From positions 1 to 64,000 of the forward strand of contig CAMYJF010000009.1 in NCBI GenBank assembly GCA_947258555.1: 64,000 nt of DNA, read 5' to 3'. How positions within the stretch are numbered: position 1 is the first letter of the stretch; every line of letters begins with the position of its first letter. Made by a program: the position numbers and the translations under genes. This DNA is from an uncultured Eudoraea sp. (GTDB lineage: Bacteria > Bacteroidota > Bacteroidia > Flavobacteriales > Flavobacteriaceae). The notes beneath the pieces are model-generated. The model was given only the letters and a program-made list of their open reading frames with translations. It was not told where the DNA came from and did no database searches. Positions 1 through 64,000 of this stretch are shown here, piece after piece.

Positions 1-1132
1 TATTGAATTTGTCATAGATCTTTCGGAATGTTCCGGCAAAATACGCATTGCAGGATCTGTAAATACCAACGTTCATGTCTCGTACACCACCACCGCAATG
101 GCATCCTCTTTTTTTATTACCCACATAGAACCCATTGTAGCATCTGAACTTTGTTTTTGGCGTAATTACGCCTTCCTGAAGCGCGACCAGGGCATTGAGT
201 GTCTTAAATGGCGAACCAGGAGAAGGTTCGGCTAAGATTGATCTGTCCCAGGTGGGTTTAGCAATGGTATCGTAATGGAGCTTGTTATAATTTCTGGATC
301 GTTCACGGCCAACCAATAGGGCAGGGTCGTAAGTAGGCCCGGAAATAAGCGCAAGGATCTCGCCGCTTGATGGTTCGATGGCTACTACGCCTCCACGTTT
401 CCCATTCATGAGTCGCTCGCCGTATTCCTGTAATTGTTTGCTAAGGGTTACATGGATCTCTTGCCCGGGAATGGGAAGTGTATCTAAGGTACCATCACGA
501 TAAGGACCCAGATCGCGGTTGAAACGGTCTTTCTGAATATACTTAACTCCTTTTCGGCCACGAAGCACTTCTTCATACTGCTTCTCAATGCCAGTCCTTC
601 CTGTGAGCTCACCCTGGATATAATAGGGATTCTCTTTGATCTCCCAATCATTAACTTCGCTAATATAGCCCAGCACATTAGCGCCACTTTTCGTATCGTA
701 ATACCTGAGTAATCTTTTTTGGATATAAAAGCCTTCATACTTCCGCATTTTTTCCTGTAAGCCAGCATAATCCTCCTTAGAAAGTTGTTGAACAAGTACG
801 GAAGGGAGTCTGGGCGAAAATATTTTGGCTTTCTCTAATTTGGAGATAAAGGTTTGCTTATCTATCCGAAGCAGATCACAAAATTCCAGTGTATCCAGGG
901 GTTTAACTTCCCTGGGGATGACCATTACGTCATACGCCGGCTGATTGGCAACTAACAGATTACCATCCCTGTCATATATATAGCCACGCTCCGGATAATC
1001 ATATATGGCTTTGATCGCAGTATCTTCCGCTATTTGTGTAGGAGAGAATCTGAAGATTTGTAAATAGGAGAGCCGACCGATAAAGGTGATACCGATGATA
1101 ATAATGATAGATGATAATAAAAATTTCTTCAT
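1..1132 (-). CDS. mrdA: Penicillin-binding protein 2 (partial, 3' end off the left edge)
   Basis: Transpeptidase of the elongation machinery that crosslinks peptidoglycan during rod growth, anchored in the inner membrane. The first 377 residues are visible. They start with a membrane anchor at about residues 2-22, followed by a dimerization region containing a YERGYIYDRDG-like motif. The catalytic SxxK motif is S307-P-F-K310 in the context PGSPFK. The SxN motif is S360-C-N362. The KTG box would lie outside the window. The ATG overlaps the mreD stop codon as ATGA (1129-1132), so the gene is translationally coupled to mreBCD. Family assignment is firm; only the C-terminus is missing. Confidence 0.93.
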   Translation of the reverse strand, partial: MKKFLLSSIIIIIGITFIGRLSYLQIFRFSPTQIAEDTAIKAIYDYPERGYIYDRDGNLLVANQPAYDVMVIPREVKPLDTLEFCDLLRIDKQTFISKLEKAKIFSPRLPSVLVQQLSKEDYAGLQEKMRKYEGFYIQKRLLRYYDTKSGANVLGYISEVNDWEIKENPYYIQGELTGRTGIEKQYEEVLRGRKGVKYIQKDRFNRDLGPYRDGTLDTLPIPGQEIHVTLSKQLQEYGERLMNGKRGGVVAIEPSSGEILALISGPTYDPALLVGRERSRNYNKLHYDTIAKPTWDRSILAEPSPGSPFKTLNALVALQEGVITPKTKFRCYNGFYVGNKKRGCHCGGGVRDMNVGIYRSCNAYFAGTFRKIYDKFN

Positions 1133-1635
1133 TGTTTTTCTCTGCTAAACAAGGCCCGGAGTAAGAAGCATAATACTAATGTTCCTAAGCCGGTGAGCAT
1201 CAATTTCTTAAGGATCAGTCCACTATGAGCAAAACTGAATATCTCTAATGTAAAAAATATTGTGTGATGCGCTAATATCAATAACGTTAAAAAAGTCAAT
1301 TGTTGTACCATAGATGTTTGCTCCAGCCGGAAGCTTTGAAACTCATAATTAATTCCGAATACAAATCGCATCATGGGCGCTCTAAAATAGGCAATAGATA
1401 CGGTTGCTGCAGCATGTATTGCTGTAGTATCAGAAAACATATCAATAATTAACCCAAGGAGAAAGCTAAGCAGCAGGAAAATTACCCGATTCTCTTTGAT
1501 AGGATACCAGAAAAGAAACATAATATAGACCATGGGATTAATAAATCCATAAAAGTTGAGGTCGTTAAAGATCAGGACCTGGGCTAGGATCAATAAGATA
1601 AAACGGATTCCAATATAGATGTTATTCCTGTTCAT
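1129..1635 (-). CDS. mreD: Rod shape-determining protein MreD
   Basis: Small integral membrane protein of the elongasome, 168 aa, close to the usual MreD length. It is almost entirely hydrophobic with about five predicted membrane segments. A conserved-looking stretch reads GLIIDMFSDT near residues 61-70, typical of the family. It overlaps the end of mreC by 14 nt and the start of mrdA by 4 nt, so it sits inside a tightly coupled mreB-mreC-mreD-mrdA operon. Sequence conservation of MreD is low, so the call rests on hydropathy, size and this order. Confidence 0.88.
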   Translation of the reverse strand: MNRNNIYIGIRFILLILAQVLIFNDLNFYGFINPMVYIMFLFWYPIKENRVIFLLLSFLLGLIIDMFSDTTAIHAAATVSIAYFRAPMMRFVFGINYEFQSFRLEQTSMVQQLTFLTLLILAHHTIFFTLEIFSFAHSGLILKKLMLTGLGTLVLCFLLRALFSREKQ

Positions 1636-2443
1636 CTGCGATATTTGATTCCAGTTCCTCGATCTCCGTCTTGCTCAAATTTGTGATGACATAAGCGGTA
1701 GACAAATTTGTCATATCATTAAACAGCCCCACATTAATGGTGTAAAAACTAGCTGAGGTCTCAAGTTTAAAATCCATTACAACCCCAATGGGAACACCTT
1801 CAGGAAAGATGCTGGACATTGCTCCTGTTACAATCGTATCTCCCACCGTTAATGTAACCAACCTTGGAATATCCTCCAGCTGAACTACATCGTATCGGTC
1901 CGTATTCCAAGTCAGGGAACCAAAATGATTTGTGTTTTGGATCTTCGCATTGATATTGGATTTAGTATTCAAAACACTCTGTATAGCAGAATAATTTTTT
2001 GTGCTGTGCTCTACGATTCCCAATATTCCTGTTGAAGTGATAACGCCCATATCTTGTGATATACCATGTGAATATCCTTTATTTATTGTCAGGTAATTTT
2101 CCGATTGCGCATAACTGTTCTTAATTATGCGAGCAGGCAATATTTCATAACCCACTTCTGATGAATCGATTGCTACACTATCGGTAAAGGGTCGGTTAAA
2201 AAGCAAATGCCTCAGCCTGTTATTCTCTTCCAGCAGGAAGGTATTCTCTTCCTTAAGCTTAAAGTAAGAGGTGATATTATCCCTGGAATTGTATACAACC
2301 CCGGAGATCCAATTGGCAGAATTAAAAAATTTAGAACGATGATAGGAATGTGAACGTACGGTGAGTATTAAAGACAAGAACAGCAGGAATAGAAAGAGGA
2401 TAAAAGTCCGATATCGTAAGATAAAATCTATTATGCGCTGCAT
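1622..2443 (-). CDS. mreC: Rod shape-determining protein MreC
   Basis: Periplasmic scaffold of the elongasome, 273 aa. One membrane anchor lies near residues 9-28, followed by a coiled-coil region rich in Leu, Glu and Asn around residues 60-80. The beta-barrel MreC core follows, with the motifs NKGYSHGISQDMGVI and GILGIVE near residues 120-145, and PEGVPIGVV towards the C-terminus. It starts 52 nt downstream of mreB and overlaps mreD. The C-terminal tail is acidic (ELESNIADEQE). Confidence 0.93.
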   Translation of the reverse strand: MQRIIDFILRYRTFILFLFLLFLSLILTVRSHSYHRSKFFNSANWISGVVYNSRDNITSYFKLKEENTFLLEENNRLRHLLFNRPFTDSVAIDSSEVGYEILPARIIKNSYAQSENYLTINKGYSHGISQDMGVITSTGILGIVEHSTKNYSAIQSVLNTKSNINAKIQNTNHFGSLTWNTDRYDVVQLEDIPRLVTLTVGDTIVTGAMSSIFPEGVPIGVVMDFKLETSASFYTINVGLFNDMTNLSTAYVITNLSKTEIEELESNIADEQE

Positions 2444-2495
2444 TCACTCTGTACTTGTATTACCGTAAAGTTCAACCTGGAAGGAGATCCAAATT

Positions 2496-3524
2496 CTATT
2501 TAATCAATATGCTTTTGTAACGTTCAAGGTTTTTTAACGCAATACCTGTTCCCCTTACAACAGCTCGTAATGGATCTTCTGCGATGTATACTGGCAGATC
2601 TGTCTTCTGTGAAAGCCTCCTGTCTAACCCCCTAAGCATAGACCCACCCCCGGCTAAATAGATCCCGGTGTTGTATATGTCTGCTGCCAGTTCAGGCGGT
2701 GTTTGTGAAAGGGTTTCCATAACGGCATCTTCTACCCGAAGGATAGATTTATCCAGGGCCTTGGCGATCTCGCGATAAGAGATCTGTACCTGTTTTGGTT
2801 TTCCTGTAAGCAGATCCCTTCCCTGAACCGATTTATCTTCCGGCGGGGATTGGAGATCTTCTGTCGCCGCTCCTATTTCTATCTTAATATTTTCTGCCGT
2901 GGTTTCCCCAACGTATAAGTTATGCTGAGTGCGCATGTAGTAGATGATGTCATTGGTGAATACATCTCCCGCGATCTTTACAGACTTATCACATACAATT
3001 CCGCCAAGCGCAATAATGGCTATTTCTGTCGTTCCCCCGCCTATGTCTACGATCATATTTCCTTTGGGTTGCATGATGTCCAGTCCAATACCAATTGCAG
3101 CAGCCATAGGTTCATGAATTAAGTAGACTTCTTTCCCGTTTACACGTTCAGCCGACTCTTTTACCGCCCGCATCTCTACTTCCGTGATGCCCGATGGAAT
3201 ACAGATCACCATTCGAAGGGCTGGAGGGAACCATTTCTTTTTTAAGGCAGGAATGTTCTTAATGAACATGTTGATCATCTTTTCCGATGCATCAAAATCG
3301 GCAATAACACCATCCTTTAAGGGTCTGATCGTTTTTATATTTTCATGGGTTTTTCCCATCATCATATTTGCTTCCTTTCCCACTGCGATGATCTTGCCGG
3401 TGAGACGGTCACGAGCCACGATAGATGGGCTATCAACAACCACTTTGTCTGCATGAATGATGAGAGTATTTGCCGTGCCGAGGTCAATGGCAATCTCCTC
3501 AGTTAAGAAATCAAAAAACCCCAT
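2496..3524 (-). CDS. mreB: Rod shape-determining protein MreB (actin homologue)
   Basis: Actin-like ATPase that forms membrane-associated filaments directing lateral wall synthesis, 342 aa, full length. Nucleotide-binding motifs are visible: phosphate 1 with DLGTANT at about residue 14, phosphate 2 with DIGGGTTEIA near residue 160, and the adenosine motif GGGSMLRGL near residue 291. The N-terminus MGFFDFLTEEIAIDLG is typical of bacterial MreB. It is the first gene of the shape operon. A TACCTTTG element on the minus strand (3574-3567) lies 43 nt upstream, just past the purH stop codon. Confidence 0.97.
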   Translation of the reverse strand: MGFFDFLTEEIAIDLGTANTLIIHADKVVVDSPSIVARDRLTGKIIAVGKEANMMMGKTHENIKTIRPLKDGVIADFDASEKMINMFIKNIPALKKKWFPPALRMVICIPSGITEVEMRAVKESAERVNGKEVYLIHEPMAAAIGIGLDIMQPKGNMIVDIGGGTTEIAIIALGGIVCDKSVKIAGDVFTNDIIYYMRTQHNLYVGETTAENIKIEIGAATEDLQSPPEDKSVQGRDLLTGKPKQVQISYREIAKALDKSILRVEDAVMETLSQTPPELAADIYNTGIYLAGGGSMLRGLDRRLSQKTDLPVYIAEDPLRAVVRGTGIALKNLERYKSILIK

Positions 3525-3566
3525 ATTGTAAAGTTAGTATTCGGATGAAAGGTACTATTTTATCGG

Positions 3567-3574
3567 CAAAGGTA
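3567..3574 (-). promoter_or_regulatory. Candidate Bacteroidota -7 promoter element for mreB
   Basis: TACCTTTG on the minus strand fits the Bacteroidota housekeeping -7 consensus TAnnTTTG exactly. It lies in the short gap between purH and mreB and would give a leader of about 35-40 nt. No convincing -33 TTTG was found at the expected distance, so the call is tentative. Confidence 0.5.
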
Positions 3575-3582
3575 GTAAACAT

Positions 3583-5115
3583 TTAATGCTTAAAATGACG
3601 GGTGCCCGTCATGACCATAGACAGTCTATTTTCATTGCAGTAATCGACACTTAATTGATCCTTAATTGACCCCCCGGGCTGTATGACACTTTTAATTCCA
3701 TTCTTATGCGCGATCTCGACACAATCGGGAAAGGGAAAGAAGGCATCACTTGCCATAACTGCCCCCTGAAGGTCAAATTCAAAAGCACCGGCTTTCTGAA
3801 TCGCCTGGTTAAGGGCATCTACCCTGGAAGTCTGACCGGTACCGCTGGCGCATAGTTGTTTATTCTTCGCCAGTACAATAGTATTGCTCTTGGTATGCTT
3901 GCACAATTTTGAAGCAAAGAGAAGATCCTCTAATTCGGAATCAGTCGGTTTTAGATCCGTTACATAGCTAAGGTCTGAAAGGGTATCAGTTTTTGAATCT
4001 CGATCCTGTTCAAGAACTCCATTTAAGCAAGTACGTAAAAGGGTATTTGGCAGGGATGTGGGTTTTTGTATCAGCAGAATGCGATTCTTTTTTCCCTTTA
4101 AAACGACCAGGGCATCTTCTGAAAATTCCGGAGCTATAACTACTTCACAGAACAGCTTGTGGATCTCTTCGGCCGTATCTTTATCTATGGCAGTGTTGGT
4201 AATAAGGATCCCACCAAAAGAAGAAACTGGGTCCCCGGCCAGTGCATCTACATAGGCTTCCTTTACAGTTGCCCGTGTTGCCAAGCCACAAGCATTGTTG
4301 TGCTTAAGGATGGCGAAGGTTGGGGGTTCTGCTCTGAATTCGTCCATAAGATGCACGGCTGCATCTATATCTAATAAGTTATTATAGGAAAGAGCCTTCC
4401 CGTGCAGTTTCTCAAAAAGGGAATCAAAATCACCAAAGAAGGTGCCCTGCTGATGGGGGTTTTCCCCGTATCGCAAAGGCATCCCATTTGAATAGCTGAT
4501 TCTTAAAGCAGCGATATCCCCATCGGAATTAAAGTAATTGAAAATGGCACTGTCATAATGGGAAGAGACCTCAAACGCTTTTGCGGCAAATGCTTTTCTT
4601 TGTGCCAAAGTGGTTAGCCCATCACTTTCGTCAAGTAGGGACAATAACTCATCGTATTGATCCATACAGGAGACACAAAGGACGTCCTTAAAATTTTTGG
4701 CTGCTGCGCGGATCAGTGAGATGCCACCGATATCTATTTTTTCAATAATGTCCTCGTCTCCGGCACCGGAGGCTACCGTTTTCTCAAAGGGATACAGATC
4801 AACGATCACAATATCAATTTCAGGGATCTTATAGGTATCCAATTGTGCTACATCGGATTCTTCTTCCCGCCTGCTGAGGATGCCGCCAAATACTTTGGGA
4901 TGCAAAGTCTTAACACGTCCCCCTAAGATGGAAGGATAACTGGTCAGATCTTCAACAGGAGTTACCGTTACGCCTTGTTCTTTAATAAAGCGTTCCGTTC
5001 CTCCGGTAGAGTATATCTGGACTCCAAGCGCGTCCAATTTTGAAACTATAGGTGCCAGTCCCTCTTTATGAAATACTGAAATAAGGGCCGTTTGGGCTTT
5101 TTTAGAAGAATTCAT
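3583..5115 (-). CDS. purH: Bifunctional AICAR formyltransferase / IMP cyclohydrolase
   Basis: Catalyses the last two steps of de novo purine synthesis: formylation of AICAR with 10-formyl-THF, then ring closure to IMP. It is cytosolic, 510 aa, normal length. The N-terminal MGS-like cyclohydrolase domain (about 1-150) shows the motifs YSTGGT, GGRVKTLHPKV and DIVIVDLYPF. The C-terminal transformylase domain shows LRYGENPHQQ and the catalytic-type Lys-His pair in ILKHNNACG. The C-terminus ends SMVMTGTRHFKH, matching the typical TGxRHFxH ending. The ATG at 5115 is preceded by a TACTTTTG promoter element. Confidence 0.97.
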   Translation of the reverse strand: MNSSKKAQTALISVFHKEGLAPIVSKLDALGVQIYSTGGTERFIKEQGVTVTPVEDLTSYPSILGGRVKTLHPKVFGGILSRREEESDVAQLDTYKIPEIDIVIVDLYPFEKTVASGAGDEDIIEKIDIGGISLIRAAAKNFKDVLCVSCMDQYDELLSLLDESDGLTTLAQRKAFAAKAFEVSSHYDSAIFNYFNSDGDIAALRISYSNGMPLRYGENPHQQGTFFGDFDSLFEKLHGKALSYNNLLDIDAAVHLMDEFRAEPPTFAILKHNNACGLATRATVKEAYVDALAGDPVSSFGGILITNTAIDKDTAEEIHKLFCEVVIAPEFSEDALVVLKGKKNRILLIQKPTSLPNTLLRTCLNGVLEQDRDSKTDTLSDLSYVTDLKPTDSELEDLLFASKLCKHTKSNTIVLAKNKQLCASGTGQTSRVDALNQAIQKAGAFEFDLQGAVMASDAFFPFPDCVEIAHKNGIKSVIQPGGSIKDQLSVDYCNENRLSMVMTGTRHFKH

Positions 5116-5134
5116 TGATGCCTTTTTGATGCCA

Positions 5135-5142
5135 CAAAAGTA
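5135..5142 (-). promoter_or_regulatory. Candidate -7 promoter element for purH
   Basis: TACTTTTG on the minus strand matches TAnnTTTG and sits 20 nt upstream of the purH ATG, predicting a very short leader. No -33 element is clear: the nearest TTG is only about 14 nt upstream, which is short. Confidence 0.45.
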
Positions 5143-5194
5143 ATTTTTTTGAAGGGCAATTCAGAGGCAGGTTATCAACAAAAAAGGGAAAGTT

Positions 5195-5647
5195 TTAAAG
5201 AATTTTAGCAACTTCGGCATTAACCATTTCCAATAATCGTTCATCGGCTTCGCCAAAAGCATTTGGGGTATTCGAATCAATATCGATCTGCCCTACATTT
5301 TTTCCTTTGACAAAAAGAGGTACGACGATCTCTGAACGTACATCTATGCTGCAGGCAATATAATTTTCCTGCACCTCAACATCTGGTACTACAAAGTTCT
5401 TATCGCTTTCTGCTACCTGGCCGCAGATCCCTTTTCCAAATGGGATGACCGTATGGTTCGTTGCTTCTCCAACAAACGGCCCCAGATGAAGTTCTCTCTT
5501 CTCAGGATGCGAAAAATAGAAGCCAACCCAGTCATAGTGCTTGTTGTAATCTTGCAGTAGCTTACACACCTCTTCCAGGCGATCTGCCACAGTAAGTTCC
5601 TCCTGGTTCAGGACTGATTGAATATCAACAAGTACGGTATGCACCAC
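5195..5647 (-). CDS. GAF domain protein, free methionine-(R)-sulfoxide reductase-like
   Basis: A single GAF domain filling all 150 residues. The family (fRMsr, E. coli YebR/MsrC) reduces free Met-R-SO with catalytic cysteines in the GAF pocket. Visible motifs are DWVGFYF, LGPFVGE, GKGICG (Cys75), VPDV, YIACS (Cys99) and RSEIVVPL, all characteristic of that family. Cys75 and Cys99 fit the second and third family cysteines. The first is absent, its place taken by the ATNH segment around residues 62-65. The protein may therefore be a two-cysteine variant. It lies 79 nt upstream of purH on the same strand. Confidence 0.8.
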   Translation of the reverse strand: MVHTVLVDIQSVLNQEELTVADRLEEVCKLLQDYNKHYDWVGFYFSHPEKRELHLGPFVGEATNHTVIPFGKGICGQVAESDKNFVVPDVEVQENYIACSIDVRSEIVVPLFVKGKNVGQIDIDSNTPNAFGEADERLLEMVNAEVAKIL

Positions 5648-5808
5648 TTGTATGCTAGTTTTAAATTTGGGCCTTCAAGGTACTAATTTTGGTATAATTC
5701 TGATTGATTTTAATTGAGAGCAAACGGTTATTTCTACTTCTATTTAACGTTTTAATGCGTAAGGAATACTCAATGATAGGTACTAAATAGTAAGATACGA
5801 ATAACACT

Positions 5809-6822
5809 ATGCGATCTTACTTGTTGGTATTATGTGTGTTGTTTGGGTTGATGTCCTATGGTCAGACTTGCTGTTCAGGAGGTGTCCCTTTGTCAAATAA
5901 TTTGGGATTGACCAATGAGGGTGGTGGCATCTGGCAGATCGGATTAAGCTATGATTACAACAACTTGAATACCTTGTTCGCCTCTTCTGAGAAGCTCGCT
6001 GATAATTCTAGGCGAAGGATTACGCATTCGGTTCTCTGGAATACAAATTACGGCCTGACGGATCGCTGGGCAGTTGAATTGTTGCTTACATGGGTGAATC
6101 AAGCAAGAGAGATCAGACAATTTTCCAATATCAATGTAACTGAGACCAATGGAATTGGCGACGCTGTGATCTTGGTTGCGCATACCTGGCCTGATCTTCT
6201 GGGAGAAACTAGCACTTTAGTTTTTGGCCTTGGTGCGAAGGTACCACTTGGCCGTTCAGACCTTTCGACGGATGAAGGTTTTCAGCTTACAGCAGATCTG
6301 CAACCCGGAAGCGGAGCCTGGGATGGTATAGGATACATATCCTTATTTGGACAGGGGTTCCGCCCAACAGCAACCTGGTCCGGATCAATATTATACAGAT
6401 TAACTGGTAAAAATGATGAATATCTGGACAATACATCCACTTATGAATTTGGCAATGTTTTTCAAGGCCTTGTCGGCTATACAGAGGAGATCCTTACAGG
6501 GAATTTAATATTCAATCCGGGATTGGTAGTAAAGTATAGGCATTCGATGGAAGATAAGATTAATGATCTGGACTTTCCAAATACGGGAGGTGAATGGATC
6601 TTCCTAAGACCTGAATTATCGTTTTCCATTTCCCCTGTTACCCGGTTAAAATCCCAATGGGAATTTCCCTTGTACACTAAGGTGGATGGTACGCAGTTAA
6701 CACCTACTTCCCGATTGACCTTCAGTCTACTCTTTCAAATAAGACCCAATAAGAAAATAAATATCGATGATCAAAAAGACAATTCTAATATTCTTCGCCC
6801 TGGCCGGGTTGCTAGCCTGTAG
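5809..6822 (+). CDS. Putative outer-membrane beta-barrel protein with N-terminal CC motif
   Basis: 337 aa with a signal peptide ending near residue 18 (SYGQ/TCCSGG). The mature protein begins with a vicinal cysteine pair in TCCSGGVP. The rest has alternating hydrophobic/aromatic strands, Asn/Gly-rich turns and repeated ends such as FSISP and LLFQIRP, typical of a transporter-like outer-membrane barrel. The next gene, a DUF3179 lipoprotein, starts 56 nt before this one ends, so the two are probably co-expressed. No specific substrate can be assigned. The cysteine pair directly after the signal peptide could bind metal, which is inference. The ATG at 5809 gives a good signal peptide. Confidence 0.72.
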   Translation: MRSYLLVLCVLFGLMSYGQTCCSGGVPLSNNLGLTNEGGGIWQIGLSYDYNNLNTLFASSEKLADNSRRRITHSVLWNTNYGLTDRWAVELLLTWVNQAREIRQFSNINVTETNGIGDAVILVAHTWPDLLGETSTLVFGLGAKVPLGRSDLSTDEGFQLTADLQPGSGAWDGIGYISLFGQGFRPTATWSGSILYRLTGKNDEYLDNTSTYEFGNVFQGLVGYTEEILTGNLIFNPGLVVKYRHSMEDKINDLDFPNTGGEWIFLRPELSFSISPVTRLKSQWEFPLYTKVDGTQLTPTSRLTFSLLFQIRPNKKINIDDQKDNSNILRPGRVASL

Positions 6823-7849
6823 TTCTTCAGGGACAGAAGTTCAAGGCCAGACATCGGATCCCGATTCTTCTGACAGTCCTTCACCCAATGTAGATCGATG
6901 GAATATCCCAATTGCAGAGGTCTTTGACGGTGGACCTGGCAGAGATGGTATCCCCGCGCTAACGGACCCTATTTTTGTGTCTGCAGAAGATGTTCAATTG
7001 ATACAGGATGATGATTTGATCCTTGGATTCAAGAATGGATCTGATATACGCGCATATCAGCATTTAGTTCTTGATTGGCACGAGATCGTAAATGACGATG
7101 TTTCAGGTGTGAATCTGGCAGTTACCTATTGTCCCTTAACAGGAACGGGAATTGGTTGGAGTAGAGAAATAGGGGGTAATACGACTACTTTCGGGGTTTC
7201 GGGATTGTTGTACCAAACGAACTTGATTCCTTTTGATCGAGAAAGTAACAGCAATTGGTCACAGATCTTAAATGAGGCCGTAAATGGATCGTTGATTGGG
7301 ACCGATGCAAAATTGGTGTTGCCCTTAGTAGAAATGGAGTGGGGTGCATGGAAAGCCATGTATCCGGAGACAAAGATCCTCAGTTTCAATACAGGTTTTC
7401 AACGCTCCTATGGTGTATATCCCTATTTGGATTATAAGACTAATAATGATGCCTTCCTGTTTCCGGTTCCAAAAGATAACCGACTTCCCTCTAAAGAAAG
7501 GGTGTTGGCAGTTGTGGAGAACGAAAATGCCTTGGCTTTCAGATTTGAAGATTTTACCGGAGGTGCACTATATCGAGAATCACACCAGGGGCGACAATTC
7601 TTGGTAGCTGGTAACTCTAAATTCATGTTGGCTTTTGACATTAGTGGCCCCATGAGTAACCTGGAGTTCACATATATGCATGATGGTTCTGCTTTACTTT
7701 TAGAGGATAATGAAGGCAACAGGTGGACTGTAATGGGAGAAGCTGTTTCAGGACCCCGGGTAGGAGCAAAGCTTCCAGCGGCGCCGGCTTTTATGGGGTA
7801 TTGGTTCTCCATTCCAGCCTTTTATCCGACACGAATTTTTAATCCATAA
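6767..7849 (+). CDS. DUF3179 domain lipoprotein
   Basis: 360 aa with a lipoprotein signal (lipobox LLAC, Cys18) and a Ser/Asp/Pro-rich linker. The DUF3179 core follows, recognised by AYQHLVLDWHEIVND, VTYCPLTGTGIGW, FGVSGLLYQTNL, and the WSQ...W.AW..MYP region near residues 160-205. The family's biochemical role is unknown to me. The start is fixed by the lipobox, so the 56-nt overlap with the upstream barrel gene in another frame looks real. Export and lipidation suggest a periplasm-facing or surface role alongside that barrel. Confidence 0.85.
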   Translation: MIKKTILIFFALAGLLACSSSGTEVQGQTSDPDSSDSPSPNVDRWNIPIAEVFDGGPGRDGIPALTDPIFVSAEDVQLIQDDDLILGFKNGSDIRAYQHLVLDWHEIVNDDVSGVNLAVTYCPLTGTGIGWSREIGGNTTTFGVSGLLYQTNLIPFDRESNSNWSQILNEAVNGSLIGTDAKLVLPLVEMEWGAWKAMYPETKILSFNTGFQRSYGVYPYLDYKTNNDAFLFPVPKDNRLPSKERVLAVVENENALAFRFEDFTGGALYRESHQGRQFLVAGNSKFMLAFDISGPMSNLEFTYMHDGSALLLEDNEGNRWTVMGEAVSGPRVGAKLPAAPAFMGYWFSIPAFYPTRIFNP

Positions 7850-7910
7850 AAAACCCTGAAGCAGATCAGGAAGTAAGCTATGAACTACTTCATGGATGCT
7901 TCAGGATTCT
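7848..7910. terminator. Bidirectional terminator between DUF3179 gene and groEL
   Basis: A 9-bp perfect stem (CCTGAAGCA at 7855-7863, TGCTTCAGG at 7897-7905) encloses a smaller hairpin. A run of A residues at 7848-7853 becomes a T tract for the minus strand. It lies between convergent genes and probably serves both. Confidence 0.75.
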
Positions 7911-7934
7911 TGTTCTATTCCCGCTATGATACAT

Positions 7935-9870
<1,936 letters not shown>

Positions 9871-9910
9871 TATTATTTGGTTTTAAGTGTCAAAAATTTT
9901 CATTTTCCTT

Positions 9911-9943
9911 TTGGCAGAAATTATGCCAAGTCAGTTATCTGAC
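9911..9943 (-). promoter_or_regulatory. Candidate sigma-54 promoter and adjacent palindrome upstream of groESL
   Basis: On the minus strand TGGCATAATTTCTGCC (9928-9913) matches the sigma-54 -24/-12 pattern TGGCAC-N5-TTGC with the invariant GG-N10-GC spacing. It would start transcription about 30 nt upstream of groES. The site is itself an inverted repeat (TTGGCA/TGCCAA). Directly upstream is a second palindrome, GTCAGATAACTGAC (9943-9930), a possible activator site. No TAnnTTTG element lies in this gap. The assignment is inference from pattern and spacing. Confidence 0.6.
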
Positions 9944-9956
9944 AGCTTGTTAAAAT

Positions 9957-9996
9957 AAAAATGCCAGCTTGTCACTTTCTTGCCGGCATTTTTTCA
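9957..9996 (-). terminator. Terminator after secG
   Basis: On the minus strand an AATGCCGGC/GCTGGCATT stem is followed by TTTTTATTTT. It separates the secG transcript from groESL and supports an independent groES promoter. Confidence 0.75.
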
Positions 9997-9999
9997 TTT

Positions 10000-10371
10000 C
10001 TATTGAATGGTATCTAAAGGATTTCCTTCCTGGGAAGCAGGGACTTCTTCCGGTGTAGTTTCAGGTACTGTTTCGGGAACTACCTCTTCAATGGCATCGC
10101 CTCCCGGAAGCAGTTTAGATTCTGTACTGGCAAAATTGCCTTTAAGTGCCACGTTCGATATTAAGATCAAGGCGATCAGTAATATGGCCAGTGTCCAAGT
10201 ACTATTGTCCAGGAAATCTCCTGTTTTCTTAACTCCGCCGACGATCTGACTTCCACCACCGCCAAACGAAGAAGACAATCCTCCTCCTTTAGGATTTTGA
10301 ACCATGATCACAAGCACTAATAACAGGCAAACTACAATTATGAGAATCAGGAATATAGAAAATGTGCTCAT
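10000..10371 (-). CDS. secG: Preprotein translocase subunit SecG
   Basis: Small SecYEG accessory subunit, 123 aa. The first membrane segment (about 3-24) is followed by the family loop QNPKGGGLSSSFGGGG. The second segment is near residues 57-76. The C-terminal tail is rich in Pro, Glu and Thr and is longer than in E. coli, as is common in Bacteroidota. It starts 2 nt downstream of the TPR gene and ends in a strong terminator. Confidence 0.94.
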   Translation of the reverse strand: MSTFSIFLILIIVVCLLLVLVIMVQNPKGGGLSSSFGGGGSQIVGGVKKTGDFLDNSTWTLAILLIALILISNVALKGNFASTESKLLPGGDAIEEVVPETVPETTPEEVPASQEGNPLDTIQ

Positions 10372-10373
10372 GT

Positions 10374-11318
10374 CTATTTTTTGTTGTCCTTTTGTATTTT
10401 TTTCACCGCCGAAATGCGGTCTGCAAAGAAACTACTTTTTTCGGGATATTTCAAACGTAATATCTTATACGCCTGGATGGCTTTTTTATACTTTTTTTGC
10501 TCCAGGTAAACCCGGGCAAGCGTTTCTGTCATAAGCTCCTTCTTATCTATTTTCAAAGAATCACTTATGTCTACTTGCTCTGTCTTTTCTTCAGCAGGTT
10601 TGATCTTCGGATTTGTTTCGATGAACTTGTCGATAAGGTCAAAGTTCTTTTCCTGCTTTGATACTTCTATCTCGTGGCTGACAACCTTCTTTTCTTCCTT
10701 TTCTTCTTTTTGTACGCCACCCGATAGTACAATTCCAGACCGATCAATTTTTTGCAAGGAAGTTAGTTGCAACCACTCACTAAAGGAATAACGCTCTTCC
10801 TGAGTGAAATCAAGCGGACTGCCCAATTCTAACTCTTTTTCAGCCTTTACCCGCTGTTCGGTGATCGTTTTGTCGATATCCGGATCTTTAGATTTAAAAA
10901 GGGATGGATCCAGGATGGTATCTGCATCTTTTACAGATTGTGGCAGCGGATGATCTTCAGAATCTGCGATCATTTCAGGCTCTAATTCAGTGCCCGCTAA
11001 GACTTCTTCAGCGATCACCTCGTGCTCTTTTATGGTCTCCGCTTTGCCGGTAATGGCATCTGCAATCGTATCGGCCAAGAATTCAGGAGAAGTAATGAAG
11101 TCGAACAAAACATCTCTATCCGATGTGTGTGCCGCCGTAACTTTTAAGGCATTGTTGTATTTAAAACTGTTCAGGTTTTTTAAGCCTTTCAGGTGTAAGG
11201 CATGGGCAGCCTGAAAATACGGGTATTCTTTCAAGATCTCTTCTAATTGCCTGGTTTGCACCGGAGTTTTTACCTCGGATGGATGTTGCAGTAAAAATGT
11301 AAACTCATCAACATTCAT
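10374..11318 (-). CDS. TPR-containing hypothetical protein
   Basis: 314 aa, predicted cytoplasmic. An N-terminal helical segment contains YPYFQAAHALHLKGLK. A long acidic, low-complexity middle follows (residues about 90-240, rich in Glu, Asp and Lys). A TPR-like helical pair lies near the C-terminus (ETLARVYLEQKKYKKAIQAYKILRLKYPEKS). No enzymatic motif is seen. It lies between lptE and secG with 2-3 nt gaps on either side, so it belongs to the same transcript. Function unknown; TPRs suggest protein-protein contacts. Confidence 0.75.
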   Translation of the reverse strand: MNVDEFTFLLQHPSEVKTPVQTRQLEEILKEYPYFQAAHALHLKGLKNLNSFKYNNALKVTAAHTSDRDVLFDFITSPEFLADTIADAITGKAETIKEHEVIAEEVLAGTELEPEMIADSEDHPLPQSVKDADTILDPSLFKSKDPDIDKTITEQRVKAEKELELGSPLDFTQEERYSFSEWLQLTSLQKIDRSGIVLSGGVQKEEKEEKKVVSHEIEVSKQEKNFDLIDKFIETNPKIKPAEEKTEQVDISDSLKIDKKELMTETLARVYLEQKKYKKAIQAYKILRLKYPEKSSFFADRISAVKKIQKDNKK

Positions 11319-11321
11319 GTG

Positions 11322-11834
11322 CTACCAATTAGCAAGAGATTTATTAAATATATCCTGGTGGATCCTTTCAAAAATTATTTGATGTGCCTCATCCCTGACC
11401 GATGCGAGTTGCGAATTGGCATCATAGTCATAGAAAAATGAAAATCGCTGCTCAAAATCTGAATCTTCTTTGGTGGCATTGTAAAATCGAACGTTTACCC
11501 CAATTGTTAACCTGTTTTGTGCAGCGCGCTGTTCCGAGGTAGCCGACATAGGTGTAACCCGGTATTCTACGATCTCTCCTTCATAGATCAGATCTCCCTG
11601 GGTTGTGACCAGATCAAGACTGGTCTGGTTAAGAATAACATCTTGTAGACTCAAGGTAAACTCCCTGTCCAGTCCCGGATCAAAGGTACTACCCGGATTT
11701 TGAGAAGCATAATTCTGGAAGTAATTTACCTGAAATGTAGTGGCGGCTCCAACATCACCCCCTGTGAAATTATAAGCGCCACATGCTGTTAGCAATGTTG
11801 ATATCAATACGGCTATGATTCCGGCCTTTCTCAT
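11322..11834 (-). CDS. lptE: LPS assembly lipoprotein LptE-like
   Basis: 170 aa with a lipobox (LLTAC, Cys18), then GAYNFTGGD, a typical start of Bacteroidota LptE. LptE plugs the LptD barrel for LPS insertion in the outer membrane. The body has the expected alternation of strands and a helix, including DLVTTQGDLIYEGEIVEYRVTP. The start overlaps the stop of the sigma-54 activator as ATGA (11831-11834), so the two are translationally coupled. LptE sequences diverge, so the call relies on size, lipobox and recognised motifs. Confidence 0.82.
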   Translation of the reverse strand: MRKAGIIAVLISTLLTACGAYNFTGGDVGAATTFQVNYFQNYASQNPGSTFDPGLDREFTLSLQDVILNQTSLDLVTTQGDLIYEGEIVEYRVTPMSATSEQRAAQNRLTIGVNVRFYNATKEDSDFEQRFSFFYDYDANSQLASVRDEAHQIIFERIHQDIFNKSLANW

Positions 11835-13096
11835 TTAAGATCGTATTGTTTAATTTTTCGATAGAGTGTTCGTTCAGAGATTCCCAATTCTGAAGCTGCA
11901 GCTTTTCGTTTTCCTCTATTTCGATCGAGTGATTTTTTGATCAATTCAATTTCTTTTTCCTGCAATGACAATGTCTCTTCTTCCTGTATCTCTTCCGCAA
12001 AATGATATCGGTCTTCCACTTGTACTGGCTGTGCCTGTGGCACGTCAGCTTCATGTATAGGTAGTGCTTCTATTGCCGGCGCCTCTTCTTCAAAAGAATC
12101 GCCATTATCCCCGTAGATCTTTTTGATCAGGGACTGATTGTCTTCCTGTACTTTAGTGGTATCGCTGGATTGCAAGAGCTCTAAAGTAAGCTTTTTCAGA
12201 TCGTTCAGATCTGCTTTCATATCAAATAATACCTTATATAGTATCTCTCTTTCATTGCTAAAATCACCCTCCTTTTGCCTGGGTTCTATGATCGCAGGCA
12301 GATTAGTGTCTACTGTGCGAGGGAGGTAATTGTTCAAGGTGGTTAATGAAATATTCCGTTCCTTTTCCAGCACTGAGATCTGTTCGGCCACATTTCTCAA
12401 TTGCCGAATATTCCCTGGCCATCTGTGCTTCAATAGTAGCTGCATGGCATCTTCCTGAAGTCGGATCGTAGGCATCTTGTATTTCTGTCCGAAATCCGAA
12501 GCGAATTTTCTAAATAAGAGATGAATATCCTCCTGCCGCTCTCTCAAGGGTGGGAGATGGATGTCTACTGTACTCAATCTGTAGTACAGATCTTCCCGAA
12601 ACTTACCTTTGTTAATAGCCTCGAGCATATTCATATTAGTTGCGGCCACAATGCGCACATTGGTCTTCTGAGTTTTGGAAGATCCTACTTTCAGGAATTC
12701 CCCGTTTTCAAGAACCCGGAGTAAACGTACCTGAGTATGCATGGGTAATTCGCCCACTTCATCAAGGAAGATGGTGCCGCCATCCGCAACTTCAAAGTAG
12801 CCACTACGCGTTTGGGTTGCCCCTGTAAATGACCCTTTTTCATGCCCGAATAATTCACTGTCGATAGTCCCTTCTGGAATAGCACCACAATTCACCGCAA
12901 TGTATTTGGCATGTTTTCGATGCGAGAGGGCATGTATGATCTTGGGCACAGATTCTTTACCTACTCCGCTTTCTCCGGTAACCAATACGGAAATATCCGT
13001 AGGGGAAACCTGTATGGCTTTCTCAAGGGCACGATTAAGTTTTGGGTCATTTCCAATGATCCCGAAACGTTGTTTTATGGCTTGTACGTTTTCCAT
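11831..13096 (-). CDS. Sigma-54-dependent transcriptional activator without receiver domain
   Basis: 421 aa bacterial enhancer-binding protein. It begins almost directly with the AAA+ domain: Walker A GESGVGKE at 41-48, the sigma-54 contact loop GSFTGA at 88-93 (a GAFTGA variant), Walker B GGTIFLDE at 106-113, and the arginine-finger region FREDLYYRLS. An acidic linker of about 90 residues follows, then a C-terminal Fis-type helix-turn-helix (AAASELGISERTLYRKIKQ). There is no receiver, GAF or PAS domain, so activity must be controlled in another way. It starts 2 nt after the miaB stop. The candidate sigma-54 promoter of groES lies in the same locus. Confidence 0.93.
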   Translation of the reverse strand: MENVQAIKQRFGIIGNDPKLNRALEKAIQVSPTDISVLVTGESGVGKESVPKIIHALSHRKHAKYIAVNCGAIPEGTIDSELFGHEKGSFTGATQTRSGYFEVADGGTIFLDEVGELPMHTQVRLLRVLENGEFLKVGSSKTQKTNVRIVAATNMNMLEAINKGKFREDLYYRLSTVDIHLPPLRERQEDIHLLFRKFASDFGQKYKMPTIRLQEDAMQLLLKHRWPGNIRQLRNVAEQISVLEKERNISLTTLNNYLPRTVDTNLPAIIEPRQKEGDFSNEREILYKVLFDMKADLNDLKKLTLELLQSSDTTKVQEDNQSLIKKIYGDNGDSFEEEAPAIEALPIHEADVPQAQPVQVEDRYHFAEEIQEEETLSLQEKEIELIKKSLDRNRGKRKAAASELGISERTLYRKIKQYDLK

Positions 13097-13098
13097 TC

Positions 13099-14538
13099 TT
13101 AAGTAGCATATCCTACGGCTTCACCTAATAAGGTGGCCGAAGTACAATTTTTGATTTTTACCATTACGAAATCACCGACCTTATAATGTTCTTTTGGAAA
13201 TACAACTACAGTATTTTGTGTATTTCTTCCCATCCATTCCTGGTCAGATTTTTTTGAATTGCCTTCAATAAGTACTTCTTCTATCTTTCCAAGATGTTGT
13301 TGTGTCCGGTACAACGCGTGTCTTTGCTGAAGGGCAATGATCTCATTGAGTCGTCTCTTTTTGATATCCAGCGGGATATCATCTTCCATTTTACGTTCCG
13401 CCAGGGTGCCCGGACGCTCTGAATATGCAAACATAAATCCGAAGTCGTACTTCACATAATCCATCAGGGTTAATGTATCCTGATGATCTTCTTCTGTTTC
13501 TGTCGGAAAGCCTGCGATCATATCCTGACTAATACCACAATCGGGGATGATCTTGCGGATATTATCTATCAGTTCCATGTATTCTTCCCTCGTGTGCTGG
13601 CGGTTCATTGCTGTTAATATCTTATTGCTGCCACTCTGAACAGGCAGATGGATGTAGTTACAAATATTAACATGTGCTGCCATGGCTTCGATCACATCCA
13701 GCGTCATATCCTGCGGATTTGATGTGGAAAAGCGGATGCGCATCTTAGACTGTGCTTCGGCTACTAGATGCAGCAGCTTTGCAAAATTGATGGATGTATT
13801 TTTCTGGAGGTCGCTAGCTTTGTCAAAATCCTTTTTCAAACCCCCTCCATACCATAAATAACTATCTACATTTTGACCTAAAAGGGTTATTTCCTTAAAA
13901 CCTTTGTCCCATAACTCATTGACTTCCATTACAATACTATGAGGATCCCTGCTGCGCTCCCTACCCCTGGTGAAGGGCACAACGCAAAATGTGCACATAT
14001 TATCACAACCTCGTGTGATGGATACAAAAGCAGTTACTCCGTTAGAATTTAAACGTACCGGGGCGATATCGGCATAGGTTTCCTCCTTGCTCAGGATCAC
14101 GTTTACGGCATTACGACCCTCATCTACTTCCTGGATCAAATTAGGAAGATCTTTATAAGCATCGGGGCCTACGACCATATCAACGATCTTCTCTTCTTCC
14201 AGAAACGCACTTTTTAATCGCTCCGCCATACACCCAAGAACCCCTACTTTTAAATGAGGTCTTGATTCCTTAATAGCATTGAACTTTTGCAAGCGTTTGC
14301 GCACGGTTTGTTCCGCCTTTTCACGGATAGAGCATGTATTGACAAGCACCAGGTCTGCTTCTTCAAGATTGTTAGTCGTATTAAATCCTTCACCGGCCAA
14401 TATAGAGGCAACGATCTCGCTGTCTGAGAAATTCATCTGGCAGCCGTAACTCTCTATATAGAGTTTGCGACCGTTGTCTGACTTTTCAGGAGTTAGGAGG
14501 GAAGTACCCTGTATTTTTTCATCAATTAACTTTCCCAT
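13099..14538 (-). CDS. miaB: tRNA-2-methylthio-N6-dimethylallyladenosine synthase MiaB
   Basis: Radical-SAM methylthiotransferase modifying A37 of tRNAs reading UNN codons. The N-terminal UPF0004 domain carries three cluster cysteines (YGCQMN, NTCSIRE, LGCMAER). The radical SAM motif is [25 protein letters not shown] domain lies at the C-terminus. The open frame extends upstream to 14616, but the ATG at 14538 (MGKLIDEK) is preferred. It gives 479 aa, close to the family length, and a good promoter (14573-14604) lies between the two candidate starts. The sigma-54 activator follows with a 2-nt gap. Confidence 0.95.
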
Positions 14539-14572
14539 GCAGCATTTATTACCGGTATCTTTACCAGGGATG

Positions 14573-14604
14573 CAAAGATACATCGAAATTAATGAATCTG
14601 ACAA
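14573..14604 (-). promoter_or_regulatory. Candidate housekeeping promoter for the miaB operon
   Basis: On the minus strand TTG (14604-14602) is followed after 21 nt by TATCTTTG (14580-14573). This fits the Bacteroidota pattern TTG-N17-23-TAnnTTTG well. The start site would lie near 14566-14570, giving a leader of about 30 nt. It decides the miaB start codon. Confidence 0.65.
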
Positions 14605-14690
14605 TATGGCAGGCACATAAATTCATGTTAAACGCAACCTGAAACCCCCTTTTTCATCCTATGTGTACGAACGCCCCAAAAATTTTAAAA

Positions 14691-15929
14691 ATGAAAAAAA
14701 TTGTCTTTGTACTAACCCTTTGTCTGGGTGTAGTGCTTACTTCATGTAATAATGATGAACAAGAAGGAGAATTTGCCGACTATCTTGTTGCCCGTCCCTT
14801 AACGATGTCTGTATTAGAATTTAAGAACAGTGTAGACATCGTTCCGCCAATTCCCATTGACGAGTCCGGAAAGATCTATGCCTATGAGGATCTGATCTTT
14901 GTGAATGACAAATATAAAGGTGTACATGTCATAGATAATTCGGATCCGGCCAGTCCACAGAAAATTTCGTTTATAAAGATTGCCGGGAATGTGGATATAT
15001 CTATCAAGGATAATTTCCTCTATGCCGATAGCCTTACCGATCTGATGGTACTGGATATTTCTGATCTGGAAAACATTCAGATCGTGAATCGACTCGAGGA
15101 TGTTTTGCGGGATAATGTGGTTTGGCCTGCTGAAGCCCAGATCTTTGAATGGGAAAATATAGATTATGAAAATGAGATCCTGGTAGGTTGGGAAGTGGTA
15201 AGTGAACGCAGGCGCGTTGAAGATGTTGAACAACGCTTTGATGACCTTGCTTTAGCTGAAGCGAATGATGCCGGAAATACAGGACAGGGAGGTTCTCTGG
15301 CCAGGTTTAAAATTGTTGGCGATTATCTATACGCCGTGGACAGCCATACTATTAATGTATTTGGTATTTCCGATCTGGCTAACCCGGAAGACCTGGATGA
15401 TGTCTATGCCGGGTTTGATATAGAGACCATTTTTAATCGCGGTGAACATTTGTTCCTGGGAAGTATGCGAGGCATGTACATATATGATATTACGTCACCG
15501 GCTACGCCCACTTTTGTTTCTGAATTTCAGCATGGTACTGCCTGCGATCCGGTGGTAGTAGACGGAGACTATGCCTATGTGACCCTGAGGGGCGGCAATA
15601 ATTGCGGAGCCCTGGAAAGTGGATTGTTCATTGTTGATATCAGCAATATTGCTACTCCTGAATTGAAGACGATCTATCCGATGGATGAACCTTATGGGCT
15701 TGGTGTGAAGGATGAAAAACTATTTGTTTGTGATGGCGCCTCTGGTTTGAAGGTCTATGATAAGACCAATATAGAGGAGCTGGTTTTACTTGATCATTTT
15801 GAAAATATTGTCACATTTGATGTGATCCCCCTGCAGGATCACTTATTAATGGTTGGAGATGAAGTACTCTACCAATACGAATATTTACAGTCCGGGATCA
15901 ACCTGATTAGCAGCATGGATCTGGACTGA
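14691..15929 (+). CDS. LVIVD-repeat lipoprotein
   Basis: 412 aa from the preferred ATG at 14691, which places a lipoprotein signal (lipobox LTSC, Cys19) at the N-terminus. Repeated units resemble the LVIVD beta-propeller repeat: VIDNSDPASPQKI, VLDISDLENIQIV, VFGISDLANPEDL, YDITSPATPTFV, IVDISNIATPELK and YDKTNIEELVLL. About six such units suggest a six-bladed propeller. No catalytic site is visible. It is likely anchored facing the periplasm or cell surface. The longer frame from 14661 would bury the signal peptide. A terminator follows. Confidence 0.85.
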   Translation: MKKIVFVLTLCLGVVLTSCNNDEQEGEFADYLVARPLTMSVLEFKNSVDIVPPIPIDESGKIYAYEDLIFVNDKYKGVHVIDNSDPASPQKISFIKIAGNVDISIKDNFLYADSLTDLMVLDISDLENIQIVNRLEDVLRDNVVWPAEAQIFEWENIDYENEILVGWEVVSERRRVEDVEQRFDDLALAEANDAGNTGQGGSLARFKIVGDYLYAVDSHTINVFGISDLANPEDLDDVYAGFDIETIFNRGEHLFLGSMRGMYIYDITSPATPTFVSEFQHGTACDPVVVDGDYAYVTLRGGNNCGALESGLFIVDISNIATPELKTIYPMDEPYGLGVKDEKLFVCDGASGLKVYDKTNIEELVLLDHFENIVTFDVIPLQDHLLMVGDEVLYQYEYLQSGINLISSMDLD

Positions 15930-15950
15930 ATGTTGTGCTAATTAACAGGA

Positions 15951-15981
15951 AACATCTCTCTTCGGAGGGATGTTTTTTTTT
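15951..15981 (+). terminator. Terminator with UUCG tetraloop
   Basis: AACATCTCTC and GAGGGATGTT pair around a TTCG loop and are followed by a long T run. It ends the LVIVD lipoprotein transcript upstream of topA. Confidence 0.85.
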
Positions 15982-16024
15982 GGGCCTATCTTATCACCCC
16001 GGAAAGCAAATAAAAAAATTCACA

Positions 16025-16032
16025 TACTTTTG
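16025..16032 (+). promoter_or_regulatory. Candidate -7 promoter element for topA
   Basis: TACTTTTG matches TAnnTTTG, 18 nt upstream of the preferred topA ATG at 16051. No clear -33 element. It argues against the longer frame starting at 15970, inside the preceding terminator. Confidence 0.5.
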
Positions 16033-16050
16033 TCCTTCTTAAATATATCC

Positions 16051-18531
16051 ATGTCAAAGAATTTAGTCATAGTTGAGTCGCCTGCAAAGGCCAAAACAAT
16101 TGCCCGTTTCCTGGGAAAGGATTATACGGTTGAATCGAGTTTCGGCCACATCGTAGACCTTCCTTCAAAGGAGATCGGAGTGGATGTGGAGAACGACTTT
16201 GAACCTAAATATATAGTAGACAAAGAGAAGAAGGCCATTGTAAAAAAACTGCAGGATCTGGCTAAAAAAGCTGATATGATCTGGCTGGCTAGTGATGAGG
16301 ACAGGGAAGGAGAAGCGATATCCTGGCATTTGGCAGAGACGCTTAAGCTTGGCAAGGATAAGACAAGGCGTATCGTCTTTAACTCCATTACCAAAAAGGC
16401 CATTCAAAATGCCATTGAGAATCCCAGGGATATTAATTATAACCTGGTTAATGCCCAGCAGGCAAGAAGGGTATTGGATAGATTGGTAGGATATGAACTG
16501 TCACCGGTGCTCTGGAAGAAGATCAGGCCGGGACTATCTGCAGGCCGGGTGCAGTCTGTTGCTGTACGATTGATCGTAGAGCGCGAGCGCGACATAGAGG
16601 CGTTCACACCTAAGGCATCTTACCGAGTCGTTGCTGAATTTAAGACATCGGGAGGAAAAGTATTTACGGCCAAGTTGGGAAAAACTTTTGAGACACAAGA
16701 GGAAGCCCAAAGTTTTCTGGAGAAGAACATAAACGCAAGCTTTTCTATTAAAGCCTTAGATAAGAAGCCAGCTAAGAAATCTCCTTCCGCGCCTTTTACT
16801 ACGTCTACCTTGCAACAAGAAGCTTCCAGAAAACTCTCTTATTCGGTAGCCCGGACTATGCAAGTGGCCCAACGTCTGTATGAAGCAGGTTTGATCACTT
16901 ACATGAGAACAGACAGCGTGAACCTTTCCGGTGAGGCTGTAGAATCGGCAAAAAATGCGATCACAGATCTGTACGGAGATTCGTATAGCCAGGTACGCAC
17001 ATATAAAGGAAAAACAAAAGGAGCCCAGGAGGCCCACGAAGCCATTCGTCCTACAGATATGCTAAGACAGTCCCCGGAGATAGACAGGGATCAGGCAAGG
17101 CTTTATGAACTCATCTGGAAAAGGACGATTGCCTCGCAAATGAGTGATGCCCAATTGGAGCGAACCCAGGTTCAGGTTAGTTGCAACTCCCATGAAGAAA
17201 TTTTCAATGCACAGGGCGAAGTGATCAAATTCGATGGCTTCTTAAAAGTGTATCTGGAAGGAAAAGATGAAGAGGATGCTACAGAAGAACAACAAGGCAT
17301 GCTGCCAGCCCTATCGGTTGGTGAAGCACTGCAGTCAAATTACATACAGGCAACTGAACGATTTACCAGGGCGCCATATAGGTTTACAGAGGCAACGCTG
17401 GTTAAAAAATTAGAGGAGCTCGGAATTGGTCGTCCGTCTACCTATGCCCCTACTATTTCTACTATCCAGAACAGGGGGTATGTAGAAAAGGGAACCGTAG
17501 AGGGGCATGAAAGAAAATATACTCAGCTTCGGCTAGAAGGGGGAACGATCTCCTCGGCTAGCTTAGGTGAACAAATTGGGTCAGATAAAGGGAAATTAGT
17601 ACCTACAGATATTGGGATGATCGTAACCGATTTTCTCGTAGCGCATTTTGCCAATATACTGGACTACAATTTTACAGCCCGGGTTGAAAAAGACTTTGAT
17701 GAGATCGCTGCGGGAGAAGAAGATTGGCAAAAAGTGATGCGTACTTTTTATAAAGATTTTCACCCAACGGTTGTTGACGTAGAAGAAAATGCGGAGCGCG
17801 CCAGCGGGGAACGCGTATTGGGTGAGGATCCAAAAACGGGTCGTCAGGTAGCGGTGCGATTGGGAAGATTCGGGCCTATGGTTCAAATAGGAAAGGTAGA
17901 CGATGAGGAAAAACCATTATTTGCCAGCTTGCTTCCGGATCAATCTTTGAACACGATCACCTATGATGAGGCTATGACTTTATTTGATCTTCCAAGACAG
18001 CTCGGCAGCCATAAAGGGGAAGAGGTTGAAGCCAATGTTGGGAGATATGGTCCTTACATCAGGTATGGAAAGAAATTCGTCTCCCTGGATAAAGGGGAAA
18101 GTGTTTTTGATGTAGATATAGAACGCGCTCAGGAGCTCATCGAAGCTAAAGAAAAAGCAGATGCGCCAATAGCCGTTTATGAGGAGAAGGAAGTAACCAA
18201 AGGCAGAGGTAGATTTGGTCCCTTTATTAAATGGGATGGCATGTTTATCAATGTGAACAAGAAGTACGATTTTGATAATTTATCCCAAGGCGATATTGAA
18301 GCCCTGATCGAGTGGAAGAAACAAAAAGAGATTGAGAAGCTCGTGCAGGATTGGCCGGAAGAGGGGATCAAAATCGAGAAGGCCCGATGGGGTCGGCATA
18401 CTCTAAGTCAGGGAAAGATCAAAGTGGAATTAATGAAGGATGTAGATGCCAAGGAAATGACCTTGGAAGAAGCAAAGGCCCTGATCGAACAAAAGACACC
18501 CAAGAAAAAAACAAGAAAGAAAAAAGAGTAA
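16051..18531 (+). CDS. topA: DNA topoisomerase I
   Basis: Type IA topoisomerase relaxing negative supercoils, 826 aa from the ATG at 16051 (MSKNLVIVESPAKAKTI). The Toprim domain carries the acidic metal site ASDEDREGEAI near residue 85. The active-site tyrosine lies in GLITYMRTDSVNLS. The LGIGRPSTYAPTI motif is also present. The C-terminal part carries topoisomerase C-terminal repeats (RLGRFGPMVQIG, VGRYGPYIRYG, GRGRFGPFIKW) and a Lys-rich tail instead of classical four-cysteine zinc ribbons. It ends 9 nt before the ureohydrolase-like gene, so they may be co-transcribed. Confidence 0.96.
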   Translation: MSKNLVIVESPAKAKTIARFLGKDYTVESSFGHIVDLPSKEIGVDVENDFEPKYIVDKEKKAIVKKLQDLAKKADMIWLASDEDREGEAISWHLAETLKLGKDKTRRIVFNSITKKAIQNAIENPRDINYNLVNAQQARRVLDRLVGYELSPVLWKKIRPGLSAGRVQSVAVRLIVERERDIEAFTPKASYRVVAEFKTSGGKVFTAKLGKTFETQEEAQSFLEKNINASFSIKALDKKPAKKSPSAPFTTSTLQQEASRKLSYSVARTMQVAQRLYEAGLITYMRTDSVNLSGEAVESAKNAITDLYGDSYSQVRTYKGKTKGAQEAHEAIRPTDMLRQSPEIDRDQARLYELIWKRTIASQMSDAQLERTQVQVSCNSHEEIFNAQGEVIKFDGFLKVYLEGKDEEDATEEQQGMLPALSVGEALQSNYIQATERFTRAPYRFTEATLVKKLEELGIGRPSTYAPTISTIQNRGYVEKGTVEGHERKYTQLRLEGGTISSASLGEQIGSDKGKLVPTDIGMIVTDFLVAHFANILDYNFTARVEKDFDEIAAGEEDWQKVMRTFYKDFHPTVVDVEENAERASGERVLGEDPKTGRQVAVRLGRFGPMVQIGKVDDEEKPLFASLLPDQSLNTITYDEAMTLFDLPRQLGSHKGEEVEANVGRYGPYIRYGKKFVSLDKGESVFDVDIERAQELIEAKEKADAPIAVYEEKEVTKGRGRFGPFIKWDGMFINVNKKYDFDNLSQGDIEALIEWKKQKEIEKLVQDWPEEGIKIEKARWGRHTLSQGKIKVELMKDVDAKEMTLEEAKALIEQKTPKKKTRKKKE

Positions 18532-18540
18532 TTTCGCTCT

Positions 18541-19698
18541 ATGGCATTTGATTTTCTGGTTCCTGTGAGTAAAAAAGTACTGGCTCATTGCGAGCTGCTC
18601 CCACCGCAGGCTATTGGTAAAAACATACAGATCCACACGGAAAATGACGGTCTCCCCGTCTTGGCCAATGCTACTTTTGCCCTTTTGGGGGTGAATGAAT
18701 CCCGAAATGCATTTGAAAAGAAACCTCAACCCCTGGATATAGGAGGTATCCGCCTGGCATTCTATAAACTTTTTATGGGCAATTGGAATGCAACATTGGT
18801 GGATCTTGGTGATATCAATGAAGGGGAGGCGGTAGAGGATACATATTTTGTTGTCAAGGAAGTCGTAGCCGGACTCCTGGAAGAAAGAATTATACCTATA
18901 ATAATAGGAGCCACACAGGATATTACCTATCCCACTTATAGAGCCTTTGACGGGATCAGGGACATGGTAGAATTGGTGGCTATAGACAGTCGTTTCGATT
19001 TTGGAGCAGATGAAGAGCTAATTTCCTCACATTCTTATATGAGTAGGATCATCACCGACAAGCCGAACAACCTCTATAATTTCACCAATATTGGTTATCA
19101 GGGTTATTACAACGCCCAGGAGGAAGTAGACCTTATGGAACGCCTGTTCTTTGAGGCGTATAGATTAGGGGAAGTCGCTGCCGATATTACCAAAACAGAA
19201 CCTATCCTGCGCAATGCCAACCTGATCAGCCTGGACATGCGTGCCATAAGAGGGGCAGAAGTAGGTTTGGAGACCTCTTTTTCACCCAATGGGTTTGACG
19301 GGAAGGAGATATGCGCAATTGCCCGGTATGCAGGCATTAGCGACTACGTAAACGTCTTTGGGATCTATGAATGCGAAAACAGCCCATTGGCCTTCCAATT
19401 AGTAGCTCAGATCATATGGTATTTTATGGAGGGTCATAACTATAGAGTACCGGAATTCCCAAGCGAAAAAAACGACAATTTTACCAAGTTCAATGTACCT
19501 ACTGAGACAGAACAGCTTATCTTCTATAAAAGTGATGTCACAGAACGGTGGTGGGTAGAGGTCCCATCTGTTGTCAGTCTACATACTAAAACCCACTCAA
19601 ATGCGTTATTACCTTGCACTGAACAAGACTATTTGGACGCATGTGACCAGATCATTCCTGAACGGTGGTTCAAGGCCTACAAAAAAGGCTTCAATTAA
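18541..19698 (+). CDS. Arginase/formimidoylglutamase-fold protein with degenerate metal site
   Basis: 385 aa ureohydrolase-like protein. Motif positions can be read, but half the dimanganese ligands are changed: the GGDHS equivalent is GATQD (His to Gln126), DAHxD is D149-S-R151-F-D153 (His to Arg), and SxDxD is S-L-D232-M-R234 (Asp to Arg). Automated pipelines would probably name it formimidoylglutamase, but hydrolase activity with this site is doubtful. It lies between topA (9-nt gap) and gldK (118 nt), pointing to a possible link with gliding or type IX secretion. That link is inference. Confidence 0.78.
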   Translation: MAFDFLVPVSKKVLAHCELLPPQAIGKNIQIHTENDGLPVLANATFALLGVNESRNAFEKKPQPLDIGGIRLAFYKLFMGNWNATLVDLGDINEGEAVEDTYFVVKEVVAGLLEERIIPIIIGATQDITYPTYRAFDGIRDMVELVAIDSRFDFGADEELISSHSYMSRIITDKPNNLYNFTNIGYQGYYNAQEEVDLMERLFFEAYRLGEVAADITKTEPILRNANLISLDMRAIRGAEVGLETSFSPNGFDGKEICAIARYAGISDYVNVFGIYECENSPLAFQLVAQIIWYFMEGHNYRVPEFPSEKNDNFTKFNVPTETEQLIFYKSDVTERWWVEVPSVVSLHTKTHSNALLPCTEQDYLDACDQIIPERWFKAYKKGFN

Positions 19699-19816
19699 TT
19701 AAACATTTATTTAAGCGCTATTACTGTTTTTATACAATAATTTATTCAAAACGCTGTTTTAGTGAATAATAATTGTAAAAACTGCTATTAGTTCAAATCG
19801 AAATTTAACCTGGATT

Positions 19817-21172
19817 ATGAAAAAGCTTTTATTCCTATCTATAGCATCTGCGCTTGTTCTAAGTAGCTGTGGCAACAAGACAAGTGGAGAACTGGTGGGC
19901 GCCCAAGGAAAAAAATGGCACCCCGAAAAACCCTATGGAATGGAATTGATTCCCCAGGGATCATACATTATGGGAAAAGCAGAACAGGATCAGGCATATG
20001 CTCAAAATGCCCCTACCAAAACGGTAACTGTTCGATCTTTTTACATGGATGATACCGAAATAACCAACGCCGAGTACAGACAGTTCGTTGAATGGGTAAG
20101 AGATTCTATTGTTAGAACAAAATTGGCCATACTAGCCGATGAATTAGGTATCGGTCCTGAAGAAGGTGGGATCGGTGATTTTGCATTTAATGATGCAGAC
20201 ACAACCCGTTTGTCGGAATACGACAAGTACATGATGGATAACTATGCCGGAATGGGCGAAACTGGATATGAAGGACGGGCCCTTAATCTGGATGAAGACC
20301 TGATCTGGGATACGTCAGAATATCCGGATGAGTACTATACGGAAATAATGGACTCAATTTACCTGCCGGAGGAAGAATCCTATAACGGTCAGCGTACAAT
20401 TGATGTGACCAAATTAAAATACAACTTTAAGTGGATGGATATAGAAGAAGCTGCACGCTCCAGAGAGGGTCGCAGAAAAGACTTTATCCGTGAATCTACT
20501 ATAGAGGTATATCCAGACACGACAGTTTGGATCCGCGATTTTGAATATTCTTATAATGAACCTATGCACAATGATTACTTCTGGCATGATGCCTATAGTG
20601 ATTATCCTGTAGTAGGAGTTTCCTGGAGTCAGGCAAAAGCATTTTGCCACTGGAGGACTAAGTATAAGAATGATGACCAAAAGCAACGCGGAAAGCAATT
20701 TGTAAACAGATTCAGATTGCCTACAGAGGCGGAGTGGGAATATGCAGCACGTGGTGGTATCGAAGGCGGAACATACCCTTGGGGTGGTCCGTATGTAATT
20801 AGTGATACCGGATGCTACATGGCCAACTTTAAACCTCAGCGTGGAGATTACGCAGCAGATGCTGCACTATATACGGTAGAAGCCAAATCGTATGAACCCA
20901 ATGATTTTAACCTATATAATATGGCTGGTAATGTATCGGAGTGGACCAACTCCAGTTTTTACCAGGGATCTTATGACTATGCTTCTACGATGAATCCAAA
21001 TGCCGATTCGAATAACAACAGCCGAAAAGTTATTCGAGGAGGATCCTGGAAAGATGTGGCGTACTTCCTTCAAGTAAGTACTCGCGACTATGAATACAAA
21101 GATTCTGCCCGTAGTTATATTGGGTTCAGAACTGTTCAGGATTACATGGGTGAAGAGGATACATCACAATAA
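19817..21172 (+). CDS. gldK: Gliding motility lipoprotein GldK
   Basis: Outer-membrane-associated lipoprotein of the type IX secretion and gliding apparatus, 451 aa. With GldN it forms the periplasmic ring. The lipobox is LSSC (Cys18). The rest is a sulfatase-modifying-factor (FGE-like) fold with recognisable motifs PQGSYIMG, DDTEITNAEYRQFVEW, VVGVSWSQAKAFCHW, RLPTEAEWEYAARGG, NMAGNVSEW and VIRGGSWKD. A family-specific insertion fills residues about 95-240. It is the first gene of gldKLMN, with a 70-nt gap to gldL. Confidence 0.97.
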   Translation: MKKLLFLSIASALVLSSCGNKTSGELVGAQGKKWHPEKPYGMELIPQGSYIMGKAEQDQAYAQNAPTKTVTVRSFYMDDTEITNAEYRQFVEWVRDSIVRTKLAILADELGIGPEEGGIGDFAFNDADTTRLSEYDKYMMDNYAGMGETGYEGRALNLDEDLIWDTSEYPDEYYTEIMDSIYLPEEESYNGQRTIDVTKLKYNFKWMDIEEAARSREGRRKDFIRESTIEVYPDTTVWIRDFEYSYNEPMHNDYFWHDAYSDYPVVGVSWSQAKAFCHWRTKYKNDDQKQRGKQFVNRFRLPTEAEWEYAARGGIEGGTYPWGGPYVISDTGCYMANFKPQRGDYAADAALYTVEAKSYEPNDFNLYNMAGNVSEWTNSSFYQGSYDYASTMNPNADSNNNSRKVIRGGSWKDVAYFLQVSTRDYEYKDSARSYIGFRTVQDYMGEEDTSQ

Positions 21173-21242
21173 CCAGAGTAGCTTAAATCAAATTTAACCA
21201 AATACTTATTATTAACATTAAACTAAAATTAAAATTAAAATT

Positions 21243-21890
21243 ATGGCACAATCTAAATCAACAAAGAAGTTATTCAACATGGCCTATGGCCTTGGAGCTT
21301 CGGTAGTAATTATCGGGGCGTTGTTTAAGATTCTTCACTGGGAATTTGGCCCCCTGACCGGTGGTCTTCTCCTTGCTGTTGGACTTATTACAGAAGCTTT
21401 GATCTTTGCGATCAGTGCATTTGAACCAGTAGACGACGAGTATGACTGGTCGTTAGTATATCCTGAATTATCAGGAGGTGCTACCAGCGGGAAAAATGCA
21501 GTACAAGAGGCCCAGGAAGCCGAAGGACTGTTATCCAGAAAACTGGATGATTTACTAAAAGAAGCCAACGTAGATGTTGAGCTTATGAACAGTCTTGGAG
21601 ACAGCATCAGAAATTTCGAAGGTGCGGCAAAAGGTATTACCCCAACCGTAGACGCTATGGAATCTACACAGCGTTACTCTGAAGAAATGTCAACAGCTGC
21701 TACTCAAATGGAGTCTCTTAACAGCCTTTATAAAGTACAATTAGAAAGCGCAAGCCGTCAGGCTTCCATCAACGAAGAAGCAATTGCTAACGCAGGAGCC
21801 CTTAAAGATCAAATGGAATCTTTAGCTTCTAATCTTTCTTCATTGAATGGAGTTTACGGTGGCATGTTATCAGCCATGAGCAGTAAATAA
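21243..21890 (+). CDS. gldL: Gliding motility motor protein GldL
   Basis: Inner-membrane stator-like subunit of the proton-driven type IX motor, 215 aa. Two membrane helices lie near residues 15-32 and 38-58. The polar residues in them include Tyr15, Lys29, His32 and Glu51. From memory these correspond, with an offset of two, to residues reported as important in Flavobacterium johnsoniae GldL (Lys27, His30, Glu49). The cytoplasmic remainder is helical, rich in Ala, Glu and Ser, and probably coiled coil. It is located between gldK and gldM. Confidence 0.97.
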   Translation: MAQSKSTKKLFNMAYGLGASVVIIGALFKILHWEFGPLTGGLLLAVGLITEALIFAISAFEPVDDEYDWSLVYPELSGGATSGKNAVQEAQEAEGLLSRKLDDLLKEANVDVELMNSLGDSIRNFEGAAKGITPTVDAMESTQRYSEEMSTAATQMESLNSLYKVQLESASRQASINEEAIANAGALKDQMESLASNLSSLNGVYGGMLSAMSSK

Positions 21891-21943
21891 TTAGTTCAAT
21901 TATTTAACCCAAATCAAGTTAATTTAAAAACTAATTAGAAACC

Positions 21944-23515
21944 ATGGCAGGAGGAAAATTGTCACCACGTCAGAAGATGATCAACTTAATGTATTTGATC
22001 TTTATCGCAATGCTGGCGCTAAACATGAGTAAAGAAGTTTTAGCTGCGTTCGGATTGATGAACGAAAAGCTAGAGGCTTCTAATACAAAAACCACTGAGA
22101 ATAATATAGCTTTCTTAACAGGTTTAGAAACTAAAGCATCTGAAAATGCGGAAAAATATGGTCCGCTACTTCAGGATGCCAAGAAAATAAAGGACATGTC
22201 TGCAGATTATTTCAACTATTTGGAAAATCTGAAGTCTGAGATGATCAAGGATATTGAAGATCCTACCGATTATCAGGTGATGGACAAGGCCGATTATTTA
22301 GATCAAAAATTCTGGCAGGGAGATAACCTGGCCCCGGGAGGGAAAGAATTTATGAAACGCTTAAATGGCTATCGCGATCAAGTGATTGCCGTATTACCGG
22401 AGAAAGGGATGGAAGAAGTGAAAGCTGCTGCCAAAGCCCGATTTGAAACTGGTGATGCCAACGGAAAAGTAGAACGTCGTGATGGACGAAAGATAGATTG
22501 GCTTAACTACAACTATGAGGGCTTCCCTCTGGTTGCCTCTATGACCAAATTAACACAGCTTCAGGCTGATGTTAAGGCCACTGAACAGGATGCATTGAAA
22601 TCCATGTTAGAAGGACAGTTGACCAGTGAGATCTCTATGACTAATTATACAACTTTGCTTGAGCAAGAGAAGTCGGCTTTCTATGCCGGTGAGCAGTTCT
22701 CAGGAGCTGTAGTATTAGGTCGTAAAGATGCTACTACACGTCCAAATGAAGTAAACTTAACCCTTGACGGGCGCAAGCTCACCGAAGGAAAAGATTACGA
22801 AATCAAGGACGGTCAAGTTAAATTATTGATAAGTGCCGGAGCTCCCGGAGATCACAAGATCGAAGGTAATCTTGCTTTCATTCAGGATGGTGAGCGCACT
22901 GAAGTACCAGTTTCATCCAGCTTTGCGACGATCACTAAGCCAAATGCGGCTTTGATCGCTGCTGATAAGATGAATGTTGTGTACCGAGGTGTAACCAACC
23001 CAATGTCTATCTCCATTCCCGGCATACCTAATAATAAAGTGAGTGCTTCTGCTCCAGGACTTAAAAAGGTTAGCGGTAGTCGCTATGCCATGAACCCTGG
23101 AACCGGTCGTCAAGTTACTATTACTGCTTCGGGTGTATTACCTGATGGTCAGCGTGTATCTTCTAGATCTGAATTCAGAATTAAAGATATACCAAGACCA
23201 GCTGGTTCTATTCGAGGAGAAACCGGTAGTTCGAAGATGCCTAGAAGAAATCTTGAGATCTCTACTATAGGGGCCCTTCTTGAAGACTTTGATTTTGACC
23301 TTAACCTTGCGGTTAGTGGCTTTAAATTCAAAGTTCCAGGACAGCCTACGGTAAGTGTTAAAGGCAATAAACTGGATTCCCGGGCTAAATCAGCTCTTAA
23401 GCGTGCCAAGCGCGGTGATGCAGTTCAGGTCTTCGACGTACAAGCGTATATCACGAATAACCGAACGTATAAATTGAAGAAGGTTTCTCCCGTTATTGTG
23501 GAGATCACCAATTAA
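21944..23515 (+). CDS. gldM: Gliding motility motor protein GldM
   Basis: Periplasm-spanning shaft of the type IX motor, 523 aa. A short cytoplasmic start (MAGGKLSPRQKM) includes Arg9, the position known to matter for coupling to GldL. One membrane helix follows near residues 12-32. The rest forms four periplasmic domains in known structures. GldM_N and GldM_C segments are recognised by NMSKEVLAAFGLMNEKLE and NVVYRGVTNPMSISIPG. It lies 53 nt after gldL and 17 nt before gldN. Confidence 0.97.
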   Translation: MAGGKLSPRQKMINLMYLIFIAMLALNMSKEVLAAFGLMNEKLEASNTKTTENNIAFLTGLETKASENAEKYGPLLQDAKKIKDMSADYFNYLENLKSEMIKDIEDPTDYQVMDKADYLDQKFWQGDNLAPGGKEFMKRLNGYRDQVIAVLPEKGMEEVKAAAKARFETGDANGKVERRDGRKIDWLNYNYEGFPLVASMTKLTQLQADVKATEQDALKSMLEGQLTSEISMTNYTTLLEQEKSAFYAGEQFSGAVVLGRKDATTRPNEVNLTLDGRKLTEGKDYEIKDGQVKLLISAGAPGDHKIEGNLAFIQDGERTEVPVSSSFATITKPNAALIAADKMNVVYRGVTNPMSISIPGIPNNKVSASAPGLKKVSGSRYAMNPGTGRQVTITASGVLPDGQRVSSRSEFRIKDIPRPAGSIRGETGSSKMPRRNLEISTIGALLEDFDFDLNLAVSGFKFKVPGQPTVSVKGNKLDSRAKSALKRAKRGDAVQVFDVQAYITNNRTYKLKKVSPVIVEITN

Positions 23516-23532
23516 GAATAAATCTTAGACTC

Positions 23533-24435
23533 ATGAATTGGAAACATGTTTTAATTAGTGGAGCAGTTGCCTTACTTCCGGTAAGCATATGCGCTCAGGC
23601 CAATATCCTGAACGCTAAAAAGCCGGAACAGATAGGTGTCAGAACCGAAGCGCAAATAGCCAACGACAATGACACTCCACTGGAATATGGTTATGTTGAT
23701 GACAGGGATATCCTGTGGTCAAAAACCATTTGGGAAGTAGTAGATTTGGACGAGCGAGTAAACTTTCCGCTCTACTATCCCACAGATACCATTGATATAG
23801 GTGCAGACAGAAGGTCTCTGTATGATGTTTTTATGAAGAACATCCAAAACGGAAAACTGACTGATGTGTATGTAGATTCCTATTTTACTGAAAAACGAAA
23901 GTTTGAAGACCTGGAAGCTACCCTGCAAAAAGTGGATACGACAGACCTGGGATACGAGCAGATCAATGCTGGTGAACAGATCTCTGAAGAATTCATCAAC
24001 CGCAGGTCACTTTCTGCCGCTGATATTGAAGAATACAGGATCAAAGGTATCTGGTATTTCGATAAAAGACAGGGAGAATTAAAATTCAGATTGCTGGGTA
24101 TTGCACCCGTTGCACCGGACGTTAACTTTATAGATGACGATTCTATGGATCCTGCGGACGCCAAAGTAGAATTATTCTGGGTTTGGTATCCAAGTGCCAG
24201 GCAGATCCTACACGATGCAAAAGTGTATAACCAACGCAATTCTGCACAGCCCATTTCCTTTGATATGCTGTTGAACGCAAGGCGTTTTAACGGTGTGATC
24301 TACAAGGAAGAAAATGTTCACGGAGATCGTACGATCCAGGAATATATAGCAGACAATGCCTTGTTCCAGTTGCTTGAAGCAGACAGGATCAAGGAGACAA
24401 TCCGCGATCGTGAGCAAGATATGTGGGCCTATTAA
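23533..24435 (+). CDS. gldN: Gliding motility protein GldN
   Basis: Periplasmic partner of GldK in the type IX ring, 300 aa. A signal peptide ends near Ala22 (SICAQA). Typical GldN motifs include DDRDILWSKTIWEVVDLDERVNFPLYYP, LYDVFMKNI, IKGIWYFDKRQGELKFRLLGIAPV, LFWVWYPSARQILH and the C-terminal EQDMWAY. It is the last gene of the operon and is followed by a strong terminator. Confidence 0.97.
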   Translation: MNWKHVLISGAVALLPVSICAQANILNAKKPEQIGVRTEAQIANDNDTPLEYGYVDDRDILWSKTIWEVVDLDERVNFPLYYPTDTIDIGADRRSLYDVFMKNIQNGKLTDVYVDSYFTEKRKFEDLEATLQKVDTTDLGYEQINAGEQISEEFINRRSLSAADIEEYRIKGIWYFDKRQGELKFRLLGIAPVAPDVNFIDDDSMDPADAKVELFWVWYPSARQILHDAKVYNQRNSAQPISFDMLLNARRFNGVIYKEENVHGDRTIQEYIADNALFQLLEADRIKETIRDREQDMWAY

Positions 24436-24470
24436 TGACCTGATCTGAATTCCAATTCATACCAAATTAA

Positions 24471-24500
24471 CATCCCGGCAAATCGCCGGGATGTTTTTTT
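24471..24500 (+). terminator. Terminator of the gldKLMN operon
   Basis: A perfect 9-bp stem CATCCCGGC/GCCGGGATG with a 5-nt loop is followed by seven T residues. Confidence 0.9.
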
Positions 24501-24521
24501 ATACAACACTTCCAGCCTTAG

Positions 24522-24529
24522 TACCTTTG
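24522..24529 (+). promoter_or_regulatory. Candidate -7 element directly before the FAD oxidoreductase ATG
   Basis: TACCTTTG ends only 4 nt before the ATG at 24534. Transcription from it would start at or next to the start codon, predicting a leaderless or near-leaderless mRNA. Confidence 0.5.
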
Positions 24530-24533
24530 CACT

Positions 24534-25589
24534 ATGCTTGATTATCTTGTTGTCGGTCTTGGACTAGCTGGAGTTTCGATCTGCGAGGCTCTGGAAGAAA
24601 ATGGGCATTCTTTTCATGTAATATCAGACGGGAAGCAAATGGCCTCAACGGTAGCTGGGGGGATCTATAACCCTGTCGTCCTGAATAGATTCAAGGCTGT
24701 TTGGAAAGGGGATTACTTTCTGGATTATGCACTACCTTTTTATCGGGATCTGGAGGTAAAGCTAAACACGAATTTTTTAGAAGAGACGACATTGAAGAGA
24801 CGCTTTGCCTCGGCTGAAGAACAAAACCTTTGGTTTGAAGCAGCCTCTGATCCCAGATTAAAGCGTTTTCTCTCTACTGAGATCATTCAAAATACAAACG
24901 AGGCTTTAATTGCTCCTTATGGCTTTGGGAATGTTCTAGAAACTGGCCGGGTAGATGTGCCAAAACTGATCGGGAATTATCAGTCTTACCTGTATGAGAA
25001 AGGAATCCACAGCCGTGAAACTGTTGATATAAGTTTGCTTGAGGTAACAACAGACAGTGTTAGCTATCAACACCTAAGCGCGAAAAAGATGATTTGGGCT
25101 ATCGGGCACAGGAATACAGCACTTACCTATTTTGACTACATCCCGCTCGTTGGCAATAAAGGAGAACTATTAATAATTAAAGCTCCGGAGTTACAGCTGG
25201 ACTCTTTGATAAAAGGCCCTGTTTTTATTTTACCTATTGGTAACGATTTGTACAAGGTAGGGGCGACTTACGATCGATCGGATTTAACCTATGAACCTAC
25301 ACAAGCGGCCAGGATACGATTATGTGAACAACTGGAATCTATGATCAGTTGCCCATATGAAATAGTGGCACAGGAAGCTGGAATAAGACCTACCGTTCCT
25401 GATCGCAGACCTTTACTTGGAAGACATCCTCAATATAACAATCTTGTGCTGTACAACGGACTGGGATCAAGAGGTGTTTTGATGGCCCCCTGGCTGGGAA
25501 GGCACTTATGGGAATACCTGGAAAAGGGAAAAGAACTGCTTCCCGAGTTAAATATTGATCGATTCGATAAAAGATATCAGCGTGTTTGA
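24534..25589 (+). CDS. FAD-dependent oxidoreductase (DAO family)
   Basis: 351 aa. An N-terminal dinucleotide-binding motif VVGLGLAGVS lies at about residues 6-15. The N-terminal region AGGIYNPVVLNRFK and the C-terminal signature QEAGIRPTVPDRRPLLG, followed by LYNGLGSRGVLMAPWLG, match D-amino-acid-oxidase/MnmC-C-like flavoproteins that oxidise secondary amines. There is no MnmC methyltransferase domain. Substrate unknown. Its 3' end overlaps the convergent DUF983 gene by 13 nt. Confidence 0.85.
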   Translation: MLDYLVVGLGLAGVSICEALEENGHSFHVISDGKQMASTVAGGIYNPVVLNRFKAVWKGDYFLDYALPFYRDLEVKLNTNFLEETTLKRRFASAEEQNLWFEAASDPRLKRFLSTEIIQNTNEALIAPYGFGNVLETGRVDVPKLIGNYQSYLYEKGIHSRETVDISLLEVTTDSVSYQHLSAKKMIWAIGHRNTALTYFDYIPLVGNKGELLIIKAPELQLDSLIKGPVFILPIGNDLYKVGATYDRSDLTYEPTQAARIRLCEQLESMISCPYEIVAQEAGIRPTVPDRRPLLGRHPQYNNLVLYNGLGSRGVLMAPWLGRHLWEYLEKGKELLPELNIDRFDKRYQRV

Positions 25590-25987
25590 TTGACACTAGC
25601 CTCAGGATGGAAGCTGACAAATAAGTTTATCCAGATGTTCCTTGAGAGCCTTATGATCACTGGAAGCAGCAGGACCAATGTCAACACAATAATGATAAAC
25701 GTTTTGGGTAGAGAGGCATCAATGATGACGGAACTAATAATAAAAACTGCAACAGCAATAGCTACACCCACGGCATAACTCACATACATGGCCCCGTAGA
25801 AAAATGAAGGTTCCATCTTGTATTTGGTCTGGCAAGAAGAACAGCGTTCGTGCATCTTAAAAAGTCCGCCCGGTTGGTACGGATTCCGGTAGATGTACAT
25901 AGATTCATTATGGCATTTCGGACATGACCCTGTGAAGATGCTGTAAAGTTTGCTTCCTTTTTTGAACATTTGCAGGAATTTTGTCAA
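25577..25987 (-). CDS. DUF983 membrane protein with zinc-ribbon-like cysteines
   Basis: 136 aa. Four N-terminal cysteines (Cys22, Cys25, Cys49, Cys52, as CPKC and CSSC) form a zinc-ribbon-like pair. Two membrane helices follow, near residues 66-88 and 95-115. The motif MEPSFFYGAMYVSYAVGV is characteristic of DUF983. Role unknown. It is convergent with the FAD oxidoreductase and divergent from the ABC-F gene, whose start is 45 nt from this one. Confidence 0.88.
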   Translation of the reverse strand: MTKFLQMFKKGSKLYSIFTGSCPKCHNESMYIYRNPYQPGGLFKMHERCSSCQTKYKMEPSFFYGAMYVSYAVGVAIAVAVFIISSVIIDASLPKTFIIIVLTLVLLLPVIIRLSRNIWINLFVSFHPEASVNQTR

Positions 25988-26032
25988 AAATAGCGTATTC
26001 TTAATCGCGCTATTGTAACTCGTGTCACAAAT

Positions 26033-27961
26033 ATGTTAAGTGTAAATCAACTTTCTAAATCTTTCGGGGGCCAGGATGTTTTTAATGGGATCACATTTCG
26101 GTTAAACCCAGGAGACCGGGTTGGTTTGATCGGGAAGAACGGTGCCGGAAAGACTACGCTGATGCGAATGATCGCGGGCCAGGAAAATGGTGATGGTGGT
26201 ACTATTGCTATCGATAAAGATATTTCCATTGGTTTTCTAAAGCAGGATGTGGATTTTGAAGATGGGCGTACGGTGATGGAAGAAACCTGCCTGGCATTTA
26301 TGGAACTCCTGGCTTTGGAAAAAAAGATAGAGGAGATCAACACCAAGTTAGCCGAACGAACTGATTATGATTCAGAAGGATATAACCGGCTAATACATGA
26401 TTTGAGCGATTGTAATGAGCGATTTGAGGTTGCCGGAGGGTATACCTATAAAGGGGAGGCAGAACGCGTATTAAAAGGATTAGGGTTTGAAGCTACTGAT
26501 TTCGATATGCCTACTAATACTTTCTCCGGTGGGTGGCGTATGCGTGTAGAGATCGCCAAACTATTGCTTCAGGAAAATGACATTCTTCTGCTGGATGAGC
26601 CTACTAACCATCTCGATCTGCATTCCATTATTTGGCTGGAACAATTCCTTGCCCAGTTCGGAGGAGCAGTGTTACTGGTATCTCATGACCAGATGTTTTT
26701 AGACAGGGTAACCAACAGAACTATTGAGATCAGCCTTGGGCAGATCTATGACTATAAAAAGTCGTATTCTGAATTTTTAGTGCTTCGGGAAGAGATCAGG
26801 GAACAACAACGTAAGACCAAGAAAAACCAGGACCGGGAGATCCAACAGGCAGAACGACTTATCAATCGGTTCCGGGCTAAATCCTCCAAAGCCGCCATGG
26901 CCCAATCCCTTATGAAGAAGCTGGATAAGATGGAACGCATTGAAGTAGATGAAGTAGACCAGCAGGTCATGAATGTAAAATTTCCTCAGGCAGAACGAAG
27001 CGGGAAAGTAGTGGCCGAACTAAACGGTTTAACCAAACGCTATGATGATAAGATCGTACTGGAAGATGTAGCACTCAGGGTAGAGCGGGAACAAAAGATC
27101 GCTTTTGTAGGAAGGAATGGTGAAGGGAAGACCACCCTGGCTAAGATCTTAGTCGGGGAATTAGCATACGAAGGGGAATTAGATCTGGGCCACAAAGTCG
27201 AGGTAGGGTATTTTGCCCAGGACCAGGCAGATCACCTGGATCCGACTAAGACAGTACTACAGAGCATGATAGCCGCTGCTACGGAACACAGCCGGACCAA
27301 AGTAAGGGATATTCTCGGGTCTTTTCTATTCGGAAGTGAAGAAGTAGATAAATATATTCGCGTTCTTTCCGGAGGCGAGCGCAACAGGCTCGCCCTGGCT
27401 CGTATGCTTCTGCAACCTTTTAATGTCCTGGTTATGGATGAGCCGACTAATCATTTGGACATTGCTTCCAAGAATGTACTCAAAAAGGCGCTTAAAGATT
27501 TTGAAGGGACACTTATTATAGTGTCGCACGACCGGGAATTTATGCAAGGCCTAACAGACCGCGTCTATGAATTTCGTGATCGGACGATCAAAGAATATCT
27601 GGGCGATATAGATTACTACCTTGAAGAAAGAGAAGCAGAATCTTTTCGCGATATTGAGAAAAAGGAAAAACAAGCCAAGAGGATCACAGAAAAGAAAGCA
27701 GGTTCTTCTACCTATCAAGATCAAAAGCGACTTAAATCATTAAAGAATAAATTGAATTCCATAGAGAAGAAAATTGCAAGCCTGGAATCTGAAATTGCCA
27801 CTATGGATCACGACCTTCAATTGAAATATGAAGAGATTTCCGTAGATCCTTCCTTCTTCGATCGATATCAGGAGATGAAATTACGGCTTGAAAACCTAAT
27901 GACTGACTGGGAAATTGTAACCCAAGACGTAGAAAAAAGCAGGAAAAATCCTAGCGTCTAA
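26033..27961 (+). CDS. ABC-F family ATPase (Uup/EttA-like)
   Basis: 642 aa soluble protein with two ABC domains and no membrane segments, so it acts on ribosomes rather than as a transporter. Domain 1 has Walker A GKNGAGKT, signature FSGGWRMR and Walker B LLLDEPTNHLD. Domain 2 has Walker A GRNGEGKT, signature LSGGERNR and VMDEPTNHLD. A charged linker sits between them. A C-terminal coiled coil at about 540-640 (rich in Glu, Lys and Leu) resembles Uup. ABC-F proteins relieve stalled translation; the exact subfamily is uncertain. Confidence 0.93.
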   Translation: MLSVNQLSKSFGGQDVFNGITFRLNPGDRVGLIGKNGAGKTTLMRMIAGQENGDGGTIAIDKDISIGFLKQDVDFEDGRTVMEETCLAFMELLALEKKIEEINTKLAERTDYDSEGYNRLIHDLSDCNERFEVAGGYTYKGEAERVLKGLGFEATDFDMPTNTFSGGWRMRVEIAKLLLQENDILLLDEPTNHLDLHSIIWLEQFLAQFGGAVLLVSHDQMFLDRVTNRTIEISLGQIYDYKKSYSEFLVLREEIREQQRKTKKNQDREIQQAERLINRFRAKSSKAAMAQSLMKKLDKMERIEVDEVDQQVMNVKFPQAERSGKVVAELNGLTKRYDDKIVLEDVALRVEREQKIAFVGRNGEGKTTLAKILVGELAYEGELDLGHKVEVGYFAQDQADHLDPTKTVLQSMIAAATEHSRTKVRDILGSFLFGSEEVDKYIRVLSGGERNRLALARMLLQPFNVLVMDEPTNHLDIASKNVLKKALKDFEGTLIIVSHDREFMQGLTDRVYEFRDRTIKEYLGDIDYYLEEREAESFRDIEKKEKQAKRITEKKAGSSTYQDQKRLKSLKNKLNSIEKKIASLESEIATMDHDLQLKYEEISVDPSFFDRYQEMKLRLENLMTDWEIVTQDVEKSRKNPSV

Positions 27962-28056
27962 ACCCTTTATATATCGCTATACCACAAAATTTGAAGGTTT
28001 CGCAACAAAAATGAGCTGGTTGTCGATTAAACTCCCACTTAAACGGATTCTTACAT

Positions 28057-28064
28057 TATATTTG
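28057..28064 (+). promoter_or_regulatory. Candidate -7 element for the LRR gene
   Basis: TATATTTG matches TAnnTTTG, 55 nt upstream of the ATG at 28120. No convincing -33 partner. Confidence 0.4.
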
Positions 28065-28119
28065 TAAGTAATATCTGATAAAATAGATTTTTTATTGACA
28101 GTAATAAAACAACCGCCTT

Positions 28120-29010
28120 ATGAAAAAGCTGCTGTCCTTTATCTTTAGTGGAGTCCTTCTTATAAATTTAGTACATGCCGAAATACCGCAGGCTGAAAGG
28201 CAAGCTTTGGAAGATCTTTACCAAAGCACAAACGGTAATCAATGGATCAGGAAATGGGATTTAAATGAAACGGCGGACCAATGGTATGGTATTAAAGTTT
28301 TTGGTGACCATGTAGTTGAGATCAATCTTACACGAAATAACTTGATGGGCCCCCTTCCCGAAAGTATTCAGCAATTAACCCGATTGCGCTCCCTGAATTT
28401 AACTTTTAATAGTATTACAGGAGAGATCCCAGAGGGTATTACAGAACTAACATCACTGAGAATCCTTCGATTGGAAATGAATAAGATTGATGGAAAATTG
28501 CCGGAGGATATTGGCAATATGAAACAATTGATAGTGCTCTCTGCGTTTAATAATTTTATTACTGGAAGTATTCCTGCCAGCATTGGAAATTTAACTAGGC
28601 TTAGAGAACTTAATTTATCAAGTAATAAATTAAAAGGAAACATACCCAGCACTCTTGGGGCGTGCGTCCAACTAGAAATTCTGGGGTTTTTCGATAATAG
28701 TTTGAATGGCTCAATTCCGCCATCAATTGGACAATTAGTCCAACTTGAGGAGCTTGTCATATCTAACAATCGTATTAGTGGAGAGATCCCTATTGAAATA
28801 GCAGATCTTCATAATTTAAAAGTCTTACAAATACAGAATAACAGATTTAATTCTCTTGAGAAGTTGAAATTTTTGGATACTAAAGGTATGTTAGCCATAG
28901 ATTTCGACAAAAAAGGGTATGAGCTTGATTTAAAAAATTTAATGCTCCCTAATAAAGGTAGGATGGCCGATACGAAATTTGAAGACGATGACGATGACAA
29001 TGACAATTAG
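28120..29010 (+). CDS. Secreted leucine-rich-repeat protein (plant-type LRR)
   Basis: 296 aa with a signal peptide (about 1-20, cleavage near VHAE). An LRRNT-like segment follows (ALEDLYQSTNGNQWIRKWDLN...WYGI), as in many Bacteroidota LRR proteins. Seven to eight repeats of about 24 residues follow, close to the pattern LxxLxxLxLxxNxLxGxIPxxIGxL, the plant-specific LRR class. The end is a short acidic tail (FEDDDDDNDN). No type IX sorting domain or membrane anchor is seen. It probably binds another protein or carbohydrate outside the cell. The function is unknown. Confidence 0.82.
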   Translation: MKKLLSFIFSGVLLINLVHAEIPQAERQALEDLYQSTNGNQWIRKWDLNETADQWYGIKVFGDHVVEINLTRNNLMGPLPESIQQLTRLRSLNLTFNSITGEIPEGITELTSLRILRLEMNKIDGKLPEDIGNMKQLIVLSAFNNFITGSIPASIGNLTRLRELNLSSNKLKGNIPSTLGACVQLEILGFFDNSLNGSIPPSIGQLVQLEELVISNNRISGEIPIEIADLHNLKVLQIQNNRFNSLEKLKFLDTKGMLAIDFDKKGYELDLKNLMLPNKGRMADTKFEDDDDDNDN

Positions 29011-29041
29011 TCGTCCCAAATCTTATTAATTTGAAATGAAA

Positions 29042-29070
29042 AGAGGATGTGAGAGCATCTCTTTTTTTTT
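29042..29070 (+). terminator. Terminator after the LRR gene
   Basis: AGAGGATG pairs with CATCTCT (one bulge), followed by a run of ten T residues. Confidence 0.8.
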
Positions 29071-29105
29071 GCCATATTTAAAGCACTTTAGGTTTTAGCG
29101 CACCG

Positions 29106-29136
29106 TTGCTCATAAGCTTATAAGAGCGTACCTTTG
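29106..29136 (+). promoter_or_regulatory. Candidate promoter of icmF with palindromic spacer
   Basis: TTG (29106-29108), a 20-nt spacer and TACCTTTG (29129-29136) fit the Bacteroidota promoter pattern. The spacer holds a perfect 10-bp palindrome ATAAGCTTAT (29112-29121), flanked by GCTC and GAGC, a possible repressor site. The -7 element ends 4 nt before the ATG at 29141, so the message may be leaderless. Confidence 0.55.
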
Positions 29137-29140
29137 AAAT

Positions 29141-32100
29141 ATGGTTTCCGTTACCCCTTATACCCCTAAAAATAAGATCAGGATCGTTACAGCGGCTTCG
29201 TTGTTCGATGGCCATGACGTCTCCATAAACATCATGCGAAGGATCATCCAATCAACAGGGGTAGAGGTAATCCATCTCGGGCATGACCGCAGTGTAGAAG
29301 AAGTAGTCAATACCGCTATCCAGGAAGATGCGCATGCCATATGTATGACTTCTTACCAGGGAGGACACAACGAGTATTTTAAATATATGTATGATCTCCT
29401 GAAAGAAAAAGGTCGTCCTGAGATCAAGATCTTTGGAGGTGGAGGAGGCGTGATCCTGCCCGAGGAGATCAAGGAATTGATGGACTATGGGATCACACGA
29501 CTTTACAGCCCTGACGATGGACGGGAAATGGGCCTCCAAGGAATGATCAATGATCTTGTCTCCAAATCAGATGTACCGCTCGGAGATCAGCTAAATGGCG
29601 AACACAAGGAACTTCATTCCAGGGATCCAAAAGCCATAGCGCGATTAATTTCAGCTGCGGAGAATTTCCCTGAGAATGTGAAGGATATCCTGGAGACGAT
29701 TCACAAAGAGAACAAGACTAAAAATATTCCCGTTCTCGGTATCACCGGAACCGGAGGCGCTGGAAAATCCTCTTTAGTAGACGAATTGGTAAGACGCTTT
29801 TTAGCCGATTTCCCGGAAAAAAATGTAGCCATTATTTCTGTGGATCCTTCCAAACGAAAAACGGGTGGTGCCTTACTGGGGGACCGCATTCGGATGAATG
29901 CCATTAATAACCCGAGGGTGTATATGCGCAGCCTGGCGACACGCCAATCCAACCTGGCCCTTTCCAAATATGTGAATGAAGCCGTTGAGATCGTTAAAGC
30001 TGCCAATTATGACCTGGTCATCCTGGAGACATCGGGGATCGGACAGAGTGATACGGAGATCATAGAGCACAGCGATGTTTCCCTCTATGTGATGACGCCT
30101 GAATTCGGAGCTGCTACCCAGCTGGAGAAAATAGATATGCTGGATTTTGCAGACCTGGTTGCCATCAACAAATTTGACAAGCGCGGAGCACTCGATGCCA
30201 TTCGGGATGTGAAAAAGCAATATATGCGTAACAACCAATTATGGGACACGCCTCAGGAAGAGCTGCCTGTATATGGTACCATCGCCTCACAATTCAATGA
30301 CCCGGGGATGAACAGCCTGTATAGGGCAGTTATGGATGCCCTTGTTGAGAAATCTGCAGCCGATCTGAAATCAGATTTTAAGATCAGCGAAGCGATGAGC
30401 GAAAAGATCTATATCATACCGCCGGCACGCACGCGTTACCTTTCGGAGATCGCGGAGAATAACAGGAACTATGATGAGCATTCCCTGGAAGCGTCGGAAG
30501 TAGCACAAAAACTATACGGACTTTATAAAAGCATTGAAACGATCAGTGGAGCATCGGTGAATCTGGATCGAAATGGACTGGTCGTCGAAGGCACATCGGA
30601 AGAAAATAAAGAATTGATCGCTCTGCTATTGGCTGAATTCGATAAAGAAAAACTCAATCTGGATCCGCACCACTGGGAACTCATCCTGAATTGGGAAAGC
30701 ATAAAAAAGCGCTACAAAGACGCAGAATTCACTTTTAGGGTAAGAGATCGAAAGATTGAGATCGCCACACATACAACCTCTTTATCGCATCAGGAGATCC
30801 CTAAAATAGCGCTGCCAAAATACAAGGCCTGGGGCGATATCCTCCAATGGTGCCTTCAGGAAAATGTTCCCGGAGAATTTCCCTATACATCCGGACTATA
30901 CAATTTTAAACGAACAGGGGAAGATCCTACCAGGATGTTTGCCGGGGAGGGAAGCCCGGAGCGCACCAATATGCGCTTTCATTATGTCAGCAAGGAAACG
31001 CCTGCCAAAAGGCTCTCAACGGCCTTTGATAGTGTAACGCTCTATGGCAATGACCCGGATCACCGACCCGACATCTATGGGAAGATCGGCAATGCCGGGG
31101 TTTCTGTATGCTGTCTGGATGACGCGAAGAAATTGTATTCAGGCTTTGACCTGATCGATCCAATGACCTCAGTGAGCATGACGATCAATGGTCCGGCTCC
31201 TATGTTGCTGGGCTACTTCCTGAATGCCGCTATTGATCAGCAATGTGAAAAGTATATCAGGGAAAATGGCCTCGAAAAAGAGGTTGAGAAGAGCTTAAAA
31301 GAGCGTTTTGATAAGAAAAAGATAGAAAGACCTTCCTATCGTGGCGAACTTCCGGAAGGCAATGACGGACTGGGGCTGCTTTTATTGGGAGTTACAGGCG
31401 ACGAGATCCTTCCTTCAAATACCTATGAGGAGATCAAGGTTAATACGCTTACGAAAGTACGAGGCACTGTCCAAGCCGATATTTTAAAAGAAGATCAGGC
31501 GCAAAACACTTGTATATTCTCGACAGAATTTGCCTTGCGGCTTATGGGCGATGTACAGGAATACTTTATTCATCAGAAGATCCGCAATTTTTATTCTGTC
31601 TCAATTTCCGGTTATCATATTGCCGAAGCCGGGGCTAACCCTATTTCCCAATTGGCCTTTACCTTGTCTAATGGCTTCACCTATGTGGAGTATTATTTGA
31701 GCAGGGGAATGGACATTAACGAATTTGGTCCAAACCTTTCTTTCTTTTTCTCCAATGGCGTAGATCCTGAATATGCTGTTATTGGTCGTGTTGCCAGAAG
31801 GATCTGGTCAAAAGCCATGAAATTTCTGTATGAGGCAAATCCACGTGCACAAATGCTGAAATACCATATTCAGACCTCAGGACGGAGCCTACATGCCCAG
31901 GAGATCGATTTTAATGATATCCGAACGACCTTGCAGGCACTTTATGCCATATACGATAATTGTAATTCTCTGCATACGAATGCCTATGATGAGGCTATTA
32001 CCACCCCTACGGAAGAATCTGTTCGCAGGGCAATGGCCATCCAGTTGATCATCAACAAGGAATTGGGCTTGGCCAAAAATGAGAATCCGCTTCAAGGCTC

Positions 32101-32554
32101 GTTTATTATTGAAGAACTCACAGATCTTGTAGAAGATGCCGTATTGCTGGAATTTGACAGGATCACAGAAAGGGGTGGCGTATTAGGAGCCATGGAGACG
32201 ATGTACCAGCGGAACAAGATCCAGGAGGAAAGCTTGCATTACGAAATGCTGAAACATAGTGGGAAATACCCGATAGTTGGGGTAAATACCTTTTTGAGCA
32301 GCAAAGGCTCTCCAACGATCCTGCCCAGGGAGGTGATCCGGGCTACAGAACAGGAGAAAATGGATCAGATCAATACCTTAACCCAGTTGCATTCAGCTAT
32401 GGATACAGACGAATTGATCCTGGGATTACAGGAGGCAGCTGTTCAAAATAATAATATCTTTGCAGCTTTAATGGAGGCGACCAAAAAGTGTTCTTTGGGG
32501 CAGATCACCAAAGCCTTGTTCGCCGTCGGCGGACAGTATCGCCGGAATATGTAA
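29141..32554 (+). CDS. icmF: Fused isobutyryl-CoA mutase (IcmF)
   Basis: 1137 aa adenosylcobalamin enzyme interconverting isobutyryl-CoA and n-butyryl-CoA. The domains are in IcmF order. First comes an N-terminal B12-binding domain with [13 protein letters not shown] (about 1-145). A MeaB-like G-protein chaperone follows, with P-loop [10 protein letters not shown] near residue 203 and [17 protein letters not shown]. The large mutase TIM barrel starts near residue 560. The sequence [12 protein letters not shown] near residue 580 and [11 protein letters not shown] match IcmF rather than methylmalonyl-CoA mutase, whose equivalent region reads differently. etfB follows 27 nt later. No cobalamin riboswitch is seen upstream. 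Confidence 0.92.
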
Positions 32555-32581
32555 ACACTAACAATATAATTCGATCATAGT

Positions 32582-33328
32582 ATGAAAATCTTAGTTTGTA
32601 TCAGCCATGTGCCGGACACCACTTCCAAGATCAATTTCGCAGAAGGAGATACGAAGTTCGATGCCAATGGCGTACAATTTGTTATTAATCCGAATGATGA
32701 ATTTGGGCTTACCCGTGCCATGTGGTTTAAGGAAAAACAAGGGGCATCTGTGGATGTCATTAATGTAGGAGGCGCTGAGACCGAGCCTACCCTCAGAAAG
32801 GCTTTGGCCATAGGGGCAGATAAAGCGATCCGGGTGAATACCGAAGCCAAAGATGGTTACCAGGTAGCCGGGGAATTGGCGAAAGTGGCACAGGATGGTG
32901 GATATGACCTCATTATTGGGGGTCGTGAATCTATCGACTACAACGGCGGAATGGTTCCTGGCATGATTGCCGCTATGATGGGAGCCAGTTTTATCAATAA
33001 TTGCATTGGGTTGGAAGTTGATGGCTCTTCAGTAACGGCAATTCGAGAAATAGATGGAGGGAAAGAAACTGTTTCAACTTCCTTACCATTGGTTGTAGGC
33101 GGACAGAAAGGAATCGTTGAAGAAAGTGATCTTCGGATTCCCAATATGAGAGGGATCATGATGGCACGCCAAAAACCATTGGAAGTTGTTGAACCTTCAG
33201 GAACTGCTGTAAAGTCAGCATCAGTACAATTTGAAAAACCGGCACCTAAAGGCGCTGTTAAATTAGTAGATCCGGAAAACCTGGATGAATTGATCAGCTT
33301 ACTTCATAATGAAGCCAAGGTTATTTAA
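32582..33328 (+). CDS. etfB: Electron transfer flavoprotein beta subunit
   Basis: 248 aa subunit of the soluble ETF that takes electrons from acyl-CoA dehydrogenases. The family start MKILVCISHVPDTTSKI is clear, as are ALAIGADKAIRVN and the EtfB motif LPLVVGGQKGIVEESDLRIPNMRGIMMA that contacts AMP and EtfA. It lies between icmF and etfA with short gaps (27 and 34 nt), consistent with one transcript for branched-chain acyl-CoA use. Confidence 0.96.
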   Translation: MKILVCISHVPDTTSKINFAEGDTKFDANGVQFVINPNDEFGLTRAMWFKEKQGASVDVINVGGAETEPTLRKALAIGADKAIRVNTEAKDGYQVAGELAKVAQDGGYDLIIGGRESIDYNGGMVPGMIAAMMGASFINNCIGLEVDGSSVTAIREIDGGKETVSTSLPLVVGGQKGIVEESDLRIPNMRGIMMARQKPLEVVEPSGTAVKSASVQFEKPAPKGAVKLVDPENLDELISLLHNEAKVI

Positions 33329-33362
33329 TAAATAGAAGCGTTACAGATTAGAATCAAGAAAT

Positions 33363-34322
33363 ATGTCAGTATTAGTTTATACAGAATCAGAACAGGGAAA
33401 ATATAAGAAATCAGCCTTTGAAGTTGCCTCCTATGGCAGTGCTTTGGCTGAGAAAATGGGCACAGGAGTCAGTGCTATAGCATTTAATGCAGAAGATGCG
33501 GGAGCTCTGGGCAACTATGGAGTTGGAAAAGTACTCCAGGTCTCGGATGCTTCTTTTGAATCCTTTACAGCAGCCAAATACGCCAAGGCAATTGCAGCTG
33601 CGGCCAGGCAGGAAAATGCAACGGTGGTAGTGCTTAGCTCTAGCGCCAACAGCAAATACCTGGCACCTTTATTAGCGGTTGAGTTAGAGGCGGGATACGC
33701 TTCTAATGTGATCGCCTTGCCTGATGATGTTTCAAGTTTCAAAGTAAAACGTAATGCCTTTACGAATAAGGCGTATGCTTTTACTTCTATTAGTTCCGAT
33801 ATAAAATTAGTTGGGGTTTCCAATAATTCTTTTGGTGTTACTGAAAAAGGAGGGTCTGCAACTGTCGAATCCTTTGCGCCGGATGCTTCTGCAGATGGGG
33901 TTTCCGTTGATGGACAGGATAAAGCTGCCGGTAAAGTCACTATAGCAGATGCAGATATCGTTGTCTCCGGCGGACGTGGACTCAAAGGACCGGAAAACTG
34001 GAATATGGTCGAAGAACTTGCTGATGTTTTAGGGGCTGCAACCGCTTGCTCTAAACCAGTATCCGACATGGGCTGGCGACCACACTCGGAGCATGTGGGT
34101 CAGACGGGGAAACCAGTAGCTTCTAACCTGTATATCGCCATTGGTATTTCCGGGGCTATACAACACCTTGCGGGGATCAATGCCTCTAAGGTTAAGGTCG
34201 TGATCAATACAGACCCTGAAGCGCCTTTCTTTAAAGCTGCGGATTATGGCGTTGTGGGTGATGCCTTTTCTGTCGTACCACAGTTGATTGAAAAACTGAA
34301 AGCGTTTAAGGCTGCAGGCTAA
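33363..34322 (+). CDS. etfA: Electron transfer flavoprotein alpha subunit
   Basis: 319 aa FAD-binding partner of EtfB. The C-terminal FAD domain shows SGGRGLKGPENW, GAATACSKPVSDMGWRPHSEHVGQTGKPV, YIAIGISGAIQHLAGI and VVINTDPEAPFFKAADYGVVGD, all highly conserved in EtfA. The N-terminal domain is shorter and more variable. A strong terminator begins 25 nt after the stop. Confidence 0.97.
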   Translation: MSVLVYTESEQGKYKKSAFEVASYGSALAEKMGTGVSAIAFNAEDAGALGNYGVGKVLQVSDASFESFTAAKYAKAIAAAARQENATVVVLSSSANSKYLAPLLAVELEAGYASNVIALPDDVSSFKVKRNAFTNKAYAFTSISSDIKLVGVSNNSFGVTEKGGSATVESFAPDASADGVSVDGQDKAAGKVTIADADIVVSGGRGLKGPENWNMVEELADVLGAATACSKPVSDMGWRPHSEHVGQTGKPVASNLYIAIGISGAIQHLAGINASKVKVVINTDPEAPFFKAADYGVVGDAFSVVPQLIEKLKAFKAAG

Positions 34323-34346
34323 GATAAGAGGATAGGAAAAAATATG

Positions 34347-34374
34347 AAAACCGGCCCTTGTGGCCGGTTTTTTT
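34347..34374 (+). terminator. Terminator of the icmF-etfBA operon
   Basis: Perfect stem AAACCGGCC/GGCCGGTTT with a 5-nt loop, followed by T residues. Confidence 0.9.
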
Positions 34375-34517
34375 GTGCCAAAAAAAGTGTGTCGGAAATT
34401 TCTTTTAACATCCTGATAAATATCATTTTATATACCGTTTTACTGCGGTACTTTTATACGCTTGACCATGTATGTCCTAGAGATCAAGCCCATTATGAAC
34501 AAAAAACAAAATGTACC

Positions 34518-35024
34518 ATGAAAAAGTTAGTTATTGGGTTATTCTTTTTGGGTGTGACCGCCCCAATGTTTGCACAAGTCGTGCAGACCGAGCAATTAGA
34601 AGAAGTAGTTCTTACAGCAGTGAACTACAAGTATGTTAGTACAATGGGTGTCACTAATGAGGCACTTCCCGTCCAGACATTAAGACGAAAAGCGGCCAAT
34701 TTTGACATTCAGAATTCAGACCTGTACCAGGATGATTACGATATGTACCATGTTTCCTTCTTTATTCCTGATGGAAAAATGGTTGTTGCCTATGATAAGG
34801 AAGGCAAGATCATGAGAACTATTGAAAAGTTCAAGAATGTTGCACTTCCGGAAGCTGTACGAGATGCAGTTACTGAACGATTCCCCGGCTGGACACTCAC
34901 CGAGGATCAGTACAAGGTTACCTACCATGATAAGAAGGGGGTTAACAAGAAGTACAAAATTCGTCTGGAAAATGGCGATAAAATGCTTCGCGTGAAACTA
35001 GATGAAGAAGGAAACTTCCAATAG
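34518..35024 (+). CDS. Small secreted PepSY-like protein
   Basis: 168 aa from the ATG at 34518, which gives a clear signal peptide (MKKLVIGLFFLGVTAPMFAQ). An open frame reaches back to 34344, but that start lies in the etfA terminator and is rejected. The C-terminal part (KMVVAYDKEGKIMRTIEKFKN, FPGWTLTEDQYKVTYHDKKGV, YKIRLENGDKMLRVKLDEEG) resembles the beta-rich PepSY-like/DUF2874 fold of secreted Bacteroidota proteins. Function unknown. It is monocistronic between two terminators. Confidence 0.72.
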   Translation: MKKLVIGLFFLGVTAPMFAQVVQTEQLEEVVLTAVNYKYVSTMGVTNEALPVQTLRRKAANFDIQNSDLYQDDYDMYHVSFFIPDGKMVVAYDKEGKIMRTIEKFKNVALPEAVRDAVTERFPGWTLTEDQYKVTYHDKKGVNKKYKIRLENGDKMLRVKLDEEGNFQ

Positions 35025-35048
35025 GATGTACATGTTTAGTAGGGTGAA

Positions 35049-35077
35049 AGGAGCCGCGGGAGCGGCTCCTTTTTTTT
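35049..35077 (+). terminator. Terminator after the PepSY-like gene
   Basis: Perfect stem GGAGCCGC/GCGGCTCC, loop GGGA, then eight T residues. Confidence 0.9.
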
Positions 35078-35174
35078 GTTAGGAACAATTGCTTTTTTTT
35101 TGAATGGGATTATTATTTTGGTTTGACTCCTGCCTAAACGACTTCCCTTTGCCCGCCAGATTGTAGTTAAAAAG

Positions 35175-35864
35175 TTATTGCAATCCTCCTTTTAGGACCT
35201 TCCAAACATTTTCACGGAGTATTTGATGCCCTTCGGCCGTTGGGTGTATGCCGTCTTCAAGATTTAAATCCGGATTGCCCGCTACGCCTTCCAATAAAAA
35301 TGGAATAAGGGGGATCTCATTCTTTTCGGCCAATTCGGGAAATATATTTCTAAACTCTGCAGTGTACTCAGGCCCCATGTTTGGTGGGATTTGCATACCC
35401 GCCAAGATAATCCGGGTATCGGCATTCTTTTCCAGTACCAGGTCGATAATAGCCTGTAAATTTTGTTGCGTCTTGTTCAGGGGTATTCCGCGCAATCCGT
35501 CATTGGCTCCAAGTTCCAGAACAAAAACATCCACTTTTTGGTTCAAGACCCAATTTAGCCGGTTGAGACCTCCGGAAGTGGTCTCACCGCTCACCCCTGA
35601 ATTGATCACCGTATAATTTAGGCCCAACGAGTCTAACCGTTCCTGGATCAAGGCAGGGAACGCTTCCTCTAGTTTGAGGCCATAGCCTGCAGTAAGGCTG
35701 TCGCCATAAAACAAAATGACCTTTGTGTCATTTTCAACGGCATTTGTTTGCGATACTTCTGTGCCCTTTGAATCTTGAACACTCGTTTCCTTATTCCCGG
35801 AATCCCCACAGGAGAAAAAGAACAACAAAAGAAAAAAATAACGAAACTTTAATAGCTTCTGCAT
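35175..35864 (-). CDS. TesA-like arylesterase/lysophospholipase (SGNH hydrolase), lipoprotein
   Basis: 229 aa GDSL-family hydrolase. Block I is YGDSLTAGYGL with the nucleophile Ser. The Gly of block II lies in the SGVSGETTSGG region. Block III is LELGANDGLRG. Block V is DGIHPTAEGH with the catalytic Asp and His. A lipobox (FFSC, Cys19) replaces the simple signal peptide of E. coli TesA. It is divergent from ybbA by 86 nt, the same arrangement as tesA-ybbAP in E. coli, and the shared arrangement supports the call. Confidence 0.88.
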   Translation of the reverse strand: MQKLLKFRYFFLLLFFFSCGDSGNKETSVQDSKGTEVSQTNAVENDTKVILFYGDSLTAGYGLKLEEAFPALIQERLDSLGLNYTVINSGVSGETTSGGLNRLNWVLNQKVDVFVLELGANDGLRGIPLNKTQQNLQAIIDLVLEKNADTRIILAGMQIPPNMGPEYTAEFRNIFPELAEKNEIPLIPFLLEGVAGNPDLNLEDGIHPTAEGHQILRENVWKVLKGGLQ

Positions 35865-35950
35865 CGGTGTTTACCCTATAATTTAAAATCTATTACCTAT
35901 TTTCCCGACTGATGAATTGTTCATTTTAAAACAAAGCGAAGCACAGGCAT

Positions 35951-36640
35951 ATGTCAGAGATTCTAAAGGTAAACCATCTTGGTAAAATCTATAGTAGCGG
36001 TTCCAAAAAATTAAGGGTTTTGGATGCTATTTCGTTCAGTGTAACGGCAGGCGAGACGTTTGCCATTGTTGGTCCGTCAGGGAGTGGCAAAACCACATTA
36101 TTAGGCCTTTGTGCCGGATTGGATAGTCCTAGTGAGGGCACCATAGAGCTTTGCGGCACCAATTTGGGTACATTGAACGAAGATGAACGTGCATTACTTC
36201 GCAACAAAGAGGTGGGATTTATATTTCAAAATTTTCAATTACTGCCCACACTAACAGCCCTGGAGAATGTTATTGTGCCCCTGGAATTACGCGGAGTAAA
36301 AGAGCCTGCTAAGATAGGGATGGATCTTTTGGACAAAGTTGGCCTGCAAGACCGTTTTCACCACTATCCCTCTCAGTTGTCTGGGGGTGAACAACAGCGG
36401 GTGGCACTGGCCAGATCGTATTCGGGCAAACCGTCCATCTTGTTTGCCGATGAACCGACGGGTAATTTGGACCAGGAAACCGGAGATAAAGTAGTGCAAT
36501 TGCTTTTTGACTTGAACAAAGAAGCCAATACTACATTGGTCATTGTTACCCACGATATGGAACTCGCTCAAAAAACACAACGTATCATTGGGCTAAAAGG
36601 TGGAAAAATTGTTTCCAATCAATCTGTCGCCGTATCGTGA
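35951..36640 (+). CDS. ybbA: ABC transporter ATP-binding protein (YbbA-like)
   Basis: 229 aa LolD/MacB-class ATPase. Walker A is GPSGSGKTT, the Q-loop lies in GFIFQNFQLLPTLTALENVI, the signature is LSGGEQQRVALARSY, and Walker B is ILFADEPTGNLD. The H-loop is IVTHD. The permease gene follows with a 4-nt overlap (GTGA), so they form one transporter. In E. coli YbbAP couples ATP hydrolysis to extraction of hydrophobic molecules together with TesA; the same role here is inference. Confidence 0.92.
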   Translation: MSEILKVNHLGKIYSSGSKKLRVLDAISFSVTAGETFAIVGPSGSGKTTLLGLCAGLDSPSEGTIELCGTNLGTLNEDERALLRNKEVGFIFQNFQLLPTLTALENVIVPLELRGVKEPAKIGMDLLDKVGLQDRFHHYPSQLSGGEQQRVALARSYSGKPSILFADEPTGNLDQETGDKVVQLLFDLNKEANTTLVIVTHDMELAQKTQRIIGLKGGKIVSNQSVAVS

Positions 36641-39210
36641 TCTACTCAGCTCATCCTTTTTCAAAACCAAAATTTAATTGGCTGTTCAAAATGGCGTTGC
36701 GTGACAGCAAGGCCAGTGGTACACGGCTCTTGCTTTTTATGGCATCCATTATTTTGGGTATAGCTGCCGTGGTTTCCATTCAATCCTTCAGTGAAAACCT
36801 GGAAGAGAATATCGCAATACAATCCAAGGCATTGATGGGTGCTGATTTTTTGATCGACAGTGACCAACTGCCCAATGAAAGGGTATGGGCCATAATGGAT
36901 TCCCTTGGGGGGGCTGACGCCAAAGCGGCAACTTTTGCATCGATGGTAGTATTTCCCAATACCGGGAAGACTAAGTTGGTTTCGGTGCGTGGTATAGATG
37001 GGCCATATCCGTTTTATGGCGAATTGCAGACGGAACCCGCCCTGGCAGCTGATCAATATCAAGAATCGGGTGGGGCCCTTGTCGATGCTACCCTTTTAAT
37101 GCAATACGATTTGAAAGTGGGAGATTCCATAAGGCTGGGAAACAGCTCCTTCGCTATTACGGGCAGTTTGATTTCAGCTCCGGGAACGGGGGGTATTGGG
37201 GCTTCCATAGCACCGCCAATATGGATTCCCTATAGGTCTATCGAAGAAACCGGACTCATACAAACGGGTAGTCGGGTAGGGTATGATTTTTATTTTGTGG
37301 CAGATAAAGATCAGGACCTGCAAGAACTGGACAGGGTCGTCGATCCCATGTTGGATATTGAAAATGCCGATTTGGACGTCCATGATACTACAGGGCAGCG
37401 AATAGGTCGACGTTATAATAACTTTGCTAAATTTTTGAATCTCGTGGCCTTTATCGCCCTATTGTTGGGTTGTGTAGGTATTGCAAGTTCTGTACACATC
37501 TATATCAGGGAAAAGCTGCAAGCGGTTGCCATTCTTAAATGCCTGGGGGCTACAAGAAAACAGACCTTTTTGATTTATCTCATTCAAATAGCCACCATGG
37601 GATTCGTAGGTGGATTGATCGGGGTACTTGTTGGGCTGTTACTACAACTGTCGTTCCCTTTGATATTGGAGGATCTTTTGCCTTTCGACATAGCGATAAG
37701 TTTATCGCCGAAGGCGATATTTCTTGGCCTTTTGCTGGGGGTATTGATGTCGGTATTGTTTGCTTTGACCCCATTGCTTGGCACCTGGTATGTTTCACCC
37801 TTACAGGTCTTACGGATACAGGAAAACGGAATAGTTAAATCACGGAACGCAAGCCTACTGGTTGGGCTCGCCATTATGGCGTTTATTTTTATTTTTTGTT
37901 ATTGGCTGTTGGCAGATTTACGGTATACACTCTTTTTTGTTATTGGGGTATTGGTGGTATTCGCCATTTTAAGTGCCGTTTCGATTCTATTTATGAGATT
38001 GGTGAAAAAGTATTTTCCATCGTCCTGGGGATTTACTGCCCGCCAGAGCCTGCTCAATCTTTTTCGACCTAACAATCAAACCACGGTATTGATATTGGCC
38101 ATTGGGGTGGGTACGTTCTTGATAAGTACACTGTATTTTTCCAGGGATATCCTCCTGGCGCGCGCTTCCATTGAGGATTCAGAAAAAGCGCCAAACCTGG
38201 TATTATTGGATGTTCAAAGCGAACAGCGCAAGGCTGCTTCTCAAAGTATAGACGAGGCAGGATTCCCAGTTCTCGACGATATTCCCATAATCACCATGCG
38301 AATGCAAAAAATTAAGGATTCCACAGTTCGGGAGATTATTGCCGACACTGCTTCTTCCATCAACTCATGGATCCTAAGCCATGAGTTTCGGGTAACCTAC
38401 CGGGATTCGTTGGTAGCATCAGAGGCAACAGTCGATGGGGAGTGGCCACAAACCAACGCACAGGCGAATATCATCCCTATTTCACTGGCAGATAATGTGG
38501 CGCGCGATGCCCGCGTAGGGATTGGTGATCAAATCATATTTAATGTTCAGGGGGTATTGTTGCAAACCGTAGTAGCGCACATTCGAACGGTTGATTGGGC
38601 ACGCATGCAAATAAATTTTTCAATAGTATTCCCTTCTGGGGTGTTAGAAGATGCTCCGCAATTTTTTGTGCTAACGACCAATGTACCTGATGTCAGGGCA
38701 TCGGCACAGCTACAGCAAACTTTGATACAGCAGTTTCCTACGGTATCCATCATTGATCTGCGGCAGGTACTGACCGTGATTGAGGATATTTTGGACAAAA
38801 TTGCCTGGGTCATCAATTTTATGGCCTTTTTTAGCATTTTCACAGGTATCATCGTTTTGATAGGTTCGGTACGTACAAGCAAATACCAACGCATTAAAGA
38901 AAGTGTGCTGTTGCGCACCCTGGGTGCCAAAAGCAAACAACTACTCCGAATTACCGCTCTGGAGTATCTGTATTTAGGAATTTTAGGCAGCGGCATTGGG
39001 ATAGTACTTTCCCTAATGGGGAGTTTTCTGTTAGCCCGATTTGTCTTTGATACTGTTTTTGTCCCTTCATGGGTTCCCTTTTTAGTGGTATTGCCGGGTA
39101 TAACTCTTTTAGTTCTCCTGATTGGATTATTGAACAGCCGTACTATACAACTAACTAAAAATGTAGTAGCTTCGCCGGGTGAAAACAGAGAAAGTAGATA
39201 TAGACTTTGA
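36637..39210 (+). CDS. ybbP: ABC transporter permease (YbbP-like, FtsX/MacB superfamily)
   Basis: 857 aa with about ten membrane helices: one at the N-terminus (residues about 29-47), clusters near 265-385 and 405-455, one near 480-500, and three at the C-terminus. Periplasmic MacB-like domains lie between. Two FtsX domains are visible, as in E. coli YbbP, including the REKLQAVAILKCLGATRKQ and RIKESVLLRTLGAKSKQ coupling segments. It starts with GTG overlapping the ybbA stop. The marR gene begins inside its last 32 nt. Confidence 0.9.
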   Translation: MIYSAHPFSKPKFNWLFKMALRDSKASGTRLLLFMASIILGIAAVVSIQSFSENLEENIAIQSKALMGADFLIDSDQLPNERVWAIMDSLGGADAKAATFASMVVFPNTGKTKLVSVRGIDGPYPFYGELQTEPALAADQYQESGGALVDATLLMQYDLKVGDSIRLGNSSFAITGSLISAPGTGGIGASIAPPIWIPYRSIEETGLIQTGSRVGYDFYFVADKDQDLQELDRVVDPMLDIENADLDVHDTTGQRIGRRYNNFAKFLNLVAFIALLLGCVGIASSVHIYIREKLQAVAILKCLGATRKQTFLIYLIQIATMGFVGGLIGVLVGLLLQLSFPLILEDLLPFDIAISLSPKAIFLGLLLGVLMSVLFALTPLLGTWYVSPLQVLRIQENGIVKSRNASLLVGLAIMAFIFIFCYWLLADLRYTLFFVIGVLVVFAILSAVSILFMRLVKKYFPSSWGFTARQSLLNLFRPNNQTTVLILAIGVGTFLISTLYFSRDILLARASIEDSEKAPNLVLLDVQSEQRKAASQSIDEAGFPVLDDIPIITMRMQKIKDSTVREIIADTASSINSWILSHEFRVTYRDSLVASEATVDGEWPQTNAQANIIPISLADNVARDARVGIGDQIIFNVQGVLLQTVVAHIRTVDWARMQINFSIVFPSGVLEDAPQFFVLTTNVPDVRASAQLQQTLIQQFPTVSIIDLRQVLTVIEDILDKIAWVINFMAFFSIFTGIIVLIGSVRTSKYQRIKESVLLRTLGAKSKQLLRITALEYLYLGILGSGIGIVLSLMGSFLLARFVFDTVFVPSWVPFLVVLPGITLLVLLIGLLNSRTIQLTKNVVASPGENRESRYRL

Positions 39211-39649
39211 TAACTCCATAGGTCCCTGGCTGGGAAAAACGGCAAAGATCGTAGGGTATCACCTGCAAGAGGAATTTACCAGGGCTGGTCTGGATATTAC
39301 AAAAGAACAGATGGTCATTCTGAAGAAACTATATGAGCGGGATGGTCTCGCCCAAAACGAGCTTGCAGAACTGACTTTTCGTGATAAATCTTCTCTTACC
39401 CGACTTATCTCTACCCTCGAGCGCAAGGGCTATGTACGACGTGTACGCTGCCCGGAAGACAAGCGTGTGAACTTTATTTTACTCACGGAAGAGGGTAAAA
39501 CCATGTGGCAAAATGCAAAGCCCGTTGCGCAACAATTAATTCAGCGTATGCGAACCGACCTATCTGAAAAAGAAGTTGATCAATTTATAGAAACCCTAAG
39601 AAAAATACAGGGCAGTCTGAAGCATTCAGAACCTGCTCGAATTACGTGA
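39179..39649 (+). CDS. MarR family transcriptional regulator
   Basis: 156 aa winged-helix regulator. Motifs are TKEQMVILKKLYERDGLAQNELAELTFRDKSSLTRLISTLERKGYVRRVRCPEDKRVNFILLTEEGK, covering the recognition helix and wing. The likely start is GTG at 39179, overlapping the ybbP end. It is followed 1 nt later by the efflux adaptor gene and most likely controls that pump operon, as MarR proteins often repress adjacent efflux genes in response to small phenolic ligands. The ligand is unknown. Confidence 0.9.
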   Translation: MKTEKVDIDFDNSIGPWLGKTAKIVGYHLQEEFTRAGLDITKEQMVILKKLYERDGLAQNELAELTFRDKSSLTRLISTLERKGYVRRVRCPEDKRVNFILLTEEGKTMWQNAKPVAQQLIQRMRTDLSEKEVDQFIETLRKIQGSLKHSEPARIT

Positions 39650-39650
39650 T

Positions 39651-40737
39651 ATGAGAAAAATAATCCTTGCTATTCTTGGCGTCTTGCTTATCGTTGCTGC
39701 CTATTTTGGGGCTAAAGCCATTTCAGATAGTAAAACCACGCCCAGGGCGAGACCTGAAAAAGCGGTCAAAACGGTTTTTGTAGACACGGTTAGAAATAAG
39801 CTGGTGCCCATCCTGGTGCCGGCCAATGGGAATCTTGTAGCACGTCAACGATTAGAGTTGTTCGCTGAGGTGCAGGGAGTTTTCCTGCCATCTAATAAAC
39901 TGTTCAGACCCGGGCAACGCTACCGAAAAGGAGAAGCTATTATACGTATAAATTCTGCAGAATATGCAGCTTCAGTGCAGTCGGCAAAAAGTAATTTGTA
40001 CAACCAGATAACATCTGTCATGCCGGATCTCCGGCTCGACTATCCGGACATCTATCCCAAATGGGCTGCTTATCTCCAGAGTTTCGACCTGGAAAATACT
40101 ACACCTAAATTACCCAGCCTTGATTCTGACCAGGAGAAATTCTTTATTACCGGTCGTGGGATCCTGACGAGCTATTACAATGTAAAGAACCTGGAACAGC
40201 GATTGTCAAAATTTGGTCACCGAGGGCACCTTGGTTCGCGGGGGTCAAAAACTAGGGGAATTTATCAATACAGATCGCTATGAGCTTGAAGTGGCCCTTA
40301 GCAAGAAATTTAGTGATCTGCTGCAAATAGGGCGGCAAGTAGATTTGACCAACCTTGAAAAAACACAGACCTATACCGGTACTGTTAGCCGGGTCAATAG
40401 TAAAGTAGAACAGGCTTCACAGACCGTTAAGGCTTTTATTGATGTAAGTCACCCCGACTTAAAAGAAGGGATGTATCTGGAAGCCAACCTATTGGCCAGA
40501 GATGAAACAAATGCCCTTCAAATAGATCGCAGCCTACTCCTCGAAAACGACAAGATCTTTGTTGTTCGTGATTCTATACTCGACCTGATCGATGTGACAC
40601 CGGTGTATTTTACAAATGAGAATGTAGTACTCAAAGGCGTACCAGAGGGACTAACAATTGTTTCTAAACCTGTTGTCGGTGCCTATGCCGGTATGTTAGT
40701 CAAGATTTATCAAGAGAATACTTCCAAAACACAATAA
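39651..40737 (+). pseudogene. RND efflux periplasmic adaptor (HlyD/AcrA type), frame broken
   Basis: The adaptor reads in one frame from the ATG at 39651 (membrane anchor MRKIILAILGVLLIVAAYFG, then LEVQG-like lipoyl half) to about 40214 (LEQRLSKF). It continues in the +1 frame from about 40213 (VTEGTLVRGGQKLGEFINTDRYELEVALSK) to 40737. Between the halves the usual APFDG-type strand of the lipoyl domain is missing, so a deletion of some tens of nt with a frame change is likely. The first frame stops at 40283. Either the gene is inactivated or the assembly has an error here. The partner pump genes downstream are intact. Confidence 0.8.
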
Positions 40738-40739
40738 CC

Positions 40740-43700
40740 ATGCGAAAGGTCATTGCCTATTTTATAAAATATCATGTGGCTGTTGATGTCATTATCATCG
40801 CCTTTTTCATTTTTGGGATTTTTGGAGCGAAATCCTTAAAATCTTCCTTTTTCCCACTTTCAGAGTCCAAGAATATCCTGGTCAATATCGCTTACCCGGG
40901 GGCTTCTCCACAAGAGGTTGAAGAAGGCATCGTCCTGAAGATCGAAGATAACCTGAAAGGGTTGCAAGGGGTAGACCGGGTAACCTCTACTTCCCGGGAG
41001 AACAGCGGTTCCATCAATGTAGAGATCGAGCAAGGACGGGATATAGATTTTATGCTTCTGGAAGTCAAGAACGCCGTTGATCGGGTGCCTACTTTCCCTT
41101 CGGGAATGGAACCTTTGGTGGTATCTAAACTGGAAGCCGTAAGACAGACGATCAGTTTTGCCGTCAGCGGTACAGATGTGCCCCTGGTCACCTTAAAACA
41201 AATAGGCAGGCAGATCGAAAATGATTTAAGGGCTATTGACGGGATCTCGCAGATCAACATATCCGGATATCCGGAAGAGGAGATCGAGATCGCATTGGAT
41301 GAAAACAGCCTGCTCGCATTTGAAATTTCCTTCAACGAAGTGGCACAAGCGGTGGGAAATGCCAATATCCTGGTTACGGGGGGTAATATAAAGACCAATG
41401 CGGAAGAGTATCTTATTCGTGCCAACAACCGATCGTATTATGGGGAGGAGCTCAGCAATTTGATCATCCGGGCCGATGCTTCAGGGCGTACTGTACGTTT
41501 AAAAGATGTAGCTATTGTTCGGGATCGCTTCTCGGAAACACCCAACACCTCCTTTTTCAATGGTAATCTTTCGGTTAATACAACCATAACCAGCACAAAT
41601 ACAGAAGATCTTATTTCCTCGGCGGAGAAAGTGAAAGAGTACATTGAAGATTTTAATGTGCAGTATAATAATGTTCAGTTGAATGTGGTCAGTGACCTCT
41701 CTAATACCCTGACGCAACGAACCCAACTCCTTACTGAAAATGCGATCATGGGGATGGTCCTGGTTCTGATCTTCCTTTCCCTTTTTCTAAATACACGATT
41801 GGCATTCTGGGTGGCCTTTGGCCTTCCTATCGCATTTTTGGGGATGTTCGTATTTGCCCCGCTATTCAATGTAACGATCAATGTATTGTCCCTCTTTGGG
41901 ATGATCATTGTGATCGGTATCCTGGTAGATGACGGGATCGTGATCGCTGAAAATATCTATCAACACTATGAACGGGGTAAAAGTCCGACACAAGCGGCCA
42001 TAGATGGCACCATGGAAGTGATCCCACCCATTGTTTCGGCCATTATAACAACCATCTTGGCCTTTTCTATATTCCTTTTCCTCGACGGCCGGATAGGTGA
42101 CTTTTTTGGCGAAGTATCTGTGATCGTGATCCTGACACTTGTCGTTTCCCTGGTTGAAGCCCTTATCATCCTGCCTGCCCACCTGGCGAGGTCCAAAGCA
42201 CTTCAGCCAAAAAAAGATAAAGAAGCTAAGGGTATTGCGGCCGTTTTTGGGAAGTTGCGAATAATTAATAAATGGGGCGACGGTTTTATGGCCTGGATGC
42301 GTGACAACCTTTACAGCCCAACCATTCGCTTTGCCCTGGAAAATAAAATACTGGCCTTTGCTGTTTTTCTTGGCGCCCTTATCCTCACATTTGGCTCTAT
42401 AGGCGGAGGGATCATCAGAACTTCTTTCTTCCCCAGGATAGCAAGCGACCGTGTTGCGATCGAATTACAGATGCCAAATGGCACGAACGAAGTTCTCACA
42501 GATTCGATCATCACCATGATCGAATCCAAGGCTAAATTGGTCAACGAGGAGCTTACAGAAGAATACCTGAAAGGGACAGATAAGGTCTTGTTTGAAAATA
42601 TGATCAAAACCGTGGGCCCCGGTTCTTCCGCGGCTACCTTAGTGATCAATCTACTACCGGGGGAGGAACGACCCGATGCGGTTCGCTCTGATATGGTCAC
42701 CAGCCGACTCAGGGAGAAAGTAGGCCCCGTCTTTGGGGCAGAAAGCCTTGTTTACGGTTCAGGAGGAAATTTTGGCGGGGATCCCGTATCAGTCTCTTTG
42801 CTTGGAAACAATATAACGGAATTAAAGTCGGCCAAACGCGAACTTAAGACGGCACTCGAAGATAACAGTCTGCTAAAAGATATTTCTGATAACGATCCGG
42901 CCGGTATTAAGGAAATTCGATTAGAACTAAAAGAGAATGCCTATTTACTGGGTCTGGATCTTAGAGCTGTCATGAACCAGGTACGTGCCGGTTTCTTTGG
43001 GACACAGGCGCAGAGATTCCAGCGTGGACAGGATGAGATACGGGTATGGGTACGATATGATCGAAAGAATCGATCTTCGATCTCCGACCTGGATGATATG
43101 CGTATCCTTACACCCAATGGTCAACGGATTCCCTTAGCTGAGATCGCTAGCTATACTATACAGCGTGGCGATGTAGCTATCAATCATTTGGATGGTCGGC
43201 GTGAGATCCAGTTATCTGCAGACCTTAAAAATGCGGAAACTACCTCGGCCACAGATATCATGGGATGGATACAGAACGATGTCATGCCGGATATCCAATC
43301 AAAATACCCCACTGTTACTGCCTCCTACGAAGGGCAGAACAGGGAGGCGGGTAAATTGCTGGGATCCTTGAATAAAGTTGGTTTTACGGTTCTTTTCCTG
43401 ATCTATGTAACGATCGCATTTACCTTTCGAAGTTTCAGTCAGCCTTTACTACTCATATTACTGGTACCCTTCAGTCTTACGGCAGTTGCATGGGGCCATT
43501 GGGTGCATGGATTTCCCATTAATATCCTCTCATTATTAGGCATCATCGCTCTGATCGGTATTATGGTAAATGATGGCCTGGTGCTGATCAGTAAATTCAA
43601 CCGTAACCTGAGGGAAGGACTAACTTTTGACGATGCGATCTATGAAGCCGGCAGGTCTCGATTCCGTGCTATCTTCCTTACGTCCTTAACAACGATAGCA

Positions 43701-44024
43701 GGTCTTGCACCTCTGTTGCTTGAAAAAAGCAGGCAGGCACAATTCTTAAAGCCTATGGCGATCTCGATCGCTTATGGAATCGGTTTTGCCACCTTCCTGA
43801 CCTTGATCATGTTGCCTATTTTTCTTGCTTTCAGTAACAAGGTAAAGGTAGGGTCCAAATGGTTAAAAACTGGGAAAGCGGTAACTAAGGAAGAGGTGGA
43901 GCGTACGATCAAGGAACGGCACGAAGAGATTATGCTGGAGCGTGAGACTGGGGGATCCCTGAATGAGGTCAAGAGGGTTTCAGAAATGACACAAAAAGCG
44001 ATTACAGAACATACAGAGGGGTAA
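40740..44024 (+). CDS. RND family efflux pump, inner-membrane transporter
   Basis: 1094 aa, AcrB/MdtB-like. Twelve membrane helices lie in the usual 1+5+1+5 pattern with two large periplasmic loops. The proton-relay acidic pair is in ILVDDGIVIAENI (TM4). Further family motifs are FPSGMEPLVV, YPGASPQEVEEGIV near the N-terminus, and GIMVNDGLVLISKFNR in the C-terminal half. The C-terminal cytoplasmic tail is long and charged. It starts 2 nt after the disrupted adaptor and is followed by the tolC-like gene after 5 nt. Substrates unknown. Confidence 0.94.
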   Translation: MRKVIAYFIKYHVAVDVIIIAFFIFGIFGAKSLKSSFFPLSESKNILVNIAYPGASPQEVEEGIVLKIEDNLKGLQGVDRVTSTSRENSGSINVEIEQGRDIDFMLLEVKNAVDRVPTFPSGMEPLVVSKLEAVRQTISFAVSGTDVPLVTLKQIGRQIENDLRAIDGISQINISGYPEEEIEIALDENSLLAFEISFNEVAQAVGNANILVTGGNIKTNAEEYLIRANNRSYYGEELSNLIIRADASGRTVRLKDVAIVRDRFSETPNTSFFNGNLSVNTTITSTNTEDLISSAEKVKEYIEDFNVQYNNVQLNVVSDLSNTLTQRTQLLTENAIMGMVLVLIFLSLFLNTRLAFWVAFGLPIAFLGMFVFAPLFNVTINVLSLFGMIIVIGILVDDGIVIAENIYQHYERGKSPTQAAIDGTMEVIPPIVSAIITTILAFSIFLFLDGRIGDFFGEVSVIVILTLVVSLVEALIILPAHLARSKALQPKKDKEAKGIAAVFGKLRIINKWGDGFMAWMRDNLYSPTIRFALENKILAFAVFLGALILTFGSIGGGIIRTSFFPRIASDRVAIELQMPNGTNEVLTDSIITMIESKAKLVNEELTEEYLKGTDKVLFENMIKTVGPGSSAATLVINLLPGEERPDAVRSDMVTSRLREKVGPVFGAESLVYGSGGNFGGDPVSVSLLGNNITELKSAKRELKTALEDNSLLKDISDNDPAGIKEIRLELKENAYLLGLDLRAVMNQVRAGFFGTQAQRFQRGQDEIRVWVRYDRKNRSSISDLDDMRILTPNGQRIPLAEIASYTIQRGDVAINHLDGRREIQLSADLKNAETTSATDIMGWIQNDVMPDIQSKYPTVTASYEGQNREAGKLLGSLNKVGFTVLFLIYVTIAFTFRSFSQPLLLILLVPFSLTAVAWGHWVHGFPINILSLLGIIALIGIMVNDGLVLISKFNRNLREGLTFDDAIYEAGRSRFRAIFLTSLTTIAGLAPLLLEKSRQAQFLKPMAISIAYGIGFATFLTLIMLPIFLAFSNKVKVGSKWLKTGKAVTKEEVERTIKERHEEIMLERETGGSLNEVKRVSEMTQKAITEHTEG

Positions 44025-44029
44025 AGACT

Positions 44030-45376
44030 ATGAGATCAATTATATTATTAACACTGGCAATATTGAGCTTGCAAACTGCAATAGGCCAGGATTCACTCCT
44101 CACACGCGAAGCGGCAATTGAGCTGACCCTTGAGAATAATTTTGGCATAGCCATCGCAAAAAACCAGGTGGCTATTGCAGAAAATAACCAGAGCATATTA
44201 AACTCCGGTTTTCTTCCCGTACTTACGGCCTCAGGAGGTGCAAATTATAACCGGGACGACTCCGTGATCGAATTCCCGGGACAATTCCTGGAAAATGGAG
44301 ATCCCAGGCCTGATGCAACCCTAGACCAGGCAGAATCGCAACGGTATAATGGGGGTCTTTCGGTGAATTATACACTATTCGATGGGCTTGGTCGACTTTA
44401 CAATTATCGAAGTCTCAAAGAGCAATATGATCTTACAGAATTGCAGGCTCGGGAAACCATAGAGAACACGTTGTTACAATTGTTCAGTGTTTACTTTGAA
44501 GTAGCCAGGCTCACAGAAAATGAATTCTTGTTATCGAGTGCTTTAGATGTATCACTAGACCGTATACGGCGCGCAGATTATGCCTTTGAATACGGACAGA
44601 ATACAAAGCTGGATGTTTTGAATGCCAGGGTGGATGCTACTAATGACAGCATTAATCTATTAAATGCCCGGGAGGAATTGCTTAATTCCAAGCGTGACCT
44701 GAATGTCGTACTTAACAGAGGCCTGGGCTCGCCTGTTGCTGTGGATACAGTCGTCCGTTTTATCTCGCGACTTGAATTGGAAGCCTATTTGGAGGAAGCT
44801 AAAGAGAAGAATGTAGTGCTATTGCAAACCGAAAAGAACGCGAAGATCAATGCCTATGATATTAAAGTGAGTCGCTCCGGGTATTTACCAACGGTCGGAC
44901 TTACCGGCACCTATGGCTGGAATCTCAATCAAAGTGCTCAATCGGCATTCTTTCCCGGTATCAATAACGAGACTTGGAACTTTGGCCTTGGTGCCAGCCT
45001 GACCTGGAATTTATTCGATGGGGGGAGTACTTCCGTTCGGGTCAGAAATGCTAAGATCGCTTATGAGAACCAGGAATTGTTGAATGAGCAAATTACCCTA
45101 GAGGTAGAACGTGATATAGCCAATGCACGGACCATTTACGAAAACCGACTGGCCATTTTCCATATCCAGGAACAGAATGTGGTCACCAACCAGAACAATT
45201 TTGAACGCTCACGGGAAGAATATCAACTGGGTAGGATCTCCTCCATAGAATTTCGCCTTGCACAGGTAAATTTACTCAATGCGCAGACGAGTAAAAACCT
45301 GGCAAAGTATAACGCCAAACTTGCCGAGCTCCAGCTCTTACAACTCACAGGGCAGCTGCTAAACATACCGATATAA
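44030..45376 (+). CDS. TolC family outer-membrane efflux protein
   Basis: 448 aa outer-membrane channel. The signal peptide ends near residue 20 (TAIGQ). Two repeated OEP units are recognised by LTREAAIELTLENNFGIAIAKNQVAIAENNQ and GLSVNYTLFDGLGRLYNYRSLKEQYD, and later by GASLTWNLFDGGSTSVRVRNAKIAYENQ and SREEYQLGRISSIEFRLAQVNLLNAQ. Long helices with Asn/Gln-rich heptads are typical of the TolC tunnel. It completes the MarR-adaptor-RND-TolC set. Confidence 0.94.
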   Translation: MRSIILLTLAILSLQTAIGQDSLLTREAAIELTLENNFGIAIAKNQVAIAENNQSILNSGFLPVLTASGGANYNRDDSVIEFPGQFLENGDPRPDATLDQAESQRYNGGLSVNYTLFDGLGRLYNYRSLKEQYDLTELQARETIENTLLQLFSVYFEVARLTENEFLLSSALDVSLDRIRRADYAFEYGQNTKLDVLNARVDATNDSINLLNAREELLNSKRDLNVVLNRGLGSPVAVDTVVRFISRLELEAYLEEAKEKNVVLLQTEKNAKINAYDIKVSRSGYLPTVGLTGTYGWNLNQSAQSAFFPGINNETWNFGLGASLTWNLFDGGSTSVRVRNAKIAYENQELLNEQITLEVERDIANARTIYENRLAIFHIQEQNVVTNQNNFERSREEYQLGRISSIEFRLAQVNLLNAQTSKNLAKYNAKLAELQLLQLTGQLLNIPI

Positions 45377-45380
45377 TTCA

Positions 45381-45560
45381 ATGATCGAGCATCATTTCCA
45401 ATGTCCGTATTGCTGGCAAGATATTTCAGTATTGCTCGACCCCTCTATTCCTAAGCAGACATATATTGAGGATTGTGAGGTCTGTTGCAACCCCATTCGT
45501 TTTGAAGTGCAGTTTAAAGGTCAGGATTTGATCGGATTTGAGGTAGGGCAGATGGATTGA
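45381..45560 (+). CDS. CPXCG-motif cysteine-rich small protein
   Basis: A 59-aa protein beginning MIEHHFQCPYCWQDI, with YIEDCEVCCNPI in the middle. Cys8, Cys11, Cys32 and Cys35/36 form a probable zinc ribbon, the hallmark of the CPXCG cysteine-rich family found in many Gram-negative genomes. It starts 4 nt after the tolC-like stop, so it may be co-transcribed, although its role is unknown. No signal peptide is present, so it is probably cytosolic. Confidence 0.82.
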   Translation: MIEHHFQCPYCWQDISVLLDPSIPKQTYIEDCEVCCNPIRFEVQFKGQDLIGFEVGQMD

Positions 45561-45779
45561 ATTTGGTTAAGGATTCTTTTCTCGCTTTGCTCGAAAAGGG
45601 ACCAACCCCTTAAGCGCCATATATCAGGCCGTTCAGCACCTTTTGTAACACTAGTTACATTCAAGCCTTCATTTTAACACTAAATTCCCACGGAACTACA
45701 ATAGTGAATTGCGCAGCAACTCCTATAGGATGAATCCGAATTGTGGCGTAATTGCCAAAATAATCGTAGAAACTAAATC
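45561..45779. other. Intergenic stretch holding one palindromic repeat
   Basis: No gene seen. It holds the hairpin at 45576-45598 and an A/T-rich lead-in to the following gene. No clear promoter was recognised. Confidence 0.5.
45576..45598. repeat. Palindromic intergenic repeat, copy 1
   Basis: CTTTTC, an 11-nt loop (TCGCTTTGCTC) and GAAAAG form a hairpin. A second copy with the same layout, preceded by the same GGATT, is at 46517-46539. Confidence 0.55.
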
Positions 45780-46472
45780 ATGAAGAAGAATTTCGAAACA
45801 AGGGTAACCGGTTGGTTCTTTATCGCCGCTGCCCTATTGCTTTGGGTGGGATGGGCCCTTTCCCCGCACCATATTGAAGAATATATTAAAAGTGAAGATT
45901 TTATAGCCATTGGTGAGGATGTATGGTATTGGATCTGGATGTTCCGAGTGCACATATTTGGTTGGGTAGCACTGGCTGTTTCCCTATTTGCCTTGATATC
46001 GGTAGCTTCAAAAAAGCCTTTTGGAGTGTTGATATTGCCTGGTGCAGGAATGGTGGTCGCTGGAAGCTTGATCCTGGCCATTGCCTCCGCATTCTACTAT
46101 AATTTTGGCGCCTGGGGCGTTGGGAAAACTATGGGTAAATCCCCCGAAGAGATCCAGCAGTTCATGGATAGTATACTTTATACCAACCAATATGTTACCT
46201 GTTTTGTCAGGTTTGGCCGGGTATTTTCCGGGGTCGGACTCGTTATCTTAGGGGCAGGTTTGGTAAAATGGAAGATCGTGAAAGTATGGCTAGGTTGGTT
46301 TACCGTAGTACTGGGATTGGCAGCCATGGGTATCGTAATGCTTATTCCGGAACACTGGGAGATCTATAAGCCCGTTTTCCATACAAAAGTTTTATGGTCA
46401 CTAGCAATGGGGGTAGTCCTTCTAATGTATGGCGTTAATCTGCCAAAATTAGACTCATCTTCAGATCAGTAA
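45780..46472 (+). CDS. Hypothetical multi-pass membrane protein
   Basis: 230 aa with about six hydrophobic helices (near residues 10-28, 52-76, 82-104, 140-160, 165-187 and 203-220). No recognised motif; conserved-looking polar patches include FRVHIFGWVAL and YTNQYVTCFVRFGR. It is alone on the plus strand with hairpin-rich gaps on both sides. Function unknown. Confidence 0.7.
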   Translation: MKKNFETRVTGWFFIAAALLLWVGWALSPHHIEEYIKSEDFIAIGEDVWYWIWMFRVHIFGWVALAVSLFALISVASKKPFGVLILPGAGMVVAGSLILAIASAFYYNFGAWGVGKTMGKSPEEIQQFMDSILYTNQYVTCFVRFGRVFSGVGLVILGAGLVKWKIVKVWLGWFTVVLGLAAMGIVMLIPEHWEIYKPVFHTKVLWSLAMGVVLLMYGVNLPKLDSSSDQ

Positions 46473-46516
46473 GGGTTTCAAGCCGAATAGAATCTTAATT
46501 TAATGTTGACAGGATT

Positions 46517-46539
46517 GCTTTCTCACTTCGTTCGAAAGC
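46517..46539. repeat. Palindromic intergenic repeat, copy 2
   Basis: GCTTTC, loop TCACTTCGTTC, GAAAGC. The stem carries compensating changes relative to copy 1 at 45576-45598, while the loop pattern is kept. Confidence 0.55.
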
Positions 46540-46558
46540 GGCCTAAAGGGAGGTGCTT

Positions 46559-46600
46559 ACTAGCAAAGCCGCATTGGCTTCGCCAATCTAGTGGCTTTTC
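46559..46600. repeat. Nested hairpin, inverted copy of the tRNA 3' flank
   Basis: An inner hairpin ATTGGC-TTC-GCCAAT is enclosed by AAAGCC/GGCTTT and ACTAG/CTAGT. The first 14 nt, ACTAGCAAAGCCGC, recur inverted at 46661-46674, at the end of the tRNA gene and its terminator. It could terminate the upstream plus-strand gene (GGCTTTTCT). Confidence 0.5.
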
Positions 46601-46606
46601 TATGTC

Positions 46607-46631
46607 CAATCCTCGAGCAAGCTCAGGATTG
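46607..46631. repeat. Palindrome CAATCCT...AGGATTG
   Basis: CAATCCT, one bulged C, GAGC, a 2-nt loop, GCTC and AGGATTG form an 11-bp hairpin between the nested repeat and the tRNA terminator. Confidence 0.5.
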
Positions 46632-46637
46632 TCCATT

Positions 46638-46668
46638 AAAAAAGCCGCCAACTTACGTTAGCGGCTTT
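46638..46668 (-). terminator. Terminator of the tRNA gene
   Basis: On the minus strand AAAGCCGC, a 12-nt loop and GCGGCTTT are followed by further T residues, directly downstream of the tRNA. Confidence 0.8.
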
Positions 46669-46673
46669 GCTAG

Positions 46674-46746
<73 letters not shown>

Positions 46747-46769
46747 GTGTCTCTTTTTAAGGGCGGCGC

Positions 46770-46808
46770 GCCCTCCGTAGCGATGGCTCAGCCATTGCGT
46801 AGGAGGGC
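46770..46808. repeat. Long imperfect palindrome upstream of tRNA-fMet
   Basis: GCCCTCC...ATGGCT and AGCCAT...GGAGGGC pair across 39 nt with a central mismatched patch. It lies 24 nt upstream of the tRNA 5' end, so it may affect tRNA transcription or end an antisense transcript. Confidence 0.5.
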
Positions 46809-46870
46809 AAATATACAACGGTTTAGCGGTATATTCCAAGAATGACCGGGGCTATTTTGAAAACCCAAGA

Positions 46871-46899
46871 TTGTAGTCGACCTAAATTCCATAACTTCG
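46871..46899 (+). promoter_or_regulatory. Candidate promoter of the AGCS symporter gene
   Basis: TTG (46871-46873), an 18-nt spacer and TAACTTCG (46892-46899, one mismatch to TAnnTTTG). It ends 9 nt before the ATG at 46909. Confidence 0.4.
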
Positions 46900-46908
46900 G
46901 GCACTAAT

Positions 46909-48273
46909 ATGGATGTAATAAACGACTTCATTACCACCCTGCTTCCCTATACAGAGTGGCCCATGTTCATTCTTCTCATTGGTGGAGGTCTCTTCCTGGT
47001 TTTTTATTCGCGATTTGTGCCCTACCGTTTTTTCGGGCATGCTATTGCTATTACGGCAGGCAAGTATGATAATAAGTTGGCCAAAGGGGAAGTGAGCTCC
47101 TTCCAGGCGCTTTCGGCAGCTGTGGCAGCTACCGTGGGGTTGGGAAATATTTCCGGGGTAGCGATCGCCATTCATGATGGGGGTCCCGGTGTTGTTTTTT
47201 GGATCTGGATGACGGCCCTACTGGGCATGTGTATCAAATTTTATTCTTGTAGCCTATCTATCATGTACCGAGGTACAGACTCAGATGGAAAACTACAAGG
47301 CGGACCGATGTTCTACATCACCCAAGGTATGGGGAAAATGGCTAAGCCCCTGGCTACCTTCTTCAGTATTTTCGGCCTGGTCGGATTTCTGGGCGTCTTT
47401 ACAGCCAATCAGTTTACCGAAACATTTATGAGTGTGATCGAACCCCAAAATACAGTGTACGCTGCTAGTGAATTTAGCTGGAAACTGGGGATAGGGATCG
47501 CTTTAGCACTGATCACATCCTTTGTCATCTTTGGCGGCCTGACCAAGATCGCTAAAGTTGCCTCTGCTATCGTTCCTTTTATGGTCGTCCTTTATTTATT
47601 AGCCGTAGTGGTTGTCATGGGAATGAATCCTACAGAAATCATACCTGCTCTTAAAATGATATTAAGCGAAGCCTGGAATTTTGATACTGCCGTTACAGGC
47701 GGATTCTGGGGTCTCGTGATCATAGGGATCCGGCGTGCCATGTTCTCCAATGAAGCCGGATTGGGGAGTGCGCCCATGTATCACGGTCAGTCTAAAAATG
47801 ACGAACCGATCCGTGAAGGTTTGGTAGCCATGCTCGGACCGTTTATCGATACCATTATGGTATGCACATTCACCGCTGTAGTGATCATTCTGAGTGGGGC
47901 ATATCTAGAAGATTCGAGTGGGATCGTCATGACACTTTCTGCTTTTGAAACCTCTTTATTCAGCGTGGGAGATGATCTCCTCATGATCATAGTTACAGCC
48001 TTTGCGCTTTCTACTTTGTTCACTTATTCTTATTACGGGGTTAAGAGTTTATCCTTTCTGACCAATGCCAAGATCGGTCGAATGTACAATTGGTTTTTTG
48101 TGATCATGATCGTTTTTGCTGCAGTAGCCTCCCTGGAATTAGTAAAGAACCTGATCGATCTTTCTTATGCCTTAATGGTGATCCCCAATATGATCGCTGT
48201 ATTATACCTGGCTCCAAGAGTGAACCGGGCGATGAAGAAATACCTAAAGGAAAAGGCAGATGGAAAAGCATAA
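46909..48273 (+). CDS. Sodium:alanine/glycine symporter (AGCS family)
   Basis: 454 aa inner-membrane amino acid:cation symporter with about eleven helices. Family signatures are ALSAAVAATVGLGNISGVAIAIHDGGPGVVFWIWMTALLGMCIKFYSCSLSIMYR-like spans near residues 65-120, plus GGPMFYITQGMG and RRAMFSNEAGLGSAPMYHG. Substrate probably alanine or glycine, with Na+ as driver. It overlaps the start of era by 14 nt in a different frame. Confidence 0.93.
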   Translation: MDVINDFITTLLPYTEWPMFILLIGGGLFLVFYSRFVPYRFFGHAIAITAGKYDNKLAKGEVSSFQALSAAVAATVGLGNISGVAIAIHDGGPGVVFWIWMTALLGMCIKFYSCSLSIMYRGTDSDGKLQGGPMFYITQGMGKMAKPLATFFSIFGLVGFLGVFTANQFTETFMSVIEPQNTVYAASEFSWKLGIGIALALITSFVIFGGLTKIAKVASAIVPFMVVLYLLAVVVVMGMNPTEIIPALKMILSEAWNFDTAVTGGFWGLVIIGIRRAMFSNEAGLGSAPMYHGQSKNDEPIREGLVAMLGPFIDTIMVCTFTAVVIILSGAYLEDSSGIVMTLSAFETSLFSVGDDLLMIIVTAFALSTLFTYSYYGVKSLSFLTNAKIGRMYNWFFVIMIVFAAVASLELVKNLIDLSYALMVIPNMIAVLYLAPRVNRAMKKYLKEKADGKA

Positions 48274-49144
48274 GGCAGGTTTCGTCAATATAGTAGGCAA
48301 TCCCAATGTTGGGAAATCAACCTTAATGAATGCCCTGGTAGGGGAGAAATTATCCATTATTACATCCAAGGCGCAAACTACGCGACATCGGATACTAGGC
48401 ATCATAAACGGAGATGATTTCCAACTGGTATTGTCTGATACACCCGGAATCATAAAACCGGCCTACAAACTTCAGGAATCCATGATGGATTTTGTAAAAA
48501 ATGCGTTTGAAGATGCCGATATTTTACTCTATATGGTAGAGATCGGCGAGAAAACGCTGAAGGATGAAATTCTTTTCAAAAAGATCCAGAATAGTAAGGT
48601 TCCCGTCCTGTTGCTGATCAATAAAATAGACCTGGCCGACCAGGCACTGCTCGAGGATCAGGTTATGTATTGGAGTGAATTGTTGCCGAAAGTTGAGATA
48701 TATCCGATATCCGCATTACAAAACTTCAATGTAACTGTAGTCCTGGACCGTATTATAAGCCTGTTGCCCGAAAGTCCGCCATTCTTCCCTAAAGACCAGT
48801 TGACAGATAAACCGGAACGTTTTTTTGTCAATGAGGCCATTCGGGAAAAGATCTTAAAACACTATAAAAAGGAGATCCCTTATTCCGTGGAGATCGTCAC
48901 TGAAGAATTTTTTGAAGAAGAAAAGATAATCCGCATACGATCAATCATCCTTGTAGAAAGGGAGACGCAAAAGGGTATTCTTATCGGCCATAAAGGCAGT
49001 GCCTTAAAAAGGGTAGGGGTAGAAGCCAGAAAAGACCTGGAGGCTTTTTTTGAGAAACAGGTCTTTTTGGAATTAGTGGTTAAAGTGGCAAAAAATTGGC
49101 GAAACTTACCCGGACAATTACGAAGATTTGGTTATAAATCCTGA
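48260..49144 (+). CDS. era: GTPase Era
   Basis: 294 aa ribosome-assembly GTPase acting at the 3' end of 16S rRNA. The G domain shows G1 GNPNVGKST, G3 DTPGI and G4 NKID. The C-terminal KH domain carries the GHKGSALKRVG loop. It overlaps the upstream symporter gene by 14 nt, and its 3' end overlaps the convergent membrane-protein gene by 13 nt. Confidence 0.97.
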   Translation: MEKHKAGFVNIVGNPNVGKSTLMNALVGEKLSIITSKAQTTRHRILGIINGDDFQLVLSDTPGIIKPAYKLQESMMDFVKNAFEDADILLYMVEIGEKTLKDEILFKKIQNSKVPVLLLINKIDLADQALLEDQVMYWSELLPKVEIYPISALQNFNVTVVLDRIISLLPESPPFFPKDQLTDKPERFFVNEAIREKILKHYKKEIPYSVEIVTEEFFEEEKIIRIRSIILVERETQKGILIGHKGSALKRVGVEARKDLEAFFEKQVFLELVVKVAKNWRNLPGQLRRFGYKS

Positions 49145-49638
49145 TCGGTTTTTGTCAATATACCATTCATAAATTCATATAATTGATGCATCTGCGGCCT
49201 TCCTTTCCGCTTGCCCAATCTACCAAAAACATAGAAAGCAAACCAGAACAGGATCATAAAGCACATGGCTGCGACTTGCCAGGTATAGGGTTTGTCAAGG
49301 GCTGCACTGGAATAGGCCCATATCCCAAAAATGATAAAGAGAGTAGCCACACCAAAATGCAGGAACATAAAAAAGGTCCACAAGGTGGGATTTGGCCCGA
49401 AGAGTCCAAATAACTTTGTTTTCTCATCATAATCATCTGTTATCTCTAACTGGAGCTGAGGCGACCAAAAATGTACTTCCTGCTTGTTGAATTTAATAAA
49501 GACATGATCGTCTACTCGTTTGATCAGGAAGGGAGGCTGTTTGGAAGCCTCAAACTCCTGTAAGTAACCCTCCTTATTATTAACCAATTCGCGTTGGAAT
49601 CGGGGTCGGAGAATGATCTCATTAGGTAAGCTTTTCAT
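49132..49638 (-). CDS. Hypothetical membrane protein between era and der
   Basis: 168 aa. A polar N-terminal half (about 1-75) is followed by two membrane helices near residues 88-108 and 118-138, and a short Lys/Arg-rich C-terminus. No known domain is recognised. It is transcribed opposite to era and der and overlaps the end of era by 13 nt. It starts 75 nt from the der start, in divergent orientation. Function unknown. Confidence 0.7.
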   Translation of the reverse strand: MKSLPNEIILRPRFQRELVNNKEGYLQEFEASKQPPFLIKRVDDHVFIKFNKQEVHFWSPQLQLEITDDYDEKTKLFGLFGPNPTLWTFFMFLHFGVATLFIIFGIWAYSSAALDKPYTWQVAAMCFMILFWFAFYVFGRLGKRKGRPQMHQLYEFMNGILTKTDQDL

Positions 49639-49688
49639 TTGTCTTTAATGTCCTAAAAAGGTAATAAAATTTATCCGGAGCATAATAC

Positions 49689-49696
49689 TACCTTTG
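49689..49696 (+). promoter_or_regulatory. Candidate -7 promoter element for der
   Basis: TACCTTTG matches TAnnTTTG, 17 nt upstream of the ATG at 49714. No clear -33 partner. Confidence 0.5.
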
Positions 49697-49713
49697 TGCC
49701 TTAATTCTGAGCC

Positions 49714-51015
49714 ATGAGTGCTATAGTTGCCATTGTAGGGAGACCCAATGTCGGGAAATCCACTTTCTTTAACCGCTTGATCCAAAGACGGGAAGCTATC
49801 GTGGATGCTACTAGTGGGGTAACGCGTGACAGGCACTATGGCAAGAGTGATTGGAATGGGAAAGAATTCACCGTGATCGATACCGGAGGCTATGTTGTAG
49901 GTAGTGACGATATTTTTGAAAAGGAGATCGATAAGCAAGTAGAACTAGCGATCGATGAAGCAGATGCCATATTTTTTATGGTAGACGTAGAAACGGGCAT
50001 TACCGGTATGGACCAGGATGTGGCCGTGCTTCTAAGGAAAGTAAAGAAACCTGTTTTCCTGGTGGTTAACAAAGTAGATAATGCTAAGCGGACGGATGAT
50101 GCCGTGGAATTTTTCAATCTGGGCTTAGGGGATTACTACTCCGTTTCCAGTATCAATGGGAGCGGCACAGGGGATCTGCTTGATGCCCTGGTTGAGATAC
50201 TACCGGATCAGGAAGAGAACAAGACAGAACTACCTCGTTTTGCCGTGGTAGGGCGACCCAATGCAGGAAAGTCGTCCTTTATTAATGCCTTGATCGGTGA
50301 AGAACGCTATATAGTCACAGACATAGCCGGAACAACACGTGATAGTATTGATACTACCTACAATAGATTTGGTTTTGAATTCAACCTGGTTGATACGGCC
50401 GGTATTCGCAGAAAATCCAAGGTGAAGGAAGACCTGGAATTCTATTCTGTCATGCGTTCCATCAGGGCCATTGAACATTGTGATGTGTGTTTGCTGCTTT
50501 TCGATGCCTCACGTGGTTTTGACGGGCAAGTAGAGAATATCTTCTGGCTGGCTCATCGAAATAATAAAGGCATCGTGATCCTGGCAAATAAGTGGGATCT
50601 GGTAGATAAGGATACGCATGCTGTTAAAGCCTATACACAGAAGATCAAACAAGCTATTGAACCCTTTACGGATGTGCCGATCATTTTTATGTCTGTCACG
50701 AATAAGCAGCGCATTTTTAAGGCGATCGAGACAGCTGTAGACGTGTATAAGAATCGCAGCAAACGAATATCTACCCGAAAATTGAATGACACCCTCTTGC
50801 CTATCATTGAACGAACGCCTCCCCCTTCTTATAAGGGGAAATATGTAAAGATCAAATACATTACCCAATTACCTACGGGCTTTCCTCAATTTGCTTTTTT
50901 CTGTAATCTGCCGCAATATGTAAAAGATGCCTACAAGCGATTTTTAGAAAATCAGATCAGGGAGCATTTTGATTTTACAGGAGTGCCTGTAACGATCTAT
51001 ATGCGTAAGAAGTAA
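49714..51015 (+). CDS. der: Ribosome-biogenesis GTPase Der (EngA)
   Basis: 433 aa tandem GTPase needed for 50S subunit maturation. The first G domain has [12 protein letters not shown] and DTGGY; the second has [12 protein letters not shown] and [14 protein letters not shown]-like C-terminal domain ends PVTIYMRKK. Length is typical. The stop lies 1 nt from the stop of the convergent TPM-domain gene. Confidence 0.97.
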
Positions 51016-51016
51016 G

Positions 51017-51817
51017 TTACCAGCCACCGGAAGCACCGCCTCCGCCAAAGCCGCCTCCGCCGAAGCCTCCGCTAAAGCCACCCCCGCCAAAGCTTCCACT
51101 ACCGAAGCCACCTCCGGAAGAACCTTTGTAACCGCCCCGGCCCATATTGCTGAGAATGATAATATCCCACAGATCTAAACCATCTTTCTTACCACCCCGG
51201 CCACCCCGGTTGTTCTTGTTCCTGTTAGCTGCAAAGATGATCATCAGGATAATAAAAATGATAAAGGGTAAGAAGATCTCAAAAGGAAAACGTTTAGGGC
51301 CGTCATTTAATTTTCGTTCCTCTTTGAACTCGCCCATCAAAACAGCAAAAATGGCGTCGGCTCCTTTGTCCAGTCCGGCATAATAGTCGCCATCACGGAA
51401 TTCGGGAATGATGATATTTTCAATGATGCGTTTACTCAAGTTATCTGTGAGTGCACCTTCCACACCGTACCCGGTATTGATCCCGATCCTTCGATCTTCC
51501 CTGGCTAATAATATCAGGATGCCATTATCTTCCTTCTCCTGCCCAATGCCCCATTTATGGCCCCAATTCGCTCCCAGGTAGTTTATGTCCTCGCCCTCGG
51601 TGGAAGAAATAATGGCCAGGACGATCTGCGTGGAAGTGCTGTCGGCATAATTGATCAGTTTTTGCTCAAGGCTCGTCTTTTCAACCGGACTCAAGAGCTC
51701 AATGTAATCGTAGACCGAAGTCTCCAGATCGGGTTTTGGTGGAATATCAAATTGAGCACTGACAACAAGAGTGCATAATAGGAGGCCGGATAAAATACTA
51801 GCTCTTAGTGATCGCAT
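51017..51817 (-). CDS. TPM domain protein with glycine-rich tail
   Basis: 266 aa from the ATG at 51817 (MRSLRASILSG), which gives a proper signal peptide ending near VVSA. A longer frame starts at 51844. The TPM (YgcG) domain fills about residues 25-160 (TSVYDYIELLSPVEKTSLEQKL, IVLAIISSTEGEDINYLGANWGHKWGIGQ, RRIGINTGYGVEGALTDN). A membrane helix follows near 180-200, and the tail is Gly/Ser/Phe rich (FGGGGFGGGGASGGW). It overlaps the preceding TPM gene by 20 nt. TPM proteins often accompany LemA; their activity is unclear. Confidence 0.85.
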   Translation of the reverse strand: MRSLRASILSGLLLCTLVVSAQFDIPPKPDLETSVYDYIELLSPVEKTSLEQKLINYADSTSTQIVLAIISSTEGEDINYLGANWGHKWGIGQEKEDNGILILLAREDRRIGINTGYGVEGALTDNLSKRIIENIIIPEFRDGDYYAGLDKGADAIFAVLMGEFKEERKLNDGPKRFPFEIFLPFIIFIILMIIFAANRNKNNRGGRGGKKDGLDLWDIIILSNMGRGGYKGSSGGGFGSGSFGGGGFSGGFGGGGFGGGGASGGW

Positions 51818-52241
51818 CGGGTAGTTCATTTCGGTCATCCGCATTCCAGGGGAAGTGTGTTTTTAATTCTTGCCCGGTAGATCGAATACCGGCAATAATT
51901 CCATCCGTATACGAGCCTTTCATAAAATAATTGGCGATGGCATCACGCGTGCTGTTCCAAAAATTCTCAGGAACGACATCATCTATCCCCTTATCCCCAT
52001 AAATGACAAATTTGTGATCTGCTACGGCGATATAGATCAACACCCCATTTCGCTGTCGGGTATTGTCCATTTTAAGCACATGAAAAATTTCCTGGGCTCG
52101 GGTATAATGGTCTGTCTGTGCACTGGATTCCAGGTGTACCCGAATCTCTCCGGACGTATCCATTTCAGCTTCGAGGATGGCGAGGATGATCTCCTGTTCT
52201 TCCCGGGCTGTTAAGAAAGCTTCTACCCCGGATTTTGCCAT
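51798..52241 (-). CDS. TPM domain protein, cytoplasmic form
   Basis: 147 aa, a TPM domain without signal peptide: EAFLTAREEQEIILAILEAEMDTSGEIRVHLE, NGVLIYIAVADHKFVIYGDKGIDDVVPENFW, and FMKGSYTDGIIAGIRSTGQEL. It is the middle gene of a LemA-TPM-TPM run, 2 nt after lemA and overlapping the second TPM gene. Role unknown, perhaps in envelope maintenance with LemA. Confidence 0.85.
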   Translation of the reverse strand: MAKSGVEAFLTAREEQEIILAILEAEMDTSGEIRVHLESSAQTDHYTRAQEIFHVLKMDNTRQRNGVLIYIAVADHKFVIYGDKGIDDVVPENFWNSTRDAIANYFMKGSYTDGIIAGIRSTGQELKTHFPWNADDRNELPDAITKS

Positions 52242-52243
52242 AA

Positions 52244-52843
52244 CTAGTCGAATTCGAAATTCACATCAGGTGCGTCTTCTGATCCGGGGTCAGCCGAATA
52301 TCTTGGCATTTCATCAAATCCAAAAAGACCTGCCAGGAGCTTACCAGGGAATTTGGTGGTATGGATATCGTATATATTAACAGCCTCATTGTATCGGTCC
52401 CTGGCCACATTGATACGATTCTCTGTACTTTCTAATTGGGTCTGTAATTCCAGGAAATTCTGATTGGCTTTGAGCTCCGGATAGCGTTCTACTGTTACTA
52501 ACAAACGCGACAATGCAGAGGACAATCCGGTTTGGGCTTGCTGGAATTGTGCGAGGGCTTCAGGGGTAATATTATTTGCGTCAATAGTGGTGTTAGTGGC
52601 TTTTGATCGCGCTTCGATAACCTCTCTGAGTGTTGTTCTTTCAAAATCTGCAGCTCCCTGTACGGTTTGCACAAGGTTGCCGATCAGGTCATTCCGTCTT
52701 TGGTAAGTACTTTCTACATCGGCCCAGGCTGTTTTGGCATTCGCTTCATATTCTACAGCCGTATTGTTGAAACCGACTGCCCACTGATAGAGTCCAAATG
52801 CGATAACCGCCAGGATGATCACCGGAATTAACCATTTTTTCAT
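52244..52843 (-). CDS. lemA: LemA family protein
   Basis: 199 aa. One N-terminal membrane helix (about 4-20) is followed by a long helical bundle with family motifs [78 protein letters not shown]-like and [12 protein letters not shown]. LemA proteins sit in the inner membrane with the bundle probably periplasmic. It is followed by two TPM genes. Confidence 0.93.
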   Translation of the reverse strand: [199 protein letters not shown]

Positions 52844-52860
52844 TTGAATAGTTTTTTAAG

Positions 52861-53190
52861 TTAGAGTTGCGATTTTATCTTGAGCAGCTCTGTTTTCACA
52901 TGTTCTAATTTTTGGATGATATCAAAATTAGATAATGTCTTGTGTCTGCTTTCCTTCAGATGTGTTTTCGCCCCTTCCAGCGTAAAGCCACGCTCTTTAA
53001 CCAGGTGGTAAATGAGTTGTAGGTTTCTCACGTCTTTGGGGGTAAATTTCCGGTTTCCTTTGGCATTCTTTTTGGGCTGGATGACGTCAAATTCTTTTTC
53101 CCAAAACCGGATAAGGGATGTATTCACGTCAAATGCCTTGGCTACTTCGCCAATGCCATAATAGCGTTTTTCAGGAAGTTCTACGTGCAT
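52861..53190 (-). CDS. MerR family transcriptional regulator
   Basis: 109 aa, essentially the MerR DNA-binding domain (YGIGEVAKAFDVNTSLIRFWEKEFDVIQPKKNAKGNRKFTPKDVRNL) and the start of a coiled-coil dimerization helix. There is no effector domain. Its ATG overlaps the M23 peptidase stop by 1 nt (TAATG), so it is translationally coupled. The lemA gene starts 17 nt downstream. Target genes unknown. Confidence 0.9.
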   Translation of the reverse strand: MHVELPEKRYYGIGEVAKAFDVNTSLIRFWEKEFDVIQPKKNAKGNRKFTPKDVRNLQLIYHLVKERGFTLEGAKTHLKESRHKTLSNFDIIQKLEHVKTELLKIKSQL

Positions 53191-54167
53191 TAATCTAAGG
53201 ATTGGTTCTCCTGCTTAGCGTATATGAGCATATTCTCAAATTCTTTCGCGGATAAACTGCCATAATAGAAGTTAATTGGGTCTATCCGGATCTCGTCTTT
53301 CCATACCTCATAATGAAGGTGTGGGGCCTGGGAACGGCCTGTACTTCCCACAAAACCAATCAGGTCGCCGCGCTTGACGCTCTGACCTTTCTTTACGTTG
53401 TATTTACTCAAATGGGCGTAAATGGTCAGGTACCCATAGCCGTGGTCTATCCTAACGTGTTTTCCAAATCCGGAAGCGCTGTTATCTGCCCGGGAAATTA
53501 TGCCATCTCCACTTGCGTAGATTGGCGTTCCACGCGGCGATGTAAAGTCCATTCCCCAGTGCATCTTTCTCGCCTTGGTAAATGGGTCGGATCGCCAGCC
53601 AAAACCGGACGCCATACGCGTAAGATCATCATTATTGATAGGTTGGATGGCCGGGATAGCGGCCAAAAGTTTCTCTTTTTCTTCGGCTAATTTGGTGATC
53701 TCATCAAGCGATTTTGATTGTATGACCAATTGCTTCTGAATGATGTCTAATCTTTGGGTTGAAGAGATGATCATTTCAGAATTGTTATAACCTTCTAGTG
53801 ATTTATACCTGTTTACCCCACCGAAACCTGCACGTCTTTGTTCTTCCGGGATCGGGTTAGCTTCAAAATAGAGTCGGTATATATTATTATCGCGGTCTTC
53901 AATATTGGTGAGCACTTGCTCGATCTGTTGCATTTTCTTATCCAACAGTTCGAATTGAAGTTCATAATTCTTCATTTCCCTCTCAAGGGATAGCTCCTTG
54001 GGTGTATTTACAAAAGTCGTGTTGAGGAGAAGAATGAGTCCAAAGGATCCAAAAAAAACAGAAGCCAAAAAGAACAGGAACATATTCCTGTATTTACGGG
54101 ATTTTTTAGGCTCTATCTTCCGGTATGATAGGGTGTCCGGATCGTAATAGTATTTTACCTTAGACAT
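53190..54167 (-). CDS. M23 family (LytM) peptidase, membrane anchored
   Basis: 325 aa. A membrane helix lies near residues 28-48, followed by a coiled coil (about 55-170). The C-terminal LytM domain carries zinc-binding motifs HWGMD and HLHYE and the GxxGRSQAPH context, so the site looks active. Likely a peptidoglycan endopeptidase or an activator of amidases in the periplasm. It is the first gene of the run M23-MerR-LemA-TPM-TPM and is preceded by a TATATTTG promoter element. Confidence 0.92.
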   Translation of the reverse strand: MSKVKYYYDPDTLSYRKIEPKKSRKYRNMFLFFLASVFFGSFGLILLLNTTFVNTPKELSLEREMKNYELQFELLDKKMQQIEQVLTNIEDRDNNIYRLYFEANPIPEEQRRAGFGGVNRYKSLEGYNNSEMIISSTQRLDIIQKQLVIQSKSLDEITKLAEEKEKLLAAIPAIQPINNDDLTRMASGFGWRSDPFTKARKMHWGMDFTSPRGTPIYASGDGIISRADNSASGFGKHVRIDHGYGYLTIYAHLSKYNVKKGQSVKRGDLIGFVGSTGRSQAPHLHYEVWKDEIRIDPINFYYGSLSAKEFENMLIYAKQENQSLD

Positions 54168-54215
54168 GTATGGATTTTATCCTATTTTTGTGCGTGCGCT
54201 TGAACAGAACAAAGC

Positions 54216-54223
54216 AAATATAA
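54216..54223 (-). promoter_or_regulatory. Candidate -7 promoter element for the M23 peptidase gene
   Basis: TATATTTG on the minus strand matches TAnnTTTG, 48 nt upstream of the ATG at 54167. Confidence 0.45.
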
Positions 54224-54273
54224 ACATTGTTTTGTATAAAACGTTAAATTTTAAATTAGCGTGCCTTTAGCTA

Positions 54274-56889
54274 ATGATTTCCAAGGTTATACGCACTAAA
54301 TTCCTCGACTTTTTTCAAGAGAAGGCCCATAAGATCGTTCCCTCAGCCCCTATGGTTATGAGAGACGACCCGACGCTCATGTTTACGAACGCCGGGATGA
54401 ACCAGTTCAAAGAATATTTTTTAGGACTTAGTCAGGCAGACCAACCAAGAGTTGCCGATACCCAAAAATGTCTGAGGGTAAGTGGAAAACATAACGACCT
54501 TGAGGAGGTCGGAAAAGATGCCTATCACCACACCATGTTTGAGATGCTCGGAAACTGGAGTTTTGGTGATTATTTTAAGGAAGAAGCCATAGCCTGGGCA
54601 TGGGAATTACTGACAGGAGAATATGGGATCGAAAAAGAGAATCTTTATGTGACCGTTTTTGAAGGAAGTGATGATGCCGATCAATTAGCAAGAGACGAAG
54701 AGGCTTTTAATCTTTGGAAGAAGATCTTACCTGAGTCTCGAATCCTGATGGGGGATAAGAAAGATAACTTTTGGGAAATGGGAGACCAGGGTCCCTGTGG
54801 TCCTTGTTCGGAAATTCATGTAGACATTCGGTCTGAACGAGACAAGCAAAAAACACCAGGTTCAGAACTGGTCAATAAAGACCACCCTGAAGTCATTGAG
54901 CTTTGGAATCTTGTATTTATCCAATATAACCGAAAGGCCAATGGCACCCTCGAAGAATTGCCCGAGAAACATATTGATACGGGAATGGGCTTTGAACGAC
55001 TATGCATGGTCCTTCAGGGCAAAAATTCTTCTTACGATACGGATCTGTTCGCCCCACTGATCGATCGTGTGCAAACCCTCTCAAAGAAAAAATACGATCA
55101 GTCTGAAGAGATCTCAGTAGCAATGCGTGTGATCGTAGATCATTTACGCGCAGTGTCCTTTGCTATTGCAGACGGACAATTACCGGGGAATACCGGAGCG
55201 GGATACGTAATTCGCCGCATCCTCCGAAGAGCGATCCGATATGGCTTTACCTTTCTTGAGCTCAAAGACCCCTTCATTCATAAATTGGTGGAGACGCTGA
55301 CCAAAACAATGGGCGATGCCTATCCGGAATTAAAAGAACAGAGGCAACTGATAGAAAATGTGATCCGCGAAGAAGAGCACTCCTTCCTTAAAACCCTGGA
55401 CCAGGGATTGGTGTTGCTCGATAATGTTATTAGCAATACCAAAGGGAAAGTGATCAGCGGTGAGAAGGCTTTTGAGCTATATGACACCTTTGGCTTTCCT
55501 AAAGATCTCACGGCCTTAATACTAGAGGAACGTGGACTTAGCATGGATGAGGATGCGTTTAATACTTCTTTGGATGCACAGAAGAGCAGATCGAGGGCCG
55601 CATCGGCGATGTCCAAAGAAGATTGGGTGATCCTTGAGAAGGATAATACCCAGGAGTTTATTGGTTATGAATTGTTGGAGGCTGAGGTATCCTTGGTCAA
55701 ATACAGAAAATTACATTCCAAAAAAGAAGGAGATCAATATCAATTGGTATTTAACCGCACCCCGTTTTATGCGGAAGGAGGCGGGCAAGTAGGTGACAAA
55801 GGCTACCTGGAAGGCCAGGGCGGTGATGTGATCTATATTGTAGACACCAAGAAAGAGAATAACGAGATCGTACACTTTGCCAAGTCTTTACCAAAAGACC
55901 CCGGCACTTCTCTAAGGGCAGTCGTAGATAAGAAACAACGCCAACGGACTGCGCGGAATCATTCCGCCACTCATTTGTTGCACCAGGCATTGCGCCATGT
56001 CCTGGGCGATCATGTAGAACAAAAAGGCTCTGCTGTACATTCTAAGTATTTAAGATTTGATTTCTCTCACTTTGCTAAGCTGAGTGCAGAAGAGCTGGCA
56101 AAAGTTGAACGTTTTGTAAATGAGCGTATAAGCGACGGTATTCCCTTGGTAGAAAACAGGAATGTTCCCATGCAACAGGCATTAGACGATGGCGCAATGG
56201 CCTTGTTTGGTGAAAAATATGGAGATGCTGTCCGTACCATACGATTCGGCGAATCTATTGAGCTTTGCGGGGGCACACATGTATTTAATACGGCTGATAT
56301 CTGGTATTTCAAGATCACTTCTGAAGGCGCTATCGCCGCCGGGGTTCGCCGTATAGAAGCTATTACTTCAGATGCGGCCCGTGATTATTTCCTGGACAAA
56401 CAAACCCAATTAACTGAGATCAAATCCTTGTTCAAAGGGGCTAAAGACCCTGTTTCTGCAGTAACCCAGCTTCAGGATGAAAATGCAGGATTAAAAAGGG
56501 AACTGGAAAAACTCCAAAAGGCAAAGGCCGGCGATCTTAAATCGGAATTGATGGGTCGACTTGAAGATCACAATGGAATTCAAGTCCTTGCTGAAAAAGT
56601 TGAGCTCCCTGTTTCGGCCATTAAGGATCTGTTATTTCAAATGGGTGGGGAACGCGAAGATCTTTTTGTTTTACTGGCTAGTGAAACGAATGGAAAGGCA
56701 ATGTTATCATGTTTTATATCCAAGCCTTTGGTAGAATCACATTCCCTTAATGCCGGCACGATTGTGCGGGAATTAGGCAAACACATCCAGGGTGGAGGAG
56801 GTGGACAAGCCTTCTTTGCCACAGCTGGAGGAAAAGACGCCTCAGGCATCCCGACTGCACTTGCCGCATTTAAGGATTACCTTCCATAA
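54274..56889 (+). CDS. alaS: Alanyl-tRNA synthetase
   Basis: 871 aa class II synthetase charging tRNA-Ala. Motif 1 lies in the [22 protein letters not shown] region. Catalytic-domain segments include [22 protein letters not shown] and [15 protein letters not shown]. The editing domain has the zinc-binding [11 protein letters not shown] and ELCGGTH. The C-terminal C-Ala domain ends with [18 protein letters not shown], the conserved glycine-rich signature. Length is normal. It ends 4 nt from the convergent hydroxylase gene. Confidence 0.98.
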
Positions 56890-56893
56890 TTTT

Positions 56894-58651
56894 CTAAGAG
56901 ACAGGAGAAACCTGGCTATTCACAAGGCTAAGACCATCATCTATCAAATGCCCGAGTTTGGGATTCTGTTGTTTGATCATCTCTAAATGTTCCAGGATTT
57001 CTTGTGCAAAATCCTGATCGCCATTCGTTTTTGCCAATTCGTATAATTCAACAGCTAGCAGCCAATCATTAGGATGGTTTTCCCGAACTTCCTTGAATAC
57101 TTTGTTTCGGGAAATAGTCCTGTTTGTGCCTTCTCTATATGCCCTGATCTGGCCGTATAATTCTTCCAACTTAATTCTGCCTTGCGAGTGTTCCGGATGG
57201 ATCGTCGATGAAGAAAGTGCATGCGTAACCAGATCGAAACTGTCCAGATCGGCCGGGCCATTAAAAGCGGAAACGATCGAAACGCCAACGGCAATGCTAT
57301 ACAAACCCTCGCCAGAGTCATAGATCAAGTTATCCTTATGGGTAACCTTACATCCGGTAAAAGTGACGAGGATGATCTCACCTTTCAAATTGCGTGTGCC
57401 TGTGATGATCTTTCCACTTACTTTAATATCCCCTTCATATTCCAGGGATATCGTTTCGCCTTCATAGATATTGTAGGCTTTCAGGTCGCGCGGACTCATA
57501 TCTTCTATGGCTAAATTGATGCCTTTGAGTTTCCCTAGCGGTGTACCAAATCCTGTGTGGTGTTCTTCTGTATTATGGCCGATCAATTCTTTTTCCCGAT
57601 ATGACAATGCTGTTGGTCCTTTTGTCTGGATATAGACGGGCTCTCCTTCGAATTCAATGACGCTGTCAAATATTCCTGAGATCTGAAGGCCCGTACTTAA
57701 TTCTACAGTGCCTAATTCCTTCGCTTCGATAAGTTTCCGCACCCCATCGAGTCCGCCTTTACGCAATGCCATGGTGTTGGCAAATTCCTCCAAAACCTGA
57801 CTTAAAAAGGCAAAATCCGGGGTAACGAACAACTGGGGTTGCGGCTTGGTGATATCGAAAGAAACATAGGCCGCATCTATGGAATAAGGGAGCTTCTTTA
57901 CTTCATCTGTCATACACCAACTGCTTTCCCCTATAGAGGACAGCAAGCCGGCTCCGTAGATCCTGGGATCCTCTACAGCGCCAATAAGTCCGTATTCAAC
58001 GGTCCACCAGTGTAGATTCCTTATTAGGGCCATTTCCGAGGGATCGCCCATATTATCCTGAAGAAATTCTATTTTTTTCTCGGCTTCCGTAATTTCTACT
58101 TCAGGAGTTCCGGGGGCTTCTTTAATAATAGAAAGGTGCCTTACGGCATCATACAATTCATAATCTTTTGCACTGGAAATAGCCTTGCATCCGATCTCTC
58201 CAAAGCGCCTCAAATATTCTGCATATTCTGGATTAGCTATGATGGGGGCATGACCTGCACCTTCGTGGATTATGTCCGGGGCAGGGGTGTATTCAATATG
58301 TTCAAGCTGGCGAATGTCCGAAGCGATCACCAAAACGTTATACGCCTGGAACTCCATAAAAGCGGAAGGGGGTATAAATCCGTCTACGGCGACAGCGGCC
58401 CAGCCGATCTCTTTCAGGATCCGGTTCATTCCATACATATTGGGAATATGGTCTATGGAGATCCCGGTTTTACGTAGTCCTTCCAAATAAGACCCATGCG
58501 CTACCTTGCTGAGGTAGTCTACATTCTTGCGCATGACATAGCGCCATACGGCCTGATCAATGGGGCTATACTCTTCGTAGTTCTGGGGTTTAATAAATTG
58601 TCTGAGATGAACCGGCAGTTTATCCAGTATCGGATTAGATTCGTACGTCAT
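56894..58651 (-). CDS. Aromatic amino acid hydroxylase (phenylalanine 4-monooxygenase-like), long form
   Basis: 585 aa, about twice the usual bacterial PhhA. The iron site is readable: HEGAGHAP supplies His129 and His134, and WWTVEYG supplies Glu219. Those ligands are 85 residues apart, against about 40 in classical enzymes. The extra 45 or so residues (about 160-205) are charged. The last 250 residues are an extension of unknown function (GETISLEYEGDIKVSGKI, LKGEIILVTFTGCKVTH). The enzyme would use tetrahydropterin and O2 to make tyrosine from phenylalanine. The long form is, to my knowledge, found in Bacteroidota. Confidence 0.9.
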   Translation of the reverse strand: MTYESNPILDKLPVHLRQFIKPQNYEEYSPIDQAVWRYVMRKNVDYLSKVAHGSYLEGLRKTGISIDHIPNMYGMNRILKEIGWAAVAVDGFIPPSAFMEFQAYNVLVIASDIRQLEHIEYTPAPDIIHEGAGHAPIIANPEYAEYLRRFGEIGCKAISSAKDYELYDAVRHLSIIKEAPGTPEVEITEAEKKIEFLQDNMGDPSEMALIRNLHWWTVEYGLIGAVEDPRIYGAGLLSSIGESSWCMTDEVKKLPYSIDAAYVSFDITKPQPQLFVTPDFAFLSQVLEEFANTMALRKGGLDGVRKLIEAKELGTVELSTGLQISGIFDSVIEFEGEPVYIQTKGPTALSYREKELIGHNTEEHHTGFGTPLGKLKGINLAIEDMSPRDLKAYNIYEGETISLEYEGDIKVSGKIITGTRNLKGEIILVTFTGCKVTHKDNLIYDSGEGLYSIAVGVSIVSAFNGPADLDSFDLVTHALSSSTIHPEHSQGRIKLEELYGQIRAYREGTNRTISRNKVFKEVRENHPNDWLLAVELYELAKTNGDQDFAQEILEHLEMIKQQNPKLGHLIDDGLSLVNSQVSPVS

Positions 58652-58680
58652 CAGCTATTCCTTTGTACCTATAAAGATAC

Positions 58681-58721
58681 AAAAAACCCCCTGACAGTAT
58701 TCTCGTCAGGGGGCTGTTTTT
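58681..58721 (-). terminator. Terminator after the DUF4136 gene
   Basis: CCCCCTGAC/GTCAGGGGG stem. On the minus strand it is followed by six T residues. It lies directly downstream of the DUF4136 stop codon. Confidence 0.85.
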
Positions 58722-59286
58722 AGTTGGAAGCAATGGCCTCCGGGGGATACTTGGCGAGTATCTCACTCACAAATTCTTTTATTCGTTCTTCCTTCTTCTC
58801 TATATTCTGGAAGTTATTGAGGGAGCCTTGTCCGCGTCCCTGCCATACTAATTCTTTATTCTTGGCATCGATCAGATCAATATAAAGGGCACCTTCGGTC
58901 CTGGAACTGACATTTGGACCCCAGTAACCACCCCAGTAGCCTCCCCAATACGGATAACCCCAACCCCAGCCAAATCCATAGCCATAGTTGTTGTTAAATA
59001 CATCAACGCGTTCTTTTTCCTTGGTAAAAATGCTTACCAACAGATCCGGGGATTCAGATTTTACAAAACCACGTGAACCCATTTCGGCTTCGATCGCTTT
59101 TAAGATCCGTTTCTTATCAAGATCGGAGATCTCTGCCTTGTCGATACCGGTTTTGTAAAATGCATAGCTTTTGTACTCATTAAAATTGGTGTCCCTGTCA
59201 TAATCCGTTACCACTCTTACAGACACACAGGATGTCATAATCAGGAGGGCCATTGCAGGGAGATAGAACTTCTTTAAACTTTTCAT
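58720..59286 (-). CDS. DUF4136 lipoprotein
   Basis: 188 aa with lipobox MTSC (Cys20). The DUF4136 core shows VVTDYDRDTNFNEYKSYAFY, then an Ile/Lys-rich helix, RGFVKSESPDLLVSIFTKEKER and LVWQGRGQGSL. A central Gly/Trp/Tyr-rich stretch (GFGWGWGYPYWGGYWGGYWG) is typical of the family. Probably attached to the outer membrane facing the periplasm. Function unknown. Confidence 0.88.
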   Translation of the reverse strand: MKSLKKFYLPAMALLIMTSCVSVRVVTDYDRDTNFNEYKSYAFYKTGIDKAEISDLDKKRILKAIEAEMGSRGFVKSESPDLLVSIFTKEKERVDVFNNNYGYGFGWGWGYPYWGGYWGGYWGPNVSSRTEGALYIDLIDAKNKELVWQGRGQGSLNNFQNIEKKEERIKEFVSEILAKYPPEAIASN

Positions 59287-59363
59287 AACAATACGTTTTT
59301 AATGCTTCACTTCAGTTTGAAAATGTCACAAATATCATGCCGAAACAAGGCTTTTACAATCCT

Positions 59364-59516
59364 TTAAGAAGCTCGTTCATTAAAGCCATAAGGACAGTGT
59401 TTACATCGGCTTTCACAACAATATCCACGTTTTAAATGGTATTGTTTTGTAAACACCCGATACCCTTCCTTGGACCAATAAAAATCTCCTTCTTCCAGGG
59501 GAATAAATTCTTTCAT
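59364..59516 (-). CDS. DUF5522 small cysteine-rich protein
   Basis: A 50-aa frame: MKEFIPLEEGDFYWSKEGY at the start, GYCCESRCKHCPYGF near the end. The cysteine cluster (Cys33, Cys34, Cys38, Cys41) and the HCPYGF motif match the small DUF5522 family, a likely metal-binding peptide. An earlier ATG in the region is in another frame and runs into a stop at once. It explains most of the otherwise empty stretch 59287-59583; I see nothing else there. Confidence 0.8.
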   Translation of the reverse strand: MKEFIPLEEGDFYWSKEGYRVFTKQYHLKRGYCCESRCKHCPYGFNERAS

Positions 59517-59673
59517 TGCATACCAGCTCAGGTTTTATAAAGGTAATTGAATCCCGGATACATTGCGAAAGGTTTAACTTTTTATGACATGTAAAGGGGG
59601 CCTCGGGGGTTTCCTAATTTTCCCGGGTGATATTTTACAATTATCTTTATCATCTCGCGTTAGTCATTTACCT

Positions 59674-59997
59674 ATGATCGTTATCATCCGTCACTTGTTC
59701 TATCGTAATTATGTAGGCCTGTCTCTTTGGCCTTTCATCATCTTAAAGGAAGACCACCTGAAGGATGATATATACTTATTGAATCACGAGAGGATCCATC
59801 TCAGGCAACAGATCGAATTGCTGGTTATCCCATTTTATGTTTTCTACATCCTGGAATGGGTGGTGCGCTGCTTCTATTATTTTGATGGATACAAGGCCTA
59901 TCAAAATCTCAGTTTTGAACGGGAAGCTTTTAAGCATGAAAAAGACCTGGACTATTTACAGAAGCGCAGGGCCTTTAGTTTTCTCAGATACATGTAG
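59674..59997 (+). CDS. Small HExxH membrane protein (minimal zincin-like)
   Basis: 107 aa from the preferred ATG at 59674; the frame extends back to 59584 but that part (MTCKGGLGGF...) looks non-coding. It contains H38-E-R-I-H42, an HExxH zinc-protease motif, followed by one hydrophobic helix (about 48-70) and FEREAF (Glu82/Glu84), possible third ligands. It resembles a stripped-down M48/M56-type peptidase core. Function unknown. It is followed 11 nt later by the PLP deaminase gene. Confidence 0.7.
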   Translation: MIVIIRHLFYRNYVGLSLWPFIILKEDHLKDDIYLLNHERIHLRQQIELLVIPFYVFYILEWVVRCFYYFDGYKAYQNLSFEREAFKHEKDLDYLQKRRAFSFLRYM

Positions 59998-60008
59998 GTT
60001 CTCCTGTC

Positions 60009-60914
60009 TTGGAATTTACAAACGAACATATCCTACTCCCTGAACTCGAAGAAAAAGAAATTCGCCTGGATGTAAAACGGGAAGACCTCCTTCATCCCAT
60101 AATATCAGGAAACAAATTCAGAAAGCTGAAATACAATTTGGAAAGCGCTCGTAAAAAGCGGTGCAAAACCATACTCACTTTTGGCGGAGCCTATTCTAAT
60201 CATATTTTGGCTACAGCCTGTGCCGGCAAGGAAAATGGGTTTCAAACCCTCGGCGTCATTCGCGGGGAAGAGATAACTGATAAGTGGAAAGAAAACCCCA
60301 CACTATCCAAGGCCAATGATTACGGAATGAAATTCAAATTCCTTAGTCGTGAAGAATACCGGAAAAAGGAAGATCCTATTTGGCTGCAAAGATTCCTGGA
60401 AGATATGCGCGATGTGTATGTGCTTCCCGAAGGAGGGAGTAATGCGTTAGGTATCAAAGGATGTGAGGAAATACTCGACCCTTCAGATAAAATATATAGT
60501 CATATATGTTGTGCCATAGGAACGGGAGGCACGATGGCAGGGATCATTAATTCGAGCAAGTCAAATCATCGGGTTATCGGCTTCCCGGTGCTTCAAAATT
60601 CAGATTTAGCCAAAGATATTCGTAACTTTAGCTCCCAAAGCAACTGGACTTTGGAAAATGAGTATCACTTTGGCGGTTATGCCAAAACTTCATCAAAGCT
60701 TATTGACTTCATGAATTCCTTCAGGGAAAACACGGGTATTTTATTAGACCCTGTGTATACGGCAAAGCTATTCTTTGGTATTTTTGAGATGATAAAAAAA
60801 GAAAAATTCCCCCGGGGCAGTAAGATTTTGGCCATACATACCGGTGGTTTACAAGGTATTACAGCTATGAATATGAAACTTAGAAAACAAAATTTAACCC
60901 AGATCCAATTATGA
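60009..60914 (+). CDS. ACC deaminase / D-cysteine desulfhydrase family PLP enzyme
   Basis: 301 aa fold-type II PLP enzyme. The PLP lysine lies in SGNKFRKLKYNL (first Lys, near residue 36). FGGAYSNHILATACAGKENGF carries the substrate-binding Ser-Asn-His. The phosphate loop is AIGTGGTMAG. It is shorter than ACC deaminase (about 340 aa), so the substrate (ACC, D-cysteine or another) is open. The likely start is TTG at 60009; no better ATG is near. Its stop overlaps the glucosaminidase ATG by 4 nt. Confidence 0.87.
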   Translation: MEFTNEHILLPELEEKEIRLDVKREDLLHPIISGNKFRKLKYNLESARKKRCKTILTFGGAYSNHILATACAGKENGFQTLGVIRGEEITDKWKENPTLSKANDYGMKFKFLSREEYRKKEDPIWLQRFLEDMRDVYVLPEGGSNALGIKGCEEILDPSDKIYSHICCAIGTGGTMAGIINSSKSNHRVIGFPVLQNSDLAKDIRNFSSQSNWTLENEYHFGGYAKTSSKLIDFMNSFRENTGILLDPVYTAKLFFGIFEMIKKEKFPRGSKILAIHTGGLQGITAMNMKLRKQNLTQIQL

Positions 60915-61726
60915 AACAAGCACTGTCTGCACTGGTCATTGCCTGTTTATTAGTGAGCTGTGGCGCAAAGAAAAGGGCTAGTAAAAAAGATTCACGGCGC
61001 AATGAAGTAGTTAAAACAGGAACCTATCCATTGCCTGAAGATAATGGGAAGTTTGTTCGATTCAAGATTAATTCTGTAGAAGAATACGTCTCTTTGTTTT
61101 CGGATATTGCAAAGCATGAAATGGAACTTTATGGGATACCTGCAAGTATTACACTGGCACAAGGTATGCTGGAAAGTGGCATTGGTATTGGCCCCTTGGC
61201 TTTAAAGTCCAATAATCATTTTGGAATAAAATGCCATAATGGATGGGAAGGCGATCGAGTATATCACGATGATGATACCAGCCAGGAATGTTTCAGGAAG
61301 TATAACCACCCTTTGTATTCGTATAGGGATCACAGCATATTCTTGTCGTCACGTGTGCGTTATTCATCATTGTTTAAATTGAAAAGGGATGATTATGTGC
61401 GTTGGGCCAAAGGCCTGAAAAAAGCTGGATATGCCACAGATCCAAAATATGCGGATAAACTCATTTCCTTTATAGAACGATACAAGCTCCATAGATACGA
61501 CAGCCGGAAAAAGAATGTAGTAGTGGCCAACGACCTCCCTGGACTTAGAGATCCGAACACACCTTTGGAATACCAAATCCACAAGGTTATGCGAGGGGAT
61601 ACATTGTATTCGCTTTCGCAGCGTTATTTTGTGCCTATTGAAGATATTATGGCCTTAAACAATATGGAATCCAGTTTATTGAATGTTGGACAGGAATTAA
61701 GGATCCGAGAGAGGGAAGACCAATAA
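60911..61726 (+). CDS. Glucosaminidase lipoprotein with LysM domain
   Basis: 271 aa with lipobox LVSC (Cys17). The glucosaminidase (GH73, FlgJ-like) domain spans about 45-195: ASITLAQGMLESGIGIGPLALKSNNHFGIKC with the catalytic Glu, RKYNHPLYSYRDHSIFL, and GLKKAGYATDPKYADKLISFIERY. A C-terminal LysM motif (HKVMRGDTLYSLSQRYFVPIEDIMALNNMESSLLNVGQELRI) binds glycan. It hydrolyses peptidoglycan from the outer-membrane side. It is coupled to the PLP deaminase gene by a 4-nt overlap. Confidence 0.93.
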   Translation: MKQALSALVIACLLVSCGAKKRASKKDSRRNEVVKTGTYPLPEDNGKFVRFKINSVEEYVSLFSDIAKHEMELYGIPASITLAQGMLESGIGIGPLALKSNNHFGIKCHNGWEGDRVYHDDDTSQECFRKYNHPLYSYRDHSIFLSSRVRYSSLFKLKRDDYVRWAKGLKKAGYATDPKYADKLISFIERYKLHRYDSRKKNVVVANDLPGLRDPNTPLEYQIHKVMRGDTLYSLSQRYFVPIEDIMALNNMESSLLNVGQELRIREREDQ

Positions 61727-61765
61727 GATCTTTACTATTTGATTTAGTTTCAAAACACTATCCAA

Positions 61766-61803
61766 AAAAGAACCCTGAAGTATGTACTTCAGGGTTTCTC
61801 TTT
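61766..61803. terminator. Bidirectional terminator between glucosaminidase and Spy-like gene
   Basis: AACCCTGAAGTA/TACTTCAGGGTT is a perfect 12-bp stem with a 2-nt loop. T-rich on the plus side, A-rich on the other. It touches the Spy-like stop codon. Confidence 0.85.
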
Positions 61804-62260
61804 ATCCTCTTCGGAAGTGCCCTTTCTGGCCTTTTCCTCGCTCGTTATGCTTCGCACGATGTTTTTTGTGGTGGACTAGTTTTTCCCACTTTTCAAATTG
61901 CTCTGTCGACAGGATATTTTTAATTTCCTTCTTATGTGCGATCTGTGCATCCAATCGCGCATTCATCTTTTCATAACGCTTATCAGAAGACAATTTTTCA
62001 GAATTTTCTTCCTCTTTCGTTTCTTTGCGTTCGGCCATTCGGCTATCCCGGTCCTGTTCCTTCTTCAGGAGTAATTCCTGCATTTGCTCTTGCTGACTCT
62101 CCGAAAGATCCAGCGCTAAAGTGAGTTTTTTAGTTTGCAGTTCTGACCGTTGTTCTGCAGTAAATTTGTCCTTTTTTCCATGTCTGGGTCCGCGATGATC
62201 TTCCTGACCCCAAACAGTTAGCCCAAAAAGTACCAAAAGGGCCATCATTATAGTTTTCAT
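61802..62260 (-). CDS. Spy/CpxP-like periplasmic protein
   Basis: 152 aa. A signal peptide ends near TVWGQ. The mature protein is a charged, mostly helical chain: KFTAEQRSELQTKKLTLALDLSESQQEQMQELLLKKEQD, then KNILSTEQFEKWEKLVHHKKHRAK. The paired LT/LDLSxxQ and LSTEQFEKW patterns resemble the LTxxQ motif of Spy/CpxP envelope-stress chaperones. The C-terminus is Lys/His/Arg-rich. A role as periplasmic chaperone or metal sensor partner is inference. Confidence 0.78.
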   Translation of the reverse strand: MKTIMMALLVLFGLTVWGQEDHRGPRHGKKDKFTAEQRSELQTKKLTLALDLSESQQEQMQELLLKKEQDRDSRMAERKETKEEENSEKLSSDKRYEKMNARLDAQIAHKKEIKNILSTEQFEKWEKLVHHKKHRAKHNERGKGQKGHFRRG

Positions 62261-62342
62261 GTGTAAAATTTTAAATTCCCTGGTAAGACTTCGTGGGATA
62301 TGGAAAGTTTAATCAGTTTCGCTGGTTTAATATAAGATTAAC

Positions 62343-62378
62343 AAAAAAACCCCTGACATTTATTGTCAGGGGCTTTTC
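62343..62378 (-). terminator. Terminator after the small membrane protein gene
   Basis: CCCCTGACA/TGTCAGGGG stem with a 5-nt loop. On the minus strand it is followed by TTTTTTT. The core stem resembles that at 58681-58721. Confidence 0.85.
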
Positions 62379-62401
62379 ATGATTAGTAGTATTAGCTGAG
62401 T

Positions 62402-62584
62402 TCACTTTACGACATAAGCTTTTTTGTCCTGGTCCTTGGAAGTATCATCGGATAGTTCTGTTTCGACAACCTGGGATTTAGTATTCTCAAATTCGTTGAA
62501 GGAATCATAGGTTGTGGCGTAGTAAATAACTACGGAAATAACGAGTGCAATGAAGTAGTAGAGACTCTTTAATTTATAATTCAT
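62402..62584 (-). CDS. Small single-span membrane protein
   Basis: 60 aa from the ATG at 62584 (MNYKLKSLYYFIALVISVVIYYATTYD). One hydrophobic helix (about 8-23) is followed by a polar acidic tail (SQVVETELSDDTSKDQDKKAYVVK). The frame is open back to 62671, but that part overlaps a terminator hairpin and is rejected. No family recognised. A terminator lies just downstream. Confidence 0.55.
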   Translation of the reverse strand: MNYKLKSLYYFIALVISVVIYYATTYDSFNEFENTKSQVVETELSDDTSKDQDKKAYVVK

Positions 62585-62616
62585 GATTCGGGGCTTTGGT
62601 TCTACCAATTTAGCAT

Positions 62617-62660
62617 AAAAAAAGCCTCGTTTCCGGCAGATGTTGCCAAACGAGGCTGTT
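62617..62660 (-). terminator. Terminator of the zinc metalloprotease gene
   Basis: GCCTCGTTT (62624-62632) pairs with AAACGAGGC (62648-62656). On the minus strand it is followed by seven T residues. It is about 95 nt downstream of the protease stop. Confidence 0.85.
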
Positions 62661-62754
62661 GATGTTGTCAACTATGCCAAAATTGTGGTGTGTTCGATGA
62701 ACTGCACTTTACAGGTTTGCAGTAAAACGGTAGATCATCGATAAAAGCGTTATT

Positions 62755-64000
62755 TTATCGAGGGTCAAGGATCTGGCGTATCCGCTCACGTGCATCTTCC
62801 AGGTGGTATCTGCTAATAGCATCGGAAGTGCGCCCAATAGCCGGACCCATTTGTCTGTCAAGTGCTTTTAATTCAGCTCTTGCTACCGAGCGAATATCAG
62901 ACTGACTTGTGTTTACGATGGTCGACTTTCGATATCCGCCAAAATCGGGCAGTTTTTTCTGGTTTTCTGCAGTCATCAGGTAGGCCAATCGATCTATATG
63001 GGCTTTTTGTAAGTTACGCCTGTAGGTATCAATAGTCCTGCCCCTTCGCAACTCGCTCCAGAGACCATTGCGAAGCTCACGCATCATTGCTACAATGCTA
63101 TACGCATTGCTGCCATTCAGGGTTTCATTCTCGATGATCCGGGCCATTTTACCCAGGCTCAATACTGAATTAAGTCCGCGAACTTGCATGCTCCTTATAC
63201 GCTCTACGGAGCCTGAATACTCAATTCGCGAGAACAGCGCTTTATCTATCATCCATTCCGGCGTCGTGAATAATTCATCCTGCAGGAATTGCATACATGC
63301 TTTTTGATGAGCTTTGGGTACATGGGTATACACTGCGCCATCTTGCTCATAAGTTTTATGATATTCATATACGCCTCCGATATTCGCAGCCACGTGTCGC
63401 GTATACCGATTGAACTGATTAACGACTTGTTGATATAGTGTTTCCAGATCATCATAATCTTTTCCGTCCTCGGCAGTCCATGTGATCAACTCAGGTACAA
63501 TTCGCTTCAGGTTTGCAATCCCATACTCCCCGGCCTTAACGGCATCATCGCCCAGGTCTTCGGTTTGGGAACTCGGATCTACAACATCACCGACCTGCTG
63601 ATGTCCGAAGCGATACATAGGATCGTCTGCATGCGCCAGGATCCATTGATCCAGGATGGGTTTTTCATCTTCAGCACTTTTGTCAAGAATAGGCCGGTAT
63701 CCCCAATTGATCGCGTATTTATCATAAATACCAATATTAGGCATGAGCGCCACATCTCCGTCTCCGGGCTGAGCGATATAATTGAATCGGGCGTAGTCCA
63801 TGATCGAAGGGGCTGTGCCGTATTTTTTAGTAAAGCTTACAGAACGCAATGAATCTACCGGATAGGCCACACTACTGCCCATATTATGTGGTAAGCCAAT
63901 TGTATGGCCTACTTCGTGCGAAGAGACAAAACGGATCAGGCGACCCATTATCTCATCTTTAAAAGCCACTCCTTGGGCTTCATCATTGATTGTGGAAGTT
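62755..64000 (-). CDS. Zinc-dependent metalloprotease (DUF4953/DUF5117 type), partial
   Basis: The C-terminal about 415 residues of a large Bacteroidota metalloprotease whose N-terminus lies beyond the right edge. The frame is open through 64000 (upstream residues read TSTINDEAQG). The zinc site is HEVGHTIGLPHNMGSS, an HExxHxxGxxH metzincin motif. Further landmarks are SIMDYARFNYIAQPGDG and a helical C-terminal region. Such proteins usually carry a signal peptide and run above 750 residues. Substrate unknown. Confidence 0.9.
   Translation of the reverse strand, partial: TSTINDEAQGVAFKDEIMGRLIRFVSSHEVGHTIGLPHNMGSSVAYPVDSLRSVSFTKKYGTAPSIMDYARFNYIAQPGDGDVALMPNIGIYDKYAINWGYRPILDKSAEDEKPILDQWILAHADDPMYRFGHQQVGDVVDPSSQTEDLGDDAVKAGEYGIANLKRIVPELITWTAEDGKDYDDLETLYQQVVNQFNRYTRHVAANIGGVYEYHKTYEQDGAVYTHVPKAHQKACMQFLQDELFTTPEWMIDKALFSRIEYSGSVERIRSMQVRGLNSVLSLGKMARIIENETLNGSNAYSIVAMMRELRNGLWSELRRGRTIDTYRRNLQKAHIDRLAYLMTAENQKKLPDFGGYRKSTIVNTSQSDIRSVARAELKALDRQMGPAIGRTSDAISRYHLEDARERIRQILDPR

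Follow-up and report, generated by a model that had tools for sequence, protein, structure and literature searches.

How the chaperone genes of Bacteroidota are controlled where sigma-32 or HrcA is missing has so far been explained only partly, and the groESL operon of an uncultured Eudoraea sp. raises this question in a concrete form. The DNA considered here, referred to as the window, is a stretch of 64,000 nucleotides (contig CAMYJF010000009.1, positions 1 to 64,000). On its minus strand, miaB (a label given from its sequence), a gene for a sigma-54 activator (bacterial enhancer-binding protein, bEBP), lptE, an unnamed gene, secG, groES and groEL follow one another. The genes on either side of the region of interest are:

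7935-9569, minus strand: groEL, 544 aa (Pfam Cpn60_TCP1, E 7e-81)
9592-9870, minus strand: groES, 92 aa, first gene of groESL (Pfam Cpn10, E 1.6e-34)
10000-10371, minus strand: secG, the gene upstream of groES (Pfam SecG, E 7.8e-19)

The gap between secG and groES comprises 129 nt and reads, 5' to 3' on the minus strand, as the secG terminator hairpin, then TAACAAGCTGTCAGATAACTGACTTGGCATAATTTCTGCCAAAAGG..., a predicted leader of 32 nt and the ATG at 9870. The first-pass annotation had stated that this gap lacks both CIRCE and the TAnnTTTG element, and both absences were borne out: the best match to CIRCE before the window's groES has 8 mismatches of 18, which is also the median for shuffled sequence; inspection by eye of the groES upstream gap found no TAnnTTTG with a properly spaced -33 box, and a consensus sigma-70 scan of the same region gave nothing above chance. 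What the gap does contain is the following:

9913-9929, minus strand: sigma-54-type -24/-12 promoter, TTGGCATAATTTCTGCC, kept in 81/81 groES leaders; the same promoter class has been start-mapped in F. psychrophilum (PMC9723704)

The minus strand from 9929 to 9911 is TTGGCATAATTTCTGCCAA, so that the GG (9927-9926), ten intervening bases and the GC (9915-9914) of a sigma-54 promoter lie exactly where they had first been placed. The predicted start is at 9902, which agrees with the leader of about 30 nt that had been claimed. Because the pattern TGGCAYNNNNNYKGC is common in the genome (45 occurrences, versus 16 for the reversed control), the -24/-12 site by itself would be weak evidence. It was examined in 80 further groES loci from Flavobacteriaceae and some other Bacteroidota, making 81 leaders with the window. 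The -24 block occupies the same position in all of them, with T in 80/81, G in 81/81, G in 81/81, C in 80/81 and A in 81/81, and the G of the -12 block is present in 81/81. Judged from this alignment, it is conservation that decides that the site exceeds chance. The expectation of a conserved GG-N10-GC thus held for both G's at -24 and for the G at -12, but not for the final C, since the last G is followed by C in 48 leaders, by A in 22 and by T in 11 (the Flavobacterium leaders have GA at -12). The strict GG-N10-GC is therefore not universal and too narrow a description.

A promoter of this type before groESL is known in kind. 5' end sequencing in F. psychrophilum placed groESL, lon, dnaK, grpE-dnaJ, htpG and clpB behind a sigma-54 motif, SM4, with mapped starts; groESL, lon, dnaK, grpE-dnaJ and htpG formed one co-expression cluster, and these authors left open which of three activators acts (PMC9723704). 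In a 2025 survey of sigma-54 regulons, chaperone genes were over-represented among the genes with a predicted sigma-54 promoter in Bacteroidota and Planctomycetota (PMC12316311); the survey shares with the present case the placing of chaperone genes under sigma-54, and differs from it in being promoter prediction only. The window's genome carries a single intact rpoN, with AID, CBD and DBD domains. Sigma-54 control of groESL, as originally proposed, is thus supported by the conservation of the leader, this single rpoN, the absence of HrcA and the start mapping in F. psychrophilum. A different possibility, namely that groESL is transcribed with the housekeeping sigma factor and that the -24/-12-like site is an operator or a product of chance, could appeal to the frequency of the pattern in the genome and to the presence of AATTTTTG in the groES leader. 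Given the deep conservation of -24/-12, the absence of a -33 element with proper spacing and the sigma-54-motif starts mapped for groESL in F. psychrophilum (PMC9723704), it appears extremely improbable.

The sigma-54 promoter had been described together with two palindromes, and the comparison of leaders altered the view of both. The inverted repeat TTGGCA-N7-TGCCAA over -24/-12, on which a single repressor-like protein had been imagined to bind, is complete in only 2/81 groES leaders, and the idea of such a repressor site is unsupported because the repeat is not conserved. The second palindrome does exist directly behind the promoter, and its left arm, TGTCAG, is conserved; its right arm was found in the window only among the 70 groES leaders with TGTCAG. 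As first described, and as far as these alignments tell, both palindromes are local coincidences. The conserved arm belongs instead to another palindrome, itself conserved, about 9 bases further out, whose spacing resembles that expected for the binding of an activator:

9930-9943, minus strand: palindrome of the first-pass annotation, GTCAGATAACTGAC, right arm not conserved (1/70 leaders)
9940-9952, minus strand: proximal activator-type site (site 1), TAACA-AGC-TGTCA, one mismatch to TGACA-N3-TGTCA

TGTCAG stands at a fixed position in groES leaders, and the complete element, TGACA-N3-TGTCA, became visible on comparing the dnaK, grpE and clpB promoters of related genomes (examples are TGACATCATGTCA for dnaK, TGACATTTTGACA for grpE and AGACATTTTGTCT for clpB). 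The same layout precedes dnaK, grpE, clpB, htpG and hsp20. In most promoters 12 nt separate the element from the T of TGGCA, and in the others the distance is often one or two helical turns greater; in the window, site 1 lies 11 nt upstream of that T, with its centre at about -44/-45. When the element was scored with a matrix from which the gene in question had been left out, a gap of 12 came first among 47 positions in groES, dnaK and grpE; in clpB it ranked second, behind a gap of 44. At gap 12, z lay between 3.4 and 4.5. The core TG[TA]C occurs 11-13 nt upstream of -24 in 129/172 promoters of four genes (300 shuffles: mean 3.4, maximum 11). It occurs at 11-13, 22-23 or 33-34 nt, windows chosen after the groES data had been seen, in 143/172 (shuffles: mean 7.5, maximum 17). 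Promoters of the same gene have a common ancestry, which means that the loci are not independent, yet several unrelated genes share the layout. In remoter members of the class, three loci (L312, L313, L315) have a groES gap of 12 or 13, five (L304, L310, L311, L314, L318) one of 22 or 23 and two (L306, L317) one of 20; this off-phase spacing of 20 is seen in four dnaK and two groES promoters. The steps of full turns suggest a contact on a single face of the helix. Members of families f5 and f15 often have no clear TGTCA in their groES leaders, though the bEBP is encoded elsewhere in those genomes.

Some variation was noted along the way. Several grpE leaders (e.g., L171, L160, L161) have a direct-repeat form, TGACA-TTT-TGACA, and the grpE -24/-12 site, TGGCAGTACTTTTGCCA, is nearly identical across much of the family. 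In loci L305-L307, L316 and L319 (f15) and L320 and L321 (f5), where the bEBP gene lies away from groES, the groES element is weak or missing; before dnaK in a member of f5 (L130) the element is kept at gap 12.

The specificity of the layout was assessed genome-wide. The strict pattern ACANNNTGWCW-N12-TGGYA has three matches in the window's genome, and these precede dnaK, clpB and grpE; the window's groES is missed by it, its gap being 11. A flexible pattern (GACANNNTGWC, a gap of 10-36, TGGYA and YTG) gave 59 matches in 31 genomes, versus 2 to 4 for the reversed pattern, and 55 of the 59 lie directly upstream of grpE, dnaK, clpB, htpG, hsp20 or groES. By position, 48 of these belong to grpE (24), dnaK (15) and clpB (9), while seven further ones, confirmed by Pfam, belong to htpG (4), hsp20 (2) and groES (1). 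As for the other four, two overlap long ORFs (G000:C4, G026:C19), one precedes an unidentified gene (G025:C37) and the last is in G003:C12. The gene lon was found once, by the strict pattern (L387). An earlier pattern, anchored on TGTCA with gaps of 6-30 nt, was discarded: besides groES it matched the window's genome at three places, none of them followed by a heat-shock gene. The match in G025:C37 (L269/L383) is the sole non-coding one before a gene not known as heat-shock; this gene encodes 101 aa (MNIPSKTQHLNNFEIEKLC...) with no Pfam match above cut-off, and is a possible new member of the regulon. Because the same element and spacing precede dnaK, grpE, clpB, htpG, hsp20 and lon, these genes and groESL would form one heat-shock or protein-quality regulon, lon having been seen once.

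Which protein, then, would read the element? About 2 kb from the groESL promoter lies a gene with the features of a sigma-54 activator:

11831-13096, minus strand: sigma-54 activator (bEBP), 421 aa (Pfam Sigma54_activat, PF00158, 3.8e-67; HTH_8, PF02954, 3.2e-11)
11843-11959, minus strand: HTH_8 DNA-binding domain of the bEBP, residues 380-418, including LGISERTLYRKIKQY (Pfam)

The protein consists of an AAA+ domain (13-180) with Walker A and B motifs and a loop of GAFTGA type (GSFTGA), a lid, a linker and a C-terminal Fis-type HTH, and it has no N-terminal sensor domain. The stretch LGIS[EQ]RTLYRK is common to all aligned rows, and the helix of the HTH resembles what is usual in activators of this class. 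In 74 of the 76 loci with enough flank, groES is preceded on its strand by the gene for an ortholog, at a distance of 1.6 to 3.9 kb (of 80 groES loci, L027, L038, L045 and L050 are cut off before this position); in L049 and L059 it is missing within 6 kb of groES. The bEBP is present in 29/29 sampled genomes of the class, with relatives at 54-76% identity; in G066 and in families f5 and f15 it has no linkage to groES. The window's genome, which is 95% complete, encodes two genuine bEBPs, the other PF00158 matches being weak and to AAA+ proteins such as ClpB. The second bEBP (L086:1078-2241, G000:C23) has a receiver and an AAA+ domain with GAFTSA instead of the GAFTGA loop, and no HTH match. 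The protein of 11831-13096 is thus alone among the bEBPs of this genome in having a DNA-binding domain and is, since the other has no HTH match, the DNA-binding activator by elimination. Elimination and linkage together point to it as the likely binder of the element.

Two additional observations concern the region further upstream. On the minus strand at 14573-14611, before miaB and the bEBP gene, TATCTTTG fits the TAnnTTTG box of housekeeping promoters; miaB itself probably begins further downstream than its called GTG start. A site at 14599-14611, with one mismatch to TGACA-N3-TGTCA, was considered as a self-regulating site before miaB and the bEBP gene and was not adopted, since it is followed by a TAnnTTTG box and not by a -24.

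It could be argued that the second bEBP, whose gene lies about 6 kb from grpE, activates these promoters from solution while the palindrome is read by something else, as bEBPs without a DNA-binding domain do exist (group 5, PMC7175178). However, this would leave the fixed 13-bp DNA element unexplained, and in G144, a genome of the class listed as 100% complete, the only bEBP-like match is the ortholog of the window's protein, so that such an arrangement seems very unlikely.

Another protein altogether might occupy the palindrome of a sigma-54-dependent promoter, be it a heat-sensitive repressor or a co-regulator, with the bEBP acting from unrecognised sites. A palindromic site upstream of -24 is what a bEBP enhancer (UAS) looks like, but such enhancers usually lie 100-150 bp upstream (PMC7057263), a distance that is typical rather than strictly defining, and a centre near -45 is unusual; moreover, with HrcA lost, another repressor is conceivable. 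Nevertheless, a constant spacing of 12 nt, from which many exceptions depart by one or two turns, is what would be expected of a face-dependent contact with the polymerase and not of occlusion; most lineages have kept the bEBP and the element together, and the bEBP gene was the only regulator gene found between miaB and groEL. This alternative is considered unlikely. No description of the TGACA-N3-TGTCA element or of the activator's identity was found in the main texts of the open-access literature searched, and the assignments of enhancer, phasing and activator are offered here as new inferences from sequence comparison.

The element before groES appears not to stand alone, as a second copy overlaps the end of the preceding transcription unit:

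9957-9993, minus strand: secG transcription terminator hairpin, 12 bp stem (RNA fold -15.6 kcal/mol, z -4.9)
9962-9974, minus strand: outer site (site 2), TGACA-AGC-TGGCA, made of the loop and 3' arm of the secG terminator

In the window, site 2 lies 22 bp from site 1, centre to centre, which corresponds to two turns. The terminator loop, with its TGACA or TGTCA, combines with one arm of the hairpin into TGnCA-N3-TGnCA, and such a site was found in 51/57 detected secG-groES terminators, versus 0/127 other terminators of the same loci. In Flavobacterium the second site is turned round, at a distance of about 31 bp, and a similar second site precedes clpB, at gap 44. On this pattern, the site embedded in the terminator may have a regulatory function. 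The hairpin at 9957-9993 also reads as a terminator both ways, and its loop TGACA is conserved, unlike usual terminator loops.

In 118 genomes of the phylum, HrcA was found in 0/29 genomes of the window's class versus 65/89 of the others. In 38 groES upstream regions, CIRCE (0-2 mismatches of 18) was present in 15/15 sampled genomes with HrcA and in 0/23 without it. HrcA/CIRCE, which also controls groESL and occurs in other lineages of the same phylum, thus differs from the present case in that both the repressor gene hrcA and its inverted repeat (TTAGCACTC-N9-GAGTGCTAA) are missing in the window and its class. Three outgroup loci without HrcA (L324, L332 and L335, from f21, f29 and f32, respectively) are also without CIRCE and have -24/-12-like sites before groES, and these three lineages encode full-length relatives of the bEBP at 45-49% identity. 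The switch away from HrcA/CIRCE may be older than the class, or may have taken place in more than one event.

All these observations can be integrated in a model that we regard as likely, in which a sigma-54 groESL promoter is opened by a sensorless bEBP at TGACA-N3-TGTCA, as part of a shared chaperone regulon. Briefly, RNA polymerase containing sigma-54 would transcribe groESL from the -24/-12 site at 9929-9913, and an AAA+ activator bound at site 1 (9940-9952), most likely the bEBP of 11831-13096, would drive promoter opening, assisted by the copy in the secG terminator (9962-9974). Dimers of the bEBP on both sites could assemble into a hexamer beside the closed complex, which would then be opened by ATP hydrolysis. 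Little or no DNA looping would be needed, because the centre of the site is near -45 and not 100-150 bp away. The palindrome would serve activation and not repression, and the regulon, which would stand in place of HrcA/CIRCE in this class, would probably respond to heat or unfolded protein via a trans-acting protein. Control in trans is expected because the bEBP is without a sensor domain; a conserved stretch before the HTH (around EE-LSL--KE) is a candidate contact, and feedback by free chaperone on the bEBP is a guess that draws on the analogy of other heat-shock regulators.

Several known systems resemble parts of this model. NtrC at glnAp2, which exerts nitrogen control through its receiver domain, binds two palindromic sites, centred near -108 and -140, which are spaced by about three turns and lie on the same face. 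The likeness lies in paired palindromic sites on one DNA face; unlike here, the NtrC sites are far upstream, and a receiver domain is absent from the window's bEBP. In Bradyrhizobium, groESL3 is a single specialised copy tied to nitrogen fixation and placed under NifA and sigma-54; it is likewise a groESL operon under sigma-54 with a bEBP, but one copy and not a whole chaperone regulon. PspF, too, is a bEBP that combines AAA+ and HTH but has no N-terminal sensor, and PspA controls it in trans (PMC7057263). However, the window's bEBP scores 279.5 bits with the PspF equivalog model, below the cut-off of 443.55 and over the AAA+ region only; PspF serves different genes, and its usual enhancers are far upstream. 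Finally, F. psychrophilum SM4 is the same type of promoter before groESL, dnaK, grpE-dnaJ, htpG, lon and clpB, although the TGACA-N3-TGTCA element and its spacing are not described in the accessible part of that report (PMC9723704).

In its widest form, which we favour only slightly, the model describes a class-wide chaperone regulon that has replaced HrcA/CIRCE and is governed by one sensorless sigma-54 activator, acting through a proximal, phased 13-bp palindrome and a second site embedded in a terminator, and perhaps itself restrained by chaperones. Now that an element, a rule for its spacing and a single candidate activator can be named, the question of chaperone control in these bacteria becomes directly testable. 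The groESL promoter would then be a case of a sigma-54 enhancer lying almost against its promoter, in contrast with the usual picture of a distant enhancer and DNA looping, and of a transcription terminator doubling as a regulatory site.
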